Source: Linnemannia hyalina | Taxonomy: Eukaryota > Mortierellomycota > Mortierellomycetes > Mortierellales > Mortierellaceae | Length of the DNA: 64,000 nt | Direction of reading: 5' to 3' | Assembly (NCBI GenBank): GCA_019671135.1 | Contig: JAHRHY010000002.1 | Coordinates: 2,356,001 to 2,420,000 of the forward strand | Part shown: in pieces, positions 1 to 64,000 of the stretch | Numbering within the stretch: position 1 is the first letter of the stretch | Layout: every line of letters begins with the position of its first letter | Notes under the pieces: generated by a model | What the model was told of the DNA's origin: nothing | The model's input: the letters and a program-made list of their open reading frames with translations, nothing else | Database searches by the model: none | Position numbers and translations under genes: made by a program

Positions 1-2133
1 TCATCGTCAGGCTGGTCTGGTTTTTGGTGGGCGGTAATCATCTCGCTGTAGAGGTTTCCAATCTGGAGCAGCTCGTCTAATGACCAATAAAGCATTATCG
101 CCATTAGGTAACTGCTCAGGTAATATGACAGAAATGACATTCTTCCAGCAATACTAACTCTTACCTTCATAAAGAGCTCTGGAAAGCAATCCAGCCATGG
201 AGAGGAGTTCGTGGTTCCAGATTTGGAGAGTCTTATCGACAAAGTCCAGACTCTCACGCTCGACGGTAGGGATGAAGCGACCAGCGACATGACTGCTGAA
301 TCCTGTCGTCTGGTGGGTTGGGAACCCGATGAATATCCGTCCTTGTTCTGGGAAGGGGACCAGGTCCTTGAAGATCGACTTGTTGTCTGCTGAAGCCTGT
401 TTCTCGTCATGTCCCACATAGAGGATCTGAATCGCGGTTTGACTAGGAGGATACTTTTTGGTCGTGCGTTCCATTTCGTTTGAGAATTGCTTTGACACTT
501 TGACATCGAGATTTCCTGAGGCGGTACGTAAGAAGATGGTGGTCGAGGTGTGTGTGACCTCCCGCGTCCATCGTGATACTTCCATTTTGGTGGCGTCCAG
601 TTGCACGCTCTGAAGATCGACCGACTTGAGCGTAAAAATCTTTTGAGGCGACGTCATGTACATGGTCTTGGGGAGGGTCATAGGTCGGGGTTCTCGCATC
701 TTCTTTGCGATCTTCAAGATGCAGTGATGATCCAAATAGACGGAGATGTCGCGGAGGTTGGCGGTGAACCCAAGTGAGCGAGCCAAGAAGGGACCAAACT
801 CATCCATACTCAACATATCCATGGGCTCACGCAGGTCAAGAAGGAATGTCGTCCAGCCGTCCTGTTGGTTCTCATCGTCTGGAATTACTGCGCGCTTAGC
901 GTAAAGTTGGTCGTTCCTCCAGTAAAACGCCATGCACTCCTTTCCCGACGATACGCTACAGTTCGAAAGCAATGGAGGAGAGTGTGAGTATACTCTCCAT
1001 TGATAGAAGTGCGGACAAAAATGCATGCGTCCTGCTCATAGTGCGCGATCCGCTTGACACTTACAATGGCTCCTCACAGATGGAAAAGAGAGAGTACTAG
1101 ATGGCAAGGATAAGGCACAGAACAAGGTGAGGTTAGCACGCAATTATCTCTATCAGTTGTAGCAGTAACTTGGCATCGACCAAACTTACAAATCCCACTC
1201 CGAAGGCACCGATCTATAAGCAAATGGAGTCAAAAAGAAGGGTGGTCAGTAACGTACAAATTTCAAATAAATTCCACCCTTTGCAGATATATCTAGTTCA
1301 GGCAAGAAGGCAGGTGTTGTGTGTTACCTTGGACTCGTCTGGGTTTCCTTCTGCGATCTTCTTGAGTCGGTTCCAGTCCTCTGGCCGAAAGTCCATTCCA
1401 TTGTTCTTAAACAGGACTCTAGTGATCTTGGCGCTCAGATTGGGGGTCGTCTCTTGGCTGTTGGGTGATGCACTCTCAAAGACTACCTCGATCCCCTTTG
1501 CGCCCGCATCATCTACATTGGACCAAGTTGAACGATAATCAGTATGAATAGATGGTAGACCATAAACTTTTCACTGCCACCTTCAACCTAAGGACCACGG
1601 ACATACCTGAGTTCTGCATCAGCTCGCGGTAGACGACATATTCAGCAGAGTATCTATTTCTCAATGGCACAAACAAGAAGATCATGTGAGAAACTCTTGG
1701 CATGACCTTGTTGTTTTGCTTGACGAACGTTGTAGGTTCGAATTTTAGGCGCAGTAAAGAGGGAAACCACTGCAATGCAAGGAGGGGGGCCACGTAATTG
1801 TCTCGTTTGTTTCCGCTAGAACGCGATCTCCTTGTGGCATTTGATCACGAGTTTATGAAAAATTCGAATGGTCGATGCTGTGCCAAGGGGGTATGTATCT
1901 ATTGTTTTCTTTACCTGGCGAGAATCTTGTCGATAAGATGGCGCTGGTTAACTACATGGATACAGTGAGAAGGTTAAAAGACTGGTGAGCGATGTGGTTT
2001 ATATTCAAACGGTAGCAAAGGGTGGCGAGGCGATAAGGTGACGTCCAAGTGTACCTTCGACTCGCTCCTCAGCTCCGGTGTGTGAGAGGACCTGAGAACG
2101 CAATGCGTCTAAGGCTGACTTTTTTGTGGCCAT
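1..2133 (-). CDS. DUF3684-family protein with GHKL (Hsp90/sacsin-like) ATPase domain, 3' part off window
   Basis: A large fungal protein of unknown role; only the N-terminal about 420 residues lie here. Exons on the minus strand are 2133-2055, 1951-1915, 1653-1607, 1512-1328, 1213-1190, 1096-1065, 955-165 and 76-1 (continuing off the edge); every junction keeps frame. The order of motifs is that of a GHKL ATPase: VNQRHLIDKILAR, then the N-box YRELMQNSDDAGAKG across exons 3 and 4, then the glycine box IGAFGVGFYSLFSICEE across exons 5 and 6. The region near residue 350 (GRIFIGFPTHQTTGFSSHV) is typical of DUF3684 proteins and of sacsin-type ATPase modules, where peptide or client binding is presumed but not shown. 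The start is the ATG at 2133, which gives MATKKSALDALRSQVLS. It is divergent from UVSSA with 346 bp between starts. The family is clear; the function is unknown. Confidence 0.85.
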
Positions 2134-2479
2134 GTGCTACGGTTCTTCTTGTGATTGGTTGATGTGATTGCGTTTAAAAGTAAAGAAAGGGGAAAGAGAG
2201 TTAGGAGAGGGGAGAGAAATTGTCTATGTGAGAAGTGTCTATAGGTTGTCTATAGGTAGGAAATGGAGTGTACAAGGAGATGAAGAGATGATGTTGGGCG
2301 AAAGAAGAAACGAAAGAGATGAACCTCCGACTCGCCCCTTGGTCTCCATGGAGAAGTGACTGGCATCAGCAATTTGCCACCAAAACGATGTAAAAAAAAA
2401 AGCTAAAAATGATAAGCATACGCCAGCTTGACACGATTACTCATCTTTCTTTCCTTCCATCCACTTCTATTTTGCAAAC

Positions 2480-5420
2480 ATGTCGACCATGGCAATGAAC
2501 CTCGAGGCACGCGAGGCCCTGTCGACACTCATCTTCGCCATCACCAAGACGGGTGACCTCTACCTCGACCCAGACCAAGTCAAAGTGCGTTGTTCTTCTA
2601 GTCCTTCAAAAGAAAATGCGGGAGGGGCGGGGCAGCTTCAATTGACAGTTGTCTAATTCTTGGCTGTTTCCCCTTCCCTCTTCCCTTTCTACCTATTAGC
2701 AAGTCAAATCCATTTGCAAAAAGTCGGATGTCAACGTCTGCACTGCCTACGACCTTCTCATGATCCAACTCAAACGCAAGCACGCTCAGGTATGATTACA
2801 TGTACCAAGAAGCAATTGTATAAATATGGAGATTGAGCACGTCGCGCAAGGTTCTCGCAAGAAGAAGCAAAAGAGCTGACGTGTATTCACCCCTCCTTCT
2901 TTCTCGAAAGATTCGTTATTCAAGCACACAGTTGATCGCAGAACTGTTCCAGAGATCGCACGTGTTCCGAGAACTCTTGGTGGCCGATTATCCTATCTTC
3001 TTGCAACTGACTGTCGGGATTCATCAACACCCTCTGCCACCCCCTGTTGTCTTTGCCGACAAGACCAAGAAACTCGCTATATCGCTCACGAATGAGTGGC
3101 ATGCCAAGTATGGACCCGTCTACAAGCAAGTAAGGCAGAATGGCAGACACTGGTGGTGTCTTGGCGTTGCCTATAACGATCATGTTATTCCAAGCGGTTA
3201 ACTCTGACCACGCTCTACTTTCGTGTTCGCTGAATTAAATAGATCGTCCTAGGATATGAGTTTCTGAGATATCACCTTAAGGTTGACTTCTCGAATCTGG
3301 TTCCAGTCACGGATGAGGCGCGCAGCGCAGAGCAGAGGGCGCAGGAAGAATTGAGTCGAAGGATCCGACAACGCAAGTATGAGAAGGCCGCTGTGGAGAT
3401 CGAGGAGATGTCAGAAGATATCCAGGATAATGTTCGAAAGATGGTATGCCATATTACTTCTTTGTTTTGGTATGTCCAATGTTCATGCAATGTCGGAGAA
3501 TATGAATACGACGAATATTAATTAAATACTGCATTAATGCATTTTTTTGACTGAGGATAGGGGTCCTGCTTCGACATTTTGGTTCCCAAATTGGACGACG
3601 AGAGTGCATTGAACGCTATATTTGGAGCACCTACTGGAAGCAACATCGACAAGGAACAAGATGCACAGGGTGACGATGATGAGAATGAAAATAGCAGGAT
3701 GGAACCGGACGACAGTGACATTGCAGAACAAGAAGCTGCTTGGCGGCAATACGATCCGATGGGGGTGCACGACAATGCACTGGGCACAAACCGATACAAG
3801 CTGACTATCAACGTCAACAAGGACAACCCGGTTGACGTTCAGGAATCAGAAGACAATGCAGAGGTCTTTACGACATTGCGGGAGTGCTATCGTCTTATTG
3901 TGAAGAAGCACTGGCCCAAGGTCACGGAATGGATGGACGTGCTAATGAGAGCAGACCACGAACCTGGAGAGCAGCGAGCGGAATACGACCGGCTGCTCAA
4001 GAAAACGATCGACTTGAAGAAAAGTGTGACCGATGCTAAGGGTAAAAGCGAGGATCTTGGTGTCAACATGGAGACCATGTACGGTACGTATCGTCCGATG
4101 TGAAAATTGAAAATGTACTTGCTATTTTCTTCAATGGACAAATGGCTAACTTGTCACTGTTCTCTTGTAATTAGGTCCGTATGAACATGATTCTAACGAG
4201 GATGATGAGGAACTCGAGGAAGTAGAAGTGATGGCAACCAGTAGCATCAAGAACAACACAAGGAGCAAAGGAAAGCAGCCTGTCAGTAATCAACAGAGGC
4301 CAGAGGCAAAGAACCCCAAGAACTCTGTCTTTTCGATGCATGGGCAAGATATCCTGGAAGACGATCCTACTTATGCTGGCGGTACTCATGTGACTCCAGT
4401 TCTAGCTGTTCCACGACCTGACACTAACAAAGCAAGGGATCTGAGGTCGACCACCGCACCCGAGGGCGAGGAGACGAGAGAAGGTATGGGCGTGTTCTCT
4501 TTTTCAAAACGTCAATTTTGCGAAAGCGTAGATAACAAGGGCAACTCACTCACTTGTTCATTAATGGTACATAGAACTGTTGGCAAGAGCTCCTTTGGTT
4601 CCTTGGGACGACGACTTGGCTGTTTGGGACAAGAAGGACATGGCTTTCAACACCTCTGGATTGGAATACTCGCACAGGTTCCTTGGTGTTGGCGACGGAA
4701 GCAACTTGGTCTCTCAGGACACTCTCGATCGGATGAAAATGCGGACTCGGATCTACAACCCTGAGCTACCCAATGAGATCAAGGTATGAATTGTGTATGG
4801 ACTTCTTTTGATCATCGTTTCTTTGCTGGGGCTCGTTGGACTCATGAACGACTTCACATATCGAATAGGCATGTCGGTTTCCGATGAGTAATGGGCGTCT
4901 CTGCATGCGTCGAGACTTGGTACGATGTCCTTATCATGGTCCGGTTGTCCCACGAGACGAGTTGGGTCAGATTCAGTTGCCTCCAGGGGAGGGTGGATTT
5001 GTTCGTCCGGGTGAGGAGGAGCTTGATGACGAACAGGAAGCAGCTCTTATCGCGAGAGCCATTGCTGCCGCTGCCGCACCTTCTTCATCTTCATCTTCAT
5101 CGGCGTCGTCCAGACGACCTGACTCTGGCAAGTCAAAATCCAAGGATACCTCTACGTGGGAAGATATTGAAGACGATGTCCATTTGGCCCTCGGACTTGA
5201 AAAGATTGAAGTACCTCGGAGACGAGGTCAGGGTGTCAAGAAGAAGAAGCCCGTTAAGCCTCCATCAGCTCTGGTCAACCTTTCCAAACCAGTCGACTCT
5301 TCGCGGGCACGGCTCCTGAGACGGGTAGCGACCAAGGCCTCGAAGAATTCGGTGACCCAGGATGAAGCGATTGAAAAGTCATCTTCTTCCCGGGATGCAC
5401 GACTCAATCGATGGCAGTAG
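2480..5420 (+). CDS. UVSSA: UV-stimulated scaffold protein A homologue (transcription-coupled repair)
   Basis: UVSSA acts with stalled RNA polymerase II, CSB and TFIIH in transcription-coupled nucleotide excision repair. Eight exons (2480-2584, 2700-2789, 2911-3129, 3243-3443, 3561-4083, 4175-4483, 4575-4783, 4869-5420) give 735 residues, close to the animal protein. The N-terminal VHS/ENTH-like helical domain is visible (IRYSSTQLIAELFQRSHVFR, then a YGPVYKQIVLGYEFLRYHLK segment). An acidic middle follows. The conserved C-terminal zinc-binding module starts at exon 8 (CRFPMSNGRLCMRRDLVRC, then PYHGPVVPRDE), matching the UVSSA-specific C-terminal domain. Serine- and lysine-rich stretches fill residues about 600-690. 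The ATG at 2480 follows TTGCAAACA and opens the helical domain directly. The assignment rests on both ends of the protein being recognisable; confidence is high. Confidence 0.93.
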
Positions 5421-8400
5421 TAGATAATGGGAGTTTGAAAAATAGCAATAAAGGTGTCTACCCCCAGCCCTCGACGCTATTTCAGGACGCATCGCTCTAT
5501 GGCCCGTTCGTTGTGAGAAGGAGGAGGAAAGAGAAGTAAGTGTTGGACGGGACGAACGAAAAGGGACGAGCAAGAACGAAGAAAAAAGAAAGGTCGAGGG
5601 CCCGTTTTTTCAGTGTCCCCGATCCTCCGTGAATCGACACTTGGTGCTCTCTTCGTCTAGTCAATTTTTAGCTCTATCGGTCAGAACGAGGGGACCCAGT
5701 GGGGCGGAGTCAAAGTCTTGCCTCGCATGGATAAGATACCAAAATAACAATAACAAAATGGCCAATGGAACCATGGGCACTGGAGTAGGAGGAAAGGGAG
5801 ACGGTGGACGGGAGAGGGCGGTCCAATGGGCGAGTGTGGTTGGTACGTTGGTACGTCTGACCGTCTGTCTGTTTGTGGGTATCGATTTTTTTTCCTTGTT
5901 TTGCATAATTAACCTTAATCTGGTAGTCATTTTGCTCGACATGGAAAGATGCACACAAACTCAACAGAGAAAAGGACGAATGCGAAGAGACGGCCATTGG
6001 TGGTCTCCCGAACAAATGCCAGGCATGGTCCATGGTCGAAGGGTCACTGATCAAACAAAAACAAACGCTCAGTTAGGTCACGCTTCTTCCTTCTCCCAAC
6101 TCTCTCTCACCCCTCGCCCACCCAGCCCCCATCCCCACCACTTGCCTCACGGCCCTTTCGTCTTTGTTTTCCGAACGTTGGCTGTTCTTATCCGCCCATC
6201 ATGCAAATCTTCCTTTGCTGCATGCATCCTACCGTTTTGTTTAGTTTTTTTTTTTTGCTGCTACTGTTGCTGCTCTAAACATATACCTCAATTACTCCGA
6301 TTGTCCTTTGAGGAATTATCTCATTCTCATCCTTTGGTCAAAACCGCTGACATTGTTTCGCAACATATTATTTTTTGCTGGTCGTCCATGGTACCTGTGC
6401 GAATCTGGAATGTGTTACTCTTGTATGTATGTGTGTATGTGAAAAAAGAACAGTCTTCTTATAATGCACGGCTAAGTAGAGATTGCATTAATGAGAGAAG
6501 GAGAGAGAGACGAAAGGAGAGGAGGAGAGAGGATGGTGGATCTATCCAAGAAAAGAAAAAGACGCATGGTTGCGCCATGGCTCAATTTTTAGTTGCTGGA
6601 TTCCAATGTCGCATTGATGAGAGAGAGAAGAAGGGGATGGCCAGTACGTCCGAGGAGAAAGGGGTGAGAGGGACGGTTACCCAGGCCAACACCATGTTAT
6701 TGTTGTGGATTTTGCAAACAGCGCGCTTTTTTCCATGATTACCCATGTTAAATATCATATCGATCGATGGTAGCACAAAGAGCTTTTGTATGGTTTGTTT
6801 TGCTCGCATGCTTGTTTCTTTCTCTTTTTTTTTATTATTTTCATGGATCCCTCTGCGGGTGAAGGTAAAAAAAGAAGTAATAATGGGAAACGGGAAATTG
6901 GCTTGGAGGTGTGGGGATGGGACAGGGATGTGTCAGGTGGGGGGCGCTCAGACCATCTTTTTCGCACCTGAGGTTGCCCCTGTCTGATGATACATGACTG
7001 ATGAGTGCGAGACATCCCTGTGTCAGTTTCTTTGCTTCTTTGTTCACTTCTTACAAACGTTTGTGATGGCTCTGTTCGCCCTTTCTTTCATCCACCATTC
7101 CTCCTGCCGTTGGCCACTGCTTCCGCCGCTGCTGCTTCTTGTCTCCATTTAGAGAGATGATGAAGGAGCTGAAAACAAATGGAGTGGTGAGTGAAGGCTT
7201 GATGAACGTGTCAAGCAAATGAGGTCTGGATGGTGTTCCTCGTCCAGCACCAAGAAAAAAGTCTCCGCCGTGTTTTCCTTTTCACCGTTTCCAAGCCCAT
7301 GAACTCTGAATATTTTGAGCGAGCTCTCTTGTTTACTTCTGTTGTTGTTCGTAAGTCGATGAAAGTTTTTGTTTCGTTAAATGTAGGTTGCACAGGCCGA
7401 AAGGAGAATACAAATTGCAAGCTAGGTACTAAAGGCAAAGGAGGAAAAGGAGAAGGTGTAAACGAGGCGGACAGGGGGAGGATGAATGCTGTTGTAAAAG
7501 GTCCGAAGTAGTTGCTGTCAGGAACTTGGATTTGTTTGCCCATTGTACATTCCATGGGACAATGAAAAATATATTCTCCTTTTTGAACAGAGGCATGTCC
7601 GTTCTTGAGTGCATTAATGCGAGCATGGACGAAATGAACTGGGCCATGGCCATGGGTTTGGTGGGTGTGGACGACATGAACTGGGCTATGGGTGCGGCGG
7701 GTATGAACGACCATTGACCATGTCGTTCCTATTCAATTGGACTAACAATCAAAACATCCATTCAATTGTCGATTGAGTGTTTTTTTTTCAGTGCTCTCGT
7801 ATTTTACTTTCTCCCTCTTCTCTCTTCTCTCTTCTCTCTTCTTCTCATCCTCTCTTCCTTCTCTCTCTCCCTTTTCATCATCATCATCTCTCCTCTTACT
7901 CTTCATCTCCTCATCTCTCATATTTACCTCTTTCCTTCATCAATCTTTATCATCCTTTCTTCCATCCTCTCTAATCCATCATCCTTCCTTCTCATCCCGA
8001 CCTTCCTTGCATCTTATTTGCATGCCCTTCTTCGGATCCATCTTTGCCCTTTCCTTCATGTGAGTGTTCTTATTTTGTTTGTGTAAGCAAAAGACACACC
8101 TTTAAACCCGTGTCCCTTTATTGTCCCTTTTTCCCTTTTCCCTTTTTATTTCCCTTGCACCTCCTGTCAATCTGTTTGCCTGTGTGTGTGTGCTCCTGCG
8201 TCAACTCCTGTCCTTGGCTCACCGTCTTTCACACACAGACATCCTCTCTCTCTCTGCTACTCCATCATATCATACCATTCATTCCTACCTCACAATACGC
8301 TCTCTATTTTGTTATGGTTTCCCTTGAAGCAGTTTTTAATAACTACTTTTGTTCAGTCCGAGCTGGTTCGTTTTTTTTCTTTTTCTTTGACCGTCAAATT

Positions 8401-9658
8401 CTTTTTTTGTGTGAGGGAGAGTTTGTTCCTGAAGTGTCCCATAAACCTTTACACCTCAACTCTGAACGACCCAACTACGGACTACTACAAAACAACGCAC
8501 TCGGCGGTCAGGTCTTAGTTTGGAGCAAACAAGGAGATTGAATGACCTTGTGAAGCAAACAACATTCACCAAAGAAAACGAGTGAGCAAAAACAAAAAAA
8601 CATAATGCAATGTGAATCCCCAAACTAGGAACAGCATTAGCATCAACAACGGCGTCAAGCTGCCATCAAACCAGTCGGACATCTTCCTTTTTTTCCTTAT
8701 CCACCTTTGTCGACCTGTCCCTTTTTTTTGTTCTTTCAAACTGTGCCTTTTCCTTCCTTCAATTGCACTTGCATTGATCGATTGATGGATATCCGGGGTG
8801 CCTTTTCTTTCTGTCTGCTTTCTCTTTACCTGTCCCTTCCTGTCCTTTTCTTTTATTTTTTCTCTCCACTCTCTCTCATACCCGCCCCCCTTCGCCCTCG
8901 CCCTTCTATTCCTTTCTCTTCTTTCCTTCCTTCCCCTCCTCTCCCTGCGGATACTTTTTTTCTTTCAACACAGCCCTTCACCCCCGGACCTCCTCTTGCC
9001 CTTTCTCGATCATTCTCCAACCTCTCGGCTGGCTGTATATTACCCTTTCCTTGCAACGATCTTATTTCTCTCTCCTTTCACTAATATTCGACATGGCTTG
9101 ATGTCCATTATCCATACCAACACCACTCTTTTCTCTTTCTCTCTCATTCTGGCGACTATCCTCCTTGTTTCTTTCCCTTTCCCGGTGGCCGAGATATTCC
9201 CCTGTGGAAATAAAGAAACCCCCCTACATTCTCTACCCTGTACAATCATTCACTTTCTTACCTCTTCTTTACCGTTGCACCTTTTCTTTCTTGGCTTGTG
9301 GGTCCTCCATTTTCTTATTCATTCTCTTGTCTTCCCTTTTCATCATATATCGACACCCCTGGCCGCAACCGCTACCTTCTTCCATCTATGAGAAACCAAT
9401 TTTCCAGTGATCTAACACAGCTTCTTCCTCTTCTTGCAACTTCTACTTTCCTTTCAGCTCTATACCCTTTATTACCCTTTACTTTCCTCTTCTCGACCTG
9501 CTCTCCTGCTCCTTCATCACTCCTTCTTTTTTTTAATCATTAATTCAACGCCTCGCCATCACTATCCCGACTTGCAACTCCTTATTTCTTCAGGAACATC
9601 ACGCCTTTTACCGCTCGATCAACACACGCATAAACCAGACTTACAGAATCAACACAGG
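5421..9658 (+). other. Gene-free 4.2 kb interval; CT-rich leader before CYRI
   Basis: No coding region is supported. Open frames up to 369 codons exist (for example 5629-6738) but have low-complexity composition, no recognisable domain and no splice logic. From about 7766 to 9650 the plus strand is strongly pyrimidine-rich (TCTTC, CCTTTT runs), as expected of a fungal promoter and long 5' leader for the CYRI gene that starts at 9659. The part from 5421 to 7700 is purine/pyrimidine mixed and holds no RNA gene that could be recognised by eye. Confidence 0.5.
7628..7712 (+). repeat. Short imperfect direct repeat in the interval upstream of CYRI
   Basis: Two copies of a unit containing GAC-GA(A/C)ATGAACTGGGC and CATGGG or TATGGG lie back to back; the second copy carries a few substitutions and an indel. 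It would read as a repeated DMNWAM motif on the plus strand, but the open frame around it (7526-7717) shows no other coding character. Confidence 0.45.
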
Positions 9659-12282
9659 ATGGGCAACTTTCTCTCACAATTCAGCGTCCTCGTCAGCAAG
9701 GATAACGACGTCAACTTGCCCGATGTCCAACTCGACTTTGAGGGTAATTACCACTATCTTTCATCCGAGGTATTGTCTTCTGCTCGGCTTCGTCAAAATC
9801 AACACACAACCTAGAGAAACTCACACAATCATCTCCAATGGTTTTTTTATAGCCCTAGGCTCCTCAATGTCAGATGAAGATGCTGCATCCTACTCCAACG
9901 TGCTGCATATGCTCGAACCAACTGCAGATCTGTTGGAACTCCTCCGGACTTATCAGGGTTGTGGAGATCAAATTCGTCAGGTAAATATCTGGCTGGTCGA
10001 CATTGAACGGAATTCTCTTCTCCTCCTACAAGTTGTTGCTGGGAGGGCTCACAGAGGGAATGACAGGGAGAGACGTCAAAAAAAAATTGGCCAGCGAACC
10101 AAAGGATGGCAGTAGAGGTGAACAACGGTCGGCAAGGGCAGAGGAACAACTGAACTCTACAAGAATCAGATTGGTTCGAAAAAAGGGGGGTAGTCGAAAT
10201 GGATGAGGGATACAAGAGAGAATGGGTAGGTGAAATCTATCCCCATTCGCCCTTCTTCGCTATTCACTCCATTGTTTTGTCGTTATTACTTGCATTACTC
10301 GTCCATCAAGGCTGTTGTGAAGGCATAGGAGGAAAGACAACGATTTGATGGCGAGACATTTGCAGGATAATTCGATTTGGTGCGAAAAGGACTGAGGGCT
10401 GTGTCCAGTGTGCAGTGTGCAAAAACAAGAAAAAAAAAGGGTCACGACAGGGAGGAGGGAGGGGAACAAAGAAAGGAAAGGCCATGAGTGGTTCAGACGG
10501 CTGGAACGGGAAAGCAGGACCACAACGACTTTTTTTTTGTGATGAATTTGGCGTCCTTCAGGGGATGGCCGAGCAGCAACCAAGACAAATTTCATGCATA
10601 TCGCCAACAGACAGACGGACTGACAGCTCGTCTAAAGGCGGCATAATTACAGTCATCAGGAATACTAAGAAGTGGCTAGTACGTTTGGAATGGACCTGAT
10701 GAGAACCCTTCTGCATTGCTTTGCACTGGATACACCAACCCATGGTCACGCTATTCTCCTTCGACTGCATTCATAATTACGGCTCTCAATGGAAGGTCCT
10801 GGGTGGAATTGTGCCATGGTCTACCAATATCAACATCAATATCATATCGCCAACAACATCACAACGACAACATCAACTACAACAGTAGCAGCAACCTATT
10901 ACTTGGGAAGGAGAAGGGGGTTAAAGAAGAGAAAGAAAGGGAGGTCTTAACGCGCGTGTGTGCTTGCATTTATTTCATGCATCTTTTCCACTATGCTGCT
11001 GTTGGGTTGAATGCCTATGACGAATTGGTTGTGCAATATTGTCCGTTGCGAGACATCATACCATGCAAGAGGGCGGAGAGCTCATACTGCGCCTGCTTCC
11101 TGGACCATTGAGCCTGCAAAACAACGTCAACGAGCAGAAACAGGAGCAACTGGCAACAGAAGAAGGAGGAGGAGGAGGATGAAGAGTAAACAAACAGCAT
11201 TTAGAAACAGCAAGAGGAGGTTACGCCTAGAGCACATTCTCCACACTTTTGCACCCACACTGCATGCATTCACACACGTGCTTTGATCAGGCATATCCAT
11301 CCCTTATACTATATACCATCCATTCCCACCTTCCATTCTAACCTGCTCTTTGCTTTTTGCCCTTACCTGATAGGCCATTGGATCACCCTCGCCTGAGACG
11401 GAGGCAGAAGCCTGGAAGCACGTCAGTGCTGCGGTTGCCAAGCTCAAGATGTTCTACAAGTACTCGACCTCTATTGGTAAGGACTAGCTAGATACATGTA
11501 TACACTAATCAAAGGCCAACGCTTATTTGTTTCGCCACCAACCTGAAATGTTTCGCCACTAAAAAGCACGAGTAGCCACTAACATTATGTTCGTTAACAT
11601 TTTGATGGGAATAGAAAACTGCTTGCCTCAGATCCTTCAGACCCTTTGCATTGGAGACGTCAACAAGAACTTGGAGAAACATCAAACGCTTGCCAAGATC
11701 CTCTGCCAGCTCTTGGACTTTGTGTTTGAGTTTGACTCGCTCAAGATGAAGACGCCCCAGATCCAGAACGACTTTTCATACTACAGGAGGTGCCTTTCAC
11801 GCGGAAAGCTGTCGAACGACGGCGATCTCAAATCAGCCATGAACGAGGATGAGCTCGCCAACAAGGTCTCGTTCTTTTACGCATATCCAACACCCATGCT
11901 CAAGACGGTGACAGAGGTGACGACCGCGTTTGTGGACCGGCATCGTGTGGTCAGGAGTGTCTCGGAGTGCTTGGCGACCTTGGCTGGTGTCTGTTACAAC
12001 ACTGTCAGCAACTTGAAGAAGAAGCCTCAGCGACCAGAGACGACGGCGTTTTGTTTGCGCGTCATGGTGATTGCCATCATTATCTACGACCACATTGACC
12101 CCCAGGGGGCATTCAATAAGTCGTCCCCCATCAACATCAAGTCGTCCGTCAAGGCGATTCACTCTCACGGCAACTCGAGCGATACTCCCAACCTGATCTC
12201 TGCTCTTCGGTTCAACACCAAGCACCTGAACGACTCTAGCACACCCAAGGCCATCAAGACTCTTATGGCCTCCTGTGCATAG
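9659..12282 (+). CDS. CYRI: CYRI (FAM49) family RAC1-binding regulator of actin
   Basis: CYRI proteins bind active RAC1 and restrain the Scar/WAVE complex, so this is a cortical actin regulator acting at membranes. Exons 9659-9743, 9853-9980, 11374-11476 and 11615-12282 give 327 residues, the usual length of the family. The N-terminus MGNFLSQF keeps Gly2, the expected myristoylation site. The DUF1394 core is clear: LLELLRTYQGCGDQIRQ, then FEFDSLKMKTPQIQ, then NDFSYYRRCLSR with the paired arginines known in animals to contact RAC1, then TPMLKTVTEVTT and FCLRVMVIAIIIYDHIDP, ending in ALRFNTKHLNDSSTPKAIK. Intron 2 is 1393 bp, far longer than the roughly 50-250 bp introns common around it. A PAK kinase, another Rac/Cdc42 effector, lies about 10 kb downstream. 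Confidence 0.93.
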
Positions 12283-12837
12283 AAAGAAACAAAATCCTTC
12301 ATTTTATTATTCCTTGTATTTTTTTTCTCCCCTTTTCTCTCCTCTCGTCACCTTCACCTTTTACCCTTCGCTCTTCCCTTTGAAATCAAATCAATGATTC
12401 CTCAGCACTTTTTTCATTAATAACTCCGTCTTCTTCCTTCTCCTTCAAAAGGACCAGTTCTTTTACCTCACACTGTCCTTGAAACCTCCTTGCAATCTTA
12501 TTGCCTATTATCATCATATTCCTCTTCCAAATACCATGCGTACAGTTTTTAGCCTTTTATTCTGACTTCTTCCTTTTTCTTTCTTGCACCGACATGTTTC
12601 CTTCCTTGTCTTTTCATTTTCCTTTCATCGTTCCTTTGCAGAAACTCTCAAACGTCCAAAAAATAAAAAAATATAAAATAATATGACACCCCATGTATGG
12701 CCGTTCTGGATAAAGATATGAATATGAACGATGCACCTCCACATGTTGACTTGCGTGAGGCTTTATACTTGACCCAAAAGCCCAATTGGCAGGGGAATTG
12801 AAGGCTGTTGCCGCCTCTACCATTCTTTGTTTAACCT

Positions 12838-12872
<35 letters not shown>

Positions 12873-13108
12873 GTAGGCCATCGCTTCCTCAGAGGAGCAA
12901 AGGTCTTCCTTTTTTAAAAGTCGACCGTTTTCCGAAAAAAAAAAAAGAAGTCCAGGAAGGGTTCAGCGCAGATATATAGACTTTACTTTCACACATTTCA
13001 TTCCATTCCTGTTTCCACTCAACCGTTCCGCATTCGCTCTCCATTCCTCATCTCCATTCAAGACTTTCCTCCTCGGCAACTCTCCCAAAGTCAACAAACG
13101 TTACAGCA
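12283..13108. other. Intergenic interval with a 31-bp poly-T tract
   Basis: No gene is seen. The first part is the AT-rich 3' flank of CYRI. A run of 31 T lies at 12841-12871. The last roughly 150 bp (CT-rich, with a TATATA at 12973) look like the promoter and leader of the gene at 13109. Confidence 0.5.
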
Positions 13109-15151
13109 ATGGCACGACCAGAAAGGACATTCAGACCGGCAGACCTAGAAGAAGACGCCCCACCGCCCTATGCAGCCACCGCGCCCGCGTCAGACTCGAC
13201 GGTGCCCGACCCAGAGCAGTACCAACATTCCTACCCATCCCTCAACACTTCCTACAATGTCCAACAGCAACAACAGCAACAGCAACAGCAATTGCAGCAG
13301 CAGTTGTCTATGGGTTTACCGAGTACACCGCCACCGCCGATTCATTATTACCCCGTCATGTCGTCCTCCGCGCCCGCTACTGGACATACGCCTGGATCGA
13401 CGACAACGACTATGGCACCTCCTCCACTGCAGTATCCGCATTATCCTGTGGTTTCTACGGCGGTAGGCGTGAGCCCGTATCTGATGTACCCTGGCGCTTC
13501 TCAATCAACAGTCTATCCTGCACCACAGGCATATCCTGTGATGGGTGGTGGTGGTCATCCCTCGCCCTATGGACCAGCTACGACTTCTACAGGACCAGGA
13601 GTACCACCAGCACATTCACATGCACATGAAGGGAGTGTATCAGCTTACCCGGTGCCATATCCGTCAGTGACAGGGATGCCACCGTCGTCTCATCATGGCG
13701 GATCGCATTTCCCACAGAATCAGTATTATTCTGCACCACCGTTACACTTTTCACCTCCTCCAGGACCACCACCTCCCCAAACAGCAACAACAGGATCACC
13801 TGCAGCATCCACGGCGACAGCTTCGACATCGACAACAGCATCGCCACACTTTCCGCCCTCAGCTCCGCATCCGCTGCAACAGCAGCCCGTTCTTGTCTCC
13901 AGCACGCCCATTGTCGCAGTCACGACGCCCGCTGTACAACCAACAGCGCCAGAGGAAAATCTGATCGACCTGGACGATATCAATGGTCGGTGGGAGCAGC
14001 CTGAGCCACCAAGAGCACCGCATGCTTACACCTCGCCCGTCTTGCCGCCTATGTCGGCCATTGCAGTCTTGTCGCCTACACCAGCACCAATACCAGCACA
14101 AGCACCCCAGACAGGAGTAGCAACATCTCCGGCAGTACCACTACCTTACGTGCCACCGCCAGTTTCACAGCAAGTACTACCGCCGACTGCGTTACCGGAT
14201 CTAATCACGTTGTACAAGTGCCGAAAGTGTGGTGCGACACTCGATTCAGATACTGCGGTCTGTAAACGGATACATGTCGGTGGATTCAGTGGCGACAAAC
14301 ATGCCAACCAGGCGACAGAGGCTGATCTGAACGAACGCAGGAAATTGATCCCTCATGCTAATGGCAGTGGCGCTGGCAATGCTCCCAACAATGGATCGTC
14401 ATCGACTGTAGGGAGTCAGGGATCGGCAGAGTTGGTGGTGCACGACTCGAACCATGGAACCAGCGATGTGTATCTCAATCATCGACAGTACAACCGATCC
14501 CGCAGAAGCGAAGAGTTGGCGCTGCCAGCACATACTGTGAGTCCACCAGCTTTGGTCGAATCTTCCTCCTCGAGAGGAGCACTGGGTCGAGCGACGTCAA
14601 TGGTGAACCCTCCGTCGACACATCAGTACCTTTCGAAGCCATCGACAAACGACAACCACGGGACCAACGATGTGTATATCCGCCGATCGTTCAGTACTCA
14701 GGGCCCGGTGACGTCGTTGAAGAAGCTGTGGAGGGATACCAAGAAGGAGCTGTTGTCTATTCAGCAACCGCCGTACAGTTCTAGGAATCATGAAATTGTT
14801 GCACCTCCTCCTTTGCCTCCGCCCATGATGATGCAGCAGCAGCCTTATCCGCAGCCTCCTGAGCAGTATCGACCGTCGCCAATGTACCATGATCACCATG
14901 CGGGAGCTGTACCACAACAGCAGTATCATGGACATGTAGGGTACCCTGTTCTAGGTCCCTCGACAACACCTGTCACGAATTCGACGATACCAGCGGCGGC
15001 GAGCACGAATCCGTTTAATGACCCACCGACACCGGCGTATAACCCCGCACATGTTCCGGCATACATTCCTGAGCTACCCATGCGGGAACAGCAGCAGCAA
15101 CAGCAATCGTCGCCGGCACCCTCTGCTCCACTTCCTAGCCATCCCTTGTGA
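13109..15151 (+). CDS. Proline/glutamine-rich protein with PPPY, clathrin-box and NPF motifs
   Basis: No family was recognised for this single-exon 680-residue protein. It is largely disordered: Q-rich runs near residues 52-66, then proline-, serine- and threonine-rich sequence. Several short linear motifs suggest a role as a scaffold in ubiquitin-dependent sorting or endocytosis: a PPPY motif at about residue 19 (binds WW domains of Nedd4/Rsp5 ligases), LIDLD at about 285 (fits the clathrin-box consensus) and NPF at about 632 (binds EH domains). One ordered island at about 368-395 reads LYKCRKCGATLDSD and contains a CxxC knuckle followed by a third cysteine; the fourth ligand is unclear. A motif HGTSDVY / HGTNDVY occurs twice, near residues 450 and 520, each followed by an arginine-rich patch. 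The function proposed is inference from motifs only. Confidence 0.75.
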   Translation: MARPERTFRPADLEEDAPPPYAATAPASDSTVPDPEQYQHSYPSLNTSYNVQQQQQQQQQQLQQQLSMGLPSTPPPPIHYYPVMSSSAPATGHTPGSTTTTMAPPPLQYPHYPVVSTAVGVSPYLMYPGASQSTVYPAPQAYPVMGGGGHPSPYGPATTSTGPGVPPAHSHAHEGSVSAYPVPYPSVTGMPPSSHHGGSHFPQNQYYSAPPLHFSPPPGPPPPQTATTGSPAASTATASTSTTASPHFPPSAPHPLQQQPVLVSSTPIVAVTTPAVQPTAPEENLIDLDDINGRWEQPEPPRAPHAYTSPVLPPMSAIAVLSPTPAPIPAQAPQTGVATSPAVPLPYVPPPVSQQVLPPTALPDLITLYKCRKCGATLDSDTAVCKRIHVGGFSGDKHANQATEADLNERRKLIPHANGSGAGNAPNNGSSSTVGSQGSAELVVHDSNHGTSDVYLNHRQYNRSRRSEELALPAHTVSPPALVESSSSRGALGRATSMVNPPSTHQYLSKPSTNDNHGTNDVYIRRSFSTQGPVTSLKKLWRDTKKELLSIQQPPYSSRNHEIVAPPPLPPPMMMQQQPYPQPPEQYRPSPMYHDHHAGAVPQQQYHGHVGYPVLGPSTTPVTNSTIPAAASTNPFNDPPTPAYNPAHVPAYIPELPMREQQQQQQSSPAPSAPLPSHPL

Positions 15152-15415
15152 AGTATGAAACTTGTTCAATTAGGATGTTTTCACCAAATAAAGATTAAGT
15201 GGTTGCCGCTCTGGCTGCCAAGGCAAAGAAGAGAGTGAAATTTCCTTTTTGGACACACTGTGTCGAACATCACGACGACATTTTTTTTTTCTCGGCGCTT
15301 CTATTTTATCCAAGAGGTTGGTGCATTCGTCTTTCTCTTCTCACTCATTCATTCACACCCACAAACACATTCAACACACATCTTTATTTCATTCCCACCA
15401 CAAGCACGCACATTC

Positions 15416-15416
<1 letters not shown>

Positions 15417-15453
<37 letters not shown>
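15417..15453 (+). repeat. (CA)n microsatellite just 5' of the HAX1-like start codon
   Basis: An uninterrupted CA/AC dinucleotide run ends 8 bp before the ATG at 15462, so it lies in the predicted 5' leader. Confidence 0.9.
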
Positions 15454-15455
<2 letters not shown>

Positions 15456-15461
15456 TTCAAC

Positions 15462-16989
15462 ATGAGTAATACCAACAATAACAACAGCAACGAACAGGAC
15501 CCAACTATTCCCACCACCAATGGAGCCTCAACTAACAGTCGTCCCATTTTCACTCTAACGATGGACCCAAACGCCCTCGAGCGCGAGATCGACCAAGCAA
15601 CCCAAGCCCTCCACTCGACCGTCAACACCCTCCTCAACACCATGCAATCCTCTGTCTTTGGCGGACTCGAAACCCTCTCCCGAGAAATGTCTGCCCTCGA
15701 GAAATCCTCAAAGACATATCTCGAAGAACATCCGTTTGAGAAAATGATGGAGAAACATGTAGGACACCATGCGTTTCCTTGGAGTTTGAGGACGGATGGG
15801 CCCAAGAAGCGTTATCGGATTACGATTGAAGAGTTGCCACCGTTGACGGAGGAGGAGATCCGGGAGCAGAAGGTGGCGGCACAGAAGGTTTTGACGACGA
15901 CGGGTGGGAAGGGACGAGTGGAAGGAAGGGATGGGGAGGATTTTACGATTGCGCAGGGGAAGGCTGGGACGGTGGATGAGGGCAAGACAGTGATCACTGC
16001 TGCTGTTGCGCCCGGGTTGTTGGATTGGTTGTTGTTTACGACGCACGAGGATTCGTTCTTTCGACGACTTGGATCTGGTGTTGGGGAGAGTCAAGGAGGA
16101 GCTAGCATTCAGGAATTGAAGGATGACTCTGCTGCTGCTGCTGCTGCTGCTGCTACTACTGATGTTACCAACGCAAGTGGCAGGGTGCCGGCGTTGGTGG
16201 AGAAAGTGAAGCAGGTCGGGACTAGTTGGGAGAAGGATGCTCGACACTGGTGGCAGCGTAAGCGTTCCAACGGAAATGGTGGTCAGCCAGAGTCGACTTC
16301 TGCTGCTAATATAGCTACGGATCAGCAGCATCATTTGTTGTCGGGAACGAGTCAGAATGATCAGGATCAGGATGAAGAACGACTTTCTCACCGCTGGCCT
16401 CGCGGTCGCAGCTGGGAACGTAGCGAGGTAATTGTCTTTTTTTTTTTTTTTTTTTTTTTTTGTTTGGTTTGTTTTATTGTTTGCTTGGATGAATATGCGT
16501 GTGTATGCGTATGGAAAACAAGGTTTATCTGATTACCTTTGTCTCTCAGACTTTTCGCTTCACGCGATGAAAATAAAAGATCAATGAAAGGAATGTCAGA
16601 CATGTAGGCAGAACATAGATGCTAACTACAAAGCCTTTTTCTTTCTTCCTATATATTAGTCCTTCAGTCAGACAACTGTAACTCGTCCAGATGGGACAGT
16701 CGAGCACCGGACCGTGAACACTCTCAATGGTGAAACAGAGACGGTGGTCAAGATCGAGCACCCTGACGGGTCTATTGAAGAGACTGTTACTCGGCAAGGA
16801 AACGGACACGACCACCACCGCCATGGTCGTGGAGATGAACGACAGCGCTTCTTCCAGCGAAACCATGGGAAGAACGAAGAGTATGAGGATGACCGGGAGC
16901 GGGACGTGATTGCTGCGGTTGTTGCCGAGGCCATCTCTACGGAGAAGGCTGCCGAGTTTGAGAGGCAGCAGCGGGAGCAGGAGAAATGA
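15462..16989 (+). CDS. HAX1-like protein
   Basis: Two exons (15462-16427 and 16660-16989) give 431 residues. The C-terminal exon reads TVTRPDGTVEHRTVNTLNG, then ETETVVKIEHPDGSIEETVT; animal HAX1 has the same 'PDG-VE-RT ... TETTVTR' pattern near its C-terminus. HAX1 is a mitochondrial intermembrane and cytosolic cofactor of HtrA2, PARL and CLPB-type chaperones; whether the fungal protein shares this is inference. Other parts are less conserved: a helical segment around residues 37-85 (ALEREIDQATQALHSTVNTL), HHAFPWSLRTDGPKKRYRI, an APGLLDWLLF segment, an alanine run and a charged tail with EKAAEFERQQREQEK. The start at 15462 is preferred because the longer in-frame reading runs through a CA microsatellite. 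The intron has a poly-T of about 24. Confidence 0.6.
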
Positions 16990-17502
16990 TGGTGGTAGGA
17001 GCTGGCCTCCTAAGGCCTGGTCTCGTCGTCAGGGACGCGAGGAGTAAGTCTTTGTTCCTCTTGGAAAGAGGGAGTTGGTCGTGTCAAAAATAGGACCTCC
17101 TCCTTCCTTTTTTTTCTGTTGCAATTTTTTCTTGCCGTTGCAATTTCTTGCGCTCATAGCATTCTTTCTCCTTGCTTTTCTGTTCAGAAATACATTTTGA
17201 TTTTCATGAATGAAGGACATGGCTTTGGAATAAGGGTGCGTTTATGAGCGATTAGATAACAAAAGATGATAATGAGAGAGAGGAGAGAAAGTAAAAATGC
17301 ATACGGATCATGATCCTATGAAATGAACTCTATCAAAGTGTGCAAATGCAGGGAGTCTTTGCGAATTGAGGTGGGTATTGGGATGGGGGGGACTGGGCTG
17401 CTGAAAAGGGAGAATGCATAATTTTGTGGGAGTGGGAAGCTACGTTTCTTTTGAAGATTCGGGACGGGTTTGGGGCTGAGCGTTCCGCCTTTTTTTTTTT
17501 TT
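16990..17502. other. Intergenic interval, convergent gene ends
   Basis: Lies between the stop of the HAX1-like gene and the stop of the minus-strand Kre9-like gene. No coding or RNA feature is seen; a T-run sits at 17489-17504 against the Kre9-like stop. Confidence 0.5.
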
Positions 17503-18105
17503 TTACAAAAGTGTAAAGGCAGCGGCGGCACCGAGGAGGGCGGTGAGGGTCTTGGCGACCGCAAACGACTCCTGGGCAGCACTTCCAGTCTGGCCCAAGT
17601 TCTGGCCTCCCTGGGTAGCACCACCGGCAGCCGTACCACTTCCAGCGGTCGCACCACCACTTCCTCCAGCTCCAGCGGTCGCACCGCCACTTCCTCCACT
17701 TGCGCCACCAGGGGCAGTAACGTTAAACCGACCAGAGTAGGCGTTGTTGGGTGTCAACAACAACTGGAGCGCATAAACACCAGGCTTGGTATCCGCGGGG
17801 ACCGTCCAGACCAAGTTACCGACAGACTTGGTGCAATCGATGGTACCGACCTTCTTGACATAGAATGCGTTATCGATGTTGTTGGAGTCCATAAAGTCGA
17901 CTTCGGTGGCAGAGGGGGTGGCCGAGACGAGGGTTGAGGGAGCGGTGCAGGCCATGGTCCAGGAGAAGGTTTGGTTTGTTCCTGCGGCGTAGGTGATGCC
18001 TTCGCCGACGGGTTGTGTGAACGAGATGTGGTTCAGGGTTGAGACGCCGGGGGCGGCGGCGGAGACGGTCAAGGCCAAGGTGGCGAGGGCGATGAAGGAC
18101 TTCAT
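17503..18105 (-). CDS. Secreted GPI-anchored cell-wall protein, Kre9/Knh1-like domain
   Basis: A 200-residue single-exon protein with the layout of a small fungal cell-wall protein. It has a signal peptide (MKSFIALATLALTVSAAAP), a beta-sandwich region at residues about 20-130 of the Kre9/Knh1 N-terminal type (ISFTQPVGEGITYAAGTNQ, VGNLVWTVPADTKPGVYALQ, SGRFNVTAP), a Gly/Ala/Ser-rich repeat stalk with GGATAG units, and a hydrophobic C-terminal tail (AKTLTALLGAAAAFTLL) preceded by small residues suited to GPI addition. Four cysteines are not evident; C55 and C94 could pair. The start at 18105 is chosen because it opens the signal peptide; a longer frame upstream has no signal and runs through leader-like sequence. 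Related proteins act in beta-glucan assembly, but the role here is inferred. Confidence 0.8.
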   Translation of the reverse strand: MKSFIALATLALTVSAAAPGVSTLNHISFTQPVGEGITYAAGTNQTFSWTMACTAPSTLVSATPSATEVDFMDSNNIDNAFYVKKVGTIDCTKSVGNLVWTVPADTKPGVYALQLLLTPNNAYSGRFNVTAPGGASGGSGGATAGAGGSGGATAGSGTAAGGATQGGQNLGQTGSAAQESFAVAKTLTALLGAAAAFTLL

Positions 18106-21100
18106 TTTTTTAGAGGGGTTGTTGGGAGGTGGGGGTGGTGGTAAGAGGACAGAGTTTTGCTGGAAAGGCTGGGAAGGGCTGAGGTGAGGGGTGAGGAAAG
18201 AGTGTGGAGAGTGTGTTGAGAAGTGGAGAAAAGCTGAGTGATCTGGTAGGAGAAAGAGAGAAGAAAGGAGAGAAAGTAAAATATCTAGAACAAAAAAAAG
18301 AGAAGAAATACGCGAACGAAGTGGCATGGTTTTAAAGGCAAAAAAAAAACGATATCAATTGAAGTATCAAGGGAGTATAGCGTGCATAGGAAGTTGTAGG
18401 ACCATTTACCATGGTAGGACAGAAAACAGGCAGGCACATACCCAATAATAACAACATTGCGAAGGAGGTTGGGGACACCTCCTTGGACAATTGTTGAACC
18501 TTGTTTTCGCTCATACCTTCCTTCGTTATCTTCTTTCCCCCTTCCTTCCCTTCCTAAATGGCTCAATGGTGCAACATATAACAAAATACAAGACTAGAAA
18601 GGACGAACCCATGGGACCAAACGGTATGTACCCAGCTCTAGCCTCGTAACCTTTATGGGCGCTATTAATAAGAGAGAAAACGCATATAATGAATGTATCG
18701 TCCTTTTTTTCTCCTCATTTTCGTGTCCCCTCTCTTCGCGTCTCCTCATTTTTTTTATTGCCCCTCCTCCGTCTCTGTCCCCGCGAATGTTTTAAAGGAC
18801 TTGACTTGACTCCAAAATCATGGATGCATGTATTATATTTGAGTTCTTATTAGCTTAAAGTGAGATGATGCATGATAGCCGTCGCCGAAGAGAAGAGATA
18901 AATAAAACGAAGAGAACAGAATAGAAGGGATATGATTTGAAGGGGGGGGATGTAATCTTGGTCCCAGGAGAAGGGAGAAAAAGGGCTCTACAGCTTTGTC
19001 TTTTCGCTATTTTGTCGGTGCTTGGTGAACTCAAGAGAAAGAGAGAAAGACAGACAGAGAGAGTGAGAGTAAGAAGAGCTCACAGCAATTATCAGACGCA
19101 TATGTCTCGACATTGAGTGAATAGTAGCCTGTTCGCTAGGCAGAGAACACGAAAAAAAGGAGAGAGAACGAGAGAAAAATGATAGCCATAACAGGTATGA
19201 TGCGACGATAATGAGAAAAAGGCGAGAATCATTTTTGAGCAACATAATCAACAATGTAATAGCATACCCATACCCGAAGAAACAAAAGGATGGCCGACTT
19301 TTTTTTTTTTTTTTTTTTTTTCAATCTTCCAGGAGACTATAGTTATTTGAGCGGAGGGACAGGAAGAAAATACTTGTGTTTGTGCCTTTTTGAATATTTT
19401 TTTTTTGTTTTTTTTTTTTAGCGTTGGCATGGACTGAGCGCGAAAGATACGAGAGATACGGGCACAAAGGAATGTAACAAAAGGAAATAATGAGGGCACG
19501 ATGGCCTTTGAACTTGGTAAGATACAGTGCAAAATACTGGCAAGAAGAAGGAATGAGACATGTTATTACGATCGAATTGTCAATGGGAGACCTAGACCTA
19601 GGAGAATGATGTTCATTGCTCATGTTCGTAACCCTGTTAACAAATTAGTCCGAGAGATAAAGGACTAAACGTCGGCGCGTTAAGAGCTTGGATCTTGATA
19701 ACCAGAAAGACGTGCGCTCCTCTGAGAGACGAGAGGAGGGTTAATCAGTTTGTGCGCTCGAGAGATAGAGAAGACATGACAGGGGAAGAAAAAGGGAGGC
19801 TCTAGATCCCATTGATACAATATCTGGTGGCAAAAGGTCAAGATGTTGGAGAAGGGCAATAGAGACACACGATGATATCTCACGACGAGAGGATAGGACA
19901 ATGGCGTGGAGGGGAAGAGAAATTTGCGAGAAGAGGGGAGGAGAGCAGGAGGAGGAGAAGAAGGAAGAAGGGTCGTTTGTTTGCTGGTTAGCTCGTTCGG
20001 TAGACTCGATATTCTATCAGACACTGAAAAAAAAGGTGGAGAGAATGCCTTCGTTTCGCCTAAAAAAAAAACGAAACGAAACGAAACGAAACGATGACAA
20101 AAGTCCGTGCGAGGGAATGTAGAGTGGGAATGACGATCAAAAGAGCTTTCTCGATTATTTTTGTGTCGGCCATCTTGTCACGAAGAACATTCTTTACACT
20201 AAATAGTCAATCGCGGAAAGAAGGAAAAATATCTCGGGTTACACTTTGTGTACGTATGCTTGTGTGTATGAATGTGTGTCTGCGTGTGTTTAGTTACCAT
20301 GATCAGGAACCACGCTGCTTTCAGGAGAGAGTATTTGTGATCGAAATGACTACGACGGAAAGAAAATGCGGGGGTGGGGGGCAACTTTGGTCGTCGGCAC
20401 AGTCTAAAAGTATCAACTACTTCAATATTTCCAAGGAGCTCCTGTATTCATATATCACTAATCATCCTGGAGACACGCGTCAAAAGGTCCAGTCGGTTAC
20501 TTTGTTTAGAGGAGTGAAATGGTGGCGACAGAAAAATCAATGAAAAAGATACGCGTTTGTGATGAGACGCGCCTATTGGTTTGTGATCCGCACTGGCGGT
20601 GAGACGTTCAATTACAGGAACTGATCGTCAATTACAGAAAAATTCGAACTTGGGGCTCGGCGCAAGAAAAAAAAAAGAGGAAGGCACATGTCTGGTTGGA
20701 TGCAAGGGGGAAAGAGAAACAAACAAATAAACAAAAGAGACCAGCATGCAAAACAAAGTAAATAACCCAAAGAGATTGCCATCTCAGAAAGTAAGAAGTG
20801 ATCGGAGAGAGAGAGTGAGGATGAGGAGAGAGATATGGCGCCCAACGGTTTGTTGAACACAAAAAGTGTTTTATTAACACAGTCGATTGATTGGTTTGCG
20901 AACCACGCAGAAACGTGCATCCCTGTTTTTTCGTCTTGCGCGTTGTTGTAGTCATTGTTCTTTGTCTTGTTTAAAGAGGGTAAAAAAAAGCCATGCTGGA
21001 TGTCAACAGCCATGGTTGTGAGCAACTGGAAAAAAGTGGTAATGGAGCAACCGGCGTGCAAGCTATATGTGTTTTTTACTTCGAAACCGAAACAGACCTC

Positions 21101-22835
21101 CACCTCCCATTGTTTTTTTGAGACGCCCTTATGAAATTGTGGATTTGATTATCAGGCATGCGACAAAGAGGCTGGCAGAGAAGAGAAGGAGCATGGCATC
21201 GCATGGTCGCTGACAAGCAGAGAAAGATAGAGCGAAAGATATGAAGACGTGTAAGGTACATTTTTTTCTTTTTTTAATTGAGAGCGCTGGTTGCTTGATT
21301 GCTCTGTTGGTTGTTGGTTGTTGGTTGCATTGGATATGGGAGGTGTGAAAGCCGTCGGAGTTTCCACATTGACGCTTTTTTTTCTTTTCTTTTTCCCCAC
21401 TCTTTTATCATGCCCGATCCTGCGCCCACTGACAGTTGTCAGCTTTATCAGCGTCGATGGAATACGACGACGACGACAAGGGATGAAGGACGATAGAGGA
21501 TAAGGGAATGAATGAACTCTGAGAAACTGATTCGTTAATTGTAGAGTGCGAACAAGTGTGAAAAAAGAATCGAGACTTGAATGACAAGTGGTAGACAATG
21601 GGTTCTTGGTTTGCACTCCATTCATGATTTTTTTCCAGGCACCATGAAAGATCAAGTGATTTCCTTTGATTCAGTCGACTGATGCTGATGGATGATCAAC
21701 AGCAGAGGCACCGAAGTATGGAAGAAAAAGAAGAGACTCTTAGAAGACATGTAGCAAGCAAGCCCATGACTAAGCATTCATTTCAGCAGATGTCGACGGA
21801 AATGAAAGCTTGTTTTTTGCCCTCGTTGCAAACATGGCATATGCTGTTGTTTATGAGCCACGAGTGAGCTATTCAGCTATTCAGCAACAGCGAGGTACAT
21901 CAAGAGTAAAAGATCAAAAAACAAACAAACAAAGCAAATACTGGCCTTCTTTCTGGAGCTTCTTTTCAACCGACCAGGGTACCCCTTGGTTCTTGACCGC
22001 GTTGCCACCATCCTCCTTTTTCAACAACATCAACAACGCCTTTCACTCCTTCCTTCCTCTTCTCCCTTCTCTCTCTCTCTCTCTCTCTCTGTCATCCTCA
22101 TCCCTCCATCCACCTCCATTCGCCCCTTTTGTTCATTCGTTCAATCACCATCCATCACCATCTACACACACACTCCCTTTTCCCTTTCGGACAATTGATT
22201 CGAACTCCAGTCCAACCCTTTCTTCTTTCTCGTTTCTTTTCTACTTTTTCCTCTCCCTTTTTCCTTTTCCCTTTTCCTTGTTCCCCTTATTATTCTCACA
22301 CTCTCGCTCCCCGCCACTCATACTCTCGCTCTCAGTAACCCCCGCTTCGTTTCTTTACTTTATACTTTCTTACCCCCTTCTCCTTCCTCCTCCCCCCTTC
22401 ACAAAGCTCCTTCCCCCCAGCTGGACACAGGTACAAACCTATCCTCACCATCATCTCCCTCCCCCTCTCTTTCATTCCACTTATTCAGCGTCATCATCTT
22501 TTTATTTCAACCAACGCGCACAAATAACAAAAAAAAAGCTAAAAAAAAGAGACTCATCATCTCATCTGCTCTCTCTTTTTTTTTTTAATCTTCTTTCTTC
22601 CTCTACTTTTTCTGACGACTACGAATCCTCCTCACGAAATAGGGTCCGCAGAATAGCAACACTGGCAGGCATCAGTCATCCCCCGTTCCTCCCTTCGTCG
22701 TCCTCCTCCTCCGCCCCTTCCCCTTCCCCTTCTTCCTCAAGGTCCTCTTTCGAGGTCGTCGAACACCCCCCCACCCCTCCTCCTCCCTCTCTTCCTTCCC
22801 TCCGTCTCTCATTCTCACCACTCTTCGAAGACGAA
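18106..22835. other. Gene-free 4.7 kb interval
   Basis: No supported gene. Open frames here are short or low-complexity. It holds several simple tracts: T23 at 19299-19321, a CGAAA pentamer repeat at about 20069-20093, and a CT-rich stretch from about 22030 to 22620 that is probably the promoter and leader of the PAK kinase. A long open frame from 21810 continues into the first PAK exon, but its part before 22836 is leader-like. No tRNA or snRNA was recognised by eye. Confidence 0.5.
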
Positions 22836-27690
<4,855 letters not shown>

Positions 27691-27893
27691 AAGTATTACA
27701 GAATTTTCATATACTATTGTTTTGCCTCCGCCAGCAAAGAGAAAAAAGATCCAAAAAAAACAACCATAATACCCTCTTCACCATTCCACGCGTCATTTTT
27801 TTGGTTCATATTTTCTTTCAAGAGTTATTGTCTATACAAGTGGGGGTGCTATTTATTTTCATGGTGTCAAACTACAAAAAGGGTCGAGATAAT

Positions 27894-29556
27894 TTAGCAT
27901 CTTTCGATGACGACGGCGATACCCTGACCACCACCGATGCAGGCAGAGCCGATGGCGTACTTGCCCTGGGTGCGCTGGAGCTCATGGGACAAGTGAGCCA
28001 TGATACGGGAGCCGGAGGCGCCGAGAGGATGTCCGAGAGCAATGGCACCACCGTTCAAGTTGGTCTTTGAGCGGTCGAGACCCAAAACCTTCTCAACGGC
28101 CAAGTACTGGGCAGCAAAGGCCTCGTTGACCTCGACAAGGTCCATATCCTTGAGGGTCAAACCGGCCTTCTTGAGGGCACCCTGGATAGCAGAGACGGGG
28201 CCGATACCCATGATGGAGGGCTCGACGGCGGTGACGTGCCAGGAGACGACCTTTGCGAGGGGCTTCAATCCGTGCTCCTTGATGGCCTGCTCCGAGGCGA
28301 CGACGATGGCACCGGCACCATCAGCGATACCGGAGGCGTTTCCGGCCGAGACAGTTCCATCCTTCTTGAAGACGGAGGGGAGCTTGGAGAGGGACTCGAT
28401 GGTGGTTGTGGGGCGAGCGTGTTCGTCGTGGCTCAGGGTCTCGAAGGCCTTCTTGACCTTGTACTCAACGGGGGCGATCTCTGCGGTGAAGCGACCGGCC
28501 TTGTTGGCTATTTAGGGTTGAAGAGTAGAGGAGGAGGGGTGTGAGATTGCGGGGAAATCGTATCACGTTTTCTCGTGCAAGAGAACTTTGTTCACTTTCA
28601 CGGGATAAAAAAATTGAACCCACAGAGAAAAGAAAAAAGGGTATGCAGCAGAATGTACAAGGAAACTCATACAGTTGTAAAACAAAGAGAGAAGAAAAAA
28701 ACTTACCAGCGGCCCAACGCTGCTGGGACAAGAGAGCGTACTCATCACAATCCAGACGGGAGATGTTATGCTCCTGAGCCAAGTTCTCAGCAGTGATTCC
28801 CATAGGGGTCTCCTTGGGGAAGCGATCGACCAAAGCCGCAGCCAGGGTATCCTCCAACTTCAGATCAACTCCAAATCTAGTGCTACCAAAACGAACACCT
28901 CTCAAAGCATAAGGTGCGAGCGACATGGACTCGGCTCCACCGGTCAAGACAATGTTGGCATCACCAACAGCGATCTCATGGGCAGCGTTAATGATCGACT
29001 GGAAGCCCGATCCACAGAGACGGTTGACGGTGAGGGCGGGGATGGTGACGTCGAGGCCGGCGCGGAGGCCGACGTGGCGGGCAAGGTAGGCGCCTGCAGC
29101 GTCGGTTTGGGCGACGTTTCCGACGATGACAGAGTCGATGGGGACTTGCTTGCCGACATCTGCGAGGGCGGCCTTGGAAGCGAAAGCGCCCAACTCAGCA
29201 GCGCTGTAGTCCTTGAGCTTTCCGCCTGTTGTTTGTATGTTTGTCCGGTTTGGTGATGTATGGTCGTTGTCATGGTTGAGTTTGTTGGTTGGTGAGTTGG
29301 TCGGTTTGTTGAAGTTGACAACGCAAGGAAGACGGCAACCGAGAAAGAACCAACAAAGAGTTGAAGGAAAAGAAGATGGAGGTGGGAAGAATGATTAGTC
29401 ATTGTTCACTCTTCAGGTCGTGTCGGCGCCTTTCATTCACTAGCATGCCTAGGTTGTTCAAAACAAGCAAAGATATGAAAGAGACGAAGAAGAAGAAAGC
29501 GTACCGAAGGCGCCGAAGGGGGTACGCTTAGCAGCGACGATGAAGACGTTGGCCAT
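27894..29556 (-). CDS. 3-ketoacyl-CoA thiolase, mitochondrial ACAA2-type
   Basis: Catalyses the last step of fatty-acid beta-oxidation (3-ketoacyl-CoA plus CoA to acetyl-CoA and a shortened acyl-CoA). Exons 29556-29505, 29225-28707 and 28507-27894 give 394 residues, near the usual 397. The catalytic cysteine is in TVNRLCGSGFQS, with VNEAFAAQYLAVE, NGGAIALGHPLGASG and CIGGGQG as the thiolase active-site motifs. The N-terminus MANVFIVAAKRTPFGAFGG begins directly in the fold, as in ACAA2, which uses an uncleaved mitochondrial signal. The C-terminus is ERC, with no peroxisomal SKL-type signal. Sequence such as ALVDRFPKETPMGITAENLA follows ACAA2 rather than biosynthetic acetoacetyl-CoA thiolase. 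It is convergent with the PAK gene (204 bp between stops) and divergent from taspase-1. Confidence 0.92.
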
Positions 29557-29877
29557 TGTTGTATGAGTATGGAGGGGAGAGTGGGGAGAAGTGGAGAAGA
29601 AGCAAAAGAAGAAGTCAAGAAGCAAACAGTTTTCAGGGCAAATTATACCTGTGTCCGGGGAAGGTATTCATCACCAGCCAATCAGCGGTCAAAGCGGCGG
29701 GAGTGGAAGGGCAAGATCTAGAGATCACGGGATCAGGAAATGAACAACCGGACTCGACACGTGAAAAATATGAGTGAGAGAGACGGGGAAAAAAGCTCCG
29801 TGGGTGCGTCTTGGAAGGAAGGGCTGACAAACAAACGAACAGAGTCCTAATTGAGCCAACCCGAAGAGAACAAGGTC
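29557..29877. promoter_or_regulatory. Shared promoter region of thiolase and taspase-1, with CCAAT box
   Basis: The 321 bp between the two divergent starts contain a CCAATCA element at 29678-29684. CCAAT boxes are bound by the HAP/NF-Y complex in fungi, which often governs mitochondrial genes. No TATA box close to either start was found. Control of both genes by this element is inference. Confidence 0.4.
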
Positions 29878-32039
29878 ATGAACACAACCACACCAAAATC
29901 TACACCAACAGCGACAACGACCCCACAGGGATCATCTTCATCACCTTCAAAAGGATTCGTTGCAGTTCATGTCGGTGCAGGTACAACTCACTCTTTCTTT
30001 TATTCCACCAAAAAAAACGCGCCAAGTGTCTCAATGGTCCTTGAACGCGCATCATTAATTACCCCGCCCACTACTTGCCATATCGAACAGGTCTTCATGC
30101 TGCATTGAACAAGGCTCGATACCTCGACGCCTGCAAAAGGTATAACCATAAACTTCACTATAGTTAGTCCTCTGCCAAACTCGAGCTTATCTGTTAAAGC
30201 TCTTCAACAATGCAGCAGTTTTACTAACACGGCTACCACTCATGCAAAATCAAAAATAGAGCATGCATAGCAGGCATACAATTACTGCGACAACCACCCG
30301 ACATATCAACCACGACATCAAAGGGTACAGGAGTAAGCGCAGCGGCAGTAGTAGAATGCATGATCAGGATATTGGAGGACGATCCCGTCACCAATGCTGG
30401 CACAGGGTCGAACCTCAACCTAGACGGACTTGTCGAATGTGATGCCTCCCTCATGGATGGGACGACCCTCGGCTTTGGATCTGTTGGTGCTGTGTCGGGT
30501 ATGCAAATGTCTAGCTTTATATGGATGGATTCAATGAAGCTGGTGTGGAGGGTGATAGCCTAAGGACTAATCAATTAACAACCTTTGACGTTGCCATTTT
30601 CTTCTCTACAGATTTCAAAAACCCAATTTCAGTGGCTGCAACGATCTTACAGGAATCGGATCAAGGACCTCTATCACTGGGCAGGATCCCACCCATCATG
30701 CTAGTTGGTCCGGGAGTCGCGCAATGGGTCGATACGATGGACTATTCACCGTCACATGCAGGTCTTGAAAGGGTTCCGCGGGTACTGTCAGCGGACGCAT
30801 TGGCAAAGGCGCGAGAACTTATGTCGGAAACTGGAGAAGCAAAGGAGCAGGATAAGGGGAATTCTGGAGTAACAGATTGTGAATCAGTAGGTGGTTCCCT
30901 TGTCACGATGGAGGCGCTGCGACGATATGTGCGGTTCCAGAGCATGCTCAACAAGGCAGTTGTAGCAACTGGTTCAGATTCAGGGACAACGGCCTTGGAT
31001 GGCCAAACGGAATCACTACAGAAACCGGGTTCAATCAAAGACAGTGACGGGAAATCACGGAAGAGAAACAGGACTGGGACAGCCGAACCAATGTCAAGCA
31101 ATTCAGGATCCAGCACCAAACGACAAAATGCGCAGGAGGCCTTGGAGATTGACGACGATCGGTTACAGGATACAGTGGGGGCGATCTGCATCGACGGCCA
31201 AGGGCGCGTCGCAGCCGGGGTCAGCAGTGGAGGTATTGCAATGAAGTTTCCTGGACGCGTCAGTGAGGTAATCTTTGTCTGGCAACAATGGACGCAGATA
31301 TTATCTCAAGCAATTGCGGACGAAAATAATAGAAGGCGCCACTACAATGTCTCAGCTTTCTAACAAGCGACCATATCTATATCTCATTTATGATGGAACA
31401 TAGGCGGCGCTATTCGGAGCGGGGTGCTGGGCACAGGACGCGACAGAGGAAACGGACGGGTTCGCATGCAGTCTGACAGGCGCGGGTGAGCAGATCACAA
31501 AGACGCTCTTGGCCCGGACTTGTATAGACACATATCTCGTGCATGACGATCTCTCGGAAGCGGCACATGAGATCTTGGACCGGTTTATGAAGAGTCCACT
31601 GTTGAGGGGGTACCCTGACAAGCATGCCGGATGGATTGGTGTTAGGGTCGATCGGGAGGCTGATGGGAGGGCAGAGTTGGTTTTTGCTCATACTACTCAG
31701 ACCATGGTAAGTTTCAGGGAATTGTTGTTTGCTTGGCTATGTGTTTATTAATCTTTTGCATGGTTGTTGCGCTTCTTCGAGGATTTCTTGTTAATTCATT
31801 CTTGTACCTCGCATGATTGCGGACAATAGGGAATCGGGTATATGTCAACTCAGGACACTAAACCGACGGTACGACATAACATTTTTTAATTCCCCGAGCC
31901 GAAGAGCGGAAGCAAAAGCGCTTTCTCTAGCCCTGACTAACCATCAACAATGTTTTTCCTCCACTGCTACTAGACAGTCATGTCCAAAAAGAACCCTGAA
32001 TCGACCAAAGTCGTCTCCACACGAATGGTCAAACTGTAG
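29878..32039 (+). CDS. TASP1: Taspase-1 (threonine aspartase), N-terminal nucleophile protease
   Basis: Taspase-1 is a type-2 asparaginase-fold protease that cleaves itself and then nuclear regulators after aspartate. Seven exons (29878-29980, 30091-30139, 30260-30498, 30612-31267, 31404-31706, 31830-31868, 31974-32039) give 484 residues, longer than human (420) because of a charged, disordered loop at about residues 190-275 with DGKSRKRNR. The alpha part has [28 protein letters not shown] and [10 protein letters not shown]. Self-cleavage is expected between Asp and Thr in [19 protein letters not shown], where the Thr becomes the nucleophile; the oxyanion-side [15 protein letters not shown] and [15 protein letters not shown] follow. 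A basic stretch in the loop could be a nuclear signal. The start is the ATG at 29878, shortly before the fold begins. Natural substrates in fungi are not known to me. Confidence 0.92.
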
Positions 32040-32317
32040 CGAATCTCGACTGGCAAAGAAGGTTATGTCATCGATGCTCTTTTTCGCCGCAGGTTTATTT
32101 CCAGTAAAGAGTTACTTTTTTTTTGTCGCAAGGTGTCATTTCCGATATGTTGTCCAATTTTTCATTTACACTCTACAGCTTGCCTAAGGATGCACGGTAA
32201 ACAAAAAGTAGAAGCGAAGGAGATCAGATGAATGACCAAAAGATACCAGGTCATCTAAAGTGAACAAAAAAACACAACAAAGCAGACACATGGCCCAATC
32301 TTCGATCACTTTCATCC

Positions 32318-34084
32318 CTATTTACCTTTGAGGATGGCGTTATCGGGATACTTGACCTTGTCGAATAGGAGCCATTCCAACCAGCTGGTCTTCTTCTCCG
32401 TGTATGGCTATGATGGAAAGTTCGAGAAAGAAGGCGATTAATTAGAGACCCAAGACCAGAGGCTAAAAGACAAAGAAAAAGAAATAACATCCTCAAGAAG
32501 GTCTTACAGGATAGCTGATGGTGAGGGCCTTTTGCATGCCCAAGTTCTTGACGAGGGTGGCGCGCTCATGCGAAAAGATGTCAAAGGTCCGCTTGCCATG
32601 GTAGTTTCCAATACCCGAGGGACCCGTACCTCCAAAGGGCAGAGCAGTGACCATAAATTGGATCAGAGAATCGTTGATGACCGCGCCTCCTGACCGGGTG
32701 TTCTCAAGGATATGATCCGCCAGCTTCATGTTGTGACTGTAGACATACAATGCTAGCGGCTGGTCATTCCTGTTGACATACTCGATTCCCTCGTTGATGG
32801 TGTCGACTACCCAGATGGGGAGAATAGGTCCAAAGATCTCGGACTCCATCAGGGGGTCGTCCAACTTGACGTCGAGAACGATCGTGGGTGCGATGTAAAG
32901 GTCGTCTTCCTGGGTGTCACCTCCGATCACAATCTTGCCACGGGTCGTGTCCAAGAGTCGCTTAAGGCGGTGGAAATGGTTATTGTTGATGATGCGGCCG
33001 TAGGATTGGGATGTCTGGGGAGAGGCGCCGTAGAATTCCTGGATGGCGAGTTTCATCTCCTTGACCAGTTCCTCTTCGATCCCGCGTTCGACGATGAGAT
33101 AGTCGGGCGCGATACAGGCCTGTCCGGTGTTGAAGAGTTTTCCAAAGATCAGACGGCGTGCTGCGACTGCGATGTTCACGTCCTTGCTCACGAATGCCGG
33201 GCTATTTTGTTGCATGATAAAAATGACGTGAGAAAAAAAAAGGAAAGGTTGGGCTTTTTTTGTTCATGCTCGCTTTGTCACCTATTTCCTTCAAGAATCT
33301 CACTCTTACCTCTTTCCTCCAAGCTCAAGGGTCACAGGCGTCAACTGCTTGGCAGCAGCAGCCATGATGACTTTTCCAATGTTGCCACTACCCGTATAAA
33401 ACATATGGTCAAACTTTTGCTCCAATAGAACCGTGGTCTCTGCAGCAGCGCCATTAATAATCCTGACACTCCTGGGATCCAAGTACTTTGGTAACAATCT
33501 CGTCAACAACGCCGCCGTGTGTGTCGAAACCTCAGACGGCTTCAGGATAACGCAATTACCTGCTGCAATAGCACCGACCGCGGGGGCGAGCAACAGGTTA
33601 ATCGGCAGGTTCCAAGCTCCAATGATCAGGACCGTGCCTAGGGGAGACTTTCGGATATGGGGCTTGTTCATCCTATTGAGTAGAGTCGTTTTGACGGATT
33701 GAGGGGCGGCCCATTGGTCAAGATGTTTGATGGCGTCAATGGCTTCCTGGCGAATGGCGCCCGTCTCGCCGGCCATGAGTTCCTGAGGCGGTTTGCGGAG
33801 GTCACGATAGACGGATTCTTTGAAGAGGGTTTCGTTTTCGGCGATGAGGTTGTGTAGGCCTTTGAGTTGTTCTTTGCGGTAAGCCAGGGGGCGGGTGAGT
33901 CCTGTCAGGAACGTTGTTCTGAGTTCTTGGACAATCTTTTTTTTTGGTTTACGTGGGGAGACAAGGTTGTTGTGTTAGTTGTTAGTTGACTGAGTGTTGG
34001 CAAAGTGGTAGGTGCGGGCTCTTCCAGAATGCGAAAAATTACCTTGGGGATGTCGTCGATGGGGGTGTAAGTCAGATCAGACAT
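32318..34084 (-). CDS. Class-3 (fatty) aldehyde dehydrogenase
   Basis: NAD(P)-dependent oxidation of medium- and long-chain aldehydes to acids. Exons 34084-34043, 33935-33310, 33201-32508 and 32407-32318 give 483 residues, the usual length for ALDH3. The catalytic glutamate lies in VTLELGGKSPAFV and the nucleophile cysteine in NTGQACIAPDYLIV. Other family marks are GTVLIIGAWNLPINLLLAP, LKPSEVS, FYTGSGNIGKVIM, ESEIFGPILPI and PFGGTGPSGIGNYHGK. The N-terminus MSDLTYTPIDDIPK carries no mitochondrial or peroxisomal presequence. The C-terminal exon (TSWLEWLLFDKVKYPD) is amphipathic; in the ALDH3A2 type this end anchors to the ER membrane, but a full transmembrane segment is not evident here. It is convergent with taspase-1 (279 bp between stops). 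Confidence 0.92.
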
Positions 34085-34387
34085 GATGTTGATGACAAGT
34101 AGGAAAAAGCGTTGTTGTCGTGGGGAGAATGAATGAGAACTGAGAGGAGAAAAGGGGGAATGAAGATGAACGATTGAATGTGGGCAATGGATCCTTGAAT
34201 AGAAGAAGAACGAGGCGTCACCTCGGCTCGGGCCACCTCTTGGAGATTGAACTCAGCCTTTGGGTGAACAAATATTCTCGGTATCCAATGCCAAGCGAGG
34301 GGTTCAATTGGCCAGTGCTATGAAATGATCACATACTAAACAAGAGCAGTCAAGACAGTATGCTGAATGTGAACGTCGTCTTGGCTA

Positions 34388-34438
<51 letters not shown>

Positions 34439-34674
34439 GCGATCGAAAAAAGGATGATCGTTGCGCGTCCATTCGATAATGTGGAGCGAACCCACATGGA
34501 TAATTTTGTCCGAAGGCTTGACAAATGCCCAAATTTCCATAAATGCTAAAGTTTATTCGATAACATGTTCAATTGCTCTGTATTCTTCAACATGTTCAAT
34601 TAGAATGACGTATGGTACAATGACAGTGTGTAAGTGGTACAAAAGGACTTGACAGTGCTGTGGAGGAAGAGATC
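34085..34674. other. Intergenic interval with tetranucleotide repeat
   Basis: No gene is seen between the aldehyde dehydrogenase start and the F-box protein stop. It holds the TCTG microsatellite listed separately. Confidence 0.5.
34388..34439 (+). repeat. (TCTG)n microsatellite, about 13 copies
   Basis: A perfect tetranucleotide run of about 52 bp. On the minus strand it reads as a Thr-Asp-Arg-Gln repeat, but no gene uses it. Confidence 0.95.
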
Positions 34675-35834
34675 TCATAGTCCAGGTAATGCACACCCCT
34701 CAGCGCGCTTTTTCCCGTTGGACGCCACCTGAACCTCTTCCAGGAAATCTGGACGTGACACCTCGGCAATACTACTGTTGCTGTTACAGCCATCATCAGC
34801 ACGATTGATAGTGCAGCTCTTCTTGAACGAACCGTTGATTGTAAACAGCTTGTCGTCGTCATCAACTTCCTCATCGACACACGAATCCGCCTCATACCCA
34901 ACCATTGACACCCCACACTCATTCTTATTCTCCTTCTCCTCACCCAATACCTGCTTCTCTTCACAGGCCAACGCCGACAAAGACAAAGCACCCTTCACCC
35001 GATGGCTAACACAAAGTGCATCCCACTCCCGAAACCACTTCTCATCCTCCAACCGGGCCTCCTCCCTTCTCCTCACACGAGTCCTCTCCAACTCCCTCAC
35101 CCGGCTCTGCTGCTCCATATGTGTCAACCGACCCGACAGCAACTCCAGCTTCTGATGTGTCTCCTCCAACACCCGAGTCTGTCGCTCCAGCGCCTCACGG
35201 ACTTGATGAATCTTTTGTGTCATTTGCGAGAGGCTCCCTTGGATCAGACGGCGGTTCTCGCGCTCGATGAGCGTTGCGGTCCGGAGGAGGGTTTGCCATG
35301 AAAACGTTGATGCCGCTGCGGAGGTGGAAGAATCAGGATTGGCGTTGGTGTCGATGATGACGGTGAAGCCACAGCATTCCCGGGCTTCGCGCATGATATT
35401 GTCTTCGATGGTAGAGTTGAGAGTGTGTCGGTGCCAGAGTTGGTCTACATTTGCAAGCTGTTTGAACTTATGACTGATCTAGTTACCCCCCATGGAGGAA
35501 CATAGAAACGAACAAGGTCAATGCATGAAGGGATGACTGGGCTCACGTAAATAGAGTGGGGCATCCTGATGATGTTTTCTTACCAGCTTGGAGTTTTGTA
35601 GCTCTGACAGACTGAGTTTGCTCATAACTAACAGCTGTATTTCTGTCGGTAAGTCTATCAAGTGCAAGAATAAAAAAGACACGTTAGATTGAGTCTTCTA
35701 TGCGAAGAAGGGTAAAGGTAACGGCAGCGTAACAGACAGTTGCCTCCTCTTTTTTTTTACGTGTTCTAGATTCACTCACCGAAGAAGAATGACCATTTCT
35801 GAGATGTCCTCGAGTCAGTAAGGGTGTCTGTCAT
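34675..35834 (-). CDS. F-box protein with central coiled coil
   Basis: Exons 35834-35780, 35654-35584 and 35478-34675 give 309 residues in frame. The F-box is split over the three exons: FFDLPTEIQLLVMSKLSLSE, then LQNSKLISHKFKQLANVDQL, then WHRHTL. Such proteins link targets to SCF ubiquitin ligases through Skp1. From about residue 85 a hydrophobic stretch (CCGFTVIIDTNANPD) is followed by a long charged coiled coil (about 105-190; RLIQGSLSQMTQKIHQVREA, RVRRREEARLEDEKW). The C-terminal third is acidic and serine-rich and not recognised. The target cannot be told. The short first exon depends on the ATG at 35834 and a GTGAGT donor, so the exact start is less sure than the rest. Confidence 0.7.
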
Positions 35835-36361
35835 TCGATCCTGTGTGTATATGTTGCTTTTATGGTGAGCGATGACGAACAAAAACGGGTAGGGTGGAGT
35901 GAACGGTTGGAATAAAGAGATAAAAGAACACGCGAAAGAAACAAAAAAAGGGTCGTTGTTTTTTTTCCTCGAGGAGGCCCCCAACGTCTTTTTCTCCAAG
36001 GTGTGGATTATGAGGTTTACACGTTGGTCAAGACGGGAACATGGAATGGGGATGAAGAAAATATGTCTGAGCTAACAAAGGAACAACGCCTCGACTCGAC
36101 CGGCGATCTGGGGTGCCTTGTCCATGGTGGTGTTTCGAAGGAGAAAGAGTATCATGTCACATTCCAGCTCACTCTCAAAACGTATAAGCAACAAGTTAAC
36201 GTTGTTTTATGTTTGTCAATCCAAATTTCAGTGACGATATCCTATACTCATCTCTGCCTTTTATTTCTTACAGTAATGTGTGGTATAGGTGGTGACTGGA
36301 GAGTTAAAAAGAGAGGAAGAGTGCAGAAAAAAGAAAGTGGTCCGCCTCTGGCAGAGAGTGA
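35835..36361. other. Intergenic interval
   Basis: Open frames here (for example 36003-36392 on the plus strand) have no recognisable domain and overlap the secreted-peptide gene at 36362; they are not called. Confidence 0.4.
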
Positions 36362-36580
36362 TCAAGCATCGGGGTTACAAGCAGGACCATGACCGCCTCC
36401 TGCAAGTTTGGGCCAATGCTGGAATTGTGAGCATGAAGGAAGCTCAAAGTCCCCCCTTGCTACCAGGCCCATTGGGGTGTTCTGGGGATGGACTGGTGCT
36501 GCGTTGGTAGTGGATGCGATTATTGAGAGTACGAGACCAAGAAGCGCGAGGGTTGGGAGATTGGTGAACGCAAGGTGCAT
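36362..36580 (-). CDS. Small secreted peptide, 72 residues (paralogue pair, copy A)
   Basis: Not recognised. It has a convincing signal peptide (MHLAFTNLPTLALLGLVLSI, then IASTTNAAP) and a mature part of about 43 residues with an RGD tripeptide and two cysteines near the end. The ATG context is AACATAATG. Its C-terminus, C-x4-HW then a glycine-rich stretch then ACNP, resembles the C-terminus of the minus-strand peptide at 37194-37412, which is also 72 residues; the two look like a diverged tandem pair. The role is unknown; small secreted proteins of this kind include effectors and surface peptides. Confidence 0.55.
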   Translation of the reverse strand: MHLAFTNLPTLALLGLVLSIIASTTNAAPVHPQNTPMGLVARGDFELPSCSQFQHWPKLAGGGHGPACNPDA

Positions 36581-37193
36581 TATGTTTAGTTATAACGTGG
36601 AAAGAAAAAGAATAAGGTCGCTGTGTCGCAAAGGATGGAACAAGAGAGAAGAAAAACGTTGACGGTAGAAAAGGAAAGGATGAAAGGTGAAGAAGCGAAA
36701 GAAAGAAAACTTTTAGAACAGCAGCAGGAGTGAAAGTGAAAGTGAAGAAGAGAAAGAGTTGCGAAAAGAAAAAGGTGAAGATGGATTTTCCGTGATTTAT
36801 CCGCTGCGTGTGTGAACCCTTCCCCTTGACATCTTGTCTTCTTCAGGAGGTGTACACAAAAAATGGAAATAAAAGGTCAACGAGGGTCAAAAAGCGGCTC
36901 TCGCATTTGGTCGAAGTGAAAAAGGAGAGAAGCAGGATAGGAGTCAAGGGGAACGAGAGAAGAGAGAGGAGGGTTCCGGGTTACCTGTTTCGTTGCTTTG
37001 TTCAGTCCATCATACTTGTTAGTCGAAAAAGAAAATCGTTCACAAAAATGCAATATATCTGGCCAACACTTGTTCCTCACGAACATGTCACCATACCCAC
37101 ATGGAATAAGTTTTATTCTCTTGAGGTAGTACCAGAAGCAATGACGGGCACAATTTGCCTGCAATTGTCCTTTGGTTGGTTGGAGGAGATGTT
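36581..37193. other. Intergenic interval between the two secreted peptides
   Basis: Purine-rich on the plus strand; no gene is seen. Open frames at 36808-37203 (plus) and 36877-37248 (minus) lack domain or signal features. Confidence 0.45.
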
Positions 37194-37412
37194 TCAAGGC
37201 TGACAGGCATACCCACGTCCCCACCATAGATTCCAGTGCTCTGGACAATGGACCTGACCCGACATGTCTGACTGACCGTCGCTACTTGGTTCGGGCAAAG
37301 AGTCTATGACTAGAGCTAGCGTTGCGTCGATGATGGTGATAGAGGCGATTTGAAAGAATGTGATCGCGACTAGGATGATTAAGGTGAGGTCGTTGGTGAT
37401 AGTGAGCCTCAT
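37194..37412 (-). CDS. Small secreted peptide, 72 residues (paralogue pair, copy B)
   Basis: Not recognised. The start at 37412 is preferred over an upstream ATG at 37466 because it opens a signal-like hydrophobic stretch (MRLTITNDLTLIILVAITFF) and has the context ACAAATGAG. The mature part is short and ends HCPEHWNLWWGRGYACQP, giving two cysteines in C-x2-HW ... AC-x-P spacing, like the neighbour at 36362-36580. Equal length, strand, layout and C-terminal pattern suggest duplication, though the rest has diverged strongly. Confidence 0.5.
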   Translation of the reverse strand: MRLTITNDLTLIILVAITFFQIASITIIDATLALVIDSLPEPSSDGQSDMSGQVHCPEHWNLWWGRGYACQP

Positions 37413-38098
37413 TTGTTGTAAGAAGATGGAAATGGACGTATTGCTGTTGCTGCTAGGACTAGGCACGAAAGCGTGTTAGTAATGGGGTTGAGGAAGAGCG
37501 CTAGTATTAGAACTGGTGAAGAAGTGAAAGGTACGAGATTAACATTGAGGATGAAAAGTGAGAGAGAAAAAAATAAGGGTTAGAAAAACGTCAAAGAAAA
37601 GGAAAAGAGGCTGGTATGTGTGCCACGGTCCACTTTTTGATCCATGTAACCGTCTCTGTGCAAGGTCTCGTTATAGGAGTGAAAAGGCAGACTTGTTCAT
37701 GTAATGTGTAAGTAGGGTTAAGAGCGAAAAAGAAAAATGCCCCGGCAAGGAGGTAATGAGATCGAAGAGGAGAAAGCGCCGTTTATCTTTGTCCCTCCTC
37801 CTCCTACTAGGATGGAAGTTGTGCCGGTACAACAACGATATTCAATTGAGAGCAAAGGAAACATCTCTCATTCTTGTCTGTGTGTTCAACCGTTTTTGAT
37901 CTGCCATTCTGCTTTAAAGTTTTTTATTACTACTTTCTTTCTTGTCGGAGAGAAAAGTGTATTTGCACACTCACCCATGACGAGTTGACATAACAGCCAT
38001 TATGGCTATCTGACGATCTTGTTAACGTCTCCGAGGGGAAGAGAGCCTATGTTGGACTGGTATTGTTGGTCAGCAATTGCTTTCTGCTGTGTGTATGT
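37413..38098. other. Intergenic interval before the inverted-repeat element
   Basis: No supported gene. A short open frame at 37737-37988 on the plus strand has no recognisable features. Confidence 0.45.
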
Positions 38099-38345
38099 GT
38101 CAGAGTTTCACTCTGATAAGGTTACACTAACCTATGACGCCACCAACATTTCTAGACTTTTCTTCCCTCTGATTACTAATCAAAGCTACGCCTCATAGAA
38201 TCCTCTAGAAACCCAACACGACAACTATCTAGCATTCACTCACGTATAAATTCCCCAACCAACAACTAGATAGCCCCTTAGTTCATAACTCTCTTTATTA
38301 AAAACACTCAAAAGCACACAACGTACCCTCGCCTTGTTGCAATAT
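38099..38345 (+). repeat. Left terminal inverted repeat
   Basis: Reverse complement of 38992-39238 with about three differences (near 38115, 38265 and 38342). It starts GTCAGAGTTTCACTCT and ends CCTTGTTGCAATAT. Confidence 0.9.
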
Positions 38346-38458
38346 TCTTCCTCTATCTCGGTCCTTCTTAGATCTACAACGACATCTGCCTTTGGTTTGC
38401 GCTGTAAACATCTTCATCATCCACTTTAACACTCTCCTTCTTCCTTCGAGCACGCGTG

Positions 38459-38466
38459 TATAAATA
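38459..38466 (+). promoter_or_regulatory. TATA box of the cargo gene
   Basis: TATAAATA lies 104 bp before the ATG at 38570, inside the element and outside the repeat arms, so the cargo gene has its own promoter. Confidence 0.5.
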
Positions 38467-38569
38467 CTGCAAGCATGCTTCCTTTTCCCCCATTCTCACC
38501 ATCGACAAGAATAATCAAACGCTTCACCCCTCCTTTTTCATTTTCATTCCTCAGCAAACACACACACAC

Positions 38570-38983
38570 ATGAGATTCTCACTTTCATTCACTCTTGCGA
38601 CCATGGCCATGGTCGCCACCATGACCTCTTTCGCCTCCTCCGTACCAGTCCCTCCCAACTCCAATACCAACACCAATACCAACACCAATACCCACATCAA
38701 TCACTATTGCTATTTTGCTCCAAGGGCCTGGTGCCAACCGCAAGGGATCCCCAAACAACCCAGCCCTGTCAAGAAACGAGACGCCCACGATGACCACCGC
38801 AACAGAAGAGGATCTGACCCTACTTACAAATTACCTATCGGAGAGCCTTGCATCATCAAGTCTCGCACTGGACCCGGCCCAGACGATAACAATGGTGATC
38901 TTTCTCAAAGGGACTGGTGTCCGCCTCAGATGTTGGACCCTGTTTACCCTCCCTGCACCGTCTTGCCCTGCATCAACACATAA
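38570..38983 (+). CDS. Secreted cargo protein with repeated R-x-W-C-x-P-Q motif
   Basis: Not recognised. The 137-residue product has a signal peptide (MRFSLSFTLATMAMVATMTS, cleaved near SVPVP), then a Thr-Asn dipeptide repeat (about residues 29-41), then two similar cysteine segments: APRAWCQPQGIP and SQRDWCPPQMLD. Between them lie dibasic sites (VKKRD, RNRRGS) that a Kex2-type protease could cut. Six or more cysteines occur in all, some in CxxxPC spacing at the C-terminus. The stop at 38983 is 8 bp before the right repeat arm, and that arm supplies an AATAAA at about 39038, so the arm probably serves as the 3' untranslated region. The layout fits a secreted, possibly processed peptide precursor; the function is unknown. 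Confidence 0.7.
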   Translation: MRFSLSFTLATMAMVATMTSFASSVPVPPNSNTNTNTNTNTHINHYCYFAPRAWCQPQGIPKQPSPVKKRDAHDDHRNRRGSDPTYKLPIGEPCIIKSRTGPGPDDNNGDLSQRDWCPPQMLDPVYPPCTVLPCINT

Positions 38984-38991
38984 AAACACGC

Positions 38992-39238
38992 ATACTGCAA
39001 CAAGGCGAGGGTACGTTGTGTGCTTTTGAGTGTTTTTAATAAAGAGAGTTATGAACTAAGGGGCTATCTAGGTGTTGGTTGGGGAATTTATACGTGAGTG
39101 AATGCTAGATAGTTGTCGTGTTGGGTTTCTAGAGGATTCTATGAGGCGTAGCTTTGATTAGTAATCAGAGGGAAGAAAAGTCTAGAAATGTTGGTGGCGT
39201 CATAGGTTAGTGTAACCTTATTAGAGTGAAACTCTGAC
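38992..39238 (-). repeat. Right terminal inverted repeat
   Basis: Inverted partner of 38099-38345; ends ...GAAACTCTGAC at 39238. It contains the probable polyadenylation signal of the cargo gene. Confidence 0.9.
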
Positions 39239-39670
39239 AACAAAAGCATCGACAACGCAAGGATTGATAGAGCCGACATTGAGAGCATGTTCATGTGAGG
39301 AAGAACATTGAAAAGCCCTTAAGTCGACATCAATTAGAAAAAAAAAAGAAAGAGAGAGAGAGATGTTGTTCTTTCGAACAAATCTATGTATTGCCTTTTC
39401 CCATGTGGCCACGCCCGAACAGCCTAGTTCTCTGCAGCCTTACGAGGTGAATAGAACGCATCTGCTTATTACGGCGGTTTAAAATCCAATCATTTTTTGC
39501 CAAAGATTTTTTTTTGCTGGCGAAGGCTTGTGTTATTGCATGAGTCTTTCAAAGTAAACTAAAGTCTAAACGTTTTCTCTACTAGGCTGACTTGAATTTC
39601 TCTCGTCTGTCGAAAGGAAAACGCGTGTGTATTGATTCTCTATGAGTATCGTTCAAAAAATAATAATCGA
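39239..39670. other. Interval between the element and the LSU rRNA fragment
   Basis: AT-rich, with no coding region. The part adjoining the rRNA 3' end (about 39480-39670) could be external transcribed spacer carried along with the rRNA fragment, but this cannot be shown from the window. Confidence 0.35.
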
Positions 39671-40068
39671 ACAAATCTATAGAACAATGGGCTTAATCTC
39701 AGCAGATCGTAGCAACAAGGCTACTCTACTGCTTACAATACCCCGTTCAATTAAAGTCGTCTGCAATGGATTTATCCTTGACAATATTTGAAATTAACAT
39801 TAGTGGGAACCTCACAAAGCCTTTCCGCTCTGCAAGATAACCCCACGTTCGTATGATTTTGGACCGTAGGTCTATTCGTATTCAACTAAAAATGGCCAAG
39901 GCGGTAATCGTCGCGTTCTAGCACGGGTTCTGACTTAGAGGCGTTCATCCATAACCCAATGGATGATAGCTTCGGGCCATTGCCTGCTCAGGCAGGCCCA
40001 AATACCAATTACCCGAATGAACGGTTCCTCTCGTACTAAGTTCAATTACTATTGCAACAACATTTCAT

Positions 40069-40103
<35 letters not shown>
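39671..40103 (-). rRNA. Orphan 3'-terminal fragment of large-subunit (28S-type) rRNA
   Basis: About 430 bp match the 3' end of eukaryotic LSU rRNA, read on the minus strand. It includes the sarcin-ricin loop core (AGTACGAGAGGAACC; complement near 40030), TTGAACTTAGTACGAG, AACCCGTGCTAGAACGCG, and the terminal GAGATTAAGCCCATTGTTCT with the rRNA 3' end near 39671. On its 5' side the match stops abruptly after GACGGTCT (40095-40102), where leucine-rich-repeat coding sequence begins. Only about an eighth of the LSU is present and no 5.8S or SSU is nearby, so this is a dispersed, 5'-truncated copy and not a working rDNA unit. Confidence 0.9.
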
Positions 40104-40104
<1 letters not shown>

Positions 40105-41257
40105 CGAGTCTTGTTGTGCCTCAACCATACCGGGACAATAAGGGAGTGACGGTGATGAGCATGATGGAGGTGATTCCTGGTCAGCAGTTAAAGACATTTG
40201 AGCTGTTTGCATATCTGGATTACTTCCCCAACAGGATGATGGCTGCTTGGACCCGACATTCGGAAACGCTTCAGAGGATCAAGTTGGACAACTGTCGTAC
40301 GCTTGCCAGTGCGGTCCTCAGGACGGCAGTTATGAACTGTCGGGCGCTGGAAATTCTTGAGCTCACGGAATTTTACTCCAGCATGTGTTGTGTGACGCTG
40401 GAGGATGCCACCATGGATAAGTGGGCATGTACTAGGATCCAGACTCTGAACATCCCCGTCAAGTTGACCCCCAACGGTAAGAGCCCCGTATACCTGACCG
40501 ATCCAAGCAAGGAGTGGTGGCGTAACGTGGTGCTACTGAAATAGACTGTGCTTATGGAATGTTGTGTTTAATAAAGGCTGTGAGTTATGAACTACTGAAC
40601 TATCTACAGTACGGACTGTGAATTTACACGTGCATGAGTGCCAGGTTGGCTACTGTCGTTGCTAGAGCTTTCTAGGAGAGAACGTTCTTTGCTTAGTCAG
40701 TAGTGGCAGAAGAGTCTGGAAATTTAGTGGCGTTGGTCATGTGCCACTTATCAGAGGGATACTCTGACAGGTGGGGTAAGGCGGATCACGCTCACTGGGA
40801 GATGCTGGGCAAGTTTTATTCCCAGATTGGATCGCTGACTGAGCTCCGGGTGTTGGATCTGAGATCAGCCGCTTCGATTCACATCCCGACAGAGGTTGAC
40901 TCCAACCATATGCAAGAGATTGCCTTTGAAGAGGACTGTCTTCCTGGTATGCTGATCCTTGAGGATCCTTCCAAGAGGCTGGGATACTTGTCGAAACTCG
41001 CTGGACTGACGAAGTTGCGGGAGCTTCGAGGATCGATTGTGTGGAAGCATATGGCCGATGAAGGGAGGATGGGTGAGCAGGAAGTGGATTGGTTTGTGGA
41101 ACATCTGCCGGCTCTTACTGTGGCTCATTTCTTGCCAAAGGGATACAAGTATCCTGAGGAAGGAGTGGAGAAGGAGGAGGAGGTTCCTGGGGTGTTGCAA
41201 CTTTTGCAGACAGCCACAAATCTCATGATTGGAACGTCTCTACACCAATTATTGTAA
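40104..41257 (+). pseudogene. Leucine-rich-repeat (F-box/LRR-type) pseudogene, 5'-truncated and interrupted
   Basis: Two open segments, 40116-40544 and 40703-41257, look like successive parts of one LRR protein. The first has SETLQRIKLDNCRTLASAVL and CRALEILELTEFYSS; the second has HWEMLGKFYSQIGSLTELRV, then LDLRSA, then LAGLTKLRELRG and FVEHLPALTVAHFLPKGYKY. This layout is that of the large F-box/LRR families of Mortierella-type fungi (from memory of the family). The 5' end, where an F-box would be expected, is replaced by the rRNA fragment. Between the segments sits a diverged copy of the terminal repeat of the nearby element, which brings a stop codon. The gene is therefore broken at both the front and the middle. 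Confidence 0.65.
40545..40768 (+). repeat. Diverged single copy of the element's terminal repeat
   Basis: Aligns along its length with 39020-39238 in the same order: TTTAATAAAG, GAGTTATGAACTA, CTATCTA, GAATTTA-ACGTG, TGTCGT, TTTCTAG, GTCTGGAAAT against GTCTAGAAAT, GTGGCGT, and the same end ACTCTGAC. Many substitutions show it is older. Its flanks, GGTGGCGTAACG (40516-40527) and GGTGGGGTAAGG (40770-40781), may be a decayed target duplication. Confidence 0.75.
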
Positions 41258-42551
41258 GTGGATGACTGAAATACCTTCCCCTCCTATTTTTAAACAAGTG
41301 GCGAGGCAAAAAATGGGCATGGATGAGCATGATTAAGCATAAAGGGTATAAAATGGCATAAAGGTGCGATGAACAGGGCAGGTTTTCAGCAGGTAGAATA
41401 TGTTTTTGTTATTATTATTGCTTTTAATGAGGAAAGAAGAATGAGTGTGCAGGGAAAAACGATAGGACAGGAGACAGGTGGGGAAGTAAGTTATTGCAGA
41501 CTGGGGGACAAGAACAAAAGGATAGGAGGCCTATTTATCTACGAACGGGGATGAGCAAGAAAAGGGATGGGCAAGGCCTGGAATGCGAATGGAAACTAGA
41601 ATGGAGAATGTAAAGGGCAAAGACGAATGGTAGAGGCAAATGGGCAATGTGGAAATGGGGCAAAAGGCAAAGAGCTTGTTGACAAGGGTTCTAGGCGAGT
41701 AGCTCTTTGTAAGTACCGGCCTAGATCACACGGTTACCAACAGGAGTAAACGTACATTCCTAGAAGTACAGCTAGACATCACGTCGCGTTGGTTGGTGGT
41801 GAAATGCTGGTTGGTGGCGGATCACGTGACAGACTGAAATGAATGTTGTGTTCAATTCTAAGGGCTAGAACTTGTTCATGGAGAAACCTGGCAACCGGGG
41901 CCCAAAACGTGGCAAAAGGGGTATAAAATGGCATAAAAGGGTATAACTGGGTACAGATGGGCATATCCGTTCAGGACCAAAGAGCCATGGGCTGTACCCA
42001 GACAGAAATTGTATGCACCAAGATCAATAGGCTAATTGAGTTTGGAAAAAAAAATAGTAGGATAAACCCAGATGGTCACATCAACAAAGCCTCCTCTAAC
42101 AACAATGTGAGCATGGTGAATATGCTCATTTACCTCGGTCATGATATTATTGCTACGCCACCCTTAACTTTGCATAAAATAACAACCTGTATCCTTGGCA
42201 TCAAGAACTTGAAGTATTTTTAAGTATCCAATGGTGCGTCCACCATGGTGAACTCTGATCCCTATCATCCAGTCGCCTTTGTGTGAATTGTCCGAGTGGA
42301 CCACGCCAATTGACAATTAAGCTTAATTTTTTTGGGGAAATTTTCTACTGGTCAACTATTTTCTAGAGACTTTACAAGCAATTGAGTTTGGGCCTGGATG
42401 CTTCTATTTCATGTTTACTCGGAACTACAGAGGTATCGATATACTCAAAGTAGTGGGTTATCTAGACCAGCAACCAGAATGAAACCACACTCATCGGGAA
42501 ACAACAATCCAAATCCCTCGTTGTCCTCTCGAAAGGAATCCTTACCGTTCT

Positions 42552-42582
<31 letters not shown>

Positions 42583-42590
42583 CTCTACGC

Positions 42591-42710
42591 GTCCTGAAAT
42601 AAAATGCGTTATGCGGCGAATGTCAGCCCATCATCTGAAATAAAATACGATATGCACCGAATGGCAGCATGCTTCCTGAAATAAAATGTGTTATGCGCGA
42701 GCATTTAACC
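42591..42710 (+). repeat. About three copies of a roughly 41-bp tandem repeat
   Basis: Each unit starts CTGAAATAAAAT and continues with a GTTATGCG- or GATATGCA-like core and a GAATG-CAGC segment. The copies differ at several positions and the third is cut short. Confidence 0.65.
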
Positions 42711-43408
42711 CTTGCTCGGAGATTAGTCCTCTCTTGGGCACCATTCTATTTTTTGATAGATTCCGTGATATGAACAGCTGGGGAGAGGAAGATGGTGAGA
42801 AAGAAGCTGGGGTCTTTATTGAGCCCTATGAGAATGTATATAATATTACTACCCTTAATAGAGAATGAGGAGTGAGTGGACAGACACCGAGATGCAACAG
42901 ATTCAAGCATATCAAAGCATAGTGTGTACGGGGCTTTAGGTTTGTCGATCCATCTGTCTCTTCGCGAGCGGTTTTGTCATTGGGCTGTGTTCTATCACTA
43001 AGTAGCTGAAACCCCTCCCCTCTGCGACTAAGCATCCAGACCAACGGTGCTCCGTGGATAAGGTCCAAGTGCTTAGATTGTTTAACAGGCAAGATTTATA
43101 TATAGCGCTGTCTGGAACTGTCACTCGCCACAATTCTCGCTCATCTAAATCAACTCACCAGTGATCGCACAAGCATTGTGGGATGTATTCATTACATTGT
43201 CTTACTAATATAAAACGCTCTAATTCTCTAAGTCTATCACTACTCGGTGCTGATCCTTCATGAAGAGCCTTGTGACTCTAACTCTAAGACTTCCCCCTAT
43301 ATTTCTAGTCCCCTATTACCTTTGCTTGATGCCCGGTAGAGGGATCAATATGTAAAAAAATTAATGCCGCTCAAAGTGTTCCTTGACAGAGTTAGTTCCT
43401 CGGGCTTC

Positions 43409-43417
43409 TATATAAAT
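43409..43417 (+). promoter_or_regulatory. TATA box of the cysteine-rich peptide gene
   Basis: TATATAAAT lies about 75 bp upstream of a probable non-coding first exon, which is joined by a GTAAGC...ATAG intron (43483-43590) to the coding exon at 43606. Confidence 0.5.
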
Positions 43418-43605
43418 GCAGCGACTTCCCCTCTTCTCATCACTCTCATCTTCTTCCTCAACTCTCTACAATATCCAACAAGGTAAGCAACTCTCCAGAA
43501 TCCCATGCCTTCGAGATGTCTGTGCTTGGTGTATTTTCATGTCATTCTCACACGCACGTATCTCGTTCTTCAAATTACTGCGCATAATAGACTTGGAACT
43601 TCAAC

Positions 43606-43866
43606 ATGCTTGCTTCAAAGTACCTCGCTACGATCGGTTTCTTTATTTTGTTCATTTCTCCCGCTTTGGCGGCTCCTGGTGGGGAATCACAACTGACAAC
43701 CAAGTCCCAGGAACCAGGTGCTGAAGACACGCCTGCAACTTCTATCGAGGATCCATCCGCCTCTGCAATCTGTCGTAGATGCTCTTTCCCTTGCAGCGCC
43801 TATTGCTGTCCTCTTGGCACACGCTATTGTCTTCGCTACAGAGGAAAATGCTACTGTGTAAAATGA
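43606..43866 (+). CDS. Secreted eight-cysteine peptide
   Basis: An 86-residue precursor of unrecognised family. The signal peptide is MLASKYLATIGFFILFISPA, cleaved near ALAAP. An acidic, threonine-rich propeptide-like stretch (about residues 25-54) precedes a compact C-terminal domain of about 32 residues with eight cysteines: C-x2-C-x3-C-x3-CC-x6-C-x6-C-x-C. A basic, tyrosine-containing loop (GTRYCLRYRGKCYC) closes it. The CC pair and the closing C-x-C resemble knottin-type or other disulphide-rich peptides, including antimicrobial peptides, but no family can be assigned. A TATA box, a leader intron and the clean signal peptide argue that it is a real, expressed gene. Confidence 0.75.
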   Translation: MLASKYLATIGFFILFISPALAAPGGESQLTTKSQEPGAEDTPATSIEDPSASAICRRCSFPCSAYCCPLGTRYCLRYRGKCYCVK

Positions 43867-44267
43867 AGACACCGCGTGCAAAGCCGCAATTATTCAATAT
43901 GAGTATTTTAGTGAATCATCTTTAACCTTTATTAAATTATTCATTTCTATAATCGTATCGGGCAAATGCAATAGCCAGGAGGAGTAGGCTGTAGGGGACA
44001 GTGTGGAGCTAATTAAGGGAAAACTAGGATGGGAATAGTTTGTCAGCCTAGCGATATCTGAATTTCTCATGGTGTAGGTTCCACCACCTTGCCAGGACCG
44101 AATTCCTTCAGGCCAAAAAACGTAGGTTAAGACTCTCCTTTTTTTCAACGGTATCCGTAATAATTTCTCAGGATAATATACTAGATTGACTAATACTGCG
44201 GTCGTTTCAGATTTCGCCGCTTGCCAGTAGGAAATGGCGTTTTTGTTGATGGTGAATGAAAGGAATA
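43867..44267. other. 3' flank of the Fanzor-like locus
   Basis: Lies directly downstream (minus strand) of the RuvC-III end of the decayed nuclease locus, on the side where guide RNA is encoded in TnpB/Fanzor systems. The sequence has local self-complementarity around GGAATTCC (44097-44106 region), but no structured RNA can be claimed by eye. No coding region is supported. Confidence 0.3.
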
Positions 44268-47200
44268 TCAAGGGTCTTGATCTTCCTCATTATCTTGTTG
44301 ACTCTCGCGAGACAGGATGGACGGCCAAGTCTGGGTTCTCATCCATTGCAGTGTTGCCTGTGCGATATTGTGTGCTGCATTGTGGTCCCGATCGCGTTCC
44401 TGGCCACATCTATAGAAGCTGATAGCCTCCTGCTCAAGGTCGCAAGCTCCATGCACTGGCAGCACGTCACACTGGTCCGATACTCGTCCGCGCACATAAT
44501 AATCATATTCCGAGCCTCGATCTAATCATACAAAGTAAAAAAAAGGCCAAACTTGTATTAGTGGGCAGTACAGGGTAATAGGAAGAAAGTTTCTTGACAT
44601 GGAAAGTAAAAAGGAAAAATAGCATTACCTTCTTCTTCAATAACCTCAAGAATGTCATATGCAATGAAGGTCCTCGTGTCGATCCAAAGTTACTGTCTCC
44701 GACAATAAAGAGCGGTCTGACTTGTCCTGGCTGCCATCTGTCGGTGCATCCTGTCTCCTGCATGATCCTGTCGATGCCCTTGTGCTTGATGGCATACTCG
44801 GCAACCTTTAGGTTCCTCTTCTTGATCTTGTAGGACGCCGATCCATAGAACTTTCGCAGAGGCTCCTGAACGTCGATCACGGAAACGACATGGTTCTCAA
44901 CGGAGGTCTGCAGAGTGCGCCACGACTCGTGCTGCTGCTGCCGGGTACCGTTGGAGGGCATCGGAGGCGTCTTGCATGGAACAATATGAGCCTCCAGTCG
45001 AGTAATCGTCATCACGGTGCCAGAGAGGTCGTTCCTCTTCAATTGGTGGACAACCTTGGCATTGCGCTTCATACCGGCGGTGACTCTATTGAGCCGCTTA
45101 GCTGACTCTTTCAAAGACCCTTGGGAGATTGTCATGTTCTTGACTACCCCGGGGTTCCTCGAATCCATAATGACCGCCGTTGCCGTGCTCGCGATTCCCG
45201 ATCAATCCCAATGATACAGTACTCTTCCGCGCTCAAAGACCTTGCCAACAACATCAGCCTCGTTTCCAGTGCCACCTCCACATCGTCCAACAGCATTCTT
45301 GTGGTCCTGGACTGGTTGGGCAGATCTTGAAAAGGCTTTCTCTGGGTGACATCAATGACAAGAGCCTTCAAATCGTGTCCGTTCGTCTGTATGGTGCCCG
45401 TCAACTCTCTCCTTCGACCATAATAACGGGCTCGATCGATCTCTCCAAGACGACGGTACTCCTCTGGAGTCCTCAAATGGTCCTTGATAAAAGCCTGTAG
45501 CGCATCCGAGGAGGAAGTCACCTCATCGCCGGTCGCCCGAATGGAGTCTTGCAACAACCTCTCGTACTTGATTCTGTCGGTCAACGAAAAATCGAAGAAT
45601 GCTCGAGGCTTGAACGAGTGACGGACGATCGTCGAGGGGTTGAGAAGACAAACTGACTTGTGGTAGTCGATCTTGCTGCTGAAAAAAGGCGGTGTATCAT
45701 CTCTCCTTGATGACTGGTCGTGGGGGTGAATATGGTTCTGAAAGTCTCCTTGGTCGTTGGGGAGCTCGGTCCATGGGAGATAATATCCAAGATGTTCTGC
45801 TCGGTGAGTGTGATGTACTGATCGCCGAACTTTGACTCTGGAAAAAAACTTGAACTGCTTGGAGGCAGGGAGCCGGGAGTTGAGGATCCAGAAAAGATAA
45901 GAAGGTCGGTATAATGGGCTGGTGCCTGCATCGATGTCGATTGTATCTAGGATAGGTTTTCCACCAGTGGGCGATTCGCACCATACCCGGTTGGACTCTC
46001 TCAGTCGCTCCAGTAACTCCTTGATATCGGTCGTGAAGTACGTCCTGAGAGTGTCGCTGATGGCATCGCGGACGCCCGGAAAGACTTGACTGATCTGATC
46101 GATGTTTTCATCTAAATCCGGCATCTGGTGAGAGGAACGGCAGACGACCAACTGAAAGTGTTGGATGGCTTCAATCGCGTAGGCCACTCCTGCTCCTTCA
46201 TTGGCTCGAGGGTTGTTGGGTAGCTGTTTGTGCCAATTGAAAATATCGCTGACCAGCTTGTAGATAAAGTCCGAGTCCGACCTAACACCGATGAACCGGA
46301 GGCGGGCGTTGCATGCCTCCCTGTCATTAGCGTTCAATGGGTCGGGGTGTTCAGTGATGACCTTGGCGGTGTAACAGAATATCACCAGCTGCACGAGTCG
46401 TTTGAGGTCTGTGATGACACGCACGGCCTCGTTTAAACAGGCGTAGACATCCTTGACGATCGTGGCGTGATCCGAGAGAGACCCAATACTGTTGGTGCGT
46501 AGACCTTCTTCCAGGCAGCTTGGCACTGTTCCAATGAACAAAGTGGTCTGAAGAAATCGACTCTGCAATGTTGTCTTTATGATCGACGAAGGAGACCGTT
46601 TGTCGGGTTTGTCGCTTTCCCCTCGAATTTGCGCGGAACGGGGTTGAACATTTGAGCTCGTTTTTGGTTCGTCGTCGTTGTCTGGCGTCCTCAATGATGG
46701 GCTGAGGGGTTATGTTATCCGGGGGCGGTCGCTGCGGAACGACGAAGGTGAAGGCTTGGAAGAGGTTTGAAGGCATGAACGGAGTATGGGACCCCTCCTT
46801 CTTCTTGCGCTTCTGTCTGCACTTTGATCGTTTTCGCCTTGGTCTCTGCGGATCAGCCAAACCTGGGCTGGGGTCCAACGATGACAGTGAACCAACAAAA
46901 GGTGACCCTCCAAGACCAGGAGGGAGACCCATGGTGCCCGAGGCAGGGATGGGTATGGACGTGGTCCACATTGCACCATCCGTCAAAAAATGATTGCCGC
47001 CTATTGCTGTTCCTGGGCCAGTGGGGGCGGCAGCGAGAGCGGCAGCTTGTTGTGTTGGTTGTTGTTGCTGTGCTGGCCGATCTTGGGGGATAGTAGGATG
47101 TTTGGTGGCAGAAATGAAGGATGATCGCTGAACCCTCTTCACAAAGGACAGATCGACAGGGCGTCTTTTGAAAGGCGAACCACCCAGCCCAGGTGGAAGA

Positions 47201-48410
47201 CCGAACGGAAAGGGACCTTGCATCTCCGCGCGAATTCCTGTAGCCACGGCGTTGTGACAATCGCGATAGGCTTGAAGGTAATCCGCCACCTTTGTGAGAT
47301 GCTGTGCAATGCGGTCGCCGGTGTCGTTGGTGAAAGGGACTTGTTCATGAGTAAAATCCTCATGTTGGTGGAAGAAGACGTCGCTAGCGTGCTTGTAATA
47401 GCTGGGGCTCAGAAAGCAGCCGTCGACCTTGCTGAGAACATCCGGGTGGTGGCAGTAAAGTCCAAGTAACTTGTCCATAGCCGCAGGAGAGGCTTCGCCG
47501 TCGACGTCGGTCAGGTACTCGGCCTCGGGTATCGACTTTAGAATGTCCAGATTCTTCCTGAAGCCGAGACCAGAGACGCTTTTGGAATAGTCGTTAGTGG
47601 AGACCGCCGCAGCGGTCTTCCACACGACGAGGGATGCCTCAAGACGGTTGAGAATAGGACCCATGTGAAACTCGCGAAAATGGCTCTTGTTCTTGCGATC
47701 CTGCCGAAGGACAATGGCGTACCCATGACAAAAAAGTCAGAGTCATATGTCGCCGGGATGACATTTCCGAGAAGGACCATCTTGCGGGCGATGCACACAT
47801 CTGACTCGCCCAAACAATCATGCACCGTCCACCCAAATTTTCGGAGGTCGTTCTTGAACAATCCCATGACATCGGACGACAGCACTTGGACAAACGACAA
47901 TCGAGCCTTAATTTTGCCTGACAGCCGGGTGATCTTTTGTCTTGTACTTCGAGTGTACAACCGGTCAATGTCCATTTGTAGCCGGGGTTCCAGAATGGCA
48001 TCCACTCGGTCGAGCAGTCCCTCAACCTGCCTGGCCAGAGTCTGGCGGTCGCCCATACGAGCTTGGCGAGTCGCAAACTTCTGATCCGAGGCGGCACCGT
48101 CAAAATGTAGGACAGTCACTCCAGGCACGCAGCCATACTCCAACAGCTTGGTGTGGACAACGTCGACCAGTAAATTCATAGGCTTGGACTCCTTGATGGA
48201 ACCACCGGACCTGAGAGCTCGTTCGTACGAGAGCAAGTGACTCTCGCGGATGATATCGCGCCACACAATCTCCTCGCTGTTCGTTCTGGCAGTGGTCTTT
48301 ATGAGAAACCACACGAGAGACATTGCGTCGGCATCGGTTGGAGTGATGTTGGATGGTGTTCCAACGATGTTCAGCGCTCTCATCATAGTAAGGAAAGACG
48401 GTAACCCCAT
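44268..48410 (-). pseudogene. Decayed locus: FEN1/XPG-like (PIN) nuclease region followed by TnpB/Fanzor-like RuvC nuclease region
   Basis: One strand holds about 1370 codons in shifting frames. Residues about 1-290 (48410 to about 47540) are FEN1/XPG-like: MGLPSFLT start, LHFDGAASDQKFATRQAR, the XPG-I pattern HDCLGESDVCIARK and TYDSDFFV, then the H2TH-like VSTNDYSKSVSGLGFRK. A low-complexity linker repeats GLPPGLGGSPF twice. From about 46600 to 44268 the sequence is Fanzor/TnpB-like: LTGTIQTNGHDLKALVID, RuvC-I EEYCIIGID (Asp codon at 45201), VVKNMTISQGSLKES, KFYGSASYKIKKRNL, FIVGDSNFGSTRGPS, RuvC-II ADEYRTSVTC (Glu near 44484), a CxxC knuckle, and RuvC-III RDRDHNAAHNIA (Asp codon near 44386). 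An intron (44522-44628) is recognisable. Frame changes occur near 47730, 46650, 45870/45700, 45195 and 44450, so no full protein can be made as read. Whether the two halves were one protein or two adjacent genes is not settled. Confidence 0.8.
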
Positions 48411-50945
48411 GATGATTTGCTAATTAACGAGAGACAAAATAAGAAGAGGATTAACGTTAACTCAAGACCCAGATGTCGTTGTACATGTATGGCAAATGTG
48501 TGGTGTTTTCAAGCGATCAGCAATCATAATTCAGTATCACCTACAGGAGAGAGAAACACCAACCGCAAGGGAGCGTGGGAGAGACGGGCACTAAGAACGA
48601 AAGGTAAAGATATGCAAACGGACAATGAACACGACGTGTACTATGAAAGAGTAGCAGGAGAGAGAGTTAAATCAGGCGTTGTGTTTAACACGAACCGGGT
48701 TACCAGAGAAAACAAAGAGAGACCAGTTTAGTTACAGGAGACGTCAATAAGTCCTTTTGTTTGATCTGTTTGAATACCGGGGAAGAATTAAGTGGGCAGG
48801 AGACTTGGATGCTAAGTTGAAGAGTAGGGATCAAATGAGGATGTTTGTCAGCAAGGTGAGCTTGCATCTGTGGAATCAGATTTGACAAGAATGTTGCATA
48901 GACGGCATACCGGGGAAGGAAAGAGCGAAGGGAAAGGGAGAAGAACAACTTCGATACTCTGCGGTCGTGCTTCGATTAATGGCTCAACAATGGACAAGAA
49001 ACTTGGTACGGTGGGAGAATGGATGGCGTGTTGTTGATAGTGACGATGGTTTCAAAGGGGTGTGGTTTGTTGCTTGTACAGAGAGAATGGAGAGCCTGTG
49101 TCGGGGACAAGAGACAAAAAGGGGTGTATATAGAAATGGGTATTAGCGCGTCTGTTGAAGAAGAGGGATCAATCACGGTCTCTTGTTTATGTAGAGGTCC
49201 TTACAGATCACGGTGGCCGTTGAATACGAAAGGTACTCTCGAGAAGATTGTTGTTCGATAGTAGTGAGTGCCACAACCACCTTCTTTCTCATCTTTCATT
49301 TTCCTTCATAATTTTGACTTTTTTTGACGACTCACTGTTGACCGTGATTTTTTTCAAAAGAACATACACACACACATACACACATACACACATACACACA
49401 TACACACATACACACATACACACATACACACATACACACATACACACATACACACATACACACATACACACACATATACACACAGACACACACACACACA
49501 CACTCTCTCTCTCCACTCTTAGCACTCGTCCTCCTACCACATTCCAGGCAACGGCGCTCGTAGTACCCATCTCTTGTGCAATAAACGGTATCTCTTTATC
49601 CACAACACCCTGTTTCATATTCTTTGTCTTCGCTTGGCTCTTTGTACCCACTATTTCTATTATGGTTTCTCTAGCGACATCAAATGTGGGAGTCGTAAGA
49701 TAGAGTGTCCCAGCAACGACAATTGTTTATTTGTGGTATCTGTGCCTCTTACTTCGGCATCTCTCGACTCTGTTGGCCCTCTTCCCACCGCCATCTTGTT
49801 CTATCTTCTGGTGTTGCTTGATCTTAAAGATCGTAACCTGAAGTCGACTGCAAGTGAGCTGATAGTCCTTAGGCTTCAGAGACATGGTGACACTGCTTTA
49901 AAAACATCGATTAGTTCCCCAACGTGGTACTATTGCAGCACAATGTGGGACGAAGAGACTGTCGTCCACAATATCTTCATTATCAACATTCTCCGTTATG
50001 CCAAAAAAATGAACAATGCGTAAAAGCTAAGGCAGAAATTGTCGAATCTGTTTTTCAATGGTCTATCAAACCTTTTATATAGCTCTACCCCACCTTTGAA
50101 GTAAATACTCCATGTAGATTTTGAAAATCGTATTACAGTGTGTCAATCATCATTGTGAACAGATAACTGTATTTGAAAAGCGGGAAAGATCAAGACAGAA
50201 GAGTATCAGCGCTTCATGTTCTATTTTGTGAAAGGCCGAGGGTTTATTTTGCTTTTTTTTTTGGTCAATTCTCAATCATTCTGTTTAAAACTAACCTGAA
50301 GCGTTCCCAAGATCAAATACTACAAATCCTTAATAAGTGAAGGTCTAAAAGGACTTTTTGATGGCGAAAAGATGGAAGTGTGAATAGTAACAATGATGTA
50401 TGCAAATTATTGTCTCATCAGCATTTCCACGCGTCCATTCTCAGTCTTTTGACCATTTCAATCCCAAGACATGATTTTTTCATACACAAATTACATAACC
50501 AGGTCCGCAAAGAGTCTATAAACAATAAACTATTAGTAGGCACGCGCGAGAAAGGTCTTTCTAGGGTATTTCTATAGCAAACAAAGTACTCAAAGGGTAT
50601 CTAGTAGTTTACACAATCATCTAGTACTGTATATGTGATAGAAGAAGGAAGAATCTTCTATTCCGACTGATGTGAGCCTTAGCCACAAGTGAGCCACATT
50701 TTTTTAGTCACAAGTTAAGCATTTAGCCACATTTTTTATTATTCGCTATAAAAGATCCTCTATATTTGAAGACACTTCTCCATCAACGGCCTGCCGCCTT
50801 TTATCATATGTCATTCCCAGAACTTAGAGCATTCACGATCCCGTCGTAAGTTGAAATCATAATGAACTTCCTTGCTACTGTTCGTTCATTGACATGTCTT
50901 TATTATTTGACACTAGAACTCGCAAAATCTTTGGGGTCCTGAGGC
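48411..50945. other. Gene-free 2.5 kb interval
   Basis: No supported gene. It includes the promoter side of the Fanzor-like locus, a microsatellite at 49362-49502, and several short open frames (for example 49574-50023) without recognisable features. AATAAA and TATAAAAGATCC (50747) occur but could not be tied to genes with confidence. Confidence 0.45.
49362..49502 (+). repeat. (ACACACAT)n microsatellite
   Basis: About 140 bp of a CA-rich octamer repeat (CACACATA units) ending in a pure CA run and a short CT run. Confidence 0.95.
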
Positions 50946-51350
50946 AAATCCAGAGAGTATTTGATTATCATCTGTTCCAGAAAGAAGAAGACATCTATTC
51001 AGTCCATGTTATGTCGATCGATAACGACGACGAGATGACGATCCATATATATATATATATATGTATACTTTGAACCTGCTTATCATGGTCATATTGTTAT
51101 CTCTCAAGATCAACTTGCGCTGTTCGATGATGATTTCGACAATTCTCTTGTTTTGGAGGAATGGTCTGAAGGCGAGGTTGTGTACCGACAGAGCTCCCGT
51201 CACGTCTCTAACGACAAGAACTTCGCTTTTCTGTTATACACCTGCGAACACTGGGTAATGATCGAAAAGCGTAATAAGAAGAAATTGGCCCAAGATCAGA
51301 AGATGAATAGGATTCACTTTCCTACGCCACGCGACTCTCTTGACCAATAA
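50946..51350 (+). pseudogene. Unrecognised coding remnant split by an AT microsatellite
   Basis: Reading from about 50946, one frame gives QRVFDYHLFQKEEDIYSVHV and an acidic SIDNDDEMTIH, then enters an (AT)9 run at 51045-51062. After the run a different frame gives YHGHIVISQDQLALFDDDFD, then LEEWSEGEVVYRQ, LLYTCEHWVMIEKRNKKK and a stop at 51350. Both halves look protein-like and join only if the microsatellite length is changed by one or two bases. An intron over the AT run cannot be excluded. The protein family is not recognised and no start could be fixed. Confidence 0.4.
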
Positions 51351-51600
51351 GAACACACCTCGCCCACTATTTTTTTCCCTACTTATGCTTGGCGTTTGTT
51401 TTCCTTCAAGTCGAACATCTGTTCAATTCACTACATCTCTTTCACCTTTACCTTCATTTTCATCCCCTACCCTCATTTCATCTTTTGACTTTTGCCTTTC
51501 CTTAACCCCCCTTTCTTTTATTCATATCAAGCCTTCTTCATCCACTCACAAAAAAACCTCCTTCACCTCGCCCAAGCACGATCTCTTCTTGCTCACCACC

Positions 51601-53285
51601 ATGTCGATCCTTGAGCTCCCAGACGAAATCCTCTATCACCTCTTGACCGTACGACACACACTCACTCTTTGCTCTCATTTTGTCGGATTGTCAGGACGAT
51701 CTCGAGCCTTCAACGATAACCAGCCCACTGACCAGACGATTACTTCTCTTCTTGTCATTCTTCTCCCATCGGTACCATTGTTGTAGTATGCTGAGGACAC
51801 GGACTTTCCGGTAACTGCCTCTCCCCTCCTCCTCTAACGTCCTCCTTCTCTGCTTCGTATGGAGAACAACATAAAAATTTTCCTTCCTGTTTCTAATATT
51901 GATTTTTGTCTGTGCGAGAACCATGTCCTTCCCCGCTCCAAATTACAACTTGGGGTCATTCACTCAGACAGACTCGGGTCATTTTCGTTTCTGTTTTTCC
52001 CTTTACTGCCATATGTGGTTTTTCTCTTTATGCTTTTTCCCCCCCTCATACTTTTTTTTTTTTGTGAAACATGCACTATCTTAACATTTACGTCGCATCG
52101 TGATAGAACATTGCACAATCTTGCAAGAAACTACGCAACCTGACCATGGACGGGCCCCTCCGCCGACACATCATCCTAATCCGCAACCCCGCCCGCCTCT
52201 CCGTCTCCCTCCAAAGCCGCCCCAACCGCGACACCCTCGTCCACCAAAACATCCTCCGCGGGATCCATATCCGTCAACATATCCAGCAGGGGCAGTACAT
52301 TGGTGGTGCATCCTCAGTCCGATCGTACCATATCTCTTGTCGGCTCGAGAGGCAGATGGTTAGTATTCGGATTGCGAAAAAGTTGAAGGCTAGGCCGGAT
52401 TGGACAGAGATGGTCGAGAGGGGGTTGATTCCGGAGGAGATGTTTTTTGGGCGGGAGGAATTTGAGATGAAGAGGAGGTGGAAGCTGTATCAACAGCAGC
52501 AACGGAATCAACGGTTGCAACTGCAACAGCGGGATGAGGAAATGGAGGAGGAGAAGTATGGTCACTACAGAAAGCTGCCCGATCTGCAACAGTCTGGGCC
52601 TATGCAAGTCGATGGAGTGCATCCTTTCGACGTTGATGATAGTAGCACCGACCATCAATCCCACCAATCCACGCAGGAATACAACTCAAACTCTACTACG
52701 ATCTCTCCCTCGCCATTACCGTCGTCAGAAGGACCAACAATAAACCGAGCACAGCGCCAAAAGAAATCCATCAGCAACGCACTCATCCCAAAACTTGAGC
52801 GCCTCCGGAAAGCCATAAATAGGGACCGCCTCTCGCGCCTTGTCCAACGCCGCCCCTCCCCCTCAGAACTCAACCAATCCCCGAAAACCGCAACCGTCCT
52901 ACACGCCTACCATCTGATCGCCTACGCTTCGACTTCCAAGGAGTTGATCCCACTGACGGCACAATTAAGTTTTTTACTGAAGGGGGAGCGGTTGGGGCAT
53001 TGGTTGTATCATCAGAGACCCAGTCTTGCGGTGGTAATGAATGAGAGGCATATGTTGAGGACGGAGGTGAGGACGGCTTGGATGGTCTGTCCGGGGGTGA
53101 GTAAGAAGGTTCGCTTTTATGAAGGATTGATTCAGGAGCGGAGGCATTATGAGCAGCAGCTTCAGGACTTCTTTTTCCAGCACCAACAGCAGCAGCAACA
53201 CCGACAACAGCAACAGCAGCAGCAGCAACTAGCACATCCACAACAGCAGCAGCGACATGAACTCTTGCCTCTCGCCGTTTCATAA
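51601..53285 (+). CDS. F-box protein with two RPEL-like motifs
   Basis: Three exons (51601-51648, 51787-51810, 52107-53285) give 416 residues in frame. The F-box is at the very N-terminus: MSILELPDEILYHLLTYAED, then TDFPNIAQSCKKLRNLTMDG. Soon after come two motifs fitting the RPEL pattern (RPxxxEL..RxIL) that in animals binds monomeric actin: LQSRPNRDTLVHQNILRG at about residue 45 and LKARPDWTEMVERGLIPEE at about residue 100. A glutamine-rich segment, a basic segment (RLRKAINRDRLSRLVQRRP) and a helical region follow, ending in a polyglutamine stretch (residues about 375-410). An F-box plus RPEL-like layout suggests an SCF substrate adaptor that might sense or target something actin-linked; that is inference. 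The stop lies only 71 bp from the stop of the convergent CCDC97 gene. Confidence 0.8.
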
Positions 53286-53356
53286 CATCACCATATATCA
53301 TACATATAATAGTCATTTAACAAAGCAATTTATCGGTAACAATAATGAGATCTGTC

Positions 53357-55517
53357 CTAATAATCATATTCACCAGCTCCATTCTGTGCACTGTTCTCCC
53401 ATGCCTGAACTCGCTCGTCATAGTTCATTCGCCTCCGGTGGTTAGAGCCAGGAGCTCTGCCCACCTGCCGCCTCGAACTCAGTTGTCCGTCCAATATCTC
53501 ACCATCATCACCCTCGTCACTATCGTGTTCATCCTCCGCGTCAAAGTACCGGTCTTCCACATCATGATCCTCCTGCTCCAGATCATCCAGGTCCTCGTCA
53601 AAGTCGACCAAGGAGTAATCAAATTGCGAATCGAGTCCGTCCAAGAACCGCTGTTTCATCAACAACACAAACTCTTGTCGAAGCGTTTCCTGGTCCTCTT
53701 TCCGTTCTTTGGTTTCCTGATCTAGCTCGGGTGCCTCGTCCTCTGAAGAACCTAATCCGTTCCCGCTCTCCAGAGCCGCAAATCGAGCTCGACTCTCGGG
53801 CTGCTCCAATGTCATGGCTGATGATGCAAATGTTGACGACACGACGCCAGGGATCGGGCTTGGAGGGATTGGTGGCGTGACACTGGTCGTGGCCAAAATC
53901 TGGTCGTCGGCAACGTCCTTCAATGGACCCTTACGATCGTCCTTTTCCGCTTCCATATCCTGCTCTGCTGTTTTTTCCTGACTTTGAGTAGAATCGTCCA
54001 TGTCAGCATCATCGACTTCACTCTCGGTGTCAAATTCTTCCTCAAACTCGGATTCCGAAGCCGCGGGTGCGACTGCTGCAGCAGTCCGATCGTGTGAAGC
54101 AGCAGACCTCTGTTGCTGGTCCAGAGACCCTATACCGGTATGGGATGACGAAGAACCCTCTCCTGCATTGCGTTCTTGCGCCGCCCCTCTACTCGCGAGC
54201 TCTTGCTGACGCTGCTTGTTTTGCTGTTTCCTTGTCGGGTGATCAATATTCCACAGGATACGATCTACCAATCCAACATCCTTGCCGAACGGTTGAGGAG
54301 ATGCCGAAGACTGTCTGGTATCAGTGTCTTCCCGCTCGTCGTCTGCATCCTCTGCCCCTGTCACTTCTCCTTGGTCATCTTCCTCCTCTTCGTCCTCGCC
54401 TTGTGAGTCCTGGTCATCGTCCTGATCCATGAATCGGCCAATGTACTGCTGGTACAGATCTGGTGCCCGGGCTTCCATCTCTGCGTCCGAGAAATATGTC
54501 GATTCCGAGAAACTGAGGTTGGACATGGATCCAGAGATGGACAATATGCTGGCCAAGGTCGGATTGCGAGGATCTCGCATGGATTGACTCTGACTCGCTC
54601 CTGCAGATGACGATGATCCTTTAGGAGGATTCTTGGCTCGTGAGGCACTGGAGGCGGAGGTCGTAGAAGGCGGGCCACCAGTAACACCGGGGGATTCACC
54701 ACTGGCATCCGGAGGCGCAAGGTGGCGGAGCAAATAATTCAGACGTCTGTTCCGACGAGTGTTTTGTGAAAGCGTCGATCGTGTAAAGAGGTCGTTCTGT
54801 CCAGGATTGGGTTTGCGATCCTCCTCTGGGATGTCCTTGTTATCGCCATTGGGTTGTTGTGCTGACAAATCAGGGTCAGTGTCCATATAGTTTGTGGTCG
54901 AGGTTGGGTTATAGCCGTGCGATCGATTTTGAACACTGTTGATTGTGGTTATATTGCCATCGACGTTGTTTTGTCCTGATATCTGCCTCGGATCCTGCTG
55001 CTGCTGCCTTGATGCCTCAAAGCTGGCGTGCTCCATGAGCTGTTGTAGGTGTTGGTAGAGCCTAGTAATATGATGCCTGACTTCATAGTCAACTATAATA
55101 TTAAAGTAGCCAAATTAATAAAAGACTCGACAGTCGCTTGTGTTCGCAATGAGTTGGATCTATCCACGATCTGGACTATTACATACCTGCGAGGGGGTTA
55201 AACATATCAAGAATGTTCTTTGCAGACGTGAGCGAGTCAACTTTGCGTGAGGCACCACCGCTGCTGACACCATTGCACTCCTCGCTGCCGGCGTCAGTCT
55301 TCGCTTGTGGCCGAGGGTAGAGGATGACGGAGCCCCACTTGGTCAGAAAGATGGCTGGGTCCTTTTGGAGGGTTGCCTCGATTTTTGCGCGCTTGAGCTC
55401 CTTTGTCAACAAGGGTTCATTGGGGCGTGTTGATGTTGGGAATCCCGTTTCGAGGGTGTCGAGGTATGGGTCCAGGTATGAGAGTATGGCTGCAATAGAT
55501 CCTTGTGACAGTGGCAT
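53357..55517 (-). CDS. CCDC97: CCDC97-family protein (SF3B-associated)
   Basis: Two exons (55517-55187 and 55092-53357) give 688 residues, about twice the animal protein because of disordered acidic inserts. Both halves of the CCDC97 domain are visible: QNTRRNRRLNYLLRHL, then TYFSDAEMEARAPDLYQQYI, and near the C-terminus LRQEFVLLMKQRFLDGLDSQ, FDYSLVDFDEDLDDLE and DRYFDAEDE. In animals CCDC97 binds the SF3B part of the U2 snRNP. The N-terminus (MPLSQGSIAAILSYLDPYLD, then FLTKWGSVILYP and the exon junction DMFNPLAVDYEV) belongs to the same family. The start at 55517 is preferred; an in-frame ATG at 55661 would add 48 residues of leader-like sequence. It is divergent from U2SURP, another U2-associated factor, with 293 bp between starts. 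Confidence 0.88.
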
Positions 55518-55810
55518 TGCGAAGGGAGCGAATGTGAGGGTGCGGTGAATGGGAAAGTAGGGAATGAAAGAAGAGAGAAAAGGTCCGAAGTCTGTGTACG
55601 CATGGTTTGCCTCGCGTGGGTTTTTATTACTTGCTTCATCGTGACTGCTCAAGCCCGCCAAACAACCTTTAAGAGTTGCCCCCTCGAAGACAGCGCACTT
55701 TTGAACCGTTCACATCACCAAGGACACCGACAGACGGACACAAGGAACACACATCGGCAAGCACAACAGGACACACACTCATACTCACACTCGTACTCAT
55801 AACAGCAGCA
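55518..55810. promoter_or_regulatory. Bidirectional promoter between CCDC97 and U2SURP
   Basis: The interval separates two divergent genes whose products both bind the U2 snRNP in animals. No TATA box is seen; the U2SURP side has CACTCATACTCACACTCG-type CA-rich sequence just before the ATG. Shared control is inferred from the layout only. Confidence 0.45.
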
Positions 55811-58840
<3,030 letters not shown>

Positions 58841-59019
58841 GCAAGTTTTTCGAATGTATGTGAAGAACATTTTATTCTTCGAAGAGATATGTGCAATGTC
58901 GTCTGATGATATGTGAAATGATTGGATGAATGATGATCTATGAAAAACTGGGGTGGGGGGGTGGGGGGTAGCACTTCCCCTAGTATTTTTTTACTCGTTG
59001 ACTCTTTGGCTCGGATTTT

Positions 59020-59244
59020 TTACTTCTGGTCGCCCAAGCCCAAGACCTCGGCAATCTTGTGGAAGATCTACGGGTGGGGTTCGCGCTCCTCGCTCTGGCG
59101 GTTCTTCTCAGCCAACTGAGCGCGAACTTGAGTCATGGCCAAATCCACCGCGACAAGGACCATGCGAGGTTCAAAGGCTTGATCCTCATGAACAAAGGCG
59201 TGATGGTACCTCCAGACGGAGGCCAGGATGGTACCTTGGGACAG
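59020..59244 (-). pseudogene. Unrecognised coding fragment with in-frame stop
   Basis: After a TTTTCAG acceptor-like site the minus strand reads LSQGTILASVWRYHHAFVHE, then RMVLVAVDLAMTQVRAQLAE, then KNRQSEEREPHP, a TAG (59068-59070), and in the same frame IFHKIAEVLGLGDQK with a TAA at 59020. The continued protein-like frame beyond the TAG suggests a single nonsense change in an old exon. No matching upstream exons are found before the COX23-like gene at 59415, so it is either a gene fragment or an unusual 3' exon. The family is not recognised. Confidence 0.3.
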
Positions 59245-59414
59245 CTGAAAAGGAGGTGCTGACTTGTCTCCTCCTTGAAAACTTGAAAACAAGGACAAGT
59301 TTGAACAAAATACATCACGTGTGCATTCTTCGGAAGACGGCAAATAGAACACCTCCTTCCCCACGCGTTCCCTCCCTTCTCCTCCCTCTTCTCAACCTAC
59401 ACCACCAACCCACC

Positions 59415-60084
59415 ATGTCAACCGAATCCAGGAACACGACTGATGCAGGCGACAACCAGAACGGCACCACGAACCCACAAGGCGCCCCGCGTCCACCCCA
59501 GATCCGCCGCCACGATCGCATCGTCACCTCGGACGACGAAATGAAGGAATTCAATAAGGGCTATTACGCCAAAGCCCAGTCGCAGTACCTCGACCCCTGT
59601 CAGGCCCAGACAAAGGCCTCGATGAAGTGTATGGACGCGAATGGGTTTGATAAGAAGAAGTGTACAAAGTTCTTTAAAGATTATTCGGACTGCAAGCGGA
59701 AATGGGTACGTTTTTTTTCTTTTGTGTTTTTTTTTTTTTTTTTGGAAGGGGGCTCTGGGATTTGGTATGGTTTGTCGTGAGGAAGGAGCGGGAGAGGGAT
59801 CGACTAAGCGCGGGGAGAATACGCAGAAGTGGGAAGTAAGGTTGAAGAAGAAAAAAAAATGCCTTTTCTGGCTGGCAGTTTGCGGATTTGCATTACACAG
59901 CGCAGGTCTCCCTCTTCTGCGCAAATGTATCTGTCCGTGAACTAACATGTACTTTTTCCTCTTCCTCGACGGATAGCTGGAGACATTGCGCGAGGACCGC
60001 AGGAAGAGGAACTTGGGCATCATGGACGACGACGATATAATGACACCAGAGATCAAGAAAGAGTCCGCCTCCACTTCCTCATAG
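59415..60084 (+). CDS. COX23: Twin CX9C mitochondrial protein, COX23/CHCHD7-like
   Basis: Two exons (59415-59705 and 59977-60084) give 132 residues. The CHCH domain at about residues 60-90 has both CX9C pairs: CQAQTKASMKC and CTKFFKDYSDC, followed by KRKWLETLREDRRKRN. The spacing with GFDKKKC between pairs and the trailing W/R-rich helix fit the COX23/CHCHD7 family, imported into the mitochondrial intermembrane space by Mia40 and linked to cytochrome c oxidase assembly. The N-terminal about 40 residues are hydrophilic and disordered, ending in RRHDRIVTSDDEMKEFNKGY. The tail is acidic (MDDDDIM). Other CX9C proteins have similar spacing, so the exact orthology is likely but not certain. Confidence 0.8.
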
Positions 60085-60390
60085 TCTCCTCTTTCTATAT
60101 ACTCGACCAGCAATTGACACCAACAATAAACAACCAAATGAAAGACGATCAAGTGCAACTGACAGCAGCGAGGCAAGGAGTGTTTGGTTGCAAAAGAAAA
60201 ATGACAAATGCTTCTATTATTGTAATGTTGGAAAGGGTGACGAAAAGGACAAAGAAAATACACAAGGGGAAGGATCCCCCAAAGAACCCAAGGAACCAAA
60301 AAAGAAAAACATATCTACAAACAACTAGCCCCTACTACCTCCTCTCCATCAAAACAAAGCCCCCAGATCGGCTTCTTCTCACTCAACAAT
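60085..60390. other. Intergenic interval between convergent genes
   Basis: AT- and A-rich 3' flanks of the COX23-like and GrpE genes; nothing further is seen. Confidence 0.5.
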
Positions 60391-61398
60391 TTAATCGGTG
60401 GACTGGACGACACCAACCTGTGCTGGCCGGAGGACACGTCCCTTAATCATGAAGCCAATCTTCTGGACATCAAAGACAGTGCCGGGCTCCTTTCCGGGCA
60501 TGGGCACCTGGAAGTTGGCCTGGTGCAGGTTAGGGTCAAACTTCTCGTTCATGGGATCGAACGACTCGACACCGTACCGCTTCAAGGTCTTGAGGAGCTC
60601 ATCACGGGTCATGGCGACTCCGGTGTGGAGCGACTTCAAGTGGGTGTTGTTTGAAGTCTCAACAATCTCGTCCTGGGGGACGTTCTTGATCGCCATGTTG
60701 AGGATGTCGGCGGTGTCGAGGAGATCCTTGGCAAACTTTTGGATGGCGTAGTCCTTAGTGTTGGAGACCTCCTTGGCGGTCCTCTGACGAAGGTTCTCCA
60801 TATCGGCGAGTGTGCGCAACAAACGGTCCTGTTAGAAGTAAGAGAGATCGTTGACATGAGGTAGAGTAGGCAAAAGGAGAGAATAATATGGAGATAGAAG
60901 AGGTCCAGAAAACAGATTGGATTAGTCAACGGTCCAATGACAGAAAACGTGCGAGTGCTTTTCGCGTGTCTTTTTTTTTCTTGCAAGAACAAGAAACAAG
61001 CACAATAAGAATCAAACACCAACAAGATCGATCGATTGATCCAGAGAAGCATGCTGTACAATTATCCTCTTCTGCCTCCCTTACTCTCTTCTTATTCTTC
61101 CCCTTCAATTCGATTTGCGTGTGTTTACCTTGACCTCAGCAAGCTGCTTATCCTTGGCAGCCAAGGCCTCCTCATGAGCAGTCTTCTGTTCAGCAGCAGC
61201 CTCAGTAGCCTCTCCTGCTGGTGCCGCCTCTTGTGCTGGTGCCGCCTCCTCCTTGTTGTCCTTGTTATCCTTGTTCTCGGTAGAGTAGAACCGTTGGCTC
61301 CAGATAGCAGAGGAGGGTCTTGATGTGATGGTGGTGGCGACGCGGGCGGTCTTGAAGGCCGAGCTCTTGAGTGACGACGAGAAGATGGCCAGCGACAT
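60391..61398 (-). CDS. MGE1: Mitochondrial GrpE nucleotide-exchange factor (Mge1)
   Basis: GrpE releases ADP from mitochondrial Hsp70 during protein import and folding. Exons 61398-61129 and 60828-60391 give 235 residues, typical of Mge1. The N-terminus (MSLAIFSSSLKSSAFKTARV, with QRFYSTE) is a matrix-targeting presequence. An acidic, alanine-rich stretch leads into the long dimer helix (AAKDKQLAEVKDRLLRTLAD, then MENLRQRTAKEVSNTKDYAI). The GrpE core follows: QKFAKDLLDTADILNMAI, VAMTRDELLKTLKRYGVE, SFDPMNEKFDPNLHQA, and the C-terminal beta domain ends KIGFMIKGRVLRPAQVGVVQ. One intron of 300 bp separates the presequence and stalk exon from the core. Confidence 0.95.
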
Positions 61399-61969
61399 TG
61401 TTGTTGTTGATGGTTGTTGGTGATGAGTGAGGGTGAGAGAGTAATAAAGGGAGAGAGAAAGAAAAGGGAAGGGAAAAGTAGGAAGAGGAGAAAAGAGAAG
61501 AAATAAAAGGGGAAGAAAGAAAGCGGGAAGTGAAGTGAAGTGCAAAAAAGAAAGGATGAATGGTCGGAACGGAAAAGAATCCAATGGAAAGATCAACTTC
61601 TACACTGTCTGCAGTCAGTTCTAACGGAAGTGCGCCTTCTTTTCCTTCTGCTGCTGCCCAACAAAAAGTGCGAGCGCCAACATTCAAAAGGGCAAACAAC
61701 AAGATCCAGCAGTCACTTTCGAATGTTTACATTGCCCTGAGTACCCCTTGCCTTATTAGGGTGAGCCGCCAAAAGGTGTGTCATTCTTCCTCTGGAGAAA
61801 ACTCTCTTTTTCTACTCCCCGACCGACCGACCGAACGACACACATCATTACCAACAAACAACGATCGACAAAAAGCAGGTTCTACGTCTGCCCGTGTCCG
61901 TGTGAAAACTGATATGGAATATGCGCGTGTAATTGTATAGATCTATGCTAGAAGAAAAAGAAACGTAAC
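61399..61969. other. Intergenic interval with one weak open frame
   Basis: Between the GrpE start and the ZCCHC9-like stop. The plus-strand frame starting at 61584 (61584-61940) has a moderately protein-like stretch (APTFKRANNKIQQSLSNVYI) but no domain, and its later part is low in coding character. It is noted, not called. Confidence 0.35.
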
Positions 61970-63064
61970 TTAGAAGGAAACGACCTTCTTGGCTGCCTTG
62001 ATGGGGGCCTTGACCATCCGCTTGACCGCCTTCTGCTCCTCCGTCAGCCTGCGCTTCTCATCCACAAAGATATGGAAATCATCATCATCCGCTCCCTGCA
62101 CCAAATCAATCTTGCCCAGAGTCAACGTACCAACCTCCTCCTTGGTCAACGTACAATCCCTCGCCAAATGATCGACCTTGTTACAGAACCGACATGATCC
62201 TCCATTGGGGTAAAATCCCTTCTCGTTCTTGGGGCAGGCGCCTGCCAAATGGCCCTGCTCCTTGCAGACAAAACAGGTGGCGAATTTGAACTTGTTTCCG
62301 TCCTTGGACAACTTTTTGCAATCCTTGGTTGTGTGTTCCAATGACCCGCAGCTATAACACATCCCAACTCCTGTACTCTCCTTGCAGTTCTTTGCGCTGT
62401 GTCCCGTCTTGCGGCATCCAAAGCAGACCTGTTGAGGGACATAAAAAAATACGAATCAATTAGCTTTTTCCTCCTTGCGTTCGAAAGTTTGATCCGCTGC
62501 AATATCAGCGATTTCCTGCGCCTTCTCATTCTTTTTCACAAAACTTACAGATGCATTGCCCCTCTCCTTCTGTCTCCTCAACCGTCTCCTCTCAGACTTG
62601 GCAGAGTTATCTAGTCACCAATGTGGATAGATCAAAAGGGAAAACGTTAGAAACACGACAACTTGAACCACCAACAAGCCACATGCTGGCCTTTAACATG
62701 CAGTTTTTTCTTTCTGACATGGAACACTCGAGGCAGTACCTTGTTCAGGCGCGGCAGGCTTGCCATCCTTGCCCTCCTTGGCACCACCCTTCTTCTTGTT
62801 ATTCTTCTTCTTCTTCTTGGAAGGTCCAGGTCCTGCGCCTTCGCCCTGCGCTGCTCCTGACTCTGTGCTTTTCTCCTTTGGTGCTCCCGAATCCTCTGCT
62901 TTCCGCTTATTGTTGTTGTTGCCCTCTCCTTCGGGCTTGGGGGTAGGTGCAGGTACAACGGGGGCAGGTGTCTGGACCTGCTTGGAGGGCATCAGGGGAG
63001 TGACTGCAAAGGCCTCTCCGGCATCGACATGGCGTTTCCGTTCCAGCTTTGTGTATCTTGTCAT
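61970..63064 (-). CDS. ZCCHC9-like zinc-knuckle protein
   Basis: Exons 63064-62740, 62610-62549 and 62428-61970 give 281 residues. Four CCHC knuckles lie in the C-terminal half: CFGCRKTGHSAKNC, CYSCGSLEHTTKDC, CFVCKEQGHLAGAC and CRFCNKVDHLARDC. The start MTRYTKLERKRH, the helical SERRRLRRQKERGNASVCF before the first knuckle, NEKGFYPNGGSC before the fourth, and the end KKVVSF all follow animal ZCCHC9, a nucleolar RNA-binding protein linked to rRNA and to the exosome. The first exon is lysine- and asparagine-rich, including KKKKKNNKKK, a likely nuclear/nucleolar signal. A role in ribosome biogenesis or RNA decay is inferred from the family. Confidence 0.88.
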
Positions 63065-63107
63065 GTTGTCGTGAGTGTTGTTGTTGTGTGGAGGATGGAG
63101 GGTTGAT

Positions 63108-63145
<38 letters not shown>

Positions 63146-63521
63146 CGAAAAGAATGGGAACGAGGCTGAAGTGGTCAAACTAGCCTCACAACAAGACACT
63201 TCTTTTTTTCTTTTTTTTTTTTGAAGCCTCGAAAGCAAAACAAGTGACTGGCAAAAGTTTCAAGATTGTTAAGGGGATTTCAGGCACATGAAGTGGAATG
63301 TGAGACTGATCAATGATCAAACTGTGGCAAAATCCACTTCGCCACAGATCACAAAGACAAAAGAAATAGCATGAAAATATATTACAATTAGACAATTATG
63401 TGTATGCTTTTGGAACAAGAGGGCAACCACCCAAATGAATAAGTTACTAGTTGGAGAAAAAAAAAATATGCTTGGTGTTTTGTGTGCATTGCTGTCACCT
63501 TAATTGCAGGTAAGGTGGCGC
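63065..63521. other. Intergenic interval with (TG)n microsatellite
   Basis: The upstream side of the ZCCHC9-like gene holds a TG run at 63111-63139 in its probable leader and T-runs near 63201-63222. No gene is seen. Confidence 0.5.
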
Positions 63522-63932
63522 CTAGCTTTTGACGCTGCTGAGGGAACGAGTAGATCGGTGCCCATTCTCATCATTACTCAACTTGAAAGACTTGACAGAC
63601 CGCGCCCCGCGATCCCGAATCGGCGGCAAGAAATTCAACAACGGCCTCGCTTGCGTCTTGTCCACCGACGCGGCCTGGATCCAGTTCGGTAAGTTGAACG
63701 CCAGTCTGCGTTTCAAATCCGCACTCCACCCCTGGCTATTGATCGTATTGGCGACCTGGCCTGACGACTGGACGGCAGCTTTGGTTGCGGGCAGACGTTC
63801 CTCTTGGTAGGCTTCGAAGGCTAGTTGGATATCGCTGTGGGTGTAGGGCGATTCGAGCTTGTGGAAGAGGTTTGTGAGGCATATTGCATCCATGATGGCT
63901 TGTTCGGCTCCTTGACCCGAAAATGAGACAAA
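63522..63932 (-). CDS. FAD-dependent monooxygenase, C-terminal exon only
   Basis: The last exon (63932-63522, phase 0, acceptor CAATTAG) of a flavoprotein hydroxylase whose main part lies off the right edge. It begins FVSFSGQGAEQAIMDAICLT, which is the GD-type FAD-binding end of the fold (usually GGQGAxxAIxDA), then helices of the C-terminal domain: LAFEAYQEERLPATKAAVQS, SGQVANTINSQGWSADLKR and NLPNWIQAASVDKTQARPLL, ending in a short basic tail. Proteins of this type (zeaxanthin-epoxidase/salicylate-hydroxylase-like) are numerous in Mortierella-type fungi. The substrate cannot be told from this part. Confidence 0.75.
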   Translation of the reverse strand, partial: FVSFSGQGAEQAIMDAICLTNLFHKLESPYTHSDIQLAFEAYQEERLPATKAAVQSSGQVANTINSQGWSADLKRRLAFNLPNWIQAASVDKTQARPLLNFLPPIRDRGARSVKSFKLSNDENGHRSTRSLSSVKS

Positions 63933-64000
63933 CTAATTGAAGAAAGTGCGTGGATTCGGAATGGTGCTCAGTGGAAGGTTTTTTTTTTTTGTCTCAGTGC

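Follow-up and report, generated by a model that had tools for sequence, protein, structure and literature searches.

Fanzor proteins are eukaryotic cousins of the CRISPR nucleases, normally aimed by RNA, and are of interest as genome editors. Fanzor1 proteins have been described as eukaryotic TnpB homologues residing in MuDR, Mariner, Helitron and other transposons, together with fungal Fanzor TIR elements that carry a 9-bp duplication and have no transposase (PMC3627910, PMC10432273, PMC10711439). The alternative RuvC-II glutamate of Fanzor is placed six residues ahead of a zinc finger (PMC10711439). Here we describe a gene, within a 64,000-nucleotide stretch of Linnemannia hyalina DNA (the window), in which a Fanzor region is preceded by an XPG/FEN1-type nuclease region. 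An XPG-Fanzor fusion was not found in the open-licence papers searched.

A first-pass annotation, made from the letters of the window, had proposed a decayed flap nuclease region joined by a linker to a TnpB/Fanzor-like RuvC region. The ends it gave for the gene coincide exactly with an ATG and a TGA, and every motif it named was found where it had placed it (Table 1). The decay is also borne out: the copy contains six frame changes, and another break is a GT-AG intron that an intact relative shares. Two of the frame changes coincide with T6 and T7 runs and may come from slippage or an error of assembly; the change near 46.7 kb may be an intron instead. Two frame changes (~45845 and ~45690) lie inside the Fanzor N-terminal/REC-like part, and at RuvC-I a frame break follows the D.

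Table 1. Features of the decayed XPG-Fanzor gene in the window
Feature	Position	Strand	Evidence or content
Whole decayed XPG-Fanzor gene	44268..48410	minus	ATG at 48410, TGA at 44270-44268; seven segments match P0001
XPG N-region and first part of I-region	47730..48410	minus	FDGAASDQK, GESDVC, YDSDFF; profile A3
FDGAASDQK motif	48104-48078	minus	XPG-type
GESDVC motif	47810-47793	minus	XPG-type
YDSDFF motif	47747-47730	minus	XPG-type
Rest of XPG region with H2TH-like segment, next frame	47200..47736 (lower limit approximate)	minus	profile A3
STNDYSKSVSGLG H2TH-like segment	47601-47563	minus	XPG region
Low-complexity linker	46600..47200 (limits approximate)	minus	by reading
Fanzor N-terminal/REC-like part	45216..46600 (limits approximate)	minus	identity to P0001
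RuvC-I, IIGID	45201..45215	minus	motif
RuvC body, RuvC-I to intron	44629..45201	minus	37% identity to P0001 1155-1330, E 8e-30
GT-AG intron	44522..44628	minus	same position as in intact relative
RuvC-II alternative glutamate and first CxxC	44453..44491	minus	ADEYRTSVTC 44491-44462, CCQC 44464-44453
RuvC-III, RDRDHNAAHN	44367..44396	minus	PF07282 E 0.0015; 48% identity to P0001 1361-1404

P0001, an intact protein encoded at another locus (L013) of the same genome, matches seven window segments by BLASTP with E values of 8e-30 to 9e-5. Residues 97-254, 296-404, 662-1153, 1155-1330, 1331-1379 and 1361-1404 of P0001 run in order along the window gene, the last two matches overlapping each other, and a match to 929-986 lies in a different frame inside that to 662-1153; over the REC-like part identity is 24% to 662-1153 and 39% to 929-986. 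Pfam, applied to the separate window pieces, returned PF07282 only, below its cut-off. The window was also scored with an XPG profile (A3) and a RuvC profile (A4) built from relatives. A3 matched the two XPG pieces with E values of 7e-19 (47730..48410) and 5e-9 (47200..47736), and still did so when P0001 was removed (2e-14 and 2e-7). A4 matched with E values of 6e-19 and 4e-8 and found nothing in the window once P0001 and the family A row were taken out; the RuvC half of the window copy is therefore linked to the family via P0001 and P0002 (37% identity) rather than via its main group.

The annotation had further proposed that a mobile unit encoded both nucleases, as one polypeptide or as a pair, and pointed to intact copies as the place to look. 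In such relatives both halves are encoded in one protein. At the P0001 locus, an open frame of 1398 codons covers the XPG half together with most of the RuvC domain, and the annotated protein of 1413 aa (KI688_008249) adds one terminal exon to it; since this frame is uninterrupted, the two parts are not joined by any choice of splicing. All 36 annotated homologues come from Mortierellaceae genera, and 28 of them have XPG and RuvC profile hits in a single protein, a set that stays unchanged with profiles built anew after removal of P0001 and the family A row; full-length members measure 1160-1413 aa. Of the 91 Fanzor C-terminal hits across the L. hyalina genome, 62 have an XPG hit upstream on the same strand, and in 60 of these it lies 2.8-4.0 kb away; downstream pairs number 5 and opposite-strand pairs 3. 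No XPG partner was detected for the other 29; among four of the unpaired hits inspected, two were a Fanzor part without XPG in the stretch fetched and two were a last exon only. The single polypeptide is supported by the 1398-codon frame, the 28 of 36 homologues and the members matched by both NCBIfam TnpB and flap-endonuclease models, and the mobile setting is supported for relatives but not for the window copy. Separate genes are not the rule among homologues, and profile searches do place the C-terminal part with TnpB/Fanzor.

Because two of the protein searches scored only the ~8000 candidates with most shared words, the restriction to Mortierellaceae is one seen so far; one of these two, the third search overall, used a profile and gave five hits, three of them new. 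Scans of IMG/VR and GTDB with profile A2 gave 38 and 35 pattern stretches, respectively, and tblastn found no relative, a result that speaks only weakly against a viral or prokaryotic source because each scan used two short peptide patterns. An endogenous virus was considered and rejected, no viral gene having been noticed in passing, as was a chance set of motifs.

Profile A2, built from 12 of the 33 homologues then known, matched PDB entries at its N-terminus for FEN-1 (9e-13), RAD2 (3e-10), XPG (3e-7), human FEN1 (2e-5), EXO1 (3e-5) and GEN1 (0.003), and at its C-terminus LaTranC (0.002). NCBIfam at E 0.01 found TnpB in 11 of 12 and archaeal FEN-1 (fen_arch) in 9 of 12, and in the one member with scores listed all matches were below the curated cut-offs, those to FEN-1 and RAD2 far below. 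Pfam XPG_I was found at E 0.01 in 9 of 33 homologues; the 1398-aa frame matched no Pfam family, and phmmer of P0001 against the PDB gave nothing at E 1. The RuvC triad is present at D979 in 35 of 35, E1166 in 25 of 26 and D1200 in 23 of 23, counting the rows that have a letter at the site in question, out of 36 in the alignment. Seven XPG catalytic acids were scored, following FEN1 numbering. Among the ten homologues with a letter at every catalytic site scored, all retain RuvC D-E-D and nine retain every XPG acid. In the window, six residues separate the RuvC-II glutamate from the first cysteine (E-x6-C), a spacing ahead of the C4 zinc finger that recurs in the six rows of A4. P0002 lacks one zinc-finger cysteine.

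Distances computed for one half correlate with those for the other (r 0.79; 0 of 2000 permutations) across the 20 of 36 proteins that have sufficient residues in each; without two outliers the correlation is 0.50, the permutation figure covering the full set only. Between families A and B, pN is 0.35 (XPG) and 0.26 (RuvC) with saturated pS of 0.80 and 0.83, counting codons only where 6 or more residues are identical in a window of 21 (308 and 459 codons); without this local-identity filter, the XPG half gives a pN/pS of 0.47 at a pS of 0.76. These values show that both halves are constrained at the protein level in the A-B pair tested. We do not extend this to recent copies because three recent duplicate pairs gave pN/pS of 0.16, 0.92 and 0.92 on few differences each.

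Many family members are carried by DNA transposons. Three measured elements are 4.5-4.8 kb long and share a conserved right end. Family A is a 6.6 kb element with 12 copies that have an exact right end; a long DNA comparison taking in 4 of the 12 found one copy 99.6-99.8% identical to three others. The right-end motif gave 192 matches, compared with 11 for the reversed pattern, and we regard this end as a candidate guide-RNA scaffold. Of the eight right ends folded, from 31 listed, four are far more stable than shuffled sequences (z at or below -2.7). Covariation is weak (term -0.15; double changes in 3 of 16 pairs) in alignments that used 14 (A5) and 11 (A6) of the 31 ends and omitted those of L002, L060, L077, L078, L089 and L091. 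Rfam gave no match in the four loci submitted, and selection on DNA could explain the hairpin because it overlaps the terminal repeat.

We consider it about 60% probable that the window holds a dead copy of a fusion family, consisting of an XPG/FEN1-type nuclease, a linker and a Fanzor protein with its zinc finger, in which guided cutting and trimming are coupled. At the level of sequence, the fusion, both predicted active sites, the multi-copy spread, the transposon ends and the conserved right end are established; the product is most likely a dual-nuclease, RNA-guided transposon enzyme, for which we infer both the RNA guidance and the XPG activity. An RNA transcribed across the right end would take its scaffold from the element end and its guide from the flanking DNA, and would be loaded by the Fanzor half. 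The complex might then open target DNA matching the flank, for example a site that the element has just left, where RuvC would cut and the XPG half would trim the 5' flap or bubble junction that the R-loop leaves behind. The trimmed end could favour recopying of the element from a sister copy, by which the element would be kept and would spread.

Other readings of the fusion were weighed. We give almost no credence to neighbouring XPG-like and Fanzor genes of one transposon having been joined only by gene predictors. Coding is split over several open frames at L014 and in families A and B, whose gene models consequently depend on splicing, and 8 of the 36 annotated proteins show one half only by these profiles; the uninterrupted frame of P0001 nevertheless weakens this idea strongly, and the occurrence of both halves in annotated proteins spanning eight genus names and the conserved order and spacing of the halves also count against it. 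That the XPG half is a DNA-binding or dimerising arm for Fanzor, and not a nuclease, is conceivable and on balance unlikely: families A and B have Q at FEN1's first I-region Glu and the XPG region is partly missing in a number of annotated models, but the other catalytic acids covered stay conserved at only 22-44% sequence identity, and nine of the ten homologues covering all sites keep them.

Two further readings concern the mobile elements. The fusion protein might mobilise its own element without a DDE transposase, which we judge quite improbable. In its favour, the three 4.5-4.8 kb elements are too short to carry a further gene beside the XPG-Fanzor span, inspection by eye showed no target duplication at family A insertions, and the one usable site from an empty-site search of the 12 copies had lost 11 bp. 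Against it, a target duplication is perfect over 9 bp at C13 and 8 of 9 bp at C17, where the end position is uncertain, and this fits a MuDR-type transposase acting in trans; PF13843 transposase pieces also occur in family A and family C elements. A MuDR-type transposase in trans is described for other fungal Fanzor elements (PMC3627910). By eye, no 9-bp duplication was seen at C4 or between the ends read for C48:174688. Elements of the piggyBac type make a TTAA target duplication, which was not seen in the 12 family A copies. The fuller version, in which a two-nuclease, RNA-guided enzyme with coupled cutting and trimming moves its own single-gene transposon without a DDE transposase, in family A with no duplication and a short loss of target, we hold to be highly doubtful. 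Some members, such as P0001 and the lineage of the window copy, may be present or past host genes domesticated from a transposon, which is rather unlikely. The P0001 frame has been kept, a homologue in another isolate is 89% identical over 59% of the query, the right-end motif has no match in the window or at the P0001 locus, and no convincing element ends were seen by eye at the latter. Old transposon ends may simply have eroded, however, the window copy is broken, and only one P0001 homologue at that identity was found.

A flap- or bubble-type nuclease fused to Fanzor, in eight genus names of a single fungal family and in multiplying elements, suggests that events after the guided cut may belong to the system, and the fusion could lead the way to genome editors that also process the ends. 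Like TnpB of IS200/IS605 and IS607, the family has a C-terminal RuvC/TNB domain and a candidate right-end RNA; unlike it, the family is eukaryotic, has introns, the alternative glutamate and an extra nuclease, and no TnpA was seen. With XPG/Rad2/FEN1 it shares the N and I regions, DSD and NDY motifs, an H2TH-like segment and a FEN-1/RAD2 structure profile match, but here these form part of a much longer (1160-1413 aa), mostly transposon-borne protein. It resembles Fanzor1 in the RuvC D-E-D, the glutamate six residues ahead of the finger, the C4 finger itself and, in relatives of the window copy, the transposon location. In contrast to the DPG of Fanzor1, retained in P0001, P0002 and families A and B, RuvC-I reads DL(G), with L for P, in 30 of 35 homologues, and the fusion family adds to the Fanzor1 plan an N-terminal XPG/FEN1 nuclease.

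An XPG-type nuclease and a Fanzor-type RuvC nuclease are joined in a single protein in intact relatives of the decayed window gene, one of the two arrangements that the first-pass annotation had raised. At locus L013 on contig 23, a stop-free frame of 1398 codons covers the XPG half and linker as well as RuvC-I and the greater part of the RuvC domain, and the last exon (zinc finger and RuvC-III) is joined via a canonical intron; the annotated product is 1413 amino acids long. This protein, P0001, has exactly the sequence of Linnemannia hyalina KI688_008249. The search for intact copies, proposed at first pass, further yielded a total of 36 annotated homologues (protein searches gave 2, then 31, and a profile search 5, adding 3 to the set). 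They carry eight genus names: Linnemannia, Mortierella, Entomortierella, Benniella, Dissophora, Podila, Haplosporangium and Actinomortierella. All eight belong to the Mortierellaceae, as does Linnemannia hyalina.

Profiles for XPG and RuvC/TNB matched together in 28 of the 36 homologues, which shows the architecture rather than an unbiased frequency because several records are partial, the query was the fusion itself and the profiles include family members. Seven homologues matched RuvC/TNB only and one XPG only, and this split was the same with profiles rebuilt without P0001 and the row from family A, a 6.6 kb transposon of 12 copies. Placing the halves by profile, also suggested earlier, matched relatives at E 0.01 to NCBIfam TnpB (11/12 members) and archaeal FEN-1 (9/12); Pfam at E 0.01 identified TNB in 22 of 33 members and XPG_I in 9, and P0021 carries precomputed XPG_I, XPG_I_2 and TNB in the same protein. 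The N-terminus of a profile built from 12 homologues matches FEN-1, RAD2, XPG, EXO1 and GEN1 structures, and its C-terminus the LaTranC structure. Independent domain libraries agree with a two-nuclease architecture, and we put the probability that the fusion is real at about 95%.

The catalytic residues of both halves are largely retained. Of 17 sites scored, 10 homologues had a letter at every one; the RuvC D, E and D are kept in all 10 and the full set of XPG residues in nine, the exception being P0023, whose first XPG Asp differs, possibly through a start-prediction error. P0002 is without one zinc-finger cysteine. Between families A and B, filtered codons gave pS values of 0.80 (XPG) and 0.83 (RuvC), which are saturated, and pN values of 0.35 and 0.26 (XPG unfiltered: pS 0.76, pN 0.36); the protein sequence of both halves has been conserved from one family to the other. 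For three recently duplicated pairs pN/pS was 0.16, 0.92 and 0.92, on too few differences to be informative. Distances for the XPG and RuvC halves correlate at 0.79 across 20 proteins (0 of 2000 permutations, run on this full set), and at 0.50 without two outliers.

The pairing recurs across the genome (51.5 Mb, 50 contigs), which holds at least 91 C-terminal (PF07282) matches and at least 94 XPG-like matches. Among the 91 C-terminal matches listed, 62 have a same-strand XPG match no more than 8 kb upstream, at 2.8–4.0 kb in 60 cases; the same test found 5 pairs downstream and 3 with the XPG match on the other strand. Among the 29 matches left unpaired, four were read: two have a Fanzor part and no XPG part within the stretch fetched, and two show just the last exon.

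The window copy, on contig 12, runs on the minus strand from the ATG at 48410 to the TGA at 44268, and every motif listed at first pass falls within it. Seven stop-to-stop segments match residues 97 to 1404 of P0001, six in order (the last two overlapping) and the seventh in another frame inside the range of the third. The description of the gene as decayed was borne out by six frame changes, and as assembled it cannot encode the whole protein.

Frame changes and intron along the window copy
Feature	Position	Strand	Remark
Frame change 1	near 47733	-	at T6 run
Frame change 2	near 46.7 kb	-	frame reading
Frame change 3	near 45845	-	at T7 run
Frame change 4	near 45.69 kb	-	frame reading
Frame change 5	45.2 kb, directly 3' of IIGID	-	frame reading
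Frame change 6	near 44.4 kb	-	frame reading
GT-AG intron	44628-44522	-	same position as intron of P0001

An XPG profile built without P0001 matches the XPG pieces (E 2e-14 and 2e-7). The main-group RuvC profile, with P0001 and the family A row removed, gave no match to the RuvC pieces, whose tie to the family is through P0001 and P0002, at 37% identity. Elsewhere in the window, a long ACACACAT microsatellite lies at 49362-49500, about 1 kb upstream of the gene start; a 248-nt inverted repeat (38098-38345 and 38992-39239), with arms 99% complementary and separated by 646 nt, resembles a TIR element or a long hairpin; and a short open frame at 43591-43866 (+), with a signal-like start and a cysteine-rich end, has a possible small secreted protein as its product.

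The suggestion of a mobile unit is supported for relatives, on the strength of the family A ends and the flanks of one compact element, and not for the window copy, where neither the right-end motif nor the right-end model found a match. Family A has 12 exact right ends; its left end, TTATCCCCTAGTTTG, is exact in 11 of 12 copies and differs by one base in the other, and one copy is 99.6–99.8% identical to three others over about 6 kb. All 12 flanks differ, and no target duplication was seen by eye among the 12 copies. Set against one empty site, recovered via four related sequences (L105-L108 versus L059/L060), the family A insertion has 11 bp of target missing, which suggests that insertion lost them. 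The left end holds a piece of a PF13843 transposase, which we take to be piggyBac-type, and family C holds another. At L035, from position 6029 on (C6:31528 onwards), a family A copy adjoins an old compact-type right-end motif, possibly a nested or guided insertion.

In the compact elements (three measured, 4.5–4.8 kb), comparison of near-identical copies places the left end 208–242 bp upstream of where the XPG match begins, so the element on C13 (857698 to about 862480) has room for only the XPG-Fanzor gene. It is flanked on both sides by ATTTGCATG. The flanks of the C17 element match at 8 of 9 bases, its ends being less certain; no flanking duplication was seen at the C4 element, nor between the two ends read at C48:174688. 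No convincing transposon ends were seen at the P0001 locus (C23:1073817-1078183), and its homologue in Mortierella sp. GBA39 matches at 89% over 59% of the query; P0001 may therefore be a domesticated host gene.

Directly after the stop codon, compact elements close with a conserved stretch containing CTTCGGTGACGTAA. Allowing up to one mismatch, this motif turns up 192 times, compared with 11 for its reversed form, and it lies 3' of the gene in many loci examined. Folding of the stretch predicts a UUCG-capped hairpin that takes in the terminal repeat, with moderate support: 3 of 16 predicted pairs have double changes, the covariation term is -0.15, and folding z-scores for eight right ends are -3.31, -3.23, -2.89, -2.71, -1.28, -0.84, 0.03 and 0.38. 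Run on 18 sources with E up to 1, a model of 14 right ends found 11 matches, including ends outside its building set, and none in L039 and L042, where elements end differently. The right end is treated only as a candidate guide-RNA scaffold.

Enzymes of the XPG type cleave 5' flaps and bubbles. Fanzors, according to PMC10432273, use RNA from the right end of the element and cleave DNA beside a TAM. Observed here are the fusion, its residues, constraint on both halves, the mobility of relatives and the conserved right end. In the proposed mechanism the Fanzor half would make an R-loop or cut ends, and the XPG half would process these, which would favour copying back or retention of the element. 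We lean towards this whole picture of an RNA-guided cut followed by end processing that aids retention, in which we infer the XPG role. Full-text searches of the open-licence literature found no paper on Fanzor with XPG, Fanzor or TnpB in Mortierella, or a Mortierella transposable element with XPG, and, judged by title, nothing related on TnpB with flap endonuclease; the fusion was likewise not found by term in PMC3627910, PMC10711439 and PMC10432273.

In the XPG-Fanzor proteins six residues separate the RuvC glutamate from the first cysteine of the zinc finger, a spacing described as typical of Fanzors in PMC10711439. The same paper gives DPG at RuvC-I as near exclusive in Fanzors, whereas 30 of 35 rows among our homologues have L for P (DLG), which makes the main group unusual. 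The compact elements look like the kind of fungal Fanzor1 element described in PMC3627910, which has MuDR-like TIRs, is flanked by 9-bp duplications and lacks a transposase.
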